Assembly (NCBI RefSeq): GCF_035046485.1
Contig: NC_085138.1
Span: 367,043,238-367,107,237 of the forward strand
Direction: 5' to 3'
Length of the DNA: 64,000 nt
Origin: Aedes albopictus
Taxonomy: Eukaryota; Arthropoda; Insecta; Diptera; Culicidae
Shown: piece after piece, positions 1-64,000 of the stretch
How the letters are laid out: each line of letters begins with the position of its first letter
How positions within the stretch are numbered: the first letter of the stretch is position 1
Translations under genes and position numbers: made by a program
Notes under the pieces: model-generated
Databases searched by the model: none
What the model was told of the DNA's origin: nothing
The model's input: the letters and a program-made list of their open reading frames with translations, nothing else

Positions 1-1198
1 TGGCGGGCGCGGTGATTCCTCCCTGGAGCCCTTTGCCATCATGTACTTTGTCTTCGACACATTAATGACTAATCCGATTCGCCTGGCTTCACTCTTTAGT
101 CAGATATTACGTTTTCACCATCGTCTCAAATTTACGAGCAATAATATCAATATCATCGGCGAAACCAAGCAGCTGAACGGACTTCGTGAAAATCGTCCCA
201 CTCGTGTTTATCCCCGCTCTTCTTATTACACCCTCCAAAGCAATGTTGAACAGCAAGCACGAAAGACCATCACCTTGCCGTAACCCTCTGCGAGATTCGA
301 AGGGACTCGAGAGTGTCCCTGATACTTGAACTACGCACATCACTCGATCCATCGTCGCCTTGATCAATCGTATCAGTTTATCCGGGAATCCGTATTCGTG
401 CATAATCTGCCATCTCGATCGATTGTATCATACGCCGATTTGAAATCGATGAACAAGTGATGTGTGGGCACGTTGTATTCGCGGCATTTCTGCAACACCT
501 GGCGGATGGCGAACATCTGGTCCGTTGTAGCGCGTTCACCCATGAATCCAGCCTGATATTGCCCCACGAACTCTCTTGCAATCGGTGATAGACGGCGGCA
601 TAAAATTTGGGAGAGTATCTTGTAGGCAGCGCTCAGTAGTGTGATCGCGCGGTAGTTTCCGCAATCCAACTTGTCGCCCTTTTTGTAGATGGGACACACG
701 ATACCTTCCATCCATTCCTCCGGTAATACTTCCTCCTCCCAAATCTTGGTAATGACCCAGTGTAGTGCTCTCACCAGTGCTTCTCCACCGTATTTTAGAA
801 GCTCGCTTGGTAGTTGATCTGCTCCAGCGGCTTTGTTGTTTTTCAACCGGCCAACCTCCTCCTCAATCTCTTGAAGGTCAGGGGCCGGAAGTCTTTCGTC
901 CTGTGCACATACTCCTAGATCTGTTACCACGCCACCTTCGGTACTTGCAACGTCGCCATTGAGGTGTTCATCGTAATGCTGCCGCCACCTCTCGACCACC
1001 TCACGCTCGCTCGTGAGAATATTCCCGTGATTATCTCGGCACATGTCGGCTTGTGGCACAAAGCCTCTGCGCGAGCGGTTCAGCTTCTCGTAGAACTTTC
1101 GTGTGTCCTTAGCGCGGTACAGCTCTTCCATCGCTTCGCGATCTCGTTCTTCCTGCTGGCGCTTCTTCATCCGGAAGACTGAGTTCTGCCTGTTCCGC
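1..1198 (-). mobile_element. RTE-clade LINE copy A, reverse transcriptase part (broken)
   Basis: The minus strand encodes an RTE-type reverse transcriptase. Visible pieces are the fingers region with IYKKGDKLDCGNYRAITLL, motif A with FIDFKSAYD, motif B with RRGLRQGDGLSCLLFN and the catalytic motif C FADDIDI. It is nearly identical to the copy at 61.2-62.4 kb. Compared with that copy it lacks 8 bases near 406, which shifts the frame just after motif A and splits the protein into two overlapping frames (373-1170 and 107-403). The copy continues off the left edge. On its 5' side it stops at about 1198, where a different RTE subfamily begins. A dead fragment; RTE assignment rests on the motif wording. 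Confidence 0.9.
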
Positions 1199-2138
1199 GG
1201 AGTGATCCATAAACTGTGGTCATTTTTGCCGATTCATAAATTGTGGGGTCACTGTACTTTGTTTTTGAGGCATTCACCACCAGTCCGACCTTTGCTGCTT
1301 CGCGTTTCAGGCGGGCGTACAGCTCTGCCGCCGCTCCAAATGTTCTGGCAATAATGTCCATGTCGTCCGAAAAGCACACAAATTGTCCGGATTTTGTGAA
1401 AATCGTTCCCCGGCTGCTGAGCCCGGCTCGTCGTATCACATTTTCCAGAGAGATGTTGAAGAGTAGGCATGAGAGTCCATCACCTTGTCTCAGTCCCCGG
1501 CGAGAATCGAATGAACTAGATAGTTCACCCGAAACCCTTACGCAGTTTTGCACATCGTCCATCGTTGCTCTTATAACTGTGGTAAACTTCCCGTGAATGC
1601 TGTTCTCGTCCATGATTTTCCATAGCTCTGTGCGGTCGATACTGTCGTATGCTGGCATGAAGTCGATGAACAGGTGGTCCGATGGGACCTGGTATTCACG
1701 GCATTTCTGGAGGAATTGCCGTACGGTGAAGATCTGTTCCCTTGTCGACCGGCCGTCGATGAAACCGGCTTGGTAACTTCTCAAGAATCCATTTACTTTA
1801 GGTGAAAGACGACGGAAGATGATCTGGGATAGCACTTTGTAGGCGGCATTCAAAATGGTGATCGTTCTGAAGTTCTCACTTTCCAAATGGTCGCTTTTAT
1901 TGTGATTGGGGCAGATTACCCCTTCCTTCTACTCCTCCGGTAGCTGTTCAGTTTCCCAGATCCTGACTATCAGCTGGTGCAAACAGGTGGCTAATTTTTC
2001 TGGTCCCATCTTGATGAGTTCAGCTGCAATACCATCCTTACCAGCTGCTTTATTGGTTTTGAGCTGGTGAATGGCATCCTTAATAGACATGGGTAACTCA
2101 CTCGCGAATCGATTCGCGAAACCGAGTGTGTGAACCAT
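1199..2138 (-). mobile_element. RTE-clade LINE copy B, reverse transcriptase part
   Basis: Minus-strand RT of a second RTE subfamily, clearly diverged from copy A. It keeps LKTNKAAGKDGIAAELIK in the fingers, YQAGFIDGRSTREQIF, motif A (FIDFMPAYDSIDR), motif B (RRGLRQGDGLSCLLFN) and a damaged motif C (VCFSDDMDI in place of FADDIDI). An in-frame stop near 1929 separates the first part (1929-2138) from the rest, and the reading frame decays after LVVNASKTKY near 1260. Its endonuclease half lies further along the minus strand at 2.7-3.5 kb. The two halves are separated by unrelated DNA at 2140-2560, so they probably form one interrupted element. Confidence 0.85.
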
Positions 2139-2139
2139 G

Positions 2140-2560
2140 CATGACTCTTTTCAAAAGAGTTATGGATCGCTGACGTTCATTACGGTTACGAAAAGAGTTA
2201 GCTTGACTACGCACATAATGGTGATTTTACGGATAACATCGCAATATTTTTTCATACCTATATTGTGTGGCAGGCTCGCACCAGACTTAACGAAAATCTG
2301 CGAGTCCTGCATTTTATTACGTCATGTTTAGACGTTTCTGCATATCGTCAACGTCTGTACCATGCAAGTGAATTTTCTCGAAAACTGGGTAGATTTGCAC
2401 TAAAGGGAGCTAGCTCACATCGAAGATCGACATTTTTCTTCAAATCCCGAAAATGAGTTACTGAATCGATTCGAAGAGTCAACTCTTTTATAAAAGCGAA
2501 TAGGGAGCGATTCACTCTCAAAAAATTAATCCATTTTCTCATCTCTAATCCTTAACTTCC
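2140..2560. other. Unassigned AT-rich segment between the RTE copy B halves
   Basis: This segment separates RT (2138) from the upstream linker (about 2560) of the same minus-strand RTE. It carries ACTCTTTT/AAAAGAGT words near both ends (2143-2162 and 2478-2500), which suggests a small inserted inverted-repeat element. I could not fix exact termini or a TSD. No coding sequence is apparent. Confidence 0.4.
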
Positions 2561-3537
2561 CTCAGCGTGGGAGTTGGTTCATTTCCGTCCTCCGCTGCAC
2601 TGGTGTCGTCGTTTCCTCCGTTGCCGTGGTCTCCCGTGCCAACATTCTCCACACCATTCAAGTGAAATTTCGATCACCTCACGTTTGTCCGACAGGAGGC
2701 TCCCGTCCTTATCCCTTCAGATTTCGGCTTGCGGCACGAAGCCTTTACGGAATGCGTGGAGCTTCTGGTGAAACTCGAGATTCTGTACGTATGCGGTGGT
2801 GACATCCAGTTGATTCAGTCGCTTCAGATCGTACCGGGGCGGCCGCCGGTACTGTACATTGTTAATAACGGAGAGTTTTGGGCGCAGTTCAACCATCACC
2901 GGGTAGTGATTAGAGTCGATATTTGCGCAACGATAGGTCCTGACGTCGATAATGTCGGAGAAGTGCCGTCCATCAATCAGAACGTGGTCGATTTGCGATT
3001 CCTTTTGTTGTGATGATCTCTCGGTGTAACGATACGGGAGGCTGTGCTGGAAAAAGGTGCTACGAATGCCCATGTTTTTGGAGGCGGCGAAATAGATGAG
3101 GCGTAGGCCATTTTCGTTCGCTGAACTTACCAATCGTCTGTCTGAATTCCTCCTCCTGGCCTACCTGAGCGTTCAAATCTCCTTTGATGATCTTGACGTC
3201 GTGGCTTGGGCAGCGATCGTACTCGCGTTCGAGCTGCGCGTAAAATGCGTCCTTGTCATCATCAGTACTTCCGGAGTGTGGGCTGTGCACGTTTATTATG
3301 CTGAAGTTGAAGAATCGGCCCTTGATCCTCAACCTGCACATTCTCATATGATTACCTCTAAACGTTCGCACCATCGATCCTGTCCAATACACCTCCTGCA
3401 GCGCTAAGATGCAGAACCCGCGGTCCTTCAGTAGATCGGCGAGTATGCGGGTGCTCCCAATGAAGTTGAGAGATCGGCAATTCCACGTACCGAGTTTCCA
3501 ATCGCAAGTCCTTTTTGTTCGCTGGGGTCGTTGCCAT
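2561..3537 (-). mobile_element. RTE copy B apurinic-type endonuclease domain and linker (pseudogene)
   Basis: The minus-strand ORF would start at the ATG at 3537 (MATTPANKKDLRL). It shifts frame within about 15 codons into GTWNCRSL and LQEVYWTG, which carry the first Asn and the catalytic Glu of the endonuclease/exonuclease/phosphatase fold. It continues through NVHSPHSGS and GDLNAQVG. A second frameshift near 3100 leads to QIDHVLIDGRHF and IDSNHYPVM. The usual final motif is S-D-H; here it is S-N-H, so a catalytic residue is lost. The domain is followed by the linker RKGFVPQAE that precedes RT in this clade. Acts in target-primed reverse transcription when intact; this copy is inactive. Confidence 0.85.
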
Positions 3538-3905
3538 TGGTCTCGGTTTGTATTATTCTGTTGCTGATTTTCCGTTACAATGGCTTTTTACGGCTGGCTC
3601 TTAGGGCCTGACACCAGCCCCCTACTTTCCGGAGAACCATAGTGCACAATTGAACTTAGAGTCCTTCCCTGGTACTCGGACGTAGATCAGCCGCCCCTAA
3701 CATGGGGATCAGATGCTGTTGTGAGCCGCTCCTCCTGGAGAACAGACGCTCAGGTTTGCAGAAGCAAACTCCTCCCCCTTCCCTGTTAGCCTACGACCAA
3801 AGTTCCCACCGGGGTTGGTTACCCGATCTTCCCTAAGGTTGCTCATAGTTTCCAGCCGGTACCGCGAGGAGGTAGGGATAGGAGTTGCTGAGAGGCTGGT
3901 GGATC
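3538..3905 (-). mobile_element. Probable 5' untranslated region of RTE copy B
   Basis: Noncoding DNA directly upstream (minus strand) of the RTE start codon, moderately GC-rich with several G/C runs. I infer it belongs to the LINE from its position and from a resemblance to RTE leaders in Aedes that I recall but cannot check here. It ends near 3905, where AT-rich DNA begins. Confidence 0.5.
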
Positions 3906-5765
3906 ACAATGGGATCTGTATTAATAATAAATAATATGAATAAATGAAATGATACTGTTAGACAGTGAAAATTGCATGATCTGTTTCAGAATTACACTAC
4001 TAATACTTTTGTATGTATATTAATTTTTAGAGATAACTTTGAATCGTTTTGGTGCAATTCCCCTACTAAACACGACAAAACATTTCAAAACACCGTCTAG
4101 GCGAAACGAAATTCGAATTGTCATCGTAGACACGGTTCCCTTGCAGCATTATTGTACACAAGGAGTATACTCCTGCGAGGACACGGTTCACGAAACCGCG
4201 ACGTCTTTCATAGATTTGATGGCACACGGTAAAGTATTTTCGCGCCGTTGTCGTTGTCGCCGGAGATCAAACCCAATCGAGTGTGTGACGTGGTTTGGAA
4301 TAATAAACCCGTTCTCTATGGCCGTATAACAATTTCCACCCACCACCACCATCACCATCGACGACGTATTCGACGGCGTCGTTATCGAAATTGGCTTAAA
4401 ATACGCCTCAATTGACGCGGCGGCGGCGCGATATTCCTTTCATACGTTGACGCAGAGGGCTGCGCTCGCTCTCTTATTCTTAGCACATCGTTGCGTGAAC
4501 GATGATGGCCTGCGATAAATGTATGATGTGGTGCATTCCATGCGAGGAAATCCTTTCGCCATCGACATGTTTTGATTGTGATGCCAATAAGGATGTATTA
4601 TTTCATACGCAACGAAATAGCTCGTCAATAGGGAATAAATTGGAGAAGGATGTCGTTTATTTGAGAAATCGAAACGGATTAGGCATGCTTGACGGGGAAA
4701 TGTTTGCGATATTATAAGTGATTATTTGAATTGGTGATTTGATGTATTTTCAGAAAGAAGTGGCCTTCCATGATTTTCGTGGAAGTTATGCATGAAAAAA
4801 TACAAAAATGAAAACATTATTGCCCTGTAGTACTGAAATATGAAAACACAGCTTATTAACGAAATAACAAATCAAACTTAAATGAATCAAAATCAACGAT
4901 CCAATAAATTAACAAATCAACAAAGGACTTACAAAAACAAGTGAAACAGAATACGAGTGATTAGAACAGTAAAGAAATAGTAGAACTAAAATAATCAAGA
5001 AAACAAAAGAAACGTATGAAAACAAAAACCTTCAAAACAATTAAGCTATTTCTGTCCCATCAATAACCTTTCCATTTACTACATGAGTGTACCCCAGCAG
5101 ATAACAGAAGAGCATCAATTATATCCCACCCTGCAGTCAAACCGTCTACCACCAATCATAAAACAATGCTAAGCTGCTCAAATTTGTCCTCATAATTGTG
5201 CTCCATTCTCACCTCTGCTGCACAAAACCACAACCATAAAAGCCGAGCAGGACCTATCCAAACACACGCCTGAATGCTGTTTGTCACTCGAAAGCACGGT
5301 AAACATCTCTCGGCACAGTCAACCAACGCAATGCTCACAGCAGTCTCATTCACACAAACTGGAAAAGTTTTAGGCATAAAGAAGATTTTGTCATACAGCA
5401 AGCAGCACCACACCGCTCCGTATCCCCGAGAACCACGGGTTCCCATCCTATGCGTTTCTAACAAGCGAGTAGGATTGGATGTTTGTATGTAGACTAAAGC
5501 ATTGGTAGGTTAGGCACCGAGGCACAATAGCAAAGATAGAACATAGTCGAGCGAACAGACATGAACAGGCACAGACAGATGCCATAAAAAAGCATAATAG
5601 AGGCATAATGCCCATTATTCGGCAACAAATGACTCCTCTGTGTTATTCTGATAACGCCCAAAACATTGTTGGAACTCGGTTTAAAAAGTAACCGTATTTC
5701 CAGAATAGAAGTAAGATAGGAACCACGGACAGTGCCTAGAACGTAGATACGATAGCCAAAATGTT
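3906..5765. other. Unassigned region without a recognisable gene
   Basis: AT-rich except for a GC-rich patch at about 4320-4480 with CAC/CCA and CGG runs. Open frames of up to about 100 codons exist on both strands (4039-4329 plus, 5156-5464 minus), but none shows a domain, a membrane pattern or convincing splice sites. A/C-rich low-complexity sequence fills 4800-5040. Could hold regulatory DNA; nothing here proves it. Confidence 0.3.
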
Positions 5766-5767
5766 TA

Positions 5768-6036
5768 CCGTCTACCCCCGTTGGTTTGAATGACACCTCA
5801 TGCAAACCAACGGGGTTCATTTTTAGTTTGAACTTCTAGCAACCCTGTGGGCGACGGAAAAACACACTGCTGGCAGCCGTATTTGATGTTTTGTTTTGAT
5901 TCTGCGTTCCGTTTCACACCGTTCCATTAGCAGAATGACGTTTGAACCATTTTTAAATTGAACGATGTGCAGATTAGAGGGGGTCAAATTAAAAAGTGTT
6001 CAGATTAGATGCGGTCAAACCAACGAGGGTAGACGG
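5768..6036. mobile_element. TA-flanked MITE with TIR CCGTCTACCC
   Basis: Left terminus CCGTCTACCCCCGTTGG and right terminus (reverse complement) CCGTCTACCCTCGTTGG match at 16 of 17 positions. Both sides are flanked by TA (5766-5767 and 6037-6038), the signature of Tc1/mariner-type insertion. No coding capacity; 269 bp. Confidence 0.75.
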
Positions 6037-6330
6037 TATTTCTTTGAATAATAATAAATTAACGTCATAAGACTTTCACGCCAGAATACTCGATTATCGA
6101 CTGATTTCCTCCGGTTTAATGATCAAGAAAATCGATGATTCATATTCGGTTACTTTTGCAGTTAAAGGCGCTAGTCAAAACCATTCTCTAGCAGATTTTC
6201 ATAAGATTATCTAAACTCGGATCGTATTTTGGAAATAATACTATGGAATATCAATATAAAAACAATCACTAAAGTTTTGCCCTTATGATACTGAAATTGA
6301 AAACAGTACGTTTTAATAATTTGAATTTCA

Positions 6331-8915
6331 GAAGATCTCGGCAGGAGTACCTTTAGGAAAAACTCCAGGAGTTCCTTCAGAAATTCTTTCAGGAGGGTAA
6401 AGGTATGCCTCCTAGAGATACATAAGAGATTCATCCAGAAGATCCGCCAGGGGTCCTTCAGAGATTAGTCTGAGAGTTTCTTGAGGGATTCCTTCTGAAG
6501 TTCCTTCAGAAATTCCCACACGAGTTTCTTTAGGAACTAGTCCAGGACAATTTCAACATAGAATTTCTCCTGACGTTCTGCAGGGATCGATTATGAAGAT
6601 CCTTCAGGGATCACTCCGGAAGTTTCATCAAGGGTTCCTACAGGAATTTCTTCTAGCATCCCACCTGAAATTTCTTCAAAAATCCCCCCTGAAATTCCTT
6701 CAGAGATTCCTCATTAAAAATTTTCAAAGATTCTTTGAAGAGTTCTTTCAAGGATTTCTCCAGAAGTTCCTTCGGTGATATCTCCAGGAGTTCGTTCAGA
6801 GATCTCCCTAATAGCTCCAGGAGGATTCAAGGATGCCTCCAAGTGTTCATTAGAAATGCCTACAGAAGTTCCCTTTGTTATTTCAACAGGATTCTTTAAG
6901 GGGGATTCATAAATGCCTCCTGGAGATTCATCAAGAATTCCAAAAGAAGTTATTTCAGGAATTCCTGCAGGAGATATTTAGAAATTGGTCCAGGAGTTCC
7001 TGCAGGGATTTCTTGTATAGATGCTTTAGAAATTCCTGCAGGAGTTCTTACAAAAATTGGCCCAGGAGTTTCAGAGATACTTGCAGATGTTTCTTCAGAG
7101 ATTCCTCCTGAACATCTTCAGGGGTTTCTACGGAACTTCTTTCAGAAATCTCTCCAGAAGTTCCTTCAGAGAATATCGTAGGAGGATCCAAGAATACCTC
7201 CAGGAGAATTCAGGGATTCCCCCTGAAGGGATTCCTATATAAGAGTTCCTTCTAAGATTTTTTCAGGATATCCTAAGGGAACTTCTCGAGAAGTTCCTTT
7301 AGGGATTCTTCCAGGAATTTTTCCAGGTATCGCTCTTGGGGCTCTTTCAGATTGTAGATTGAGATTGATATTTTTCCAGGGGGACTCACGGATGCCTCCA
7401 GGAGTTACATCCTTCAATAATTTCCTTTAAGGATTATAATCAGGATTATAATCAGGATTTTCTTGACTGATCTTTCATGGAGTTTCCACAAGAATTCCTC
7501 CAGGATTTCCAGAAATTTCTCCAGAAATTATTTAAGGGATATCGTCTATCGAAATTCCTTCGGGAATTCCCCTGCAGGGACTTATCCTGCAATTTCTTCA
7601 AGGATTCCTCTTCGAATTCTTTTGGAGCTTCCTCCTGCTTCAGGGATTTTCTCATGGAACTCCTCCGGGGATTCCTTATGGACATCATATAGGGATTCCT
7701 CCTGGACATCCTTCCTGGATTCTACCTGAAATTCTTTCATGGATTTCTGTAGTGGATTTAACCTGAAATACCTTCGGGATTTCATCCTGGAAATTCTTTG
7801 AGGATTGCTCCTGTTATTTTTTTGAAATTCCTCCCGAATTTCCTCCAGGGATTTCTCATGGAATTCCTGCAGGAATCCTCTTGGAATTCCTTCGGTGGTT
7901 CCTCCTAGAGTTCCTTTGGGAATTTCTCCTGGAATTCCTTCGGAGATTTCTTCTGGACTTCCTATGGGGAGTCTCGTTTTAGAATTCCTTCAGGGTTTAC
8001 TATTGAAAATCCTTCGAGTATTTCGCTTGCAAATCCTCCCAGAATTCCTTCAGGAGTTTCCTCTGGGATTCCTGCAGGGATTCTTCCTTACTCATACAAA
8101 TCCTCCGAGGATTCCTTCTAGAATTTCTTCAGGGTTTCCTTCTGGAATTCTTTCAGTGATTCCTCCTAGAACGCCTTCGGGAATTTCATCCGGATTTTTT
8201 TCGGGGATTCCTCTTGGAATTCCTTCGGCGATTCCTTCTAGAATTCCCCCTTCTAATATTTCTCCTGGAGCTCCTTTAGAGATTCTTTATGGATATTTTT
8301 CGTTTTTTTCTTCTATAAATCCTTTAGGAATTCCTCATGGAATTCCTTCGGAGATTCTTCCTACAATTCTTTCTTGAATTCATTTTGGAATTCTCCGCTA
8401 GAGTTCTTTCGACGATTCCCCCAGGAATTCCATCGAGGATTCCTCGTGGAATTCTTTCGGTATTCCTTCATGAACTCTCTCAGGGATTTCTCCTGGAATT
8501 CCTTCAGAGATTCCTCCTGGATATTTTTCGTTGATTCCTCCTAGAAATCTTTCGAGGATTTTTTTTTTCGAATTCACTTGGAAATTCCCACTGCAATTAT
8601 TTTGAGAATTCATACTGGAAATTATTTGGAGATTCATGCTTGAAATTCTTTGGGATCCCTCCTGGTTATTTTTCGTTGATTCATCCCAGAAATGCATAGG
8701 GGATTCCTTCCCGAATTGCTTTAGAAATTCCCGCTGGCATTCATCCGAAGATTCCTCCTAGAATTTCTTTGGGGTTTCCTGCTGTAATTTCATTTTGATT
8801 CCTGATTTGGGAAATCCTTTTGGAATTCCTTCCGAGATTCTTCCTGGATTTCCTTCCGAAATTTCTCGAAAATTCCAATCAAGGATTTCTTCAGAAGTTT
8901 CTGCAGTTATTTATC
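6331..8915 (-). repeat. Degenerate 12-bp minisatellite, reverse orientation
   Basis: About 2.6 kb of imperfect 12-bp units, consensus GGAATTCCTCCT on the plus strand, often alternating with TTCGGAG/TTCAGGG variants. The palindromic GGAATTCC core recurs roughly every 12 or 24 bases. This is the reverse complement of the arrays at 38.6-40.9 and 46.0-49.6 kb. Because 12 is a multiple of three, spurious frames of up to 160 codons appear on both strands (for example 7895-8377) with four-residue periodicity such as GIPS. I do not annotate these as genes. Confidence 0.9.
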
Positions 8916-8929
8916 TAAAACTTAATCAT

Positions 8930-9207
8930 TTTATGGCTTCTTCTTCTTCTTTATGGCTCGACGTCCTCACTGGGACTTGGCCTGCCTCACTTCAACTTAG
9001 TGTTCTTTGAGCACTTCCACAGTTATTAATTGAAGGGCTTTCTTTGCCTGCCATTGCATGAATTTGTATATTGTGAGTGAGGCAAGTACAATGATACACT
9101 ATGCCCAGGGAGTCGAGAAAATTTTCCCGACCAGAACGGGAATCGAACCCGCCGTCTCCGGATTGGCGATCCTTAGCCTTAACCACTAGGCTAACTGGAG
9201 ACCGCTT
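8930..9207 (-). mobile_element. Feilai-type tRNA-derived SINE
   Basis: Minus-strand element with a tRNA-like head: an A-box-like TAGCCTAGTGG and a B box GGGTTCGATTCCC (reverse complement of 9138-9150). An unrelated body and a (GAA)n triplet tail (TTC run at 8938-8951) follow. It is flanked by a perfect 8-bp direct repeat TTAATCAT (8922-8929 and 9208-9215). A tRNA-related promoter, a conserved body and 3' triplet repeats match what I know of Feilai SINEs of Aedes aegypti. Transcribed by RNA polymerase III when active and mobilised by a LINE. Confidence 0.85.
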
Positions 9208-9215
9208 TTAATCAT

Positions 9216-11312
9216 ACATATATGAAAATTTATTATTCTCAGAAAAAAAAACAACTTTTTTGACTTTTGTCGCGAAATGTTGATTTCTGGCCCATGGTGC
9301 ATAGGTGACTTCAAGATCTGACAATGTGCCCTACCCTACTAACAAAAACTCCTCCCTTATAAACGTGGAGATGCAGCGATTCAACATATAACAACATATA
9401 ACAACGTTTGTCTTACTAACACTTCTTCCCATCTTTGATGACCATAAGGACGTGGGCGGCGCCGTTATTGACCTTGCTATAGTTGAGAGTTCTCGAACTA
9501 TGTACATTGAGAATAGTGAGCTAGTCCCAGGCTCCATTCATTGGTTCTCCGTGCAATTTCGATTGCTTCCCGGTCAATCACGGAGTAGCAACTACGAATT
9601 GTGCGGCCATCTATGCTCATGCTCAATGGTCATGAAAAAGCTCAGACTACAAATTCTAGAGCGTAATGATAACTTCTTTGTTTTGCCAATGTTGACATTA
9701 TGGTCACGCAGATTCACGCCGCCGAAAGCTGCCACCGGTACATAGTGGTTGAAATCCCAAGAAAACACGATCGTGGGCATTTTGAATGTGGAAATATGAA
9801 ATTTATGTAACGTGATATGCTGAAAATTTGTTACCTACATATTTTGGGAGCAACTTTTGATAAATTTTGTTTTTTGATAAGTTTACTCAAAACATCTATT
9901 TTCTACATAAGCCACGATAACTAAATGGTGTCTTCGGCAAAGTTGTAGATAATATCATGCAGAACAATGTCGCGTACACTGAAGAAGTCTGTAAGTCGCA
10001 AACGAAATAGGCCTATCAAGCAAAGTAGTGAAATTAAAAATATGTATATAAAATACAACTTTTTAGAACATAACACCGCTAGCCATCATAGTATCCCATA
10101 GCGGAACTTATTATGACTACAGGTCGCAAGCCCTGGTAAAGTGCGGAACGTTTAGATGGCTGCAATCCCTGACCATCTTGTAATCAAAACCCCAGGGATA
10201 CTCAAGTGACCGTACTGTTGGGTTGGGGGTTGCGTGTGTGGGGTGCATATTTTGACAAGCATTGCTATGGATCGTTAGGGCTGAGCAGGAGCGGGGAATG
10301 GCTCTAAGATTGCTGAATTGCGATTATACCTACTGGTATAGTCGTGGTTCAGCAGTACTGCCCATGTTCGCATAGTCGACGTAACCACCATTGCCAATGT
10401 CAGCATACAAAGGCCAGTGGTGGCGCCGCTTTTCACTTGTGTTCAGCCTTGGTGGTTTGTTTGGGCGGTGCGGGTAGGTCTGTGTGTTGTGTACTTCGTA
10501 CGTGCAGTGCATACGACTTCAGCATTGTGGTTACTTGGGTAGTGTAGGATAATTGGGTTTGGTGCTGAGGGGGTCGTCATTGATTCTGCCGACACCATTG
10601 AGTGCTCATTGTTGGCGGTTGTGTTGGTGACGATTTCTTCGGCTTGATCTCATTTATACCACGCACAGACTTTGGGGAGAGGGATTGCTTTGTAATGCAA
10701 GAGAGATTTAAACTCAGCGTTACGGGTTGGGTGATGTCATGCAGCAACCCAGGTGACCGTGCGGTTCAGGTCGCGTGGATTTATGAATGCGCTGTGTGTT
10801 AGGTGAGCTTGAGTTGGAGTGGAGAGAGACACTTCTCTATCCTAGGTCGGTTTCGGTTGTACGGGCGGGGTCGATGTGGATTACCTAGGGTGCGGCGTGA
10901 AGAAGCTGGTCGGCTCTTTCATTCCTGCGGCGTTCTTGTGGGAGTGATGTCATGTTCCATATTTGTTTACGAATTTTTAGGATTAAAGCTTTTGAAAATG
11001 TGGCAGCTATTGTGGCAGCCATGTTTGTATTCTCTTAAGTTTCCCCTTAACCTCATGCTCAAAAAGTGCGTTTACTCAACCCTTCTCCTGCAAGAATAGT
11101 AAGAATAACATCTTTGCCCTTCAGTGGAAAAATGTCAACACTTAGACTTTGATTGTTACACCTCCTGAATTTTCTTCATTGTTACTATGCTGATCACAAA
11201 TCACAAATTTAACCTATTACAAATTTTGAAACCAATTTAAGCCTCTTAGAACTGCATACCGTAAATGTCAATTTCTTGATTTTGCTTTGGCTAACCAAGC
11301 CATGTGGGAAAT
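9216..11312. other. Unassigned region without a recognisable gene
   Basis: Mixed composition; 10,140-10,960 is G-rich on the plus strand with GTGACCGT-containing words repeated near 10,207 and 10,750. Short frames (9452-9745, 10803-11099) lack any pattern I recognise. Possibly remnants of retroelement untranslated regions. No tRNA or rRNA seen. Confidence 0.3.
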
Positions 11313-11543
11313 TACACTGTTGAAATTGTTTTGACATCTATGTGCACAACAGAACATGTGCTCGATGAACAAATTGAGATTTGAAATTATGAAAAGAAAT
11401 CCACGTACTTTGGTGAGACTCGAACTCACGACTCCCAATTTGCTAGGCGGGCGCTTCTATTCCTTCAAGCTACGAAGTTACTCGACTATCTCCGACGCCA
11501 GCAGGCCTAGAACTGGACTCGATTCCACAGTCGCACATGGTTA

Positions 11544-13339
11544 CCCGAGCAGAGGGGAATATCAAACTAATAACTATCAAATCACATAATCCGTTTATAT
11601 ATCTTGTTTTGTTATTATTAACTTATCAAGGCATTACTTTTCCAAAACATGTTTTGTTTGACAATCTTATTTTGTTATCATCAAGCTATTTTTATACACC
11701 CACAAAATAAAATTTTAATATCATCTAATTAGTTCCTCTAATTGGGATTGAACAAGCTTTTTAGCTTATTATTTTATAAACACTATAATAATTATGACCT
11801 GTTTTAATGTAATTTTAAGTATTTAGTTACGTATATTCGTAGCTATTCCATAGATATTCGATATATTAGTGAACCTCAGAATATTGTTCTACTTGATGAG
11901 TTTGTAGCTCATCAAAACTAGTTAAACTCATACTTTTTTTTTTAATTTCGTCTTTAGGATTGAGTGCCTTACACAATGCATACATTAGGGTGGTGCAAAT
12001 TTTGAAAAACTTCTCCGGGATATAATTTCCCTGTGCAATAATGAGCGATTTTTGATATGTCCTAAACGCTTGTTTTAATATTCATATAGGGTACCATTCG
12101 GGCAGGTGAATCTATTTTGGGCACTTGATGCTATAATCAAGTAAATTTCAAATCAATTGATTTGAATTTTGGTATAGGGTTAGATAATGTATGTAACTCA
12201 TCGTGTGCCAATTAGGTATAACATTGATTAAGTTATATCGGCAAGTGCTCAAAATATGTGCAACTGCCCAAATGGTACAAGACCCTAGTGCCCAATTACT
12301 TACTTTGTTATTAGATTGATATCATAACTAATTTTGCTTTCGGATTGTTATCATTAGTCCATTTTACGAGCTGACTTTATGAATGAATTTTGACAGGAGG
12401 TAACGTTCAATAACCCGTGAAAATCAATATCATTATCAACATTGTTGTCACTTCGTAAAATGGCTCATAGCTTTAAAATAACAACTTTGTTATTGAAATA
12501 TTATCCAAATTCATTGTTATTATGTTGTTATGGAAACTAACAAAGCATGTTATTGAATTGGTCTTCCAGGAGCATTTTTTTGTTATGATTTTTGTTATTT
12601 TGCCGCTTATGACAGCCAAGTTTATAACATAATTTTTTATGTCATTAACATGAAAATAACTGATTTCATCACTCAGTTAGGCTGATACAAATTTTATTTT
12701 GACTTTTTGTTCCCCCCCCCCCCCCTCTTCAAAAATTTTTGACTGGATTTTGCATTTTGAGGGGGCAGATAAAAAAATATTTATCAAAATTTGGGGACTT
12801 GCTCAAAACTCTTTAACAAATCCGATGAGTTTTAAATGTTTTTCAGATTAAATGATTTATTATTTTTATACCCCCCCCCCACCCTCGACCAGTCAAAGAG
12901 TGGTGGGACAAAATGTGAAATAAATATTTTTATGCAATTCAGTATCATAATTTACATTTTATATAACTCATTTTGGTATCATAATGGCCAATTTTTCCGA
13001 ACTGGTTCATTATGCAACTGAAAAGAGTTGCATAATGAAAAATAGTTGTATAATGTTCATAATGCAACTCATTTGAGATGCATTATGAACATTATGCAAC
13101 TCAAATGTGTTGCATTATGAAAAAATCATTGCATAAAATTTTGTATGGAACTCGTTGCAAAACTCGATTTTTTCAGCACTCTTCGTATTTATCCAACTCG
13201 GCAAGCCTCGTTGGATAAATGTGCGACTCGTGCTGAAAAAATCAAGTTTTTGCAACTCGTGACATAAATAACTAGTAACGGCCTTATTTTGGCAAAATAT
13301 CACATTTTCTTATGCTGTTGTTATTCCCTTCTGCTCGGG
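11544..13339. mobile_element. TA-flanked element family 'CCCGAGCAG', copy 1
   Basis: Termini CCCGAGCAGAGGGGAATA and, reverse complemented, CCCGAGCAGAAGGGAATA, flanked by TA on both sides (11542-11543, 13340-13341). The uninterrupted paralogous arm near 14,410 shows a single TA at this site, which confirms the TSD. The sequence matches copy 2 (19237-20755) at both ends but contains an additional segment at about 12683-13290. No transposase is visible, so it is non-autonomous. Rich in AATAACA words. Confidence 0.85.
12683..13290. repeat. Palindrome-rich insertion inside CCCGAGCAG copy 1
   Basis: Absent from the otherwise colinear copy 2. It holds two poly-C tracts (12713-12724, 12870-12880), an array of inverted ATAATGCAACT words at 13008-13130 and a long hairpin at 13153-13258 (arms around CTCGATTTTTTCAGCACT and AGTGCTGAAAAAATCAAG with variation). 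Termini and TSD not resolved. Confidence 0.6.
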
Positions 13340-13355
13340 TATCTTCTTTTCACAA

Positions 13356-14337
13356 CCCAAGTAACAATTCCATCGCTGATTGGTTTTGTTTGATTTTTAT
13401 TAATGTTTTATTACAGCAATAATCAAAACTCACAGTTTTATGGCTGCTTTTATGAAAACCATTAATAAAATGTTTTATAGTATACTTGAAGATATCCATA
13501 GAGACAGATTTTAAGAGTAAACAAAACTTTCCGATATGTAAACCTTCTGGCAATCATTATTACCGCAATAAAACTGTTAAAACTCTCAACAGATGGCGAT
13601 CCGTTCGATTAGTAACGACATCTGTTGGTGGAAAAGCAGAAACTACGACACTGCTAGGTTTATTGCGGTCATCATAAAAGTAAACTTGCTTTCGTTTTAT
13701 TTTCGCTCATTATGGTCGTCGCCATATTGAAAAATTAGTTTACGTGAATGGAAAATTGTTAATTTTGCTTAGATTAGCAATGCATTGATAGTTTGCCACC
13801 ATTTTCATAACATGCTCACATAAATAAACTTTCTCTGCTGAGTTTTCTCGTGATTCGAGATAGTTTTACTAAATTCACAAATTGATTTATTTCATTCCAA
13901 GATAATAATATTCACTGTTTCCGAAGCGCATTAATTTTATGATTCTGCAACCCCAATATTCACGGTAAATTCGAATGCGCATAAGCCTACCAGCACAATA
14001 ACTACTAAAATATAACTTTGAAATAATCGCTTTCTACTCACGAATGATGTATCTTCCTTAACTTAACGTGCCATCGAAGAAGCTTCTCTGCATTTTGAGC
14101 TGTCATAGTTTTTGTTGAAAAAAAAAACAACAACAATCAAGAGGTTTTAAAACGGATTCATTACTACTCTTAATGCGGTTTGCAAAACCTCTCCGAGAGT
14201 GGTCCACTTAGCCGGAAGATGCTCTTAAAGAGGTTATCAAGAGGTTTTGATGTATGATTCAGTTTTATTGCAAGTTTTATACAATTGGTCATGAAGATCT
14301 CTAGTAGAGCCGAACAAAACTTAAAATGTTACTTGGG
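13356..14337. mobile_element. TIR element with ends CCCAAGTAACA
   Basis: Left end CCCAAGTAACAATT and right end (reverse complement) CCCAAGTAACATTT. Comparison with the intact foldback arm (CACAATCC) shows insertion with a 2-bp AA repeated on both sides (13354-13355, 14338-14339). Length 982 bp; no recognisable coding sequence. Superfamily not assigned. Confidence 0.65.
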
Positions 14338-14645
14338 AATCCAAACCTCCTTCGGATGTTAGATCTTCATCTAATTCCATCCGAAGGAGGTTTGGATTGT
14401 GAAATGAAGATAACCATATGCGACTGTGGAATCGAGTTCAGTTCTAGGCCAGCTGGCGACGGAGATAGTCGAGTGACTCCGTAGCTTGAAGGAATAGAAG
14501 CGCCCGCCTAGCAAATTGGGAGTCGTGAGTTCGAGTCTCACCGAAGTACGAAGATTTCTTTTCATAATTTCAAATCTCAATTTGTTCATCGAGCACATGT
14601 TCTGTTGTGCACATGGATGTCAAAGCAATTTCAACAGTGTGCACA

Positions 14646-15397
14646 CCGTAATCCGCGGTAAGAATGATCAGAATTTACGATCTTTCTTGAATAATTCTCT
14701 TGTTTGAGCAATCGTTATATCACTGCCAACAGGGTATCGTAGTGTTAATAAATAAATTACAAATAACAAATTACAGTTATATGTTTTATATTTTTAAAAC
14801 AAGTACTAGTCCTTTGAGTATGTGTTAAGCTACTCGACAAAGTATTGTACAACTTCAAAACATGTTTAAATAAATAGATTTTTTAATCTTATTTTTGATT
14901 TTGTTTGTTTGGGGTAACATTGATCACCTAAATTAACAATGTTCGTTTGTGTTGAAAATACTCTTACTTACTAAATTCGAGGTCGCTGATTTCGACTATG
15001 TTGTACAAATTCTTACAAGTTACTTTTTGAGTTATTTTAGGATTAAAATCCTCCACACCGCGAATAACGCATAAAAGTAGGTAATGGTTTAAGGAATTGA
15101 TATCCTACTTTTAATAAATCGTATAATTTATTGAAAAATAACATTTTCATAAAAGTTTCATTTATTAAATAAAACTCTAGGAGATCATATTGGATATTGA
15201 AGTAATACAATGATTTCGAACCTCAAATTGTATTTAGTATTCATGCCTTGTATCTCATTGCGTTACGAAACACAGTTATGGAAACATCGATTTATTTCAA
15301 TGTTTATGAAATTCAATTTTCATAAATTACATGACATTTAATAGCTAAATACTAGCAGATAAAAGCTTGATGATTTTGTGGCTATATCGGTCTCTTT
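14646..15397. other. AT-rich unassigned stretch
   Basis: Very AT-rich DNA with no frame, RNA gene or clear element termini that I can support. Confidence 0.3.
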
Positions 15398-16610
15398 CTA
15401 CTCATAGTATAAAAGAGTAGAGATCAAGTTGCCAGTCTTGGTAAGGTGGTATTAGAGTGTCCATCCCGGGACATCCCGGGACAAGAATTCCCGGGATTTG
15501 AGTTATTTCGGGATTTCTAGAATCCCGGGATATAATTTCAGAAATCCCGACAATCCCGGGAATCCCGGGATGAAGACAATGTGTGGCTAAAACTGCCAAA
15601 TATCAAGGCAAAACTTTATCTTACCATTTTTACTTTTGAAATCTGACCGGTTTTCTTACACACCACCATCGCTATACTTAAAAAAAGCAATAATTCATGA
15701 TAAACTTGATATCATGCTATGCATTTAAGTTATTTTTTATATCATATTGGTTTCTTCAGGAGCGGCAAGAACAAATTGGACATAGCCCACATATCATATT
15801 GCATTGTAATGTTTGGAAACCTAATACCAAACTTTTACTATAATATTGAAATAATCTGACATTCTCAGAAGGAAATTCATAAATCTCAAAAACAAGCACA
15901 AAATCTTTGAAATTATTCAAAAACCGCAATTGCAAAAAGAGCCCAAGCTTTTGTATTGAAATATTAAGAAACTAAGAATTCAAAAGGTTCCCTAAAGTTA
16001 TAATGAAGTGCGATTTCTACAATGCATCAATAATACAAACATCATCCGTACTGATGTAATACAGATTATGATACTTATTTCTCTTAAACTATTAGATATT
16101 GGTAGAAAATTACTTGCAACATAACAAACGAACGTTGATACTTTTATATTTCGTTTTTGACGTTTGTACATAAAGTATATGGTAGTTCAGTACATTGTAC
16201 ACACATTTTATAAAACTTCTTGCGATGGACACAAAAATAACCATGACTTAAAAAATAATATTTCAACTGCACAAAAGCAAAACAAATCAATTTTCTGGGT
16301 TTTATTGAAATTTTAAAAAATCCCGGGATCCCGGGATTAGCTAAGTATTTTGTCCCGAATCCCGGGACACGAAAAATGGCCGGGAAATGGACACTCTAGG
16401 TGGTATTAACTACCAACCAAGCCGATCTGTTTAAAAGCACAGGTCGCACGGCAGAAGTTTCACGCATTCGATGTATTTGTTCAATACATGGCCTACTTGC
16501 CTAATTTCACCTTCTATAAAATGTTCACACTTGTTCGCTACCTAGCGAATACTATCATATCTATCATTTCATTATCCACTTTGATCTCTACTCCCTTATA
16601 CTATGAGTAG
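15398..16610. mobile_element. Outer inverted-repeat element split by a 946-bp element
   Basis: Left arm at 15398-15430 (CTACTCATAGTATAAAAGAG onward) is inverted at 16581-16610, differing only at a few bases. The arms enclose about 260 bp once the inner element (15453-16398) and one TSD copy are removed. Probably an older MITE; its own TSD is not clear. Confidence 0.55.
15453..16398. mobile_element. hAT-like element with TAGAGTGTCC ends and CCCGGG-rich subterminal repeats
   Basis: TIR TAGAGTGTCCAT at both ends with a perfect 8-bp TSD GGTGGTAT (15445-15452 and 16399-16406). Subterminal regions carry ten or so CCCGGGAT/ATCCCGGG words in both orientations, which look like clustered binding sites. 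The interior is AT-rich with no transposase frame. 8-bp TSD plus a TAGAG-type TIR suggests hAT; this is inference. Confidence 0.8.
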
Positions 16611-16720
16611 ATCAGAATATAGCAGATAACTATATACCATTCGATAGCAGAAACTGTTTTAATGTAAAATGCTTGTTTGAACATTTCATGAGATCGGTTA
16701 AACCGATCAATGTTACTCTG

Positions 16721-16961
16721 CTGCACGCAAAAAAAAATCCGTTCCGATATACATGCACTCCCAATCACGGCAACGGGAACAAACGGGAACTATGCATAGC
16801 AACGATAACAACAATAAGAAATGTACACCGTGAGCTAGATTTCACGTTTTCTAGAACGCCCATATTGACAGCTGGAACTAGTTCCAGTTCACGGTGTATA
16901 TTTGCTTGTTCTCATATTTGCGTTTGTTTGTTCACGTTTATCAGAACGGTTTTCTGAGCGT
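16721..16961. mobile_element. Candidate short TIR element (CACGC ends)
   Basis: Ends CACGCAAAAAAAAATCCG and (reverse complement) CACGCTCAGAAAACCG are similar, both followed by TTC(C/T)GATA. An inner inverted pair (ACACCGTGA / TTCACGGTGT, 16825-16885) is also present. No TSD could be defined, so confidence is limited. Confidence 0.4.
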
Positions 16962-17963
16962 GTGATCAATGATACCCCTTTTTACGGTAAATAACATTAT
17001 ATTACAACTATTTAATCATTGAAGAATTTCTGGTTGGTTTTCTGGTGGTATAAAAACCGGTTAAAACAATCATATTTATCAAAGAATCCCTTTCCATTGT
17101 CCTGAATTGTCGCCAACAAGCAGTGGGTGGGTAGAGTCGGCTGACTTCCTCCACTACGTGACGCCGCAAGTGTACCGGTGCAGTGTCGCGCACAAATAGA
17201 ATAGCCAACACCGAACCAGCCAGCCAGCCAAAGAATAGGAAAATCTAATATAGTTGTCACCCGGGGCAGCAAATAAAAGATTATTTCGAAAATATTGATG
17301 TTATTCGTACACATAGGAAAAGCGAGAGAAAGGCTATTGACTCGCTCTCAATGGAGCTGATCGTCTAAACATGAATCGAGAAAACGATCTGAGTTGTTGT
17401 TGCCTTAACACAGGGGAAGTGCTAGAAGGTGGAGGTTATTGTTGATGTGAAGAAGTGGTTGTTGAAGGGAAAGAAGCGGTTCTGATGTGGATGAATGGAA
17501 GTGATGATTATTTCTTGTTGAAGTGGTACAACAAGTCAAGTGGAAGAGAGTACTATTCAACGTTTGCCAATGAAACTAGTTTCTGTACTATCTTTCTCAT
17601 GCACAAGAGAACAATTTCTTTCAGTCATTTTGCTAAGAATCAATATATTTTTTTTTATCTGCTGCACTATAATAACAAAAATCATGCATCACAAAGCTCC
17701 TGCTATCCCGAAAAAATAGATCATGATTTATATTTCCCGTTCACCATCCTCATTTGCACGTGTTTTGCACCATTCAAAAAAGATACCTACCGTTCTACTG
17801 GTTGGGCTTGGTCAGACGGCCGCCGCCTCCATCGGCGAATAAACCGCAATAAATTTCATCGATACCACTTTGCTTCCTGCGCTTCCTCCTGTTTCACGCC
17901 CTGTAAGAAAACGTGAGCCACGTGAGTGTCCCTATTGGTATACAAATCGGTTTATTTTCTTAG
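16962..17963. other. Unassigned region upstream of a candidate exon
   Basis: Mixed sequence. A 153-codon frame at 17455-17916 has no domain-like pattern and uses codons unlike the Sox and pickpocket exons. A possible 61-bp intron (GTAAGA donor at 17903, AG acceptor ending 17963) precedes the candidate exon, but no supported upstream exon was found. Confidence 0.25.
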
Positions 17964-18127
17964 CTGCTTCGAGCTGAATGGAAGAATGCGATGAAAATCT
18001 TGCCTGGAGATGGTCCATTCTACAGAGACTACAGGGAAGGATTTTTCTTCGGTTGGGCAATTTGGGAAAATGGCACTTTCAGTGGATACAAACGGGCAGA
18101 AGAATGGGATTTTTTATGTGACCAAAG
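17964..18127 (+). CDS. Candidate internal exon of an unrecognised gene
   Basis: A 164-base segment open in one frame, bounded by a pyrimidine-rich TTTATTTTCTTAG acceptor and an AG/GTAAGT donor. It would encode a peptide beginning LLRAEWKNAM and ending EEWDFLCDQ, with an aromatic, glycine-rich middle. A downstream acceptor (TTTTTTACAG ending at 18233) would continue the frame for about 30 codons to a stop. I do not recognise the protein, and a 54-codon open segment with splice-like borders can arise by chance. Transcript data would settle it. Confidence 0.25.
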
Positions 18128-19217
18128 GTAAGTCACTTTTATAGCTCCCTTTTGGGTCGTCCAGCTTTGTAGGCGAAACGTTGATTCTCTCCGGAGGATT
18201 CGATTTGTTCAATTTTGAAAATTGTTTTTTACAGTAATCCTTTCCCTCTCCGTCCATTATCAACTAGGAGCTGCTCCTGGTGGTGGTCGTGTTGGGAGTA
18301 TGTGACCAAAAATTAGTCAATAGCCCGTGGTGGGCACGTGTCCGAAATAGTTCCTAAACAATCGGATGAAGGATGGTCTGGCCGGTGGTGTGTGCGTTTC
18401 TAGTTTTGTCTCTCTAAGCGCAGGACTTATTGTTATGGCATTTTTAATCCGTCCTTCAGTCAGGATTATCGTATTTTATTACACAATTCCGTATCGGTTT
18501 GGATCGCATGCATGAATGGAACGCCTAGGCAAGGTCCTCCATTGATAGACCTGACATAGGGATGCTGGTGCTTGTCGATGCTGAGGCGTTGATTGCTACG
18601 AAATGAGTGAAATGATCCTCCCTAGAATAACACGACTCTCGTCCGCGTGTGAATCAGCTGGCGTTGGATTTCCCCCTCCCAATTTGTTAGTCACCCCTTC
18701 GAGAGCGTCGACATGGTACTTGCATTTTGATATTGTGTATTCAATTTTTCATATCAAGTGGTGCCTTAGCTATGGTTGTTACGCACAGAGATGGTATAGT
18801 CGTTGTTCCGATTGAGATATTGTCTTGATGCTGCGCTGTGAAGGAGGGAGGTGCGTTTGTGTTGATTGTTTACTGACTGCATGCCGCACGCTTATTATCA
18901 TTCATAAATATGTCTTTATTGCGAGATTATAGAGAGGAAGCGCCTGATACCACGGTGCGATGAATAGCTCGAATTAGGCTACGGGTGGCAAATGCAAAGG
19001 GAAATGGAAGAACTACGAACGATGCTGCAGGGGTCAATGGGAGAAGTGTGGCTCGTATTAGCGGATGCAAATTGGTGAGACGCATTCGATCATTAACTCT
19101 TTAATTGAATAAGACTTCATCTTGGTGATGAACTAGAAGAAAAAAGGTTTTACTATAAACATTGCTCAATGGTGCACAATTAATTCTTTTCTCCTGTTTT
19201 CTTCGTGATAAATTAAC
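18128..19217. other. Unassigned region
   Basis: No domain, RNA gene or element termini recognised. Composition is more balanced than in neighbouring AT-rich blocks, so it may be single-copy noncoding DNA. Confidence 0.25.
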
Positions 19218-19561
19218 AGGATCTCCAGTTAGTCTACCCGAGCAGAAGGAAATAACAACTCCATAATAAAATGCGTTATTTTGGCAAAATAACTGAGCAA
19301 TAGAATCAGTTATTTTCATGTTATTAGCATAATATATTATGTTATAAACTTGTCTGTCATAAACTGCAAAATAACAAAAATCATAACAAAAAAATGTTCC
19401 TGGAAGACCAATTTGATAACATGTTTTGTTGGTTTCAATAACAATTTAATAATAATGAATATAAAAATATTTCAATAACAAATTTTGAACTTCCGAAGTT
19501 ATTGATAATAATTTAAAAACAAAATTAGCTATGATTACAATAATGATAACCATGTGTTCAG

Positions 19562-20015
19562 GTGGAGCGGACCTGATGTGATGCTTAGAACATTTGACCA
19601 CAGAGAAGCAGACGTAAGACTTAGAATAAACTTCATTAAAAAAACATCGTCACGAAAACATAATCGCCCAATGCTAAATGTACTATGCTTGGCCGGGCCG
19701 CCACTAGATGGCGGTAGTGAGCAAACGTCAAACAGGAGCAAAAACGATACCAGCGCCGCGAGTGGCCAATCGACCTACTACTGAATATTTGAATTACCCG
19801 TTAAAAAGGTGATCGATGGAAAGCGATGAAAGTGTGACGTCTGTTTCTCTGTGATTTGACTATCACGCCGAGGACCTGGGATCGAATCCCACTCCCCACA
19901 AACTCGCAAAAAAAATGTGACTTCTTCCTTCGGAAGGGAAGTAAAGTGTGGGTCCCGAGATGAACAAGCCTAGGGCTAAAAATCTCGTTAACACAGAAGA
20001 GAAAAATAACATGTT
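19562..20015 (+). mobile_element. tRNA-headed SINE (second family) split by a 254-bp MITE
   Basis: The head begins near GGAGCGGACCTGATGTGATG and continues after the MITE with ATCACGCCGAGGACC and a B-box-like GGGATCGAATCCC (19879-19891). A conserved body ends around AGGGCTAAAAATCTCGTTAA. Flanks share ATAAC(C)ATGT-like words (about 19548 and 20007), a degenerate TSD. The MITE interrupts the anticodon-arm equivalent. Confidence 0.65.
19599..19852. mobile_element. CACAGA MITE, copy C
   Basis: Ends CACAGAGAAGCAGACGT and (reverse complement) CACAGAGAAACAGACGT, flanked by a perfect 7-bp repeat ATTTGAC (19592-19598 and 19853-19859) inside a SINE. Same TIR family as the copies at 27820-28041 and 34535-34794, though the interior has diverged. 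Non-coding, 254 bp. Confidence 0.85.
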
Positions 20016-20984
20016 TTCATTATTATTCATTAATTAAACAAAATTTCTACCTGAACTATAATAATGTACCTTATGTGTAATACTGGGTATGGTGAATGCC
20101 ACCAAGGAGATAAAGTGCCCCCCTTTCCCCATAATCGACCCAATTTTTTGGATTGCCCAGAAAACTTGTCTGAAGTTTATGGTATCTTTCTAAGAAATCA
20201 TTCAATAAGTTTCTCTTGGAATTTTACTACTGATCGAAAAAATCCTGTAAAAAGGCTCGTTGGCGTTGTTGGAATCGTGAAATCATGTTCTTTTGGATAC
20301 AGGTCACTCATCTGCACTGATCAATGTTGACTATCTATAACACTAAAACATAAGGCTGAGAAGCTGGTATGCTACCAGTTAGGATGTAAGGCCATAGAGA
20401 AGAGGACCGTGAACAGATGAGAGATTATGCATAAGCTCTCCATCACGGAATGCTGAAAACGAAAATCTAATGATGTAGTTTTGATTTCAAAACTTGCTAT
20501 CGTTGTGGTATTGATGATTAAATATTTATGCACACTATAGTTCAATAATAACTAAATTTGTTTTACAACAAAACATATTATTTAAATGTTATTTAATGAA
20601 TGTATACCAATACCGTGCTCATAACAAAATAAGATTGCCCTATAAAAGATGTTATGGAGAAGTAATACCTTGATAAGATAATGATAACACACCAAGATAT
20701 AAAAACAGGTTATGTTATTTCGTAGTTATCAATTTGATATTCTCCTCTGCTCGGGTAGTGGTTAAGGCTATGGATCGCCAATCCCAAAACGGTGGGTTCG
20801 ATTTCCGTTCCAGTCGGGAAAATTTTCTCGACTTCCTGGGCATAGTGTTTCATTTTGCTTGCCTCACAATTTACAAATTCATTCAATGGCAGGCAAAGAT
20901 AATTCACGGCGCCTAAGTGTTGACGAAGCGATGATACGTCGTGCGTGGGTGGTATATTCACGATGGCCAGCCATCTTTTTAGGA

Positions 20985-21320
20985 TCTGGCTGAATCCCGC
21001 CCAGGGTTTATCCTAGGTTATTCACCTGCTGCATACCAAAACTGCACTTTCCGATGCGCAAGAAGAATCCGTACTCTCGGAGTCGTTGCAAGTTGCGCTT
21101 GTGCTCCTCATCGGTGCGGCCGCCCACCATGCATGGCCATGATGCCGTCCAGGTAAACAACCGTGTATTCGAGACTGGTCACAGCCAGCATAGCGTCCAT
21201 CAGCTGTTGAACGGCACTAGGGGCAGATTTGATTCCTGATGATAGACGCGTAAACTGGAAGAGTTTCTGCTGCCCTTCTTTATTCTCAAACTTAAGGGCG
21301 GGATTATGAAGATGTTGTTG
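20985..21320 (-). pseudogene. Ty3/gypsy-type reverse transcriptase fragment
   Basis: The minus strand encodes FQFTRLSSGIKSAPSAVQQLMD, then a VVYLD motif, then (after a short frame disruption) NLQRLREYGFFLRIGKCSFG. This is the order F.FTRLPFGI..AP / YLDD / KC.FG of LTR-retrotransposon RTs. The catalytic YLDD reads YLDG, so one catalytic aspartate is lost. No protease, RNase H, integrase or LTR for this fragment was found nearby. Confidence 0.8.
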
Positions 21321-21796
21321 ATTTAAATTTTCATCTATATGATTTCGCATTATGCGATTTACACAGTGTATTCTGTGTATCCTCGCCTTTGGTGTTTTCC
21401 AATCGATATCGATTTGGTTTTGTTGCTGCTGTTCTTTGTTGTGCTGTTATTGCGAAGAGTTTAATCTTGCCTGGTTTGGGTAGTGGCTACGGTTAGGATA
21501 ACTCAGATCAATCTTCAGCATTAAAGAACAGCAACAATCAATCTTTGCAGACCTGTGCAAAATGGTACAACCCATGTAGGTTTAGTCCAAGGACCTTACT
21601 TTCGTAAGCAGAATTTCTATCTAGGAAGCCTTGTAAGCCCAGTGTTTGCTACTTTCAGAAGAAATGAAATGACAAATTCGCGTGTCATGCCCCGAGCTTA
21701 TGTGCTTGTCAACAACGCAATCGTTGCTACACTTGCCCCTGAATTAACCACCAGAGATGTATGTGCTGTCACAATTGATGTATCTGTTGGGAACCT
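21321..21796. other. Unassigned stretch between RT fragment and palindrome
   Basis: Contains an open frame from 21555 that runs into the adjacent palindrome; no family recognised. Could be remnant retroelement DNA. Confidence 0.25.
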
Positions 21797-22039
21797 CAAT
21801 TCGGCACCAACATTTCAAAAGGGCGTAACTGCATTTACAACCAATGCCTTCTCACAAAGCTGTGGAGCGTATCCCATCCCTCTCGAGCAATCCACTATCA
21901 CAAATAGAAAGATAAAATCCTCCTCTTTCGATTAATGGATGTGAATTGCGTGAGATGAATTAAATACGACCCACTGCTCTGTGAGAAGGCATTGGTTGCA
22001 AAAGCCGTTACGCCCTTTTGAAATGTTGGTGCCGAATTG
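21797..22039. repeat. About 240-bp foldback palindrome
   Basis: Two arms of about 105 bp facing each other: CAATTCGGCACCAACATTTC... on the left and its near-perfect reverse complement ending ...GTTGGTGCCGAATTG on the right. The centre lies near 21915-21940. Similarity between arms is highest at the outside. Probably a foldback MITE; no clear TSD. Confidence 0.75.
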
Positions 22040-22298
22040 TTCGGTTTATTTGCCGTGTCATTCCATATGAAGTGACCGAGAAAATGTGAAAACTTCCAAT
22101 CGACCATCACGGATTTGAACCAAATTTGGCTGAAACATTTGTTTAGATGATGAAAGAAAAAATTCAAATTTTGGTGCCGATTGAATCACCCCTCGGCCCG
22201 TGGCAGCACCCCTCGTTTTGGCCGATATGAAAATTATCCTCTCTTTTATTTTTATCATTGAAATGATTGCACATACACATTTTCTACCTTCGGCTTTG

Positions 22299-22897
22299 TG
22301 TTACGGGTATAAATATTTGTTACGATTATAAGACAGAATAATTGTTTGATGTGTTAAGTTTATTATTCGTTCGTTCTTTGTGTTGTATCTTTCACTTTAA
22401 CTTGTATATATGCCCATAATTTTAATTAACATTTATAGGGTTCTGGCAGGATAGAGGCCAATGAAGTGCAATCCTATTTCGATTGCCAACATTCAGGCCA
22501 TTTCGGGCCGCGATTAAGTACTAGATACGTAAACCTTTCCCTGACACAGACTTCAAGTCATAGAGCTTTAGTATCGAAACCCGAAACGGAATGCCCGATT
22601 AGGATTAGTTTTCCTAGACAAAACCAAGCTATGAACACAGGAACAAATGCTGTGAACTAAAAGGCAAACTGCCAAATAAAATACAATTCCAGGATGACTG
22701 ATGGACCCAAATCAATACATGAAACCTCGTCATCCTGTGATCGGAAGATGTTATCCATATGGATAACAGGGCACATTAATGTTCTGTGTTGTGTTGCGTC
22801 AACTTGTGATGTCTCTTATTTGTGCATTTATAAGGTTCCACGTATCGTGATGTGTTAATCCTTTGGAAATAATTTATTTTCTTTTATTTTTGTAACA
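22299..22897 (+). repeat. 5' LTR
   Basis: 599 bp, TG...CA ends within a TGTTAC/GTAACA inverted pair. Directly followed by the primer-binding site. Confidence 0.9.
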
Positions 22898-22915
22898 TGG
22901 CGCCCAACGTGGGGC
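22898..22915 (+). promoter_or_regulatory. Primer-binding site (tRNA-Lys type), partly duplicated downstream
   Basis: TGGCGCCCAACGTGGGGC abuts the LTR. The stretch TATTTTTGTAACATGGCGC plus CCAAC recurs exactly 57 bases later (PBS core again at 22955-22965), so the LTR end and half of the PBS are tandemly duplicated. Confidence 0.85.
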
Positions 22916-23330
22916 CCTAGCATTTGTAGGGTTCCATGTTGTATTTTTGTAACATGGCGCCCAACTAAAAAAACCCCGTGTATACAAATGAAAGCTAGTT
23001 GGAAGGATTATAACTTCAGTCTTAAGGCCATTTTATTTTTTGTGGACAGTGCACCTCCACGAAAGTAAAGTTTAGTTGAAGTAAGATTCGTTACGTGATT
23101 TGGAAAGCAGTTTGGCTTTCGGGTAACATTTTATGTTTTGAGTTGAGGTGTGTTCTGGGGACTTGTTAGTCCTGTTCACCGCTACGTTTCTGGAAAGCAT
23201 TATGGCTTTCGGGTAGCACAACTCATTTTGGTTTTGTTTTGAGTTTAGGTTAAGTTATTTATCTTTATCGTAGTGTTAAGTATATGGCCTTAACACTATT
23301 GTTATGAAGGATGTAAATCATATGGGAGCT

Positions 23331-23369
23331 GAATTTTTCGTGAATCGGTGAACGATTCACGAAAAATTC
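23331..23369. repeat. Perfect 17-bp hairpin just upstream of the 3' LTR
   Basis: Arms GAATTTTTCGTGAATCG (23331-23347) and its exact reverse complement (23353-23369) with a 5-base loop, 19 bases before the 3' LTR. It occupies the place where a polypurine tract is normally found; no good polypurine tract is seen. Confidence 0.8.
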
Positions 23370-23388
23370 TTGCTCAAACGTTGGATTG

Positions 23389-23987
23389 TGTTACGGGTAT
23401 AAATATTTGTTACAATAATAAGACAGAATAATTGTTTAATGTGTTTAAAGTTCAATATTCGTTCGTTCCTTGTGCTACATGTTGAATTTTAACTTGTAAA
23501 TATTACCCTAGTATTAATTAACATTTATAGGGTTCTGGCAGGATAGAGGCCAATGAAGTGCAATCCTATTTCGATTGCCAACTTTCAAGCTATTTTGGGC
23601 AGCGGTCAAGTGCTAGAGATGTAAACCTTTCCCTGCCACGGACTTCAAGTTGTTGAGCTCAAGTATCGAACCCTGAAACGGGATGCCCGATTAGGATTAG
23701 TTTTCCTAGACAAAACCAAGCTATGAACACAGAAACAACTACTGTGAACTAAAAGGCATACTGCCAACTAAAATACAATTCCAGGATGACTGATGGACCC
23801 AAACCAATAAAATAAACCTCGTCATCCTGTGATCGGAAGAGGTTATCCATCTGGATAACAGGGCACATTTATGTTATGTGTTGTGCTGCGTCAATTTGTG
23901 ATGTTCCTAATTTGTGCATTTGTAAGGTTCTATGTGTTGTGATATGTTAATACTTTGTAATAATTAATTTCTTTTATTTTTGTAACA
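23389..23987 (+). repeat. 3' LTR
   Basis: 599 bp, same length and same terminal bases as the 5' LTR but with many substitutions and small compensating indels. Followed by the TTTG duplication. Confidence 0.9.
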
Positions 23988-24377
23988 TTTGTTAAAAGAA
24001 ATCATTCAGGGAATCCAGAAAAAATATTATTTTTTTGATACAGTGTTGCCAGATATCATATTTTTCAATTTTAAAACTAAAAATCGATTTTTCTCAAAAT
24101 ACGTATATTTTGATTTTAAAAATTTTGATTCCATCGTGTTTATCAGACGTTTTTCGATCGAAAAAGCTTAACTCCACAAGGTAATTTGCGTCGTTCCTGA
24201 AATGTAGCGTTTTTTAGAAAAAATATTATTTTTTTCATATAAAGTATCATATAAAATCAGGTGCAGTTTATAAATTTCGCAAAAAAAACATTGTTCGATG
24301 CCATATAAAGACGTTTTGTGTTGATTTGAACAATATCAAGTATAATAAGGATTAAAAAAATGTGACAGTGTTGCCAG

Positions 24378-25104
24378 TTCATCAATTATGAGTCTATCGT
24401 AATGGACTAGCATAACCTGTTGAACTAAAAAAATGTATCTATTGAGATCATCAATTCTAAACAAATTTCATATATTTTAACATTATCTGAACGGAAGTGC
24501 TGCCAAATATGCAATATTTATTGTAGATATCTTAATTTTACTAGAACTTTAGTATGAAATCTAATTAACCAGCCAAAAGTATTTTTTTTTTATTAAGGTT
24601 TAGTACATTTGGCAACATCGACGTAAAATATGTTCAGGAAAACATTTGATGAGTGTATTTCTAAGAAACAGTGCTGAAAATGTTATTTCGATATAACTAC
24701 ATTCAATGACCCACAGCTAATTTCAGAAGCTGAACCTGAAAATATGGAATATGATAAAATATGAAGTATAATATCCTTTGGTATTAGATAATATTAGATA
24801 CTACGCATCGTTGCGCAACTGGTAGCTCAGACTTCAGTATTTTTATTTTATATTCGAAGGTTCAACTCCCTATAAAATCCCTCTAAAAATATCTTTTGAT
24901 TGATTTTTACGGCAGTGTTGCCAAGTATGCTAGTATAGGTGCGGGGATGCTTAGTAATGCGTTTACTCTTACTGTGAATGCATCACCCCTATGAGGGATC
25001 GCAGAATAATAAATCATGTCCTTTATTGTCCCGGGCAGAAAAGTGAAGAACAGTGTTGAGTATTGTGTTGTCCATTGATGTAATTGCATATGGTATGAGT
25101 ATGA
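24378..25104. other. AT-rich unassigned stretch
   Basis: Several GTGTTGCCA words recur (24050, 24370, 24911). A tRNA-like segment near 24806-24875 has weak A- and B-box similarity but no cloverleaf I can draw. No gene supported. Confidence 0.25.
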
Positions 25105-26181
25105 GGGCCCATATAGCCGAGGCGGTAAACGCACGGGTATTCAGCATGACCATGCTGAGGGTGACGGGTTCGATTCCCGGTCGGTCCAGGATCTTTTCGT
25201 AAAGGAAATTTCCTTGACTTCCTTGGGCATAGAGTATCTTCGTACCTGCCACACGATATCAACCCGGGAGCTACTTGACAGCTGCCGAACAACGTCAGCG
25301 TACCTAAAAATTTTGGTCCGGGTGGTACTGTCAGATTAAAAGCGGCAAGCGCTACTTTTGAAAAGGACGAAAACCGACAATAACAAACCGCACAAAAAAT
25401 ATTAAAACATTATACTGAAACCTTAATTTGTTGTTTCCGCTTTTTTGTGGTAGATAAATGCAAATTAAGTGCGGCATGATGAATTTGTTTACTAGAAGTG
25501 AACATTATATCTATAAAACGGGTAAAGGCAAAATAGTCGACTTTCATAAAATAATAAGAAACTTATGTTTTCTTCTAGTGCGGTTATTAAGCACCAGCAA
25601 GTAATAAATTAGGTTAATTATGCTAACATTTTACAGCTAAATATCTGGCGGCAAAGCCAAAATGGAAATTAAAAATAATCTTTTGCAGATGTTTTTTTTC
25701 GAGTTTGATCTTCGGTTTGGTCTAGTATGCGCAGTCACCAATTAATATGCAAGACCGTTTAAACATGTGCTTTTAATACATTTCTTAGAACAACAAAAAG
25801 AAAAATCAAAATAATTTCAATTTAATGAACATTAGTTCTTGCGCTTCTGTTGAATACGTCCTTTTGATACGAAACGCTAGCCTCTTGTTGGCTTCCACTC
25901 ACCACGAAACAAAAAGATGTTTTCGCATGGACAAAAATTGTTGCGTCAGTGAAGGATGGACCCGTTGTTTACGAACAGTAGCGACATCTGCGATTTGCAA
26001 GTAGGTACGCGAAACTGAGCTCATCTGTCAAGTTACGGGGGGGTTGCACGATATACGCATGCAAAATGGTCATTGGCAGAGGAAGCTCTCAGTTAATAAC
26101 TGTGGAAGTGCTCATAGAACACTAAGCTGAGAGCAGGCTTTGTCCCAATGAGGACGTTACACCAAGAAGAAGAAGAAGAAT
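25105..26181 (+). mobile_element. tRNA-Leu-like SINE split by a 787-bp element
   Basis: Head at 25105-25259 with A box TAGCCGAGGCGG (25114-25125) and B box GGTTCGATTCC (25167-25177), followed by the body up to CACACGATAT. The body resumes at 26055 (ACGCATGCAAAATGG) and runs to a (GAA)n tail ending at about 26180. ATGAG flanks both ends as a short candidate TSD. The long tRNA-like head and triplet tail are typical of Aedes SINEs. Confidence 0.85.
25260..26046. mobile_element. hAT-like TIR element inserted in a SINE
   Basis: Perfect 8-bp TSD CACGATAT (25252-25259 and 26047-26054), present once in the uninterrupted SINE body. Ends CAACCCGGGAGCTACTTGAC and (reverse complement) CAACCCCCCCGTAACTTGAC. 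787 bp with no transposase frame. CA-starting TIR and 8-bp TSD suggest hAT. Confidence 0.85.
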
Positions 26182-27819
26182 GAGTTTTTGTTTGTTCTTC
26201 GTGGCGAAGAACTAAGATTTCTGAGTGAAATGGATTAGTGGCGTTTGCTCCCTAGAGGGGTGATAACTACTTTTCTTAGGTTTTTTTGCATGGAAAACAG
26301 ATCGATTGTACGCGAAGGTTAATTCCGATAAATCGAATCAATTGTTCGATTATAGGTGACTCCCAGATTGACAATGTATAGTATCATATTAAGCATCGGT
26401 ATATTCGCCTCACTCCATTCATATTCACTCCTCTTTGCTGAATCGAATCAAGCAGCAAACGGATTGTCGTGATCAAGCACGCAACCCGTGGGAAGCCATG
26501 CGCAAGTTGCTTGACATGGATATTCGTTGCTGTTCATCGCAGTTTTGATCGCAAGCGAATGAAATGACAAAAATAGGGTATCGGGATGCTTCGGTGGCAT
26601 AGTTCCCACGTTTGGCCTATCTCAACGTAAACCAAAAACTCAAACAAACACGCATAACTGGATATGCTATGCGCCAAACAACTGTAACATTCGTTTCAAT
26701 TTTAGCACTTTGGAGTGTTGAAATTGAATGAAAATGTCGCTTTGTTTATGTTTTGTAGACGCCATGATTCTTCGGCTTAGTGGGTAGTCTATACACATAA
26801 TCATTATTGGCATGATTCTGGAACATTTCGAATCGACTTTTCAATAACTGAACATTTGATGTGACGGTCAAAGACGCTATTTTGAACTTGTATATTTGTT
26901 TTCAACGAATAGTAACTATTTTACAAATTGAATGTGGGCCGAATATTGAGTGACGTCAACAACACCGATAAAGTGACGTCAACAACATTGCTTGCGTAAG
27001 AACCTGAAAGAAAAAACTTTAGTTTAAGTAATATATTTATAGTTTTTTGAAAATTTGGCTCCGAAAATGAAAATTAAAAGTAAGATTGGTGAACAAACAG
27101 AGATAATACTTCAGAAGAAATATTGAAAAATGAGATAATAAGTGGTTCTAGTGCATGGAGAGCAATAGGCCAACGTTGTATCCACTAATAGGCCAAGTTT
27201 TATACCATAGACCAACATTGCATACCATCGCATCGAATCTTTTCAACTTAATTCAGTAAATTCTTGAATATTTACGTTAGTTTACTTCCAATTGGTGAAA
27301 CAAGCACTGCCTAGAGTGTGTAATATTGTCAACATATTATTTCTAGTGCTATTAATTAATGAGTTTTGGTCAAAATTATCAAGGCGGCTTACAAATTAGG
27401 CCAAGGAATGGTACATATACCCTACTGAAGCGACAATCGTTCGTTGCGATTAACCATGGAGTAGCAATCATGAATTTTGTTACCATCTATGCTCATACTC
27501 ATGCAGTGTTGCCAAATGTGCTCAATATGTATAAAAAACAGAAATCATTTGTTTGTATTTGGTGTTATCTATTTACGAAAGCTTTCGTGTAAATTAGATG
27601 TTCACAATAAAAATGACATGTGTGGAAACACTTCCATCTACACCATCGTTGAAATGAATAAAATGACAATTGAAATGAATTTCACAATAATTACATTTTA
27701 TATTCTAACAATTTATCCTCATCTTTTCCAATAAATCATTTATTTTATTGCTAACTAACAAACTAACAATAACTGTCAAATACTGCTCATTTTGTCAGAT
27801 AGGACCATAAACAAGAAAA
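26182..27819. other. Unassigned region
   Basis: No gene recognised. Two copies of GTGACGTCAACAACA lie 23 bases apart (26951, 26974); TGACGTCA is a CREB-type site, but chance or repeat origin is equally likely. Short frames at 27359-27734 have no family resemblance. Confidence 0.3.
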
Positions 27820-28041
27820 CACAGACAAATAGACGTAACATTGGCGAAATTTTTATCGACCTCGGTTTTAACGATGCGCGCATCGTTTTTCTAAGCGTTT
27901 GACGTTTCACACTAGTGCCTTCTGTTAACGATATTGCACAATGCAGTGTATCGTGAAACATTTCCACCAGCTGATGGTAGTGTGAACTAGGCGATGGATT
28001 TTCACAAAAATTATTCTAGGTGTTACGTCTGTTTGTCTGTG
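27820..28041. mobile_element. CACAGA MITE, copy A
   Basis: Ends CACAGACAAATAGACGTAAC and (reverse complement) CACAGACAAACAGACGTAAC, flanked by 7-bp AAGAAAA (27813-27819, 28042-28048). The interior matches copy B at 34.5 kb in direct orientation (shared GCGTTTGACGTTTCACACTA). 222 bp, non-coding. Confidence 0.85.
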
Positions 28042-28169
28042 AAGAAAAGGCCAACAACAAGGTCGTTAGGGTTGTTTTTATCTTGCAACACACATGGTGC
28101 GTTTTTTCAGAATCACCTGTACATTGTCAAACACTTGAAGGTTAGGTTTCATGGTATAATGAAAAAGGT

Positions 28170-28735
28170 AAACTGGCAACACTGTCACAATTTTTTAAAT
28201 CCTTTTTATACTCGATATTGTTCAAATCAACAGAAAACGTCTTTATATGGCATCGAACAATGTTTTTTTACGAAATTTATAAACTGCACCTGATTTCATA
28301 TGATACTTTACATGAAAAAAAAAATGAATATTTATTCTTAAAAAGAACGACGCAACGACCTTGGGGAGTTAATCTTTTTCGATCGAAAAACGTCTGATAA
28401 ACACGATGGAATCAAAATTTCTAAAATCAAAATATACGTATTTTGAGAAAATTGATTTTTAGTTTTAAAATTGAAAAATATGATACCTGGCAACACTGTA
28501 TCAAAAAAATAATATTTTTTCTGGATTCCCTGAACGATTTCCTTAAAAAAAAAGCCGAAAGTCGAAAATGTGTATGTGCAATCGTTCCAATGATAAAAAT
28601 AAAAGAGAGGATAATTTTCATATCGACCAAAACGAGGGGTGCTGCCACGGGCCGAGGGGTGATTCGATCGGCACCAAAATTTGGATTTCTTCTTTTACCA
28701 TCTAAACAAATATTTCAGCCATCACCATTACCTTG
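28170..28735 (-). repeat. Dispersed repeat, copy 2 (uninterrupted)
   Basis: Reverse complement of 22129-22298 joined to 23992-24377, lacking the LTR element. It runs from AACTGGCAACACTGTC to TTTCAGCC. Useful as the empty-site reference. Confidence 0.8.
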
Positions 28736-31577
28736 AGAGACTCCAGTTTGAGGAAATACTTAAGTGGCACAGATCTTGGATTACTTATCATAGGCAGCAT
28801 CAGAACTTTTATGTCATCTGCTAGAGAGGAAGTGTTAGAAAGACACATCGCTTTGCTCTAGCATAATTAGTCACGAGATGACCAATTGGTGCCAAAAGGG
28901 CTCCTCGTTTTGGTAAACAAACATGTTTCTGTCGCGGTATGGTCTATCTCGCCACCTACACATATCGATGCCGTTAACAGAAAGATCCCAAGTAGCACTT
29001 GTAACTTACAAAATATTTAAGAAAAATAAAGACGATTGCATAGTATACTTCAGACTATTCGTAACTCTTCTATTTTTGCAATAAACATTGTGGTTGCTCA
29101 GACATCATAACGCAACTTTTATTTTGCTGAAGCTACATTAATGTTACATGGTGGCTTTCGTCACTTATGCTCTTGAGCTATCAATCTCAGAAAGTTGCAT
29201 TCTTGACATCATCCTGTTACATCGAAATCAAAAACCAAAACAAATAACCGGTTCGATTGCTGTGAAGTCAACGCTCGGTTACCATGTATCATGTAACCGA
29301 ATATCGTTTCCAAATAACGATAGTGTGACGTTGTTTCATAGTAAACACATATGAGACGCATTGAAACCTAAGATTTATGGGTCACTAATGTGCAACCTAC
29401 CTGTTACTAGCCACTTATGGTCAACACTGCACGTCAAAAGTATTTGGTAATTAGATACCTTTGCATACTAAAAGTTGAATGACAATGCGATATTGTGTTC
29501 AAAAAGCATTTTAAAAATATTTTCTTAAAATCCTGTTGCTGAGAATTATGCATAAAACAATATTAAATGTGGATATTTTTATCTTCAGACATCCAACCGG
29601 CAGTTTAGGAGGTAATGGCGATTATATACAGAAACAAATGAAAAACTTGCACAAAATAACTTTCAACTATGATATTATGAATTAGGTGTCTTAAACAAAC
29701 AGAATATAGATAAATACTCACCAGATTCGACAAATAAATATGTATAATGAATGAGTGAAATGTTTAAATGCTTATGCTGAAATCCTCGAATTTTGCAGAC
29801 GCGTTGGTTTTCCGGAAACAAAATTGATAATCTAACTGTAAAAACACAATTGCCAGTGAAATTTAGAATACTGAACAAAACATTACCATGTTATTTTTTT
29901 ATATTTTAGAGTGACACGTTTTATAATCGCCATTGCCATGTTTTGGATTTACAAATATTGTTATGATGAAACAAGCAATGCAAGTTTGAGTTTATTTTTC
30001 TATTTTATTGTAAACAAACTATATTATACAGTGGTTACCATCTTAAATCTTATGCAACGAACAACATGTTGCACAGACAAAGGCACCACCTCCTGCGCTT
30101 TTTTGGTTACACAATTGTAAAGGTTGACGTTCGAATCGACTTCTGAATTTGTCACATAGAAATTGCCGTGATTCAGTTGTAACAAAGTGTGCTGCTTGGG
30201 ATCTATAAGGGGGGGGGGATGTTAAGGATATCGAAATGCGTGGATGGATCGAGATAGACCTTCCAGCGACAGAAACATGTTTGTTTACCAAAACAAGTTA
30301 GAACCTTTTGACAAGTTAACGGCTTTTATTATGGCGATGGCACAAATGTCCTAAATGGAGGATAACGTGCCTCTGGAGCCGGAATTCTGATACCTGTTAC
30401 CACCCCTTACCTACCCACTTCCTCACCCACTCCCCCAAATAACTATTCAAGGAACGTTCTACATACTACTATAACGGCGTAAACTATGGGCTACCGTTCA
30501 AGGGTGAATATTTTGTGAGAACGAAGGATTCTTTACCGCGTCGGAGTGTCGGAGTTATAAATATAAGTACTCCAGATAGCATCCACTACCACCTATATGA
30601 GCATCACGCAGACACTTCTCAATGAAACTCAAATGTTTCTCCGCTCTTTATGTAGAAACCAACCCTGATCTCCCCCTCGCCAACAAAACGTGTCAACCGA
30701 CAATAAACAGAGAAAAACCATTCCTTCACCAGCTCTAAGACCATTATTGCCCTGGGTATACTGTTTACTTGCATGAAGAGAAACCATTGCTGCCTTTACT
30801 GTTGAGTTTTTTCAATTCAACTCACCAGCTATCGTTGAAATGCTTTGTTTGTATGAAGATAAAGAAAATAAAAAAACGTTTTCGTTCCAATCTCTGTTGA
30901 GTTTTCCGTATCGTTGCTCCGTTTCCAGGAGTTTTCTTCATGCGCCCGCGCATAAGGAGGAACAACACGTGGTAATGGGACTTTGAAGTGGAAGGTATGA
31001 CAAGGATAACAAAAGAAGATTTTTTTATAACGAGTACAGATTACAAGAAAATTTACATAAGTTTGTAATCGCATCCTATTATACATAGTTTCGCGGAAAT
31101 ATGAGTCCAACGAATCATCGTCTTGTAGTGCATTAAGATTAGAATTGGATAAAAGAATAAACATTCTTCCATTATATCCCAATTTACCGAATAATCAGTT
31201 CCTTTCGTGAGTCACCGAAGCACTTTGCTTGAGTTGAAGTATTTTCGTATCTCAATTTGTTTAGGATTTCAACCATATTTGTTTTTTTTTCTGCTATCCA
31301 GTTACTGGATTCCAGTTAAATAAAGAACTAACGACTGGCATTTATCAGAAAGCAAATTGAGTGACTTTTTCTCTTTTTTGTCTTGCTTTTCGTTCGGTTT
31401 TCATTATTTCCAATCTCATTCACCAACAATGTGGGGTGAATGTTTACACCGGTAATGTGTAAACAATGAATAACCAACGTTTCAAGCTTGGGTTGGAAAG
31501 TGAAAATTGAGGAAAACCTGATCGCTCTTATAAAACAATCATTGCTGGGTAATAAAACGAAGCGGCAGCACTCCATA
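28736..31577. other. Mostly unassigned region with a short inverted pair
   Basis: A roughly 45-bp sequence containing TTGGTAAACAAACATGTTTC occurs at about 28,910-28,955 and inverted at about 30,250-30,296. Most of the rest is AT-rich. 30,360-30,760 is more balanced but has no recognised frame. A poly-G run sits at 30,210-30,219. Confidence 0.3.
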
Positions 31578-32270
31578 ACCTAGCAATGACAGACAACTTT
31601 ATCTGGCATTCAACATTCCAGGCCATAGACTCCGCATCTTGTTCTTCATTGTTCTCAGTCGGAAAAGACGGAAACCTTTCAATTTTCGCCCCCTCGTCGT
31701 CAACCGGTAAGAAAATTAGCGGGTGTGGTTTTTCCGCTATTAATCTCTTCTCCTTCTCCAAAAACGGCGAGGACTACAAGGAGACTAAACGGAAAAATGC
31801 GCCATTGTTCCCAGCGGAGAGCAGCGAGCGCGCGGTCCACACTGCACACAATACAAAAGTCATGTTTGGTTTGTCCCACCATCACGCCATGTCGTATACG
31901 AAAAGGGGGTGCGAGGGGAGCACCGATTGTCGCTGCGTGGTGGGTAAGAAAGAGAAGGTTGTTTGGAGCAAGCGTTCTAAACGACTCCTCGTCCTACCTC
32001 CGCTTGCGTCATGTTTCGACACTGCCACAAACGGAACAAAAGGGGGAGCGCGCACGTTGAGCAAACGATTGGGGTGCACGATTCATGGCTGCCTGCAAGC
32101 ACAGTTCGACTAACAATGGCGGCTTGTTTGGGACATTTCTGTTGAAGGCGCTTTATCCATAGGTTATGGTGGTGGTGTTGCATTTCATTGGAAAAGGGGG
32201 GTTGAATACGCTCTCTGGGTACAAATGTGCATTTATTCGTTGTAGTGATTGTGTGATTGTATTTTGAGAG
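31578..32270. other. GC-rich patch, possible single-copy regulatory or leader DNA
   Basis: Markedly richer in CG dinucleotides than its surroundings (for example AGCGAGCGCGCGGTCC near 31826). Long open frames overlap on both strands (31586-32113 plus; 31977-32288 minus), which follows from few AT-rich stop codons. None resembles a known protein. It could be a promoter or untranslated exon. Confidence 0.3.
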
Positions 32271-32619
32271 AGTAAAAGAATGCAACACGTGGTTGGTAAT
32301 ACACTCTGATGTGCTCAGTGTGAGTCACAAAAGCAATATTGATTTCACGAAAAAATATGCACAGATATACCAGGTATGTACGTACATATGATATATATAT
32401 TATTTATTATATGTGCCTCCTTATTTTTATTCATAAAAAATCGTCATACTTTTTCCAGAGAAAGTTGTCTCCAAATAGTTGAGGCTTCTTTCCCATTCGA
32501 GCGATTCCAAGCAACAGCATCAAAATTAAGGAAAATTTTTAATTCATGATTTTCTATTGAACTGAAACTTTGCACAGATTTTCAGTTCCATCTAAATCGC
32601 CATTTTTCGATATCAAATT

Positions 32620-33355
32620 TTTATTTACAGCCACGACTAACTTTTCAAAAGGGTGTATGTGAAAATGGTTCAAAAATATTCAAAAATATGCACAGCAAAA
32701 ACGGATTGTTCGATTGTTATGAATTTTTCAGCAAAGTTAGATAGCTAAATGGTGATTTCTAAGAAAATATACACTGTGAAAAAAAATCTATTTTATCATT
32801 GAAAAACATCATTTTTGTCACAAAAACTCAAATATCTCAAAACCCTATCTTTTTACCAACTTGAATTTTTTAGGGAAAACGGTCCATTGTATTAGCAATC
32901 TACCATAAAAATTTGGTGATGGTAAACTAATAAACAAAAAAGTTATAACATTTCAAAAATTTCACAACTTTTACATTTAGTAAAAAAAATTTTTCTGTGT
33001 AAATTATTTCGGCCGGGAATCGCGATTTGATGCTGATTTTATTGTTCAGCAAAGTTAGATAACTAAATGGCGATTTCTAAGAAAATATACACTGTGAAAA
33101 AAATCTTTTTTAACATTAAAAAATATCATTTTTGTCACAAAAACTCAAATATCTCAAAACTCTATCTTTTTACCAACGTAATTTTTTAGAGAAAACGGTC
33201 CATTGTATTAGCAATCTACCATGAAAATAAACAAAAAAGTTATGACAATTCAAACATTTCACAATTTTCACATTTAGTAATATTTTTTTTTAGTGTAAAT
33301 TATTTCGGCCGGAAATTGAAGTTTGATGCTGATTTTATTGTTAATGGCCTTGCGT
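32620..33355 (+). repeat. Two tandem copies of an approximately 318-bp dispersed repeat
   Basis: CAGCAAAGTTAGATA recurs at 32729 and 33047, and following segments (AAAATATACACTGTGAAAAA, CTCAAATATCTCAAAAC, ACGGTCCATTGTATTAGCAA) repeat in order. A single inverted copy lies at about 50,340-50,770. Family unknown. Confidence 0.8.
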
Positions 33356-33401
33356 GAGTAAAACAAGTTGTTTTTATTATATATTATATATACATATAAT
33401 A

Positions 33402-33895
33402 GGGTAAGTGTGCCGATCGTTGTGGTAATAAGGTAAATTAATTCAAAAAAATATGATCATACCATCTAATGAACGGTTTTAAAACGTTAGTCGGTAATTT
33501 TCTATCCATATTTGCTGGGAAAAATATGAAAACTATCGTTTCTCTCTGTTTTCGATCAATAATCGCATACCACAACAATAGGCACACTGTTCCTATTATG
33601 GAGGTAAAATTTAATTTTGGTTCCTATTGTTGCGGTATCCCATTGAAATCATATGGGATACCGCAACATTAGGAACACTACCGCAACAATAGGAACACAG
33701 CAGCAGAAATATTAAGGAAAATATTTTTTTAAACTAGGTTTTTGGGCAAAACTTAAGCACACAAAAAGTGCAATCTTATAAATTAAGCATAATACACCTA
33801 TTAAAAATGCCTTTTGGTAACATTTCAGTCGAAAAAGTGCTCAAATGCCACTACCGCAACAATAGGTACTACCACAACGAAGGGAACAATTACCC
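33402..33895. mobile_element. TA-flanked TIR element with repeated CCGCAACAATAGG words
   Basis: Ends GGGTAAGTGTGCCGATCG and (reverse complement) GGGTAATTGTTCCCTTCG, flanked by TA (33400-33401, 33896-33897). Internal words of the type ACCGCAACAATAGGAACA recur at least five times in both orientations, looking like subterminal repeats. 494 bp, no transposase. Confidence 0.75.
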
Positions 33896-34534
33896 TACTA
33901 TGTACCGTAATGTTCCGATTTTATCACGCCCTCCGCGCATTAGTCGTTTATTCATTAATTTGTTGTTACAAGTGTTTTCCCTCTTCTTCAAGATGAATGT
34001 TGAAAGCGTGTTTTGCAACGTTAAAAATATTGAAATGGGTATAGATGTTGAAGAATATTACAGGGCATTTTTGAAAAGGGGCGTAATTAAATTGTTTAAA
34101 CAGATGTCGCTGATGGCAATTTCTCAGTTGTTGTCGTTTTCGAACTTCCTGCGCCCTGCTTTACCGATGATATACAGATGGCTCGTTTGTCAAATTCTAG
34201 ACGGCAGGACGTGCAAATGCGTAATTTTGTACACAATGTGGACATTTGGGCATAACCAGTCTCTTTCAGTTTATCTATGGTGCTTTCGGTGAGATTTCGT
34301 AACTCTTTTGAACATTTTTTTTCATCAAACGGTCTACAAGAGAGCGTTGAGTTGAAGACCTTTGAGAAAGCGACTGTTCATCTTGTTCGTTAGATTATAA
34401 TAAACAAAATCACTTATTAATTTTAACTTACTTGTTTGGTGTTGGTGGCTGAAGAAAAAAAATACTATACAATTTTTAATATTCATAGCGGTAGTATTTT
34501 TTTTGTTTTTTTCGTGAGCATTGTCAGGTATGTA
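33896..34534. other. Unassigned stretch
   Basis: A plus frame (33768-34292) overlaps the end of the neighbouring TIR element and has no family resemblance; I do not call it a gene. Confidence 0.25.
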
Positions 34535-34794
34535 TACAGACAAACAAACGTAACACTGGCGAAATTTTCATTGACCACGCCTTCAACGATCATTTTGAAT
34601 CTTGGTTGTGGCTTTCATAACAAGAAGAGCGCCCATCGTTTTTCTTTGCGTTTGACGTTTCACACTAGCGCCTTCTGATGACGATATTGCACAACGCAGT
34701 GCTTCGTGAAACATTTCCACCAGGTGGTGATAGTGTGAACTGGGCGATGAATTTTCACTAAAATTGTTCTAGGCGTTTCGTCTGTTTGTCTGTG
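34535..34794. mobile_element. CACAGA MITE, copy B
   Basis: Ends (T/C)ACAGACAAACAAACGTAAC and (reverse complement) CACAGACAAACAGACGAAAC, flanked by GTATGTA (34528-34534, 34795-34801). Interior homologous to copy A. Non-coding. Confidence 0.85.
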
Positions 34795-34876
34795 GTATGT
34801 ACCTCTTATGCATTTGTTGTTGTTGAAGTTACTCGCATTCTTCCGATCATAAAGTCTGTTCTCTACACACTTAATT

Positions 34877-35048
34877 TTGATTACCGACCGAGTTCGGTAA
34901 TTTTTTGACGAGATTAAAACTGCTGAGCACCGAACTCGTTCAGCAAAAATGCATTGTTTACCTTTTCCATACGATTTTGACAGTTGTTTTACTGAGCCTC
35001 AGTAAAATCGATTACCGAAACTACCGAGATCGTACTGCTGTTATAATC
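34877..35048. mobile_element. Inverted-repeat element interrupted by the 15-kb unit (left part)
   Basis: GTTCGGTAATTTTTTGACGA near its left end is inverted at 50014-50033, beyond the giant insertion. Removing the insertion gives a compact palindromic unit of about 200 bp whose right end had been cut about 30 bases from its terminus. Several ACCGA/TCGGT words occur inside. Confidence 0.6.
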
Positions 35049-35062
35049 CACTAGCGTGCACA

Positions 35063-35100
35063 GGGGGGGGGGGGGCAAGGGGGGGCACTTGCCCCCCCTT
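35063..35100. repeat. G tract and 10-bp G/C hairpin at the left end of the giant unit
   Basis: A run of G at 35063-35075 is followed by a perfect hairpin (AAGGGGGGGC, ACTT loop, GCCCCCCCTT). The right end has a matching C tract at about 49,964-49,978. A polymorphic or assembly-sensitive region. Confidence 0.85.
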
Positions 35101-37662
35101 CTATAAAAAAATTCTATGCACCATTTTTTGCAATTCAAGCACCTTGGATCTTACCACGCAGCTATGGTGCACCATTGACACATACAATTTCTTAGTATCT
35201 AATGCACAACCATGATGTTCTCAGAATCATCTATCAAAACTGTATTCCATGAATCCAGTTCCAGAATCATCATCAAAACTGTATTCCATGTACGTGATCC
35301 ATGATGACTTCGGCACCACATTGAATTCTAAGCACCATTTTTGCAATTCGTGCACCTAGCCATACAAAACAACGAGTATCACTGAATAACAGTGACGACT
35401 AATACAGCACACTTTCATCATGCACCTTCTTCAAAGCTTTCAATGCACCATCATGATGTCCACAGAATGATCTAGGTATTCACGTATTATGATGATCGCA
35501 TGAAATGTCTTTTTATCAATTAAGTATCTAATACCTCATATTGATATGCATCATCATGAAACTTCATGCACCATCACAGCTCTTCAAGCACCATTTCAGC
35601 GTTTATCATATCATCTAGGCATCTAATGCACCGTAATGCCGTGAGCATCACATAAAATACATTTCTTTTTTTATGCTATGCACCATTTTTGCAATTCGTG
35701 CACCTAACCATATTGATAAGCTTCGAAAAACGGTGACAACTAATGCATCATCTAGTATCATGCACCTTCTTCAAAGCTTTCCAACCACCATTTTGGCATT
35801 CACTATATCATCTAAGCATCTTATGCACCATTATGATGTGGTGATGAATTTGATGCACCATTTCGGCATTTCGCATACAAAATAGCATTCATTGTACCTG
35901 GACTATGTTAATTTCTGTGCCGTATTGAGTTTCCTGCACCATTTTTGCAATTCGTGCACCTACATATGGAATTTGTTGAGTGTAACTGAATCATGGTAAA
36001 ACTAATGCACCATACAGACATCATGTAGCTCCTTTGCATTCCATGCACCACCATGATGATCACATAAATATCTAAGCACCATCTCACGCGCCATCTAAGC
36101 ATTTAATTCACATTTGAATTTGAATTTGAAGCTCCATTTTGCCATATCGTACACCCAATTGTATTCCATGTACCTGATCCATGTTAACTTCCGCACCACA
36201 TTAAATTCTGTGCATCATTTTTGCAATTCTTGCATTTTGGATCTAACCACCCAATGTTGAAAATCACTGAATCATGGTGGCAACAAATGCACCCCTGATA
36301 CATACAATTTCTTAGTATCTCATGCACACCCATGATGTTCTCAGAATCATTTTTAGGCTAATCTCACGCACCATCTTTTAACTAATCAGTGATATCAGCA
36401 CCATATTCGAATAACATGCACCATTTTGGCATTTCGTATTCCAAAACTGTAATACATGTACGTGAACCATGGTGACTTCGGCACCACATTTTTGCAATTC
36501 GTACACCTAGCCATACACAATGGCGAGTGTCGCTGAATAACGGTGACAACGAATACAGCACACTAACATCATGTACCTTCTTCAAAGCGTCCACAGAATG
36601 AACTAGGTATCCACGCATTATACTGGTCTCATGCACTATCTTTTAATCAACTAGAAATCTAATGCATCATACTGATATGCAGCATCATTAAATTTCATGC
36701 ACCATCAATGCTTTCCAAGCACCATTTCAGCGTTTACTATATCATCTAGGCATCTGATGCACCATTATGTTGTGAGCATCACATAAAATACTTATATTTT
36801 GTAATCTATGCACCATTTTTGCAATTCGTGCACCTAACCATGCAACATGTTGATAATCTTTGAATAACGGCGACAACTAATGCAGCACACTAGCATCATA
36901 CGCCTTCTTCAAAGCTTTCCATGCACCATTTTGGCATTCATTATACCATCTAGGTATCTTATGTACCATTATGATGTGGTTTACATTTGAATTTGATGCA
37001 CCATTTTGGCATTTCGCATACAATATAGTTTTCCACGTACCTGGAACATGTTGATTTCTGTGCCACATTGAGTTTCCTGCACCTTTGCACGAATTGCATG
37101 TGCACCTTAATATGAAACATGACGAGTATAACAAAATCATGGTGAAGCTAATGCACCATACATACATCATTCATTCCAGGCACCACCATGATGTTCACGG
37201 AATCATCTAGGCACCATGTCACGCACCATCTTTAAATCAAATATGTGTCTAATTGCGAAATAATGCACCATCGTTCAATTTCATGTATTACTAAAGCTTT
37301 TAATGCGTAATCGTGGCGTTCACTATATCCATCTAGGCATCTATTGCACCATTATTATTGTATGAAGTTTGGTACATCGAAATTGCATTTCTTTTACGAT
37401 GTCAACTCTAATGCATCATACTGACATCAAGCGCCATCTTTGAATGACATGCTCCATATCAGCATTTAATGCACCATACCAATGAACTCAGTGTTATCAG
37501 AAGATCCTATACACCACGGTGACATCATGCACCTTTATTGCCGCAAGCAATTTGATTTTTACGCAGCACCAACATTTTTATGTTTACACCATCTCCAAAT
37601 CTTATGTTTCATCTTCAGGTATATAATGTACAATACTCACATCACACATGTTTTTAAAATTC
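35101..37662 (+). repeat. GCACCAT-rich degenerate tandem repeat region
   Basis: Dozens of ATGCACCAT/GTGCACC words at 20-60-base spacing, with a recurring phrase GCACCATTTTTGCAATTCG plus GTGCACCTA. Larger blocks recur: 35,270-35,490 aligns with 36,440-36,620, and 35,690-35,880 with 36,810-37,010. This suggests a higher-order repeat of about 1.1 kb. No coding sequence; methionine-rich minus frames are artefacts. Confidence 0.85.
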
Positions 37663-37664
37663 TA

Positions 37665-38520
37665 GGGGTATTAGGGGCATAATGGACACCCTAAGCAAAT
37701 GAGTATGTTAGGCCCGTATACCAGGCAAAAACTTAACATATTATCAGTTGGCTTACAACTTTAACTTGTTTCCTACGTATTTCAATCATTTACAGATGGT
37801 AGAATGTCATTATTGTAAAGAAATAATGAATTGAAAACCGTGTGTTTTTTGGGGCTGGCAGCAAAGGTACGGGGCGAAATGGACACCCATCGGGGCATAA
37901 TGGACACCCCTGCATATTTTATGCTGTATCTTTGAGAATATCGACCAGTTAAGTAATTTGTCAATGGAGATCAATACCACAGATATAATACTCCATCTTA
38001 GACGAGTTTACATAACTTGAAAGTTAATTAAACAAATTTTGGGCTAAAATAATCGGATTGATTTTTTTCTAACTCTCTAAAACGCCTAACAGTATGCAAC
38101 GCGCGTACATCCATTCATAATTGCCAGTGTTCATTTCGCCCCGAATAGACTACAACATTGAAATTGCTATTTTCAGTGTGTTCTGATCAAAAATATAAAA
38201 CTTCATCCATTGCTAAATCTACGTATACATGTAGATAAGCTAACAATTCACTTGTTTGTATGGTGGACACACTCAATCACTCGTAATACCTTATTTGCTG
38301 CTGCTTCGAAATTATAAGAAATCCACCATATAAAAAACATACTTCAATTTCAATGATATTTTGGTTATTTTGAAGGAATATAAATGGTATTTTTGAAAAA
38401 TAGAACAATGGCTTGTTCCTTTACACTTATGCATTGAAAGTTTTACACAAAAGTCAACGGTTTCGGCAAAAACAGGGGTGTCCATTTCGCCCCGGGTGTC
38501 CATTATGCCCCTAATCCCCC
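37665..38520. mobile_element. TA-flanked element with TIR GGGGTATTAGGGGCATAATG
   Basis: TIRs of about 28 bp with one mismatch, flanked by TA (37663-37664, 38521-38522), inserted in the GCACCAT array. Internal copies of GGGGCATAATGGACACCC and CGAAATGGACACCC add subterminal repeats. 856 bp, no transposase. Confidence 0.8.
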
Positions 38521-38639
38521 TATGCACCTTCTTGGTGTTCATTGTATCATCCACAATTGCATTTTATATAGGTACCATTTTGTGATTCGCGCATCAAAAC
38601 AGCATTCCGTGAATCATTTTGAGATCACTTTACCAGCTC

Positions 38640-40929
38640 GAGAAATATCTGGAGTAACCCGTGAAGGCATTCCAGGAGAAATCTCTGGAGAAATTTCAGG
38701 AGGAATCCTTGAAGGACTTTCTGGGGGAATCCCTGAAGGCATTACTTTACTAAAGAAGTGCTTGAAAGAATTCTTGAACGAAGCTCTCAAATACTGGAAG
38801 AGGAGTCTAGAGAAATTCCTGTAGAATTTGAAGGAGGTACTACTAAAGGAATTGCTGGAAAAAATATTGAAGGAATTCCCTGGAGGCATTCCCAAAGGAA
38901 TCCTTGAAGAATTTCCTGGGGGAATCTTTAGAGGAATTCGTGAAAGAATTCATGGAGGAATTTGTGGAGAAGTATTTCGAAAAATTCCTGGACAAATTTC
39001 TGGAAGAGTTCCAGCAGGGGCTCATTAGCGAACCCCTGGAGTAAACTCTGGAGGCATTCCTGGAAGAAACCCTGGAGAAATTCCTGGAAGAATTTCTGGA
39101 GGAATCTCTGAAGGCATTCCTGAAGGAATCCTTGGGAGAATGCCTGGAGGTTTTCTTGTAAGAATTCTTGGAGGAACTTCTGGAATTCTGAGGAAATTCC
39201 TAGAGGGACATTTGGAGGAGTTTCTAGAGCAATTCCTGGAGGAAGCTATGAGAAATTCCTGGAGAAATCCCTGGTGTAATCCCTGGAGGAATTCCTGAAG
39301 GAATCCGTGAATTACAGGATGAAAGAAGGAATCCATGAAATAATTCATGGATGAATTGCTGGAGGAATTCCTGAAGGATTTTTTGGAAAAATTCCTGCAT
39401 GAATTTGTGGAAGAATCACTCGAGGAATTCAATAACGAACCCTTGCAGAAATTACTGGAGAAATCTCTGGAGGAATATGTGGAGCAATTTCTGGAGGAAT
39501 CAGTGGAGTCATTCCTGAAGGAATTTTTGGAAGAATCCGCGAAAAAATTCTTGGAGGAATTTCTGGAGGCATTCTTTCAAGATTCATCGGAAGAATTTCT
39601 GGAAGATTTTCAGGAGGAATACTTGGAGGAATCCCTGGAGACATTCATAGAGAAAATCCTAGAGAAAGCTTTGGAAAATTCCTGGAGAATTCCCTGCTGT
39701 AATCCTAGGAGGAATTCCTGAAGGAATCCGTAAAGCAATTCAAGGATCAATCCGTGGAGAATTATTAGAGAAACTTCTGGAAGAATCCCTAGAGGTTTTT
39801 CTAGAGAAATTCCTAAAAAAATGTAAGAATTCCTGGAAGAATTTCTGGAGGATTTTCTGAAGGAATTCTTTGAAAATTTTCTGGAAAAATATTTGCGGCT
39901 TCCGGGAGGAATGATTAAAGGAATTCCTCGAGCAAAAGAATTCCTAGAGGGATTTTTGAGCAATATCTAAAGAAATTCATTGATGAATCCCTGGAGGAAT
40001 TCCTGGCGAAATCTATGGAGGAATACCTGAAGAAATTTTTCGAGGAATTGCTGGAACAGTTCCAGGAGAAGTTTTTTCTGATGAAATCCGTGTATAAATT
40101 CTTGTAGGAATACCTAGAGGAATTCTTGGAGGAATCCATGAAGAATTTTAAGATGATTTTCCGGAGAAATTAATAGCGAAATTTTTATAGTTGTCCCAGG
40201 AGAAATTTCTGGACAGATTCGTTGAAAAGTTCCAAAAAAAAAATAAATCCTGAAAAAATGTCTGTAGAAATCCCTGGAGAAATTTCTCGAGGAATACGTG
40301 GAAGAGTTGCGGGAGAAATTTCTTCAGGATTTTCTGGAGAAATCCGAGTTGGAATTCCTTTAGGTGTCCTTGTAGAAATTCCTGGAGGAATCTCTGTAGA
40401 AATTCCCGAAGGTATTCAAGATGGAATTAACGAAGGAATTTTTGAAGGGATAATGGAGGAATTCATGGAGAAATTTCCGAAAGAATTCTTTGAGGTATTT
40501 TTTGCGAAACATTCCTGGAGAAATTCCTGGATGATTTTCTTAAGGAATCTCTGGAGAAATTCCTGGAGGAATCCATGTTTGAATTCCGGGAGGTATTTCT
40601 GGATAATTCCTGAAAATTTTTTTGGTGCAATAACTAGAGAAATTCCTGGATGAATTCTTTATGGAATTTCTGGACAAATATTTAAGGCTTCCCGGAGGAA
40701 TGTCTAGAGGAACTCCTCGAGGAATTTGTGAAGGATTTTTTTTAGTAATTTCTAAAGAAACTCATGGATGGATTCCTGGATGAATTCCCGAAGAAATTCC
40801 TGGAGAAATTCCCAGAAAAGATCCGGGAAAATCCCTGCTGTAATCCTAGGAGGGATTCCTGAAGGAATCTGTGGAGGAATTTAAAGATGAATCCCTGGAG
40901 AATTCCTAGAAAAATTTCTGGAAGAATCC
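38640..40929 (+). repeat. 12-bp minisatellite (GGAGGAATTCCT)n, left block
   Basis: About 2.3 kb of imperfect 12-bp units with AGGAATTCCT cores separated by GG. All three plus frames tend to stay open, giving EEFL, GGIP and RNSW four-residue repeats, and the minus frames also. The array continues at 45975 after the piggyBac-like insertion, in the same orientation. Confidence 0.9.
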
Positions 40930-40978
40930 TTAACCCTCCATCAGTCGCATCAAAAAAAGTTACACGAGCGGTCGCGTC

Positions 40979-40993
40979 GTGTACTCAGTACAC
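40979..40993. repeat. 15-bp palindrome GTGTACTCAGTACAC, site 1
   Basis: Preceded by a GTTACACGAGCGGTCGCG module near the left terminus. The same palindrome (centre C or G) occurs at three right-arm sites. Confidence 0.9.
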
Positions 40994-41220
40994 GGCAAAC
41001 GCTTTCAATTATGGTTTATATGCTTTACTAGATACAATGTTGGTGTCTTCGGCAAAAATGTCCAACAGGATAATGTGTGTCTGATAGTGGACATGTGGAA
41101 CCGGTCAATACGCTCTGGTCCTGTCCCGGGTGTCGGAATGGCCCTCGCGGGAACCTGTTTCGTGGACATTTCAGCTATGGCATCAAAACTAGGCATGCGA
41201 CGGCTCTATCTTCATGATTT

Positions 41221-41990
41221 TTCATGTACATCATCTTAGTAACCATGAAAATGACCAGTGACCTCCCTGGCTAACCCGTGGCCACCGGAATGTGCCCTGG
41301 AGGAACCTGTTTCGAGGACATTTTGACCATGACACCAAAACTAGGCTTGCGACGGCTCTATTTCCATGATTTTCCAAATCAATTATTTTAGTAACCATGA
41401 AAATGACCAGTGACCTCCCTGGCCAACCCGTGGCCATCGGAATGTGCCCTGGAGGAACCTGTTTCGAGGACATTGTGACCATGACAACAAAACTAGGCTT
41501 GCGACGGCTCTATCTTCATGATTTTCCATATCAATTATTTTAGTAATCATAAAATTGACCAGTGACCTCCCTGGCCAACCCGTGGCCATCGGAATGTGCC
41601 CTGGAGGAACCTGTTTCGAGGACATTGTGACCATGATAACAAAACTAGGCTTGCGACGGCTCTATCTTCATGATTTTCCAAATCAATTATTTTAGTAACC
41701 ATAAAATTGACCAGTGACCTCCCTGGCTAACCCGTGGCCACCGGAATGTGCCCTGAAGAAACCTGTTTCGAGGACATTAAGACCATGACACCAAAACTAG
41801 GCATGCGACGGCTCTATCTTCATAATTTTTCATATCCATCATCTTAGTAACCATGAAAATGGTATTTGACCTCCCTGGCCAAACCGTGGCCACCGGAATG
41901 TGCCCTGGAGGAACCAGTTTCATGGACATTTTGACCAAGGCGCCAAAACTAGGCGTGCAACTGCTCTATCTTTTTGATGTTCCGTCATCT
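41221..41990 (+). repeat. 152-bp tandem repeat, five units (left arm)
   Basis: GACCAGTGACCTCCCTGG-like starts fall at 41253, 41405, 41557, 41709 and (diverged) 41861, exactly 152 apart. Units are similar, with substitutions such as CCTGGCC/CCTGGCT. Open frames through the array are by-products. Confidence 0.95.
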
Positions 41991-42110
41991 AGGGTAAATC
42001 GCCAATTGTTACACACCTTAAAAACTCGCCAATTTTTGCACATCTCATAAGCAAAGCATGGAGTGTGCAACAAAGTTTTCAAGGTGTGCAGTAATTGACG
42101 ATTCACCCTA

Positions 42111-43079
42111 ACTAACCGTGACAAAGACCAGCGCTCACGGTTCCCACTCTATATGAGGGCGGTCATGCATATAATTTTCGCTCATAGCATGGTGAAACCT
42201 GTAATTTGATACCTATTTGCCACTCAAAAGCGTTTATTGTAGTGTATAAAAATATGTTCAATCTTGTTTTGTAATTTTTGAATAGAAAGAAATAAAAAAA
42301 AGTTTTTGCTTCACGGAGCCGAAATTTTTTGTTTTGTGGTTTTGGTTACCAACTGATTTGTATACAGTCATACCTCGGTATAACGTAGCCTCGATATAAC
42401 GTAACTTTTTTATGGTGCCAATGTTGCTATTTGAATAATAAGCGTGATTCACGGAATAGTCTTTATGATATTACGCTCCTCCTGGAACCAGGTCTGCTAG
42501 CCAGTTAAGTGTTATACGAACAATTTCGCAGTTATATGATAGTTTTCGGTGTCATAAATTTTGTTTAGCTGCTAATTGCAACATGTTTACGTTTCACTTA
42601 ACGAATGAAGTTGAGTAACTGCAACGCCTGACAGATGTCATCAAGCCATCAATTGACGTAAAATGAACTTCATGTGACTGTTCCTAGGTCAGAGGAACTT
42701 ATTCACCTAGCGTGAATGAGGATAAAGCATCAGTTACTTCTGCATTTTGTTATATGAAGATCCTGCTTTTTCTCTTCGTTTAATTCATCCACATTCATTC
42801 AATTCCTCCAGCCTATTAGGGCAAACATGGCACATCATTTTGACGTTTGGCGGTGCGATAACTTAAAATTTGTTGAACTTACCGGACTTACAGGTAAAAA
42901 GCATTGCAGTTAAACCTTTTCACCGACCGAACGTCTACTGTACTTATTCTTGACATATCATTCCTAATGAAACATAGCCTTCAAACTCTAAAAGACATGA
43001 CAGTAGACAGCAGTGTAAGCAAATTCGGTTTCATGCGATACTGCGAGTTATAACGCCGGGGCAAGTCCGCCTTGTCTTA
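42111..43079. other. Central non-repeated part of the piggyBac-like element
   Basis: AT-rich, no transposase frame on either strand. It includes TACCTCGGTATAACGTAGCC and CGATATAACGTAAC near 42,370-42,405, which resemble ends of other mosquito elements but are not paired here. Confidence 0.4.
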
Positions 43080-43536
43080 GAAGAACCCTGCAGAAAATCG
43101 CTTAAGAAATTCTTTGATAAATCCCTAAAGAAATTTCTTGATAAATTTCTGGCGAAATTTCGTGATATATCCCCCGGATGAATTTCCACCGAAATATGCA
43201 AAGGTATTCTTGGTATAAATCCTAAAGGAATTCATGGAATAATCACATGAAGAATTTATGTAGAAATGCAACATGAAGTACCAGCGGGAATTTCTGGAGG
43301 GATTTAAAGCAAACTTCTAGAGGAATCACAGCGAGAATCTATGGAAAAGGCGAAATTCCTAAAGGAATCATTAAAAGAAGTGCTTTGAAAGAAAATGAGG
43401 CATCCCTGAAGTAATTCAGCAGGGTTTCCTGGAACCAGAAATCTTTGATTGAATCTATGAAGAAATTAATGCTGGTTTTTGCCGAAATCCTAGCATGAGT
43501 TTTCGGAAGAATTACCGGTGAAATCCCTGGAAATAA
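43080..43536 (+). repeat. Minisatellite fragment inside the piggyBac-like element
   Basis: Degenerate AAATTCCT/GAATCC 12-bp-type units, similar to the arrays outside the element. Suggests that minisatellite DNA was captured or exchanged. Confidence 0.6.
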
Positions 43537-43906
43537 ATTACTTATGAGATGTGCAACAATTGGCGAGTTTTTAAGGTGTGTAACAATTGGCGATTTACCG
43601 TAGATGATGGATATAGAACACCAAAAAGATAAAGCAGTTGCATGCCTAGTTTTGGCGGCTTGGTCAAAATTGTTCTCAAAACAGGTTCCTTCAAGGCAAA
43701 GTCCTGTGGCCACGGGATGACCAGGGAGGTCACTGGTCCTTTTCATGGTTACTAAGATGATGGAAATGGAAAATCAGGAAAATAGAGCCGTCGCAAGCCT
43801 AGTTTTGGCGTCAAAGCCAAAATGTCAACGAAACAGGTTCCTCCAGGGCACATTCCGGTGGCCACGGTTTGGCCAGGAAGGTCACTGATCATTTTCATGG
43901 TTACTA

Positions 43907-44822
43907 AGGACTGTTCATTAAAGAAAGTGGACATCTGCTTACCAATAGTTTAGAGTTAAAACTAAACAAAAAAATGTGAATTTATGCTCAGTGTGTAAAA
44001 ACATTGTTCACTTCGACAATACACTCAAAGAAAACGGAAAAAGTAAGAAATTTCGAGCGATACGTCGTATTAGCTTTGCGACTAGCAAATTAATTCTGCA
44101 CAAATGGTGTTCCAAAAAGTTGTCGTTTCGAGAATTGACTTACTAATACACTTCCGGGACCGCAATTTTTTAACGCTAAGCAGGGGACAGATGTGCCGGA
44201 TGATGTAGGGTACATCAGAACTGAAAAATTTGGGAAAATTTTTTTGGTGTGGTAAGCCGATTGTTCATGTGGCTTAAAGAGTTCTCCGTATTTTACAACG
44301 GGAACAATCAACGGTGAAAATAACAGAACGGAATGCATCAAAAAACGACTTCTACCCATCTACCGAAAACATACGGATCCTCTTTTGTTTTAGGCGGATC
44401 TGGCATCCGCTTATTACGCTTCTTCTACACTAGAGATGCTCAAGACGGAAAAAGTCGATTTTGTCGAAAAATGGCAAAATCCACAAAACTTCTCTGAGCA
44501 GCTTCATGTGGAAAGATACCGGACAATAATTAAGCGGCATCTGAAGAAAAATGGAAGAGAAGCAAGCTCTGTTGATTGCTTCAAAAAAAATTGGTCTGCG
44601 GCACAACGAAAAGTTACGGAGAAAGTTGTGCAGAATCTTATGGGAGGTATCAAGAGGAAAGTCCGAGCGTTCTTCCGAAAAGCGAAGTAAATGTTCAAAC
44701 TCACGTGAATTCGGCCACATATATGTTGATTGTCATTTATAAAAAATAAACTTATCAATTTGTTCAAAAATACATATTTTCTATTGAAAAACAGGTGTCC
44801 ACTTTCTTTAATGAACAGTCCT
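43907..44822 (+). mobile_element. Tc1/mariner-superfamily element, DD37E type (916 bp)
   Basis: A perfect 27-bp TIR starting AGGACTGTTCATTAAAG and ending with its reverse complement, with TA duplicated (43905-43906, 44823-44824). The host 152-bp repeat gives the empty site GGTTACTAAGATGATGG. Internally deleted: only the second half of a transposase remains. Confidence 0.92.
44190..44690 (+). pseudogene. DD37E transposase remnant
   Basis: The translation includes KFGKIFLVW, FTTGTINGENN, TECIKKRLLP, then ADLASAYYA (second catalytic Asp, with the preceding Trp changed to stop) and VERYRTIIKRHLKKN with the catalytic Glu. The C-terminal helix is VVQNLMGGIKRKVRAF, and a stop is at 44690. Exactly 37 residues separate Asp and Glu, which defines the DD37E group known from mosquitoes. 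Two in-frame stops precede the Asp, and the N-terminal DNA-binding part and first Asp are missing. Not functional. Confidence 0.88.
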
Positions 44823-45680
44823 TAAGATGATGGATATGAAAAATTATGAAGATAGAGCCGTCGCATGCCTTGTTTTGGTGTCATGGTCAAAATGTCCTCG
44901 ACACAGGTTCCTCCAGGGCACATTCCGGTGACCACGGGTTGGCCAGAGAGGTCACTCGCAGTTTTTTTTCGGTTACAAAGATGATGGATATGGAAAATCA
45001 TGTAAACAGAGCCGTCGCATGCCTAGTTTTGGTGTCATGGTCAAAATGTCCTCGAAACAGGTTCCTCCAGGGCACATACCGGTGGCCACGGGTTAGCCAG
45101 GGAGGTCACTGGTCATTTTCATGGTTACTTAGATGATGGATATGAAAAATCATGAAAATAGAGCCGTCGCATGCCCAGTTTCAGTGTCATGGTCATAATG
45201 TCCTCGAAACAGGTTCCTCCAGGGCACATTTCGGTGGCCACGGGTTGGCCAGGGAGGTCACTGGTAATTTTCATGGTTACTAAAATAATGGATATGGAAA
45301 ATCATGAAGATAGAGCCGTCGCATGCCTTGTTTTGGTGTCATGGTCAAAATGTCCTCGAAACAGGTTCCTCCAGGGCACATTCCGGTGGCTACGGGTTAA
45401 CCAGGGAGGTCACTGGTCATTTTCATGGTTACTAAGATGATGTACATTAAAAATAATCATGAAGATAGAGCCGTCGCATGCCTAGTTTTGATGCCATAGC
45501 TGAAATGTCCACGAAACAGGTTCCCGCGAGGGCCATTCCGACACCCGGGACAGGACCAGATCGTATTGACCGGTTCCACATGTCCACTATCAGACGTGCA
45601 TTATCCAGTTGGACATTTTTGTCGAAGACACCAACATTGTATCTAGTAAAGCATATAAACCATAATTGAAAGCGTTTGCC

Positions 45681-45769
45681 GTGTACTGAGTACACGACGC
45701 GACCGCTCGTGTAACGGTCTGGTTCAAAAAAAAGTTACACCAGCGGTCGCGCCGGTGTACTGAGTACAC
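45681..45769. repeat. 15-bp palindromes, sites 2 and 3
   Basis: GTGTACTGAGTACAC at 45681-45695 and 45755-45769, with GTTACAC...GCGGTCGCG modules in opposite orientations between them. A fourth copy lies at 45937-45951, 4 bases inside the 15-bp right TIR. Symmetry fits a dimeric-protein binding site, which is inference. Confidence 0.85.
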
Positions 45770-45974
45770 ATTTAAAATGTGAGGTTAGAATTACGTGTTT
45801 TTCGAGTACTTTCCGTGCATTTTTTCATTTTTTTTCTGCCTTACTAACAAGAAGAAGAGTGGATCTTGGAATAGGACCAACACCCGGTTCAATTTGGTGC
45901 AAATTTCGATTATTTATTTGCATTTTTTTGAGACGCGTGTACTCAGTACACGCAAGCGACTGATGGTGGGTTAA

Positions 45975-48900
45975 AGGTTTTTCTGGAGAAATTCCTGAAA
46001 AAATAAAGTATTTCCTGTAAAAAAATTCTTGAGGATTTCTTGAAGGAATTATTTGAAAAATTTCTGGATAAATATTTGCGGCTTCCTGGAGGAATGATTT
46101 TAGGAACTCCTCGAGCAATTTCTGAAAGATTTCCTAGAAGGATTTTTGAGGAATATCTGAAGAAACTCATTGATGGAATTACTGGCGAAATCCATGGAGG
46201 AATCCCTGGAAAAATTTCTCGAGAAATTTCAGGAAGAGTTCCGGGAGAAATTTCTTCATTTCTGGATGAATTCTTTAAATAATTTCTGGATAAATATATA
46301 AAGCTTCCTGGAGGAATGTCCTCGAGGAATTAATGAAGGATTTTTTTGAGCAATTTCTGAAGAAACTCATGGATGAATTCCCGAAGAAATCTCTGGAAGA
46401 ATTCCTAGAGAAATTCCCGGAAAAGATCCGGAAAAGAATCTTTTAGGATTTTCTGGAGGAATTAGTCTAGGAATTTCTGGAAGAATCCCTGGAGACTATA
46501 TTGGAGGAATTCTGGTGGAAATTCTTAAAGAATTTTCTGTAGGAATTCCGGCAGCAATCCCTGGAGGTATTTCATGAGGATTCCATGGAAGTATGTATCC
46601 CTGGTGGAATTCCTAGAAGAGTTCTAGGAGAAATTGATTTAGGATTATGTGGAGGATTCCGTGAAGGATTTTCTGGAAAAATCCCTGGATGAATGCCTTG
46701 AGAAATTTCTGGTGGAATCCATGGAGGGAGGAATTTCTGAAGGAATTCCTGAAAAAAAATCCTGGAGAAATTCCTGGAGGAATCGATGGAGGTATCCCTG
46801 AAGAAATTCTTGGAAGGGTTCCGGGAAACATTCCTTTAAGATTCTCTGGAGGAATTTGTAGAGCAATTCCTTGAAGAATCCCTGGAGGAAATATTGAAGA
46901 AATTCTGGCAGACATTCCTAGAGGATTTTTTCTAGAAGAAATTTCATGAGGAATCTCTGGAGGAATTCCTGGGGGTAATTCTGGAGGAATTGCTGGAGGT
47001 AATTCTGAAGAAATTTCTGAAGTATTTACTGGAGGAATTATTTGGGGAATTTCTGGAGAAATATATGAGGCTTCATGGAGAAATTTCTGAAGGAACTCCT
47101 CGAGGAATTTCTGCAGGATTTTTTTAAGAATTTCTGAAGAATTTTTTTAACAAATCCCTGCAGGAACTCTTTGGGAAACTCCTAGAAAAAGATCTTGAGG
47201 AATTCTTTGAGGAATGCAAGGAGAAATCCCTGTAGTTTTGGTGAAAATTCCCAGAGGATTTTTTAGAGAAATCCCTGGAGGAGTTCCTGGTAGAATTTCT
47301 GGCGCTCTTCCTCAAGCAGAAATTTCTTAAGATTTCCCGGAGGATTTTTTGTGGAATTTCTGAAGAAATTCATGGATGAATCTTCGGAGGAATTCCTGAA
47401 GAAATGCCTTGAGAATTTCCTGAAGGGAATTTTTCGAGGAATTCTAGGAGGAATTCCTGGAAGAGTTCCGTTAAAAATTCATTTAGGATTATCTGGAGGA
47501 ATACGAGGATCAATTCTTGGAGGAATCCCTAGAAGAAATATTGTAGGAATTCTGACAGTCATTCCTAAAAGAAAATTTCAAGAGGAATCTCTTGAGGAAT
47601 TATTGGAGTATTTACCAGAGGAATTATTTGAGGAATTTCTGGTGAATTATATGAGGCTTTCTGGAAAATTAATAGAGGAATGCCTGAAGGAATAAATGGA
47701 GGAATTCTTGAAGATATTAATTATTGCATCACTGGAGGAATTCCTGAAGAAATTTCAGGAAAAAATGCTAGAAAAATTCCTGGGGGATTCCGTGGAATCA
47801 TTCGAGGAACTCCTGGAGGAATTCCTGGAAGAGTTTCGGGTGAAATTACTTTAAGATTTTCTGGTAGAGTCCATGGATGAATTTCGGGGAGAAATCTCTG
47901 GAGGCATCTCGGAGGAATTTCTGGAGGAATGTCTGAAGGAACTACTCCAGCAAATTCTGAACGAATACCTGGAGGATTTTTTTGGGCAATTTCTGAAGAA
48001 ATTTATGAATGAATTCCTGCAGGAATTCTTGGATAAATTTCTGGAAAAAATCCTGAGGAATCCGTGGAGGATTTCCTGGACAAATTCCTAACGTAATTCC
48101 TCGAGGAACTCTTGGAAGGGTTCCGGGAGACATTCTAGGGGAACTCAAGCAGACATTCTTAGAGGATTTTCTGAAGGAATTGCTGGAGGAATATCAGGAG
48201 TTCTTTCTCGACAAATTTCTGAAAAAAATTCCTGGTGGAATTTGTGGAGGATTTTTTTGTGGAATTTCTGAAGACATCCATGGAGGAATTTCTGATGAAA
48301 TTGTTTGAGAATTTCCTGGAGGAATCCATGGAAAAATCCTTGGAGAAATTTCTGGAGAAATACCTGGAAGAATTCCGTGAGAAATTCCTTTAGCATGTTA
48401 TGGAGGCATCCGTGGAGGAAATATTGGGGAAATTCTGACAGACAGACATTCAGGATTTTTCCTAGAAAAATGTCAGGAGGGATCTCTGGAGGAATTTTAG
48501 GAGTAGTTACTGGAGGAATTCCTGGAGGATTTATTTGAGGAACTTCTGGAGAAATATATGAGGCTTCCTGTCTGAAAGAACTACTCGAGGAATTTCTGAA
48601 GGAATTCCTGGAGGAATTTCCGGAAGAAATTTCTGAGGAATTTCTGAAGAAATTCAGTAATGAATCCCTGGAGAAATTCCTTAAGAAATTTCTGGAAAAA
48701 ATCCTGAAGAAGTTCGCCTGGAGATATTCCTGGAAGAGTTTTGGAAGAAATTCCTTTAGGATTTTCTGCAGGAATCCGTGGAGGAATTCCTGAAAGAAAT
48801 CACTGGTTGCATATTGGAGGAATTTCTAAAGAAATGTCTCGAGGAATTCCTAAAGGAATATCTGGAGGAATTTCTGAAGAAATTCATTATTGAATCTCTG

Positions 48901-49590
48901 AAGGAATCCCTGAAAAAAATCCTGAAGAAATTACTGGAGAAATCTGTGGAGGATTTCCTGTAGAGATTCCTGGCGAAATTTTTGGAAGAGTTCCGGGAGA
49001 CATTCTTTTAGGATTCTCTGGAGAAATTCTGGCAGAAATTCCTAGAGGATTTTCTGGAGAAATCCCTGGAGGAATTCTTGGAGGATTTTTTTGATGAATT
49101 CCTGTAGAAATTTCTGGCGTTATTTGATTTTTTGAAATAATTCATGGATGAATCCCTGAAGGAATTCCTGAAGAAATTCGTTGAGAATTTCCTGGATAAT
49201 TTTCTGAAGGAACTCCTGGAGGAATTTCTCGAGGAATTCCAGGAAGATATTCTTCAGAAATTCCTTTAGGATTTTCTGAGGGATTCCGTGGAGCAACTCC
49301 TTGAGGAATCCCTGGAGGAAATATGGGGGGAATTCTGGCAGACATTTCCAGAGGATTTTTCCTAGAAGAAATTTCAGGAGGAACTCCTGGAGGTAATTCT
49401 GGAAGAATTCCTGGAGTATTTATTGGAGGAATTCCTGGAAGAATTATTTGAGGAATTTCTGGAGAAACATATGAGACTTACTGGAGGAATTTCTGTAGGA
49501 ATTATTGGAAGATTTTTTGGGGGAATTATTGGAGGAACTCATGCACGAATCTTTGGAGAAATCCTGAAGGAATCTCTGTAGATTGCAACA
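45975..49590 (+). repeat. 12-bp minisatellite (GGAGGAATTCCT)n, right block
   Basis: About 3.6 kb, same unit and orientation as 38640-40929. A longer motif (ATATATGAGGCTTCCTGGAG-like, often with CTCGAGGAATT after it) recurs near 46,070, 46,295, 47,065, 47,645, 48,555 and 49,465. This indicates a higher-order period of several hundred bases, also seen at 39,890 and 40,675 in the left block. EcoRI sites (GAATTC) are extremely frequent. Confidence 0.9.
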
Positions 49591-49965
49591 AGGATTCCGA
49601 TCAAAATGTTCTATCTAGGAGTTCTGACATTCTCCAATTCTAGCATCACTAATTGTCTAGGATCAAAATTCTTTCACAACGACAATATTTTTTTTCTATA
49701 ATTGATAATTTTCTAGATATTCTCCATAATATTTGATACGTCTATAAAATTTTATAAGAGTCGAGATAATGACTTCATATTAAAGTTTCGTATTGCCTTG
49801 AAATCATCACCATCCGAAGCCTTCTCCAGAATCCCAATATGAAGTAGTTGGCGATGTTAGCACCACAACATGTTGAAACCCCTACTTGGGAATTCATATT
49901 GCGTGTAACACCATCATTCTATTTTGCACCATGATCATACATATATTGCACCATTATTATAGTGC
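49591..49965 (+). repeat. Right-end segment of the giant unit with GCACCAT words
   Basis: AT-rich, then TTGCACCATGATCATAC and ATTGCACCATTATTATAG lead into the C tract. Mirrors the GCACCAT content at the left end, supporting one original unit. Confidence 0.6.
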
Positions 49966-50339
49966 CCCCCCCCCCCCCTAAGCAAGAACCCTGCGCACGC
50001 TAGTGTTATAATCTCGTCAAAAAAGTACCGAACAGGCAATTCAGAAATAAGTGTGTAAGAGGGATTTTTTTTGCGGATAAACTAGACGTATACGCGTATA
50101 AAAAAAACTTTTATTATACAGCTTTTGTCTTAAAAATAAATTCAATTCCATTTTTCTTATAATCAACAGCTTTTCAACACTATCAAGGGATTTTTTCACC
50201 AGTCACGTACAATAAAAAGTATGACAATCTCAATATTTTTGATCACAACACTGGATCGCGTCTAAGTTTCAAATAGATACTATAGTAATTACGAATAATC
50301 AAACTAAAGTATCATGAAAACAACTTGTTTAATTCAGGC

Positions 50340-50770
50340 GGTAGCCTTTACAATAAAATCAGCATCAAAATATGATTCTCGAAATAATTTACACAGAAAA
50401 AAATTTTTTTTTTGTTACTAAATGTAAAAATTGTGAAATGTTTGAAATGTCATAACTTTTTTGTTTATCAGTTTACCATCACCAAAATTTTATGGTAGAT
50501 AGCTGATATAATGGGCCATTTTCCCTAAAAAATTGAAGTTGGTAAAAAGATAGGGTTTCGAGATATTTGAGTTTTTGTGACAAATATCATATTTTTTCAA
50601 AGTAGAAAAAGAAATTTTTTACAGTGTATATTTTCTAAGGAATCATCATTCAGTTATCTAACTTTGCTGAAAAATTTATAACAATCGAACAATCCGTTTT
50701 TGCTGTACAGCTTTTAGAATATTTTAGAACTATTTTCGCATACATCCTTTTGAAAAGTTAGTCGTGAGTG
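50340..50770 (-). repeat. Inverted single copy of the 318-bp-type repeat
   Basis: Reverse complement of part of 32620-33355 (shared TTTTTACCAACTTGAA, GATATTTGAGTTTTTGTGAC, CAGTGTATATTTTCTAAG). Confidence 0.75.
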
Positions 50771-50899
50771 AATATGAAGGTTTAATATCAAAAAATGGCG
50801 ATTTATATGAAATTGAAAAACTGTGCAAAGTTTCAGATATTTTTGAAATGGTCGCTCAGGATCGACTGACATGACTCCGTGGAATTCCTCATTCATCTA

Positions 50900-51500
50900 C
50901 TACATTTTGTTTTTCAGTCCTGGGCTCCCATGCAGAGGGCCGAATGAAAAATCTCCATACTGGACGATTGCCAGCCATATCGCTTTGACTTGTGGCCAGG
51001 TCAAATTTCTATAGACTTGCTTGATTTCGTTGTTGCTTGATGCTGCTGAGGTGTTGATGGCGTGGCCGACACTTGAAAAAGGGTTTCTAAAGTGCTCGAG
51101 GTCAGTCGGGTCGGTCAATAGCTGTCCAGACGTGTCTTTCGCGGGCCTCGTAGCATTCATCTTAGTCCCCCACTAAGGCGACGTAAGACATGGTAGAGGA
51201 GACGAATGTCGCTGGTATTTGCGGCTTTCTCGCCTTCGTCGACCAGGGAGTCCGCCCACGCTCTATTGTCTCGTCTACATGAGCGCTTCACTTCCTTCTC
51301 GAGAGCCAAATAGTTATTCGCTCCTATACCTTCCTCCATGTGTCATCTATAATCCACTGCTTTTTCTGAGTGCGTAGCTCACCCACACTATTCTCGCCGG
51401 TGTCGACGAAGGCGTTCTTGATGGCGCTGCATTGATCTTCTACGCTTCACCTTGCGGAATATCCACAGCACGGTTCTACATCTTCCCCGACGAACGACAT
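50900..51500 (-). pseudogene. Non-LTR retrotransposon fragment (endonuclease-RT linker)
   Basis: The minus strand encodes LEKEVKRSCRRDNRAWADSL, DEGEKAA and DIRLLYHVLRRLSGG. After a stop and frame change it gives MNATRPAKDTSGQLLTDPTD. This wording (basic helix, D.R.LYD..R.LSG, then a D..G.LLTDP step) is the linker before RT in LINE polyproteins of insects. No endonuclease or RT motifs remain. Clade uncertain. Confidence 0.65.
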
Positions 51501-51546
51501 TTTCACATCAGCGTCTTCCAGTCGGCGTGTGTTGAACCGGCGCCCG

Positions 51547-51800
51547 ATTTTCTCCTGATCTGAACTTCTTTCTAGGTATTCTAAAAGGTTTTTTTCCTGG
51601 ACTCCTCAGCGAGTTCTTTTTGGTTTCCTTCATGTATTCCTTCCGGAATAAACTCAAATACTCATTCCGAGATTCCTGCAAGAATTTCTTCTGGGATTCC
51701 TCGAGGGCTGCCTTCTGGAATTTAGCCATGATTTTTTCCCCAGGACTCCTCCCCTCCATGAACTTCTTCCGGCATCCCTCGATTCACTTCTACCAGGATT
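51547..51800 (-). repeat. Short block of the 12-bp minisatellite family, reverse orientation
   Basis: TTCCT-rich imperfect units (GATTCCTGCAAG, GATTCCTCGAGG) like the 6.3-8.9 kb array. Confidence 0.6.
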
Positions 51801-52214
51801 CCTCCAATACAATGCAATACAAAAAAAATTCCGACATCCAGCATCGAACCTACGACCTTAGGATTCACTGCGGATTCACTGTGGCTCACTGTTGTGAATA
51901 CCATGACAACAAGAGCATGAGGTTCTTCGTTTCCGCATCTCAGGAAGGGGCCATATGGCATTTCACTAACATTGAGCCATCTCTGTGGGTGTATGTGTTT
52001 CATTTCGAGCAGAAAAGCTAATTTTGTTGCTATGTAGAAATTTTCAGATACTTCGACAAGAACAAAAACTGATATCATATCACTTTGAGTTGTTGGTGCG
52101 ATATTCTATAAATTTTTGAATAACACATCAAAATCACATCGAGCTATGACAGCAAAAAATGTTTGATATTTAATTTGGATATTCACGTCTGCCCGGGTAC
52201 AAATAGTACAAATA

Positions 52215-52700
52215 GCTCCTTCTGAGATTATTCCAGGAGTTCATTCTAGATCTCTTTATAAGTTCAATCTGGAATTGCTCCAGGAACTCCTCACGGGACT
52301 TCTATATGATTTCTCTTCAGAGATACATTCTATGATTCCTCCAGCTCCTTTTGAAAAGTTTTCAAAAGTTTTTTTTTTCTTCTAAGATTTCCAAAGGGAA
52401 TTCCTGTGGAAATGTCATCTTTATTCTGTTGAGAACTGATTCAGGAAATCCAGAAGGAAAATTCCTTAAAATGGTTTCTTCGGCAATTGAGGAGGAATTC
52501 TTCAAGAAAGCCCTACATAAACTATATAAAAGCCACACCTGGAATAACGTGATAAGAAATTCCGTAAAAAAAACCTTGAGGAATGAAACTCTTAATAGAT
52601 TCCCATTGAAAACATCTGAAAGAATTCCAGAAAGAATCCCAGAAGGAGTTTCTGCAATAATCCAGGAAGGCATTCTTGGAGGATTCCTGTGAGGAGTTTC
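52215..52700. repeat. Degenerate minisatellite-like block
   Basis: The first half shows reverse-type units and the second half forward-type units (GGAATTCTTCAAG, GGCATTCTTGGAGG). A 113-codon frame (52351-52692) is not convincing as a gene. Confidence 0.45.
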
Positions 52701-52976
52701 TGGAAAAAAAACAGATTCTAGTCCCAACTGAGGACTATCACCATAAACCCTTTCAGAGTATCCATTCCCTCTAGAGCTATCTAATATGTATCATAAATGT
52801 ATATATGTATCACAAAAACCGCTACTCATTATCCTAGTCGGAAACTCGACGGAAACAACCAAATGTTTCGACAAATATTGATCTGGTTTGCACCAGATCT
52901 CTCCTAGAACTAGGAATTACTCATACTTTAGGAATACTAATAAACATCTTACCACCGTAGGATGGACCTTCTTCTT

Positions 52977-53415
52977 TTTTTTTTTATTCTTAATCACTTA
53001 GTCTAATTTACAGCTCTATTGTCCACTGGGGCACTACGTGAGCAATTTCAATTGACAGCTGCACTTACATTTTGTACAGCGCCTAGATTCTATTCTACTT
53101 TATCGAACTGGTTGCCCTTCTGCTGCTTTCACTTTTTCTACTTTATACCTAGTAGAATGATGAGCACAAGGGTGATGATGATGGATGGCCGTTGTTCCTT
53201 TCCTGTCCGATTGGGGGTCCATTATGAGTAGCAGTTCGCCGATGTCCAGGTATCCGGGTCCGTTTGAGCCATGGGGCTCAGAAGAGGGTCAGTGTCAGTT
53301 GCTCTCGGGGGAACAGCAACTGACGAAAAATTGCAAGTGCCGGGGCTGGGAATCAAACCCATGACCATCCGCATATGAAGCGAACGTGTGACCAACTACG
53401 CCACGGGCCCCGGCA
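52977..53415 (-). mobile_element. tRNA-headed SINE with poly-A tail
   Basis: Minus-strand element with a tRNA-like head (A box TGGCGTAGTTGG, reverse complement of 53392-53403; B box GGTTTGATTCC near 53350-53360), a body of about 340 bp and an A tail (T run at 52977-52986). A perfect 12-bp TSD GACCTTCTTCTT flanks it (52965-52976 and 53416-53427). The intact TSD argues for a recent insertion. Confidence 0.88.
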
Positions 53416-53514
53416 GACCTTCTTCTTATCACGCTTTACAGCCAGGATCCTAAATAATTCTCACTATAATTCCACTGGAAACAACCACAAAACTTAATGC
53501 GATCACTGCAGGAG

Positions 53515-54145
53515 TAGGGTGGGGCTAATTTCAAAAAATCTCTCCGATATATGATTTTTCAAGTGGAAAGTGATCTACTAGTCGAAATAAGTCAGCTGTA
53601 CAAAAATGAGCGATTTTGGTTGATATTTAGGGGTGGCGCAAAGGGTTCAAGTGAAATTTTTGCTAGAACAAACTTTCAAAAAGACATTTCAAATTTAATT
53701 TTCAAACTGTTTTTACACTAAATCGGTGATTCTAGACCCAATTGGGCCAAATTTGTGCTCAAAACTGCGATATCTCTACTGGTTTCCGAAATATTTCCAA
53801 AAAATGTCATGTTTTGGTACCCAACCCAAAAACACTGAAAAACGACATTTTTTTTTTTCAAATATCTCAGAAATCAGTAGAGATATCGCAATTTTGAGCA
53901 CAAATTTGGTCCAATTGGGTTCTAGAATTACCGATTTAGTGTAGAAACAATAAGTTTGAAAATTAAATTTGAAATGTTTTTTGAAAGTTTGTTCTAGCAA
54001 AAATTTCACTTGATCCCTTTGCGCCACCCCTAAATATCAACCGAAATCGCTCATTTTTGTACAGCTGACTTATTTCGACTACTAGATCACTTTCCACTTG
54101 GGAAATCATATATCGGAGAGATTTTTTGAAATTAGCCCCACCCTA
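53515..54145. mobile_element. 631-bp foldback element with 9-bp TSD (MULE-like)
   Basis: Nearly perfect palindrome: arms of about 280 bp starting TAGGGTGGGGCTAATTTC and ending with the reverse complement, with a short unpaired centre near 53,775-53,855. A perfect 9-bp TSD CTGCAGGAG (53506-53514 and 54146-54154). Long TIRs plus 9-bp TSD are typical of Mutator-like elements; no transposase present. Confidence 0.85.
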
Positions 54146-54154
54146 CTGCAGGAG

Positions 54155-54490
54155 AGTATGTTAGTAGAATCATTAAATTTCAGCGTAGAATAAGTTCAAG
54201 AAATATTACCAGAGTTTTATGCACTGATTATGATCGAATTTTGTAATAATAATTGTACTAAATCGTAATTTTAGGATTAATTTTAGGAACACGTGAACAC
54301 TGTTGTTGTGAGTTTTCACTATGAATGGTTTCGGTCTATTGAAATATACTGGATCTAGCATACAACAGCGTGTCAGTTTGTGACGTTCGACCAATGTCCA
54401 CGTAGAAGAAGGTGCCGTACTATACCTGCGTTTACTGATGTACGTGAGAATTAGGGAAGTTGGATGGAGGTGCGCTCCTATGCCAGAGGC
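54155..54490. other. Unassigned stretch
   Basis: AT-rich sequence with no gene, RNA or element termini that I can support. Confidence 0.25.
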
Positions 54491-54499
54491 GTAGTCAAC

Positions 54500-54548
54500 A
54501 AATGGGATGGAATGAATGGAATGTAATGAATGGAATGGAGTGAATAGA
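54500..54548 (+). repeat. Short TGGAATGAA tract
   Basis: GGAATGAATGGAATG-type pentamer/nonamer repetition over about 50 bases. Confidence 0.75.
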
Positions 54549-55272
54549 AAATGCTTTTTTTTCGATTTACTGAAAACACTAAAACCTCAATTTATTTTTA
54601 TGCACTTTCAATTTATGCACCTTTTTTATGCCCTGCATAAAAAGAGGGAAAGCTACCCTGAACCAATATTGTGCATAAGAATATTTAATAATGACGGTAA
54701 CTATTGCAACGGAGGCCTGTGGGTGTTAATAGGGGTGAACACATGGAAGTCACTGTGGAGTTACAGGGGGTCTCAAGGGGTTTCCGCGGGGTTGTCGGGG
54801 GATTTGAGGGGATTTTCGAAAGTATTGCAGTTACATAGGGTCCGAGGGGATTTTAGAGGGATTTTGGAGGCATTTCAGGAAGTTTCAGAGCATTTTTGGC
54901 GAGATTTAGAGGCCTTACAGAGGCGTTTTCGGGGGTTTCGGAGCGTCGCAGGTGCGTTACGTGGGGTCTGAAGGGGCTTAAGGGGGATTTTGAAGGCATT
55001 GCAGGATGTTTCAGAGCATTTTCGGCGGGATTCAGGGGCGTTACGGAGAGTTTTAGGGGGTTTCTGAGCGAGTCAGGTGCGTTACATGGGGTCCGAGAGG
55101 GTTTTACGGAGATCTTTGGGGCATTTCAGGAAGTTGCAGAGGATTTTTAGGGATCCCATCCCAAAATCCTTTGAAACGCCCCTGAAACGCTATTTGATTT
55201 AAAGATGTTCTTGAAACCCCCTGATACGACCCTAACCTGAAATACCTCGAAACGCCCCTAAAATGCTATCAT

Positions 55273-55692
55273 CAGGCTTGATAATCCTCCTCGAAATCAA
55301 AAGAGTTTTGCAACACGCTCTAGAGCGGTGTTTTGCTTTTGCCTCGTCGCGAGGGAGCGAACGAACCCCAAACAGAGAGGCAATAAAAACTGAGCGAGGA
55401 AGAGGGGAACGAAAAAAGAGTCGATGATTATTTCGGATTTTTGAGTGCGATTTTCGACTCGGGAGTCTTTCTTTGTATGGGAGTGGAACTCGCGAGAGCT
55501 TTTTGAGTGTGAGTGGACGTGAGAAACACAACAAGCAATTATGAGTGTTGGACAAACTCCTCGCTGCGCGGCAAGCTCGCGCTCGGTGCTGTTGAGGATT
55601 TGCGTTGTGATTTCTGAGTTTTATTTTCACTCCTCAGAAAATCGCCGAAATCGCTTCCTCATTTTCTCGCGAGGGAGTTTCTGTCAAGCCTG
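55273..55692. mobile_element. 420-bp hAT-like element
   Basis: Ends CAGGCTTGATAATCCTCC and (reverse complement) CAGGCTTGACAGAAACTC, with a perfect 8-bp TSD GCTATCAT (55265-55272, 55693-55700). Interior GC-richer than the flanks, with CTCGCGAG motifs (around 55,490 and 55,668). No transposase. Confidence 0.85.
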
Positions 55693-55820
55693 GCTATCAT
55701 ACGCCCCTAAAATCTCTAGAAACGCCCTTAAAATGCTCTTGAAACCCCCAGAAATTCTCTGAAACTACTCTGGAATGCCGTGAAACGCCCCTTAAACCCT
55801 TTGTAACACCTTACATATAA

Positions 55821-55936
55821 CCTTTCAGGACGCGCGCCATCAAGCAACCGAAACTGCACTGCGCTTGCGCTGTATACGACGAGCGAGGTTTTTTTGGTAG
55901 TGTTGTACTTTTTACAACAGCGCGCGTACTGAAGGG
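55821..55936. mobile_element. 116-bp TTAA-type MITE
   Basis: Ends CCTTTCAGGACGCGCG and (reverse complement) CCCTTCAGTACGCGCG; TTAA on the right (55937-55940) and ATAA on the left (55817-55820), taken as a decayed duplication. Fits a piggyBac-type MITE. Confidence 0.65.
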
Positions 55937-56079
55937 TTAATGACTCCTGAGATCCCCTGAATTGCCCTTAAAGCACCTTGAAACGTACCTTAACACCACC
56001 CTCCCCCCCCCCAAATTCTATTGAAATGCCCCTGAATTTCCCGTAATCCCATGAAAACGCCATCAACACCTGACACTAC

Positions 56080-56116
56080 GACCCTTGAGAAAGGCCAAAA
56101 CCCTTCGGCCGAAACG
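56080..56116 (+). ncRNA. Hammerhead-like or retroelement terminal motif (degenerate)
   Basis: CTTGAGAAAGGCC, a loop, then GGCCGAAACGTCGG: a GGCC/GGCC stem followed by GAAAC. It resembles the core of the better motif at 60.8 kb, but the CUGANGA box is altered. Possibly the end of a retroelement. Confidence 0.35.
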
Positions 56117-56220
56117 TCGGGAGAGTAGGAAATATTTCGTTCTCGACTTAAAGACTGAGAAAGCCACCCAAAAGATCGATCAAACATTCAGTCGAAACCC
56201 TCTTGAAATATCCTTAATAC

Positions 56221-56979
56221 GGTTTTTAATATGTAGCACTTTTTTTAGTTTTTTTTTTTCCTAAACATTTGAAATTATTTTTAAAATATTGTTCAAACAT
56301 GGGCGTATTAAAGAGTACATATTTCTTCATGGTTTTTATGTGTTTAAAAGTTTTAATCTTAGTTCATTTTGCTCTGAAAATTAAAGGAAAACTTGATTTT
56401 ATTTAGAAATGTAACAATTATAAGGTATGTATCCCATTTACGTAACCAATGAATATTTTGACAAAAAATTTAGAGATCCTGTATGACAATGACCTCCTTA
56501 TTGTATCCTAATCCAAAAAAGTTTGATTCATTAGGATTATTTCATTAAAAATCATCAAATACCGCAAAAAATGGAATTTCGCATTTTTAAATAGAAGATT
56601 CACATCCGTATGAATAACTCCGCTGAAGACACCAACTTCAAACTTTGAATCATGGTTAAAAAATAGCAGGAAAACTGATTTATTTTATTCCTACACCACG
56701 GCCATATGTAAACTTAGTAGCAACGTTAGCGCCACCTAGTGAGCCGATTCAGAAGACAATTGTTCACCATGTACGAAGTATGGATGTTCTGAACAACTTC
56801 TTCGAATACAGTATGCTGAAATATTGTGTAATTCTTAAGATATTCACCTCCAAAGTACTCCCCACTGGGTTATCTGTCTTATGAATAGGACGCAGGGCGG
56901 ATATCAGCTGAGATTATGAATTACTGTTTGTAGTGACATCAATTACTATAATTGGCTTTGCATTAAATAGTAGAAAAGG
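56221..56979. other. AT-rich unassigned region upstream of the Sox leader
   Basis: No element termini or frames of note. May include distal promoter DNA of the Sox gene. Confidence 0.3.
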
Positions 56980-58385
56980 AATCTGTGTGTTCAAACTACT
57001 GCATTCGTCGACTCATAAAAACGAACATGTTAACTCTCTTCGCCCACGCCATTCATACTCTCCGTCCGACGTTCTTCTCCGAACTCCGACAACTCTCTCT
57101 CCCTAGCGATGCACATTGCCCAACACCGTCGAAGAAAAGCGCGCATTTTTCCTGCACACCACGTGGTGGGCGCGCAAGTGCCCGCCGCATCTCCTCTTCA
57201 TCGGTCTCTTTCCTTCGCGTAGGCGCACGATACGCTCTCTCGCGTGTGGAAAAAAGGATATCACTGTGTCGTCGTGGATGACTGTTATTATGTGTTTTTC
57301 TTTCCATTCACCCCGGTACATTCAGAGGAAAACTGTGAGCATCAGGGAGTTTTTGTTCGTATGTAGGTATTTGTTGTGATGCATCCACACTCCACAGTGG
57401 GAATGCGTGTTTGCTTCGGTTTAGACTAGAGGTACGACGGCGCGTCGTCGCTCGGTGTTGAATTTTCTTCTTTATTCCCTGAATCGGAGTCAAAACCGTT
57501 TTCCCCCGCGCTTCGCTTCTGGATCCTCCCTCCTTCATCCTCGCGTGTTCAAGATACCTTCTTACACATGGTTTGTGCTCTTTGGTGGTGTTGTTATTTG
57601 TTAGCTGGTTGGGTTGGATGGTATCTCTCGTCGGGTGTTCTGTTCGGGTTTTTTGCTGTTTTCCATTTTTGTTGTTGGTTCGGTCGCTCTTTTATCAAAA
57701 TATCAACAGTGGAACAGATTATGATGGGACCATTATGTGTTTAGAATTCGACGTGAAAACATCATTGCGCGAACGGGAGATATCTCGCTTGTTCTGGACG
57801 GCCTACTGACTCGGTAAATCGGGCTTTGGGAACGCTAACGGCTTCTACGGTTTTTGATAAGAGGAAAACGCCGGATTTAGGACAGGATCCCTTGCGTTCA
57901 AACTGTTCAAATCGTGTAATCTACGAAAGGTGTGTTTGCCAAATGTTGGAAATGATGTTGCAATGTGAATGTTTCAATGTGAGAAGACCTACAAAAACAC
58001 ATAGAAAAGAGTAAAAAAATGACCGAGATCGATTGCATCTGAACTGCACACAGAAAACCGCAACTGATAAGAGGCAGCCTAATTTGGCACACGCGTTTTG
58101 TCCTCTGATAGCGCGCGGAGTCGTTCCGTTGCAAAGATAATTGAAGTGTGAATTGATTGCAGTGTATGACAGAAAAAAAAACGTAAACGAATTGCTCCGG
58201 CAGAGATATCAAACGCGACGATTTCGCAATTAAGAAGTGATATAATCGTGATATACAGAGCACAAGGTGACAAATAAAACAAAAGAATTGTGAGAGAAGA
58301 CGCGACTGGGGTGACGTGCAAAGTTGTAGTGACCTAATTAGAAAAATTAAAAACGGAAACAGTACCCACCTCCCGCAAGTTCACA
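56980..58385 (+). promoter_or_regulatory. Probable promoter and 5' leader of the SoxB gene
   Basis: GC content and CG dinucleotides rise sharply compared with the repeats to the left (57,040-57,560). No transposon or minisatellite signatures are seen up to the start codon, which fits a long 5' untranslated region. TATA boxes, transcription start and upstream exons cannot be fixed by eye; several out-of-frame ATGs precede the Sox ATG. Inference from position only. Confidence 0.45.
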
Positions 58386-58693
58386 ATGGACATGACCATG
58401 GCGTCCAAACTTCATCTGTCCTGCAGTGCGGGTAGCAGTAGTGGTAACGGAACGTCCCATTCAAACGGAACCACCAGTAGCAGCAGTAGCAGTAGTAGCG
58501 GAACAGCTACCGGTGAACACATCAAACGGCCGATGAATGCTTTTATGGTGTGGTCCCGGGGGCAGCGGCGGAAGATGGCACAAGATAACCCCAAGATGCA
58601 CAACTCGGAGATATCGAAGAATCTGGGAGCGCAGTGGAAGCTGCTGACCGAGGGCGAGAAGAGACCATTCATCGACGAGGCCAAACGATTGAG
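58386..58693 (+). CDS. SoxB-group HMG-box transcription factor, first coding exon
   Basis: An exon of 308 coding bases beginning ATGGACATGACC. Residues 1-43 are a Ser/Gly/Thr-rich leader with an eight-serine run. The HMG box starts at about residue 46 with [19 protein letters not shown], then [11 protein letters not shown] and [11 protein letters not shown], and is cut at residue 102 by a GAG/GTAAGC donor, so about three quarters of the box is here. Wording is SoxB (SoxN, Dichaete, Sox21a/b) and closest in my judgement to SoxB2. Sox proteins bend DNA in the minor groove and control neural and segmental genes. Oddities: [11 protein letters not shown] where SKRLGAEWKLL is usual. The next exon is not seen in the remaining 5.3 kb. 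Confidence 0.9.
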
Positions 58694-59019
58694 GTAAGCG
58701 GTTGTGTGGATTTGCCGACGGGTGTCGGGAGGATATCCCGGGGAATTTGTTTTGGGCTTTTCAAAATTTCTTGAGTTACTCTGAAACCTCGAAACCTTGT
58801 TGTCAAAATTTTTACTCCAAAATGTTTTTTAGGGATGCTTTCTTCTCATTATCCAGTTACCAGCATTATCCAGTTAGCAAATACAATTATTCGTAAGAGC
58901 TGAAATTTCTATTTTTTATAGGGCACTGCATGCCACAGATCGCTAAGATAGAGTGTTTGCCGTTTCGAGGTCTTATTGTTTACTATTCGAACTAAAAATT
59001 ATCGTCAGCTTTCGGTGGC
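58694..59019 (+). other. Start of the Sox intron
   Basis: Begins GTAAGCGGTTG. Unremarkable AT-moderate sequence with no element identified before the minisatellite at about 59,020. Confidence 0.5.
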
Positions 59020-59680
59020 ACCCCTCCAAGGAAGTCCTTTTGGGATTACACAGGGATTCCATCTGAGATTCCCCAAAGAAATCCTTCGCGGTTATTTTAC
59101 AAATTTGTTCTAGGGTTCCTCCAGGAGTTAATTGGGAGATTCCCAGGAAGTTCCGGGGGTTTATTTGGGCTTCCTTCAGAAGTTTCCTCTGAGGTTTTTC
59201 CAGCATTTTCTGCTGAGATTCCTAAAATGGATCCGTCTGCGATTCGTTCAAGAGCTCTTGCTCCTTCCAGAGTTTTTTTCTGGGATTTCTTAAGAAATAA
59301 TTTCTGAGATTACTTCAGAAATTCCTGAATTCCTTCAAAAATCCTACCGAAATTTATCTAGAAATTGACTCCGAGTTTCCTCCAGGAATTCCTTTTAAGA
59401 TTACCTCAGCACTTTTTTCTTGAGAATACTCCGGAATTTTTTCCGTGGTTTCTCCACAAATTTATTCTAGGATTCCTCTAGGATTTCTTCGGTGATTATT
59501 CAGGAAGCTCCAGCTATTGTTTTCAGGGATCCTTCAGAACTTTCCACTGGGATCCTTTCTAAGATTCCTAAAAGGTTCCTCCCTTTAGGGATTCCTTCGG
59601 AGATTTCTTCTGGAAGGAATTCAGAGGGATGTCTCAAGGCAATCCGGGAATCCTACAGGAATCCCATCCTAATGTAGCGA
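59020..59680 (-). repeat. 12-bp minisatellite family in the Sox intron, reverse orientation
   Basis: Imperfect units such as TTCCTCCAGGAA and GATTCCTTCGGAG, the same family and orientation as 6.3-8.9 kb. Confidence 0.75.
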
Positions 59681-59714
59681 AACGGTATCGGTATGAACTA
59701 AAAATCACTTTAAC

Positions 59715-60023
59715 CCTCCTAAGATGTTAAGACACCCAAATGGCGAAGTTTGCAACCAAATCGACCATGTGCTGGTAGATGACCGACACTTCGACTCAGA
59801 TCACTACCTCGTAGTTAGTAAGATTCGAGCTCGGTTGTCAACCGTGTCGGACTCTATGAACCGGCGATCGATGCGTTTCAACATCCAGCGTTTTTCAGCA
59901 GACCGGTATGGTAGCTGACTATCACCAGAAGCTGGACGAGCGGATAAGGGAAATCAACGAGAGCGATAATCTCAACACTCTAACTTACTTTACCGATCAG
60001 GCTAAGGCTCTGCTGTACATAGT
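59715..60023 (+). pseudogene. RTE-type endonuclease C-terminal fragment
   Basis: The plus strand encodes HPNGEVCNQIDHVLVDDRHF, then DSDHYLVVSKIRARLST and SMNRRSMRFNIQR, with a deletion between the two motifs. After a frameshift comes VADYHQKLDERIREINESDN. This keeps the QIDHVLVD and SDH motifs of the endonuclease, so it is another, diverged RTE copy. It is truncated on its right by the 345-bp element. Confidence 0.8.
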
Positions 60024-60028
60024 AGCCG

Positions 60029-60373
60029 CACGCTATGTCCAAAGGGAAGTATTATGAAAAGTGAATGTACCTCGAAGTTTATTCGCTAGAACCGTATTTT
60101 TAGACCTCTAGATTCAGAATATGTGCGATTTAAAATAATCCATCTTGGGTTTTTTCCCCATACATTTTTATATGGGATGAAATTAACCTTAAAATGACTT
60201 TTTTCGCCATTTGTATGGGAAAATAGGAAAAAAAATTAAAAAAATCGAAATACCCAAGATGAAATATTTTAAACCGCACAGATTCTGAAACTAGAGGTCC
60301 AAACCTACGATCCTATGGAATAACATTTGAGGTACATTCGATTTTCATAATACTTCCCTTTGGACATAGCGTG
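60029..60373. mobile_element. 345-bp Transib-like palindromic element
   Basis: TIRs of about 44 bp beginning CACGCTATGTCCAAAGGG, with the rest of the element also largely self-complementary. The flanking 5-bp repeat is AGCCG (60024-60028, 60374-60378). TIRs starting CAC and GC-rich 5-bp TSDs are features of Transib; assignment is inference. It sits between a plus-strand RTE fragment and the 3' end of a minus-strand RTE. Confidence 0.7.
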
Positions 60374-60378
60374 AGCCG

Positions 60379-60771
60379 TCTCCATTCCACTCGGTCCATG
60401 GCTGTTTGTCTCCAGTTCCGCACTCTGCGTAGGTCCGCAGATCATCCTCCATTTGGTCGACTCACCTAGCTCGCTGCGCTCCACGAATTCTTGTACCGGT
60501 CAGATGGCTCTTCAGAACCATTTCAGTCGGGTTAGCCTCCCGATTTTCGCGGTATGGACGATGGTTGACTCTCTCAGCAGCTGATGCAGCTCGTGGTTCG
60601 TTCGTCTTCTCCAAGTCCCATCTTCCATCTGCACTCCGCCGTAGATGGTACGCAACACCTTCCGTTCGAAAACTCCAAGGGCGCGTTGGTCCTCTGCACG
60701 TAGGGTCCATGTTTCGTGCCCATAGAGGACGACCGGTCTAATCAACGTTTTGTAGATGGTTAACTTCGAAT
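60379..60771 (-). mobile_element. RTE copy C, C-terminal part
   Basis: The minus strand encodes KLTIYKTLIRPVVLYGHETW, RALGVFERKVLRTIYGG, NHELHQLLRESTIVH and KIGRLTRLKW, the usual C-terminal wording after RT in this clade. It joins 61,074 after removal of a 300-bp insertion. The last part is frameshifted. Confidence 0.85.
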
Positions 60772-61073
60772 AATTTGTTCTGGCTTGCAGTCTTAATAAT
60801 TGGCCTACGAATTTATTTTCTTGGCTCCAACGTTTCGATCCCAATTTGGATCTTCATCAGGGATAAAGAATTATTCGTAGCTGTTCAAAAACATTCAGCC
60901 TGTAGTGTTGTCTTAGTTTTGTCGTTGGGAAGTCGGTTTGGTAATCTAGTACTACCATCTGTACGCCTCCACTGTACTATGTTTTTCGCCCACAATTCAA
61001 TATAACACTTATTAACTATCAAGCTCTTCAACTTCAATCGTCTTTTCTGTCTACGTTATTCGTCATTTGACGA
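60772..61073 (-). mobile_element. About 300-bp insertion carrying a hammerhead-like motif
   Basis: Interrupts the RTE reading between AYFGL (61,074) and KLTIYKT (60,766). Its ends share CGAATA words (60,775 and 61,069). Contents do not encode protein; the hammerhead-like core suggests a fragment of a Penelope-like or retrozyme-type retroelement. Confidence 0.6.
60805..60880 (-). ncRNA. Candidate hammerhead ribozyme motif
   Basis: On the minus strand: CTGATGA (60854-60860), one extra A, stem GATCC/GGATC (60848-60852 with 60837-60841), then GAAA (60833-60836) and CGTT. These are the conserved boxes of a hammerhead core in the right order. An outer pair CTACGAAT/ATTCGTAG (60873-60880 with 60805-60812) could close the structure. 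Penelope-like elements carry hammerheads with this look. Cleavage competence is not shown; the extra A before stem II weakens the case. Confidence 0.5.
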
Positions 61074-62640
61074 ATAGTCCAAAGTAAGCACGATTTCCTG
61101 CCACAATGCGCCTCTGAATTTCTCTGCTGGTGTCGTTGTCGGCGGTCACCAGTGAGCCCAAGTACACGAATTATTCAACCGCCTCGATTTCATCACCGTC
61201 GATATAAATTCGGGGTGGCGGCCGCGGTGATCCTCCCTGGAGCCCTTTGCCATCATGTACTTTGTCTTCGACACATTAATGACTAATCCGATTCGCCTGG
61301 CTTCACTCTTTAGTCGGATGTACGTTTCCGCCATCGTCTCAAATTTACGAGCAATAATATCAATATCATCGGCGAAACCAAGCAGCTGAACGGACTTCGT
61401 GAAAATCGTCCCACTCGTGTTTATCCCCGCTCTTCTTATTACACCCTCCAAAGCAATGTTGAACAGCAAGCACGAAAGATCATCACCTTGCCGTAACCCT
61501 CTGCGAGATTCGAAGGGACTCGAGAGTGTCCCTGATACTCGAACTACGCACATCACTCGATCCATCGTCGCCTTGATCAACCGTATCAGTTTATCCGGGA
61601 ATCCGTATTCGTGCATAATCTGCCATAGCTGTTCTCGATCGATTGTATCATACGCCGATTTGAAATCGATGAACAAGTGATGTGTGGGCACGTTGTATTC
61701 GCGGCATTTCTGCAACACCTGGCGGATGGCGAACATCTGGTCCGTTGTAGCGCGTTCACCCATAAATCCAGCCTGATATTGCCCCACGAACTCTCTTGCA
61801 ATCGGTGATAGACGGCGGCATAAAATTTGAGAGAGTATCTTGTAGGCAGCGCTCAGTAGTGTGATCGCGCGGTAGTTCCCGCAATCCAACTTGTCGCCCT
61901 TTTTGTAGATGGGACACACGATACCTTCCATCCATTCCTCCGGTAATACTTCCTCCTCCCAAATCTTGGTAATGACCCAGTGTAGTGCTCTCACCAGTGC
62001 TTCTCCACCGTATTTTAGAAGCTCGCTTGGTAGTTGATCTGCTCCAGCGGCCTTGTTGTTTTTCAACTGGCCAACCTCCTCCTCAATCTCTTGAAGGTCA
62101 GGGGCCGGAAGTCTTTCATCCTGTGCACATACTCCTAGATCTGTTACCACGCCACCTTCGGTACTTGCAACGTCGCCATTGAGGTGCTCATCGTAATGCT
62201 GCCGCCACCTCTCGACCACCTCACGCTCGCTCGTGAGAATATTCCCGTGATTATCTCGGCACATGTCGGCTTGTGGCACAAAGCCTCTGCGCGAGCGGTT
62301 CAGCTTCTCGTAGAACTTTCGTGTGTCCTTAGCGCGGTACAGCTCTTCCATCGCTTCGCGATCTCGTTCTTCCTGCTGGCGCTTCTTCATCCGGAAGACT
62401 GAGTTCTGCCTGTTCCGCGCCTGTTTGTAACGTGCCTCATTCGCTCTCGTACGGTGTTGCAGCATTCTCGCCCATGCTGCATTCTTCTCGTTTTTCAACT
62501 GTTCACATTCGCCGTCGTACCAGTCGTTTCTGTGATTCGGAGTCGCGAAGCCTAGTGCTGTAGCCGAGGTACTACCTATGGCGGATCGGATGTCCCTCCA
62601 GCCATCTTCAAGTGTAGCAGGCAGCGTCGCATGAACCACG
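61074..62640 (-). mobile_element. RTE-clade LINE copy C, linker and reverse transcriptase (largely open)
   Basis: One minus frame from about 62,640 to 61,146 covers the linker (NDWYDGECEQLKNEKNAAWA, then FYEKLNRSRRGFVPQADMC), fingers (IYKKGDKLDCGNYRAITLL), motif A (FIDFKSAYD), motif B (GLRQGDDLSCLLFN) and motif C (FADDIDI), about 495 codons without a stop. The endonuclease is missing because the copy ends at 62,640. Downstream a shifted frame gives YLGSLVTADNDTS. Nearly identical to copy A at the window start, so this subfamily was recently active. Confidence 0.92.
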
Positions 62641-62952
62641 AATTGTACCAAGTATGTAAAGAGATGTATATAGTGAAGCAAATAAAACACGGCAGGTTGC
62701 GGTGGGCTGGCCACGTAGCTCGCATGCCGGAGGAACGACAAGCTAAAACCATATTCAGCAGAGAACCAGGAAGGGGTCGTCGGCTTCATAGTAGGCCGCG
62801 CACACGGTGGCTTTTTGCAGTTGAGGAGGACCTAAGGGCTCTAAACGTTCAGGGTGCCTGGAAGCGATTGGCCCAGGACCGAGACCAGTGGAGGCGAATT
62901 CTTCATTTGGCGTACACTCACCGCTGCGAGTTGTAGCCCATCAGTAAGTAAG
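62631..62952 (+). mobile_element. 5'-truncated RTE 3' end in opposite orientation
   Basis: The plus strand encodes GRLRWAGHVARMPEERQAK, RGRRLHSRPRTRW, EEDLRALNVQGAWKRLAQDR and WRRILHLAYTHRCEL, stop at about 62,935, the C-terminal end of an RTE/related LINE. It is followed by a short AGTAAGTAAGTA tail, the kind of simple repeat that ends RTE copies. It abuts copy C and probably truncated it. Confidence 0.8.
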
Positions 62953-63258
62953 TATTAAATACCAAGCAATAACAGGGCTATTTAACGTAAATCCTTGAAA
63001 AGATAAAAGGATCATCAAGTTTCTGTTTCATTCTAAGTTTTCCGGCGTACACATATCATGTGTAGCGATGTTCTACAAAACAAAATTAAATCAAAATGCG
63101 AGTGAACATGCAACGGTAAACAAAGCTCCATCGATTGATAACATTAGCAATATGCGTTCCCATTAGTAGCGCAATCACATTAGCTCCACAATCCAGTCGC
63201 GATTTCACCCCGCTTTGAAGCGCAACTCGGTCAACGCCATCATCGTCGTCGGTCAAGA
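62953..63258 (+). other. Region upstream of the pickpocket gene
   Basis: AT-rich up to about 63,180, then GC-richer with several TCG words. The frame of the channel gene is open back to a TAG at 63181-63183, so an upstream exon or a start elsewhere cannot be excluded. No TATA box is obvious. Confidence 0.35.
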
Positions 63259-64000
63259 ATGTTCATTGCATCTCGGCTCGAGCGCTCGATCGATTACGCT
63301 CGACTGCAATCCGATGACTTCTTCTCACATACGTCCGTGCACGGTATGAAGTACCTCGCGTCCGCGTCCGGTCGACGATCGCCCATTGAGCGAACGCTTT
63401 GGGCTGTGATCTTTCTAGTGTCAATTTCGACGTGTGCACTGTTGGCGCGGGAAATCTACCGAAAATGGCAACAAACACCGGTGATTGTCGGAATCAACGA
63501 ACGCATGACGTCGATCTGGGAGATTCCATTCCCGGGCATGACCATCTGCCCGGATCTTCCGCTGGCCAACTTCAGTGTTAGCTGTGATGGGCACTGTGAA
63601 ATAACGAAAACCTTCGTTGCGGAGTCCACGTGCCATACAATCAATTCGCTTTCCATGGAGGAAATGTTCCGGTCTGAAGTCCTTGAAGATGCAGTAAACT
63701 ATCCATATCTTCGTGGAATCAATAAAAGATCCAACTGGGATCTCGATAATGGCTACGATCACAACTTAAGCTTCGAAGACAGTTACTACTCCTACCCTAA
63801 ACGATTTATCCTAGGAATGGGTGGTCAATTTCTGGACATTGGAATCAAGTATCTCAAAAAAGATTTCGAAAATATCGAAGATCGTCAACAATTCTTCTCC
63901 ATCATCTTACATCTTCCCAACGAATACCCACAGAAGATCAGTGGATTTCACGCGATACCAGCTGGGCAAGGCTTCGTACTGCACCTGTCTCCTCAAATGA
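63259..64000 (+). CDS. Pickpocket-family DEG/ENaC sodium channel, 5' part (continues past the window)
   Basis: A frame open from the ATG at 63259 (context AAGAATG) through the last base, 247 codons. Residues 1-45 are cytoplasmic and include FFSHTSVHGMKY, with the His-Gly pair (28-29) used in gating by this family. Residues 46-64 form transmembrane segment 1. IYRKWQQTPVIV and IPFPGMTICPD (89-99) are the standard entry to the extracellular domain. Cysteines at 59 and 97 and further Cys in the loop are visible. The second transmembrane segment and pore lie beyond the edge. Pickpockets are trimeric, amiloride-type cation channels in sensory neurons and epithelia. I assign the family, not the paralogue. 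First ATG of the open frame chosen as start; earlier in-frame codons (from 63184) lack ATG. Confidence 0.92.
   Translation, partial: MFIASRLERSIDYARLQSDDFFSHTSVHGMKYLASASGRRSPIERTLWAVIFLVSISTCALLAREIYRKWQQTPVIVGINERMTSIWEIPFPGMTICPDLPLANFSVSCDGHCEITKTFVAESTCHTINSLSMEEMFRSEVLEDAVNYPYLRGINKRSNWDLDNGYDHNLSFEDSYYSYPKRFILGMGGQFLDIGIKYLKKDFENIEDRQQFFSIILHLPNEYPQKISGFHAIPAGQGFVLHLSPQM

Follow-up and report, generated by a model that had tools for sequence, protein, structure and literature searches.

A TTAA-flanked foldback element with tandem-array arms and piggyBac-like ends in Aedes albopictus

Introduction

Can a transposon combine the ends of a piggyBac element with the body of a foldback element? 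A locus in Aedes albopictus raises this question: in the window (the whole stretch of DNA analysed, 64,000 nucleotides of contig NC_085138.1), an element had been predicted from sequence with TTAA flanks and long arms built from 152-bp repeats. The T. ni piggyBac element has CCC tips and, to our knowledge, no array-built arms. The superfamily to which foldback elements have chiefly been linked is Mutator, and Galileo belongs to the P superfamily (PMC4079207, PMC3688188). We found no piggyBac foldback element in the literature as covered by titles and abstract openings, with Repbase and most subscription journals out of scope.

The analysis shows the window copy to be one of a family with several hundred TTAA-flanked ends, and likely a foldback element of the piggyBac superfamily that is non-autonomous and, by prediction, moved in trans by a piggyBac-type transposase. 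TTAA targeting, piggyBac-like ends, array-built arms and variable unit number survive from the original prediction; its proposal that the arrays may be transposase-binding sites finds no support.

Structure of the window copy

The element spans 40934-45970 with TTAA on both sides, and the predicted 15-bp CCC terminal inverted repeats (TIRs), which differ by one mismatch, are present at its two ends. Its features are as follows.

40930-40933, no strand: left TTAA target-site duplication
40934-40948, plus: left TIR, CCCTCCATCAGTCGC, 15 bp
40934-40993, plus: conserved left tip, bp 1-60, RE63-like, comprising the TIR, a second GTCGC at bp 38-42 and the palindrome GTGTACTCAGTACAC
40979-40993, plus: left-tip palindrome GTGTACTCAGTACAC, bp 46-60 from the left end
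40994-41133, plus: remaining part of the arm's left flanking domain
41134-41983, plus: left array of 152-bp units, five full and a degenerate sixth
41984-42054, plus: left inner domain, an inverted repeat with 43538-43605
42055-43537, no strand: centre, with pieces that recur in the other copies, in one or the other orientation, at 82-99%
43538-43605, minus: right inner domain
43602-43906, minus: right array, inner part (period-152 signal detected over 43602-43908)
43907-44822, no strand: nested Tc1/mariner-type insertion, 916 bp, with TA duplication at 43905-43906 and 44823-44824
44823-45540, minus: right array, outer part, period 152
45541-45970, minus: right flanking domain, 430 bp, with about 230 bp extra that are absent from the left arm
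45681-45695, minus: arm palindrome at bp 276-290 counted from the right end, corresponding to the left-tip site
45755-45769, plus: third right-end palindrome, bp 202-216, with its GTCGC-type box in opposite orientation
45937-45970, minus: conserved right tip, bp 1-34, LE35-like, comprising the TIR CCCACCATCAGTCGC and a palindrome at bp 20-34
45956-45970, minus: right TIR, CCCACCATCAGTCGC, one mismatch against CCCTCCATCAGTCGC
45971-45974, no strand: right TTAA target-site duplication

Long inverted arms, also predicted, are borne out by the match of 40959-41846 to 44823-45715 (92.5% over 894 columns), which continues inward between 41692-42054 and 43538-43907 at 85%. The window copy has the foldback arrangement, a body plan rather than a lineage, in which long inverted arms of tandem repeats enclose a middle segment. 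Of 22 copies whose centre could be scored for orientation, 5 have it flipped, a count that leaves aside L023, which has almost no centre. Together the arms and the flipped centres suggest that the element may fold back.

Copies and target sites

The exact 15-bp TIR occurs 468 times in the 1.34-Gb genome (controls: 0), 391 times next to TTAA and 77 times elsewhere; the reversed control of the TTAA plus TIR pattern also occurs 0 times, which rules out chance occurrence. Among the first 100 TTAA plus TIR places, 88 form 44 convergent pairs less than 20 kb apart (by end type 38 T/A, 6 A/A and 0 T/T). TIR pairs lie 3.4-17.9 kb apart and complete copies measure 2,916-8,441 bp, a range unlike the short, length-homogeneous copies that define a MITE. 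Twenty of the stretches examined were chosen from a left-end search (908 candidates, 40 scored, 20 fetched) and are biased to well-kept left ends; L009, L015, L018 and L022 extend past the fetched stretch and are outside the counts of complete copies.

Matching 4-bp target duplications flank all 19 complete copies (17 TTAA, 1 TTAG, 1 ATAA). This is the piggyBac pattern of a 4-bp TTAA duplication, and it does not fit a Mutator-type foldback element, for which duplications of 8-10 bp would be expected. Whether copies always sit at TTAA, as the original prediction asked, has a qualified answer: 17 of the 19 do, while the two matching variants and the 77 TIRs that do not adjoin TTAA depart from the rule. 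Target sites of Pokey, a piggyBac element of Daphnia, are given as TTAA 88%, TTAT 6%, ATAA 5% and CTAA 1% (PMC3849761), and since TTAG is CTAA on the opposite strand, the variant sites found here are the same as minor sites of Pokey.

The flanks of 17 T/A copies are mutually dissimilar, so that an origin of the copies by duplication of one larger locus is ruled out. When the two flanks of each of 17 copies were joined, a local relative spanned the junction in three (the window copy, L019 and L026), and in one of these three the alignment has a gap of one base at the junction. For the window copy, the joined flanks align to 39594-40078 (same array) without a gap in the 40 columns nearest the junction, as in insertion at a single TTAA. 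Viral contigs scanned with the TIR and the 152-bp unit gave 0 matches.

Conserved, asymmetric tips

Among 23 left ends the TIR varies at position 4 only. Variation is lower at both tips: 2 of 60 columns are variable in bp 1-60 of the left end vs 33 of 140 in bp 61-200 (23 copies), and 0 of 34 in bp 1-34 of the right end vs 35 of 166 in bp 35-200 (18 copies, leaving out L027, which has an insertion in its right end). Deeper in the right end, 1 of 35 columns is variable around the arm palindrome (bp 256-290) and 6 of 36 around the third palindrome (bp 202-237). The two ends are asymmetric, with the conserved palindrome at bp 20-34 of one and bp 46-60 of the other (an offset of 26), and the GTCGC motif recurs 27 bp further inward at the left end. 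Every one of the 19 complete copies starts with CCC, as CCCT or CCCA, and so with the CCY expected of piggyBac TIRs. The fuller hallmark is CC[C/T]T (PMC2872659); the left CCCT ends of T/A copies fit it completely, the CCCA ends in their first three letters only.

This layout has a counterpart in T. ni piggyBac, in which a palindromic site lies at bp 17-33 of the left end (LE) and bp 34-63 of the right end (RE) nearly repeat LE bp 7-35 at an offset of 27 (PMC7351741). Both elements target TTAA, and in both a palindrome that lies close to the tip at one end sits about 27 bp deeper at the other end, where a duplicated motif lies outside it. The asymmetric arrangement and its positions match the T. 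ni LE35/RE63 ends, whereas the letters of the palindrome differ. T. ni piggyBac also differs in encoding its own transposase and in that its functional ends measure 35 and 63 bp (PMC7351741). Asymmetric subterminal palindromes of the T. ni type, which this family has, are not universal in the superfamily: the ends of piggyBat differ from that layout.

The 152-bp arrays

The repeats had been described as exact, which does not hold for the window copy. Its arrays have a period of 152 (apart from single steps of 155 and 154 in the right arm). Inner units of full length resemble one another at 84-97% and the outermost units resemble these at 81-89%, while the innermost pieces (L6 and R7), which are degenerate, match other units at 68-78%. 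The predicted five units on the left and six on the right are correct as full units, but aligned length gives 5.6 and 6.8, i.e. 6 and 7 with the degenerate pieces. Across the family, inner units average about 90%. Arrays occur in both arms of all 19 complete copies, with about 4-13 units on the left and 4-22 on the right, and the anticipated variation in unit number between copies is seen throughout this set.

Copies differ in their arrays by multi-unit blocks. Over 3,415 columns L009 is 97.9% alike to the window copy, but their left arrays contain 22 and 6 units, respectively, and in L024 three-unit blocks are 99-100% alike. The nearest relative of a unit lies within the same element in 114 of 346 cases, against at most 29 in shuffles.

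What, if anything, do the arrays do? One answer, which we consider unlikely, is that they are functional, each unit being an accessory transposase-binding site and the long arms favouring the pairing of ends. Such sites have been shown in the tandem repeats of Galileo (PMC3688188), and integration rose about two-fold when the left end of piggyBac was given a third CRD site (PMC7351741). In each arm, moreover, the outermost unit is of a stable type, 0.95 alike between elements and 0.83 to inner units, in a comparison where outermost right units of incomplete copies are possibly mislabelled, their true right ends not having been fetched. However, the unit consensus matches the end palindrome no better than shuffles do (158 of 300 reach an equal match), and the same is true of two composite sites and of the TIR, although a different motif is conceivable. 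Left and right unit numbers are also uncorrelated (rho -0.08, 19 copies), which speaks against binding sites as well. Because the unit has no recognisable copy of the end palindrome, the earlier suggestion that the arrays are extra binding sites is unsupported.

It is less probable still that the variation in unit number is largely an artefact of repeats collapsed or expanded in assembly. Assembly is difficult for arrays whose 152-bp units are about 90% or more identical, and the unit numbers come from the assembly; but units are distinguishable within an array (inner units of one arm average 0.91), right-arm units stay in register at 96-99% between L009 and the window copy, and numbers differ across all 19 complete copies. 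That the unit is an independent satellite captured by TTAA elements is highly improbable: block duplications and higher-order patterns do resemble a satellite, but when the first 100 of the 1655 places that match a 20-mer of the unit exactly are located in the genome, complete elements contain 81 and the other 19 are no more than 10 kb from a single exact end, so that the free satellite named in the original prediction as the outcome that would speak against it does not appear among them.

Search for a transposase

Six-frame Pfam searches of the centres of four copies (the window copy, L011, L029 and L030) detected no transposase. The window centre (42055-43537) matched no Pfam family in six frames, the L030 centre gave one weak match below the cut-off, and five small frames taken from the window element, including two that belong to the nested insert, gave two, both likewise below it. 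The piggyBac transposase family PF13843 (DDE_Tnp_1_7) has 117 matches in the genome. The nearest of these to any of the 47 exact A-type left ends lies 94.6 kb away; for C3 and the greater part of C2, the comparison covers left ends of the A type. None of the 38 matches lying within the stretch of the first 100 TTAA plus TIR places falls inside a TIR pair, and six loci around seven PF13843 matches have no TIR or palindrome within 3 mismatches, one L036 match being near the edge of its stretch. Among the PF13843 places and ends compared, no autonomous relative with the same ends was found.

A proposed working

In the non-autonomous piggyBac reading, a piggyBac-type transposase encoded elsewhere in the genome would cut and paste the element in trans. 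On the right it would bind the LE35-like tip through the TIR, GTCGC and the palindrome at bp 20-34, and on the left the RE63-like tip through the GTCGC repeat 27 bp further in and the palindrome at bp 46-60; the two further right-arm palindromes may be accessory sites. The 152-bp arrays probably do not serve as binding sites; they behave like a satellite carried within the arms. Unequal exchange may underlie the gain and loss of multi-unit blocks by which copies differ, and recombination between the facing arms could flip the centre, which is found in both orientations. We think it probable that piggyBac-superfamily ends have been turned into a mobile mirror-image satellite, with hundreds of copies whose arrays change independently between constrained LE/RE-type tips, and that the foldback plan known in Mutator and P has re-arisen in piggyBac.

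Comparison with known elements

The body plan itself is not new. Tetris, a foldback element of Drosophila virilis for which the Mutator superfamily has been suggested, has arms made of a flanking domain, a variable tandem-repeat domain and an inner domain around a non-coding middle, as here; its repeat unit is about 220 bp, two near-identical alleles differ by one unit, and an autonomous copy was not found, as far as the available text of that report goes (PMC4079207). Tetris differs in its duplications of 8-10 bp and in being described from three structurally complete copies, and its repeat also forms long satellite-like arrays (PMC4079207), of which there are none here among the first 100 unit places. 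Galileo shares the long inverted arms with internal tandem repeats and has a P-type transposase with a THAP domain whose binding sites lie within the repeats (PMC3688188), whereas the element here has a TTAA target and a unit without a match to the end sites. On our best reading, then, with this plan already published for Tetris and Galileo, what is new is its combination with piggyBac-type ends and TTAA.

Tandem repeats inside TTAA elements have precedents too. Pokey, with the TTAA, TTAT, ATAA and CTAA sites given above, carries a variable number of repeats of about 200 bp within a piggyBac-superfamily element, but they lie 5' of the transposase and derive from the rDNA spacer, and the available text makes no mention of foldback arms (PMC3849761). 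In Xenopus, Xmix/Xstir repeats were amplified within a TTAA element, in that case a T2-MITE with Kolobok-type AGGRR ends, for which inverted array arms are not mentioned in the part of the account available (PMC6004289). This T2 family is placed in Kolobok, another superfamily that duplicates TTAA, and a Kolobok assignment might be considered here; it is very doubtful, since Kolobok ends start with RR/AG (PMC6004289) but the termini are CCC in 19 of 19 complete copies, and the asymmetric palindromes fit the T. ni piggyBac layout.

If the piggyBac foldback reading is true, the plan arises repeatedly and is not bound to one transposase. The LE35/RE63 layout of T. ni piggyBac has been termed puzzling and enigmatic (PMC7351741), and the family offers a natural test of end asymmetry, as the layout recurs in different letters with the same 27-bp offset and conserved blocks. 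Satellite growth inside a transposon could be traced stepwise through several hundred ends, two copies with a common nested insert and arms of about 4-22 units; the family would form a natural series for following the design of the ends, the length of the arms, the growth of the arrays and the flipping of the centre from one copy to the next. Long facing arms may possibly cause inversions and double-stranded RNA.

Nested insertions and minor observations

A mariner insertion had been predicted in the right array and is indeed there, as the TA-flanked Tc1/mariner-type insert at 43907-44822. The first 27 bp of its two ends are identical. The same insert lies at the same place in L009 (98.6% identical) and is absent from the other 22 copies compared; it is a later arrival, separate from the element. 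The centre of L011 contains a reverse-transcriptase match (Pfam, six frames), a nested retroelement piece. Near one PF13843 match, at L033, a pair of CCC/TTAA-bounded tips 5.7 kb apart surrounds a 487-codon PF13843 frame, with tips that differ from those of this family. When the joined flanks of L011, L023 and L026 were translated, a long frame crossed the junction in L011 only, where, in line with insertion at a single TTAA, it runs for 244 codons and is reverse transcriptase-like by eye.

Structure of the window copy

The element studied here, the window copy, carries the TIRs CCCTCCATCAGTCGC and CCCACCATCAGTCGC, and each arm runs inwards from a flanking domain through a tandem array to an inner domain, with the centre between the two arms.

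40934-45970: window copy, with TTAA on both sides and inverted arms
43907-44822: Tc1/mariner-type insertion of 916 bp, TA-flanked, splitting the right array

The insertion is called Tc1/mariner-type from its TA duplication and end repeats, because Pfam recognised no transposase in the two longest frames tried. The original prediction had described the arrays as exact 152-bp repeats. This held for the period, which is 152 in both arms (Tandem Repeats Finder) with unit-by-unit steps of 152 apart from single steps of 155 and 154, and failed for sequence identity: full inner units are 84-97% identical. Numbering units from the outermost inwards, the outermost pair (L1/R1) reaches 98% identity and the innermost degenerate pair (L6/R7) 88%. 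A 118-bp near-palindrome (TAGGGTAAATCG...CGATTCACCCTA) lies at the left inner domain (41989-42106); it may be what is left of a small, separate element in the core of the family.

A dispersed family inserted mainly at TTAA

The window copy belongs to a large family. A search of the genome (1,344,132,971 bases in 1494 contigs) with its left 467 bp gave 908 candidates, 40 of which were scored; these 40 places, the window copy among them, cover nearly the full query at 95-100% identity. The TIR by itself has 468 exact genomic matches (control 0), and TTAA adjoins 391 of them (84%). Exact matches to TTAACCCWCCATCAGTCGC number 193 + 198 genome-wide, against 0 + 0 for the reversed control; among the first 100 places listed, 88 combine into 44 convergent pairs spaced under 20 kb and 12 are single. 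Classed by the fourth TIR letter of the left and right ends (CCCT or CCCA), the 44 pairs among the matches listed comprise 38 T/A, 6 A/A and no T/T, with lengths of 3,394-17,886 bp (median 6,628).

Twenty 10-kb stretches were fetched and considered together with the window copy and two A/A copies obtained separately. This yielded 19 complete copies (17 T/A, counting the window copy, and the 2 A/A) of 2,916-8,441 bp; four more extend past the fetched stretch. Ends are exact in every one of the 19, and the 4-bp duplications on the two sides agree: TTAA in 17, TTAG/TTAG in L012 and ATAA/ATAA in L019. The flanks of the 17 T/A copies show no mutual resemblance, and these copies are therefore separate insertions. 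T/A ends diverge by 1.5-4.2% among themselves; against the two A/A copies the divergence is 4.2-6.9%. Both ranges leave out copy L027, whose right end has about 2.3 kb extra between TIR and array relative to other copies.

The window copy is embedded in a degenerate 12/24-bp array of GGAATTCCTGGA type, seen on either side at 38.6-40.93 kb and 45.97-49.5 kb; the two stretches were probably a single one before the element inserted. Joined at one TTAA, its flanks align at 78.5% across 494 columns to 39594-40078, a stretch of this array, gap-free within 40 columns of the junction, where the relative reads CTAG and the window copy TTAA. This alignment makes 39594-40078 a suggestive candidate for an empty-site relative, short of proof because the surrounding array is repetitive. 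Copies L019 and L026 have local relatives that cross the junction with 72-81% similarity, in one case with a gap of one base, and the other 14 of 17 joined flanks had no junction-spanning relative in the 306 kb compared. Joining the flanks of copy L011 at one TTAA leaves an open frame of 244 codons running through the junction (by eye, we take the host frame to be LINE reverse transcriptase-like); L023 and L026, joined the same way, gave no comparable open frame.

Conserved ends of piggyBac type

Conservation is concentrated at the tips. Left ends (n=23) vary at 2 of 60 columns in bp 1-60 versus 33 of 140 in bp 61-200 (Fisher 2e-4), and right ends (n=18) at 0 of 34 in bp 1-34 versus 35 of 166 in bp 35-200 (Fisher 1e-3), both tests taking columns as independent and ignoring kinship of the copies. 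The palindrome GTGTACTSAGTACAC lies within the conserved blocks, at right bp 20-34 and left bp 46-60. GTCGC occupies bp 11-15 of both TIRs and recurs at left bp 38-42 in the end consensus, so that the two motifs are offset between left and right ends by 27 (GTCGC) and 26 (palindrome). In the right arm's own site copy (bp 256-290), 1 of 35 columns is variable; in a third right-end site (bp 202-237), 6 of 36 are.

The Trichoplusia ni piggyBac shares this end layout, with different palindrome letters. As described in PMC7351741, its palindromic site for the transposase Cys-rich domain (CRD) occupies LE bp 17-33; RE bp 34-63 closely matches LE bp 7-35, with a 17-bp insertion and a duplicated motif. 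In cells the native enzyme requires LE/RE asymmetry, and adding a third CRD site to LE raises integration about two-fold (PMC7351741). The LE/RE-type layout supports placement in the piggyBac superfamily. It is not obligatory for membership, because piggyBat ends are arranged otherwise, unlike those of the family studied (PMC11707139).

The arm plan is known from elsewhere. Tetris shows the same order of flanking, tandem and inner domains and middle, with 8-10 bp duplications unlike the 4-bp ones here (PMC4079207). The literature covered, judged by titles and the opening lines of abstracts and lacking most subscription journals and Repbase, held no foldback element with TTAA and piggyBac-type ends; a consensus for this family may already be in Repbase.

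Variation in arrays and centres

A comparison of 346 units (140 bp or longer, from 23 copies) sets the outermost units of the two arms apart as a single stable type, with a similarity of 0.95 between elements and 0.967 within an element. Their similarity to inner units is 0.834, and inner units average 0.90-0.91. The 19 complete copies, counted by aligned length, carry 3.7-12.9 units in the left arm and 3.7-21.5 in the right, with no correlation between the two numbers (rho -0.08, p 0.75). For 114 of the 346 units the most similar unit is in the same element; 500 shuffles give at most 29.

Copy L009 is 97.9% identical to the window copy over 3,415 columns and carries the same nested insert in the same place (98.6% identity), yet the left flanks are unrelated; the element bearing the insert therefore probably moved after the insert arrived. 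Its left array has 22 units versus 6 in the window copy. This difference between near-identical copies, together with multi-unit blocks repeated in L009 and three-unit blocks at 99-100% in copy L024, indicates that blocks are added within arms.

In Galileo, transposase-binding sites lie inside such tandem repeats (PMC3688188); here, a motif test of the unit consensus found no palindrome, composite-site or TIR copy beyond shuffles. A unit 20-mer has 1655 exact genomic places, and the first 100 all belong to elements: 81 are in complete ones, and the other 19 have a single exact end no more than 10 kb away.

Centre orientation relative to the ends was scored in 22 copies (20 of 21 from the main set and both A/A copies): 17 match the window copy and five (L014, L017, L021, L025, L028) are opposite. 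A weakly supported tree of the ends does not group these five together. We infer that the centres flip by recombination between the facing arms, the simple explanation.

Search for a transposase source

A Pfam scan in six frames of four centres (window copy, L011, L029, L030) turned up no transposase. In the L011 centre, a reverse-transcriptase match (PF00078, E 7.8e-13; L011:2690-7580, minus strand, frame read with X at stops) is a nested retroelement piece. The genome has 117 matches to the piggyBac transposase domain PF13843. None of the 38 on the part with listed TIR places lies within a TIR pair; measured against 47 exact A-type left ends, the nearest of all 117 is 94.6 kb away and the next 420 kb. 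Six loci fetched around seven of the matches lacked the family ends within 3 mismatches. An autonomous partner with these ends may exist, because the comparison covered unmutated ends and, for T-type left ends, neither C3 nor most of C2. At L033, a piggyBac-type locus among the transposase hits, CCC/TTAA-bounded ends stand 5.7 kb apart with a 487-codon transposase frame between them; it is a different family from the foldback element.

Other features of the window

3777-3894, minus strand: drz-agam-1 HDV-like ribozyme (RF01787, 53.8 bits)
376-3587, same strand as the ribozyme: frames that, by eye, we take to be reverse transcriptase and endonuclease-like
9128-9200, minus strand: tRNA-like match (31.5 bits, barely over the Rfam gathering score)
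54830-55147: 126-bp tandem repeat, 2.5 copies
58338-58694, plus strand: frame presumed, by eye, to be SOX HMG box-like
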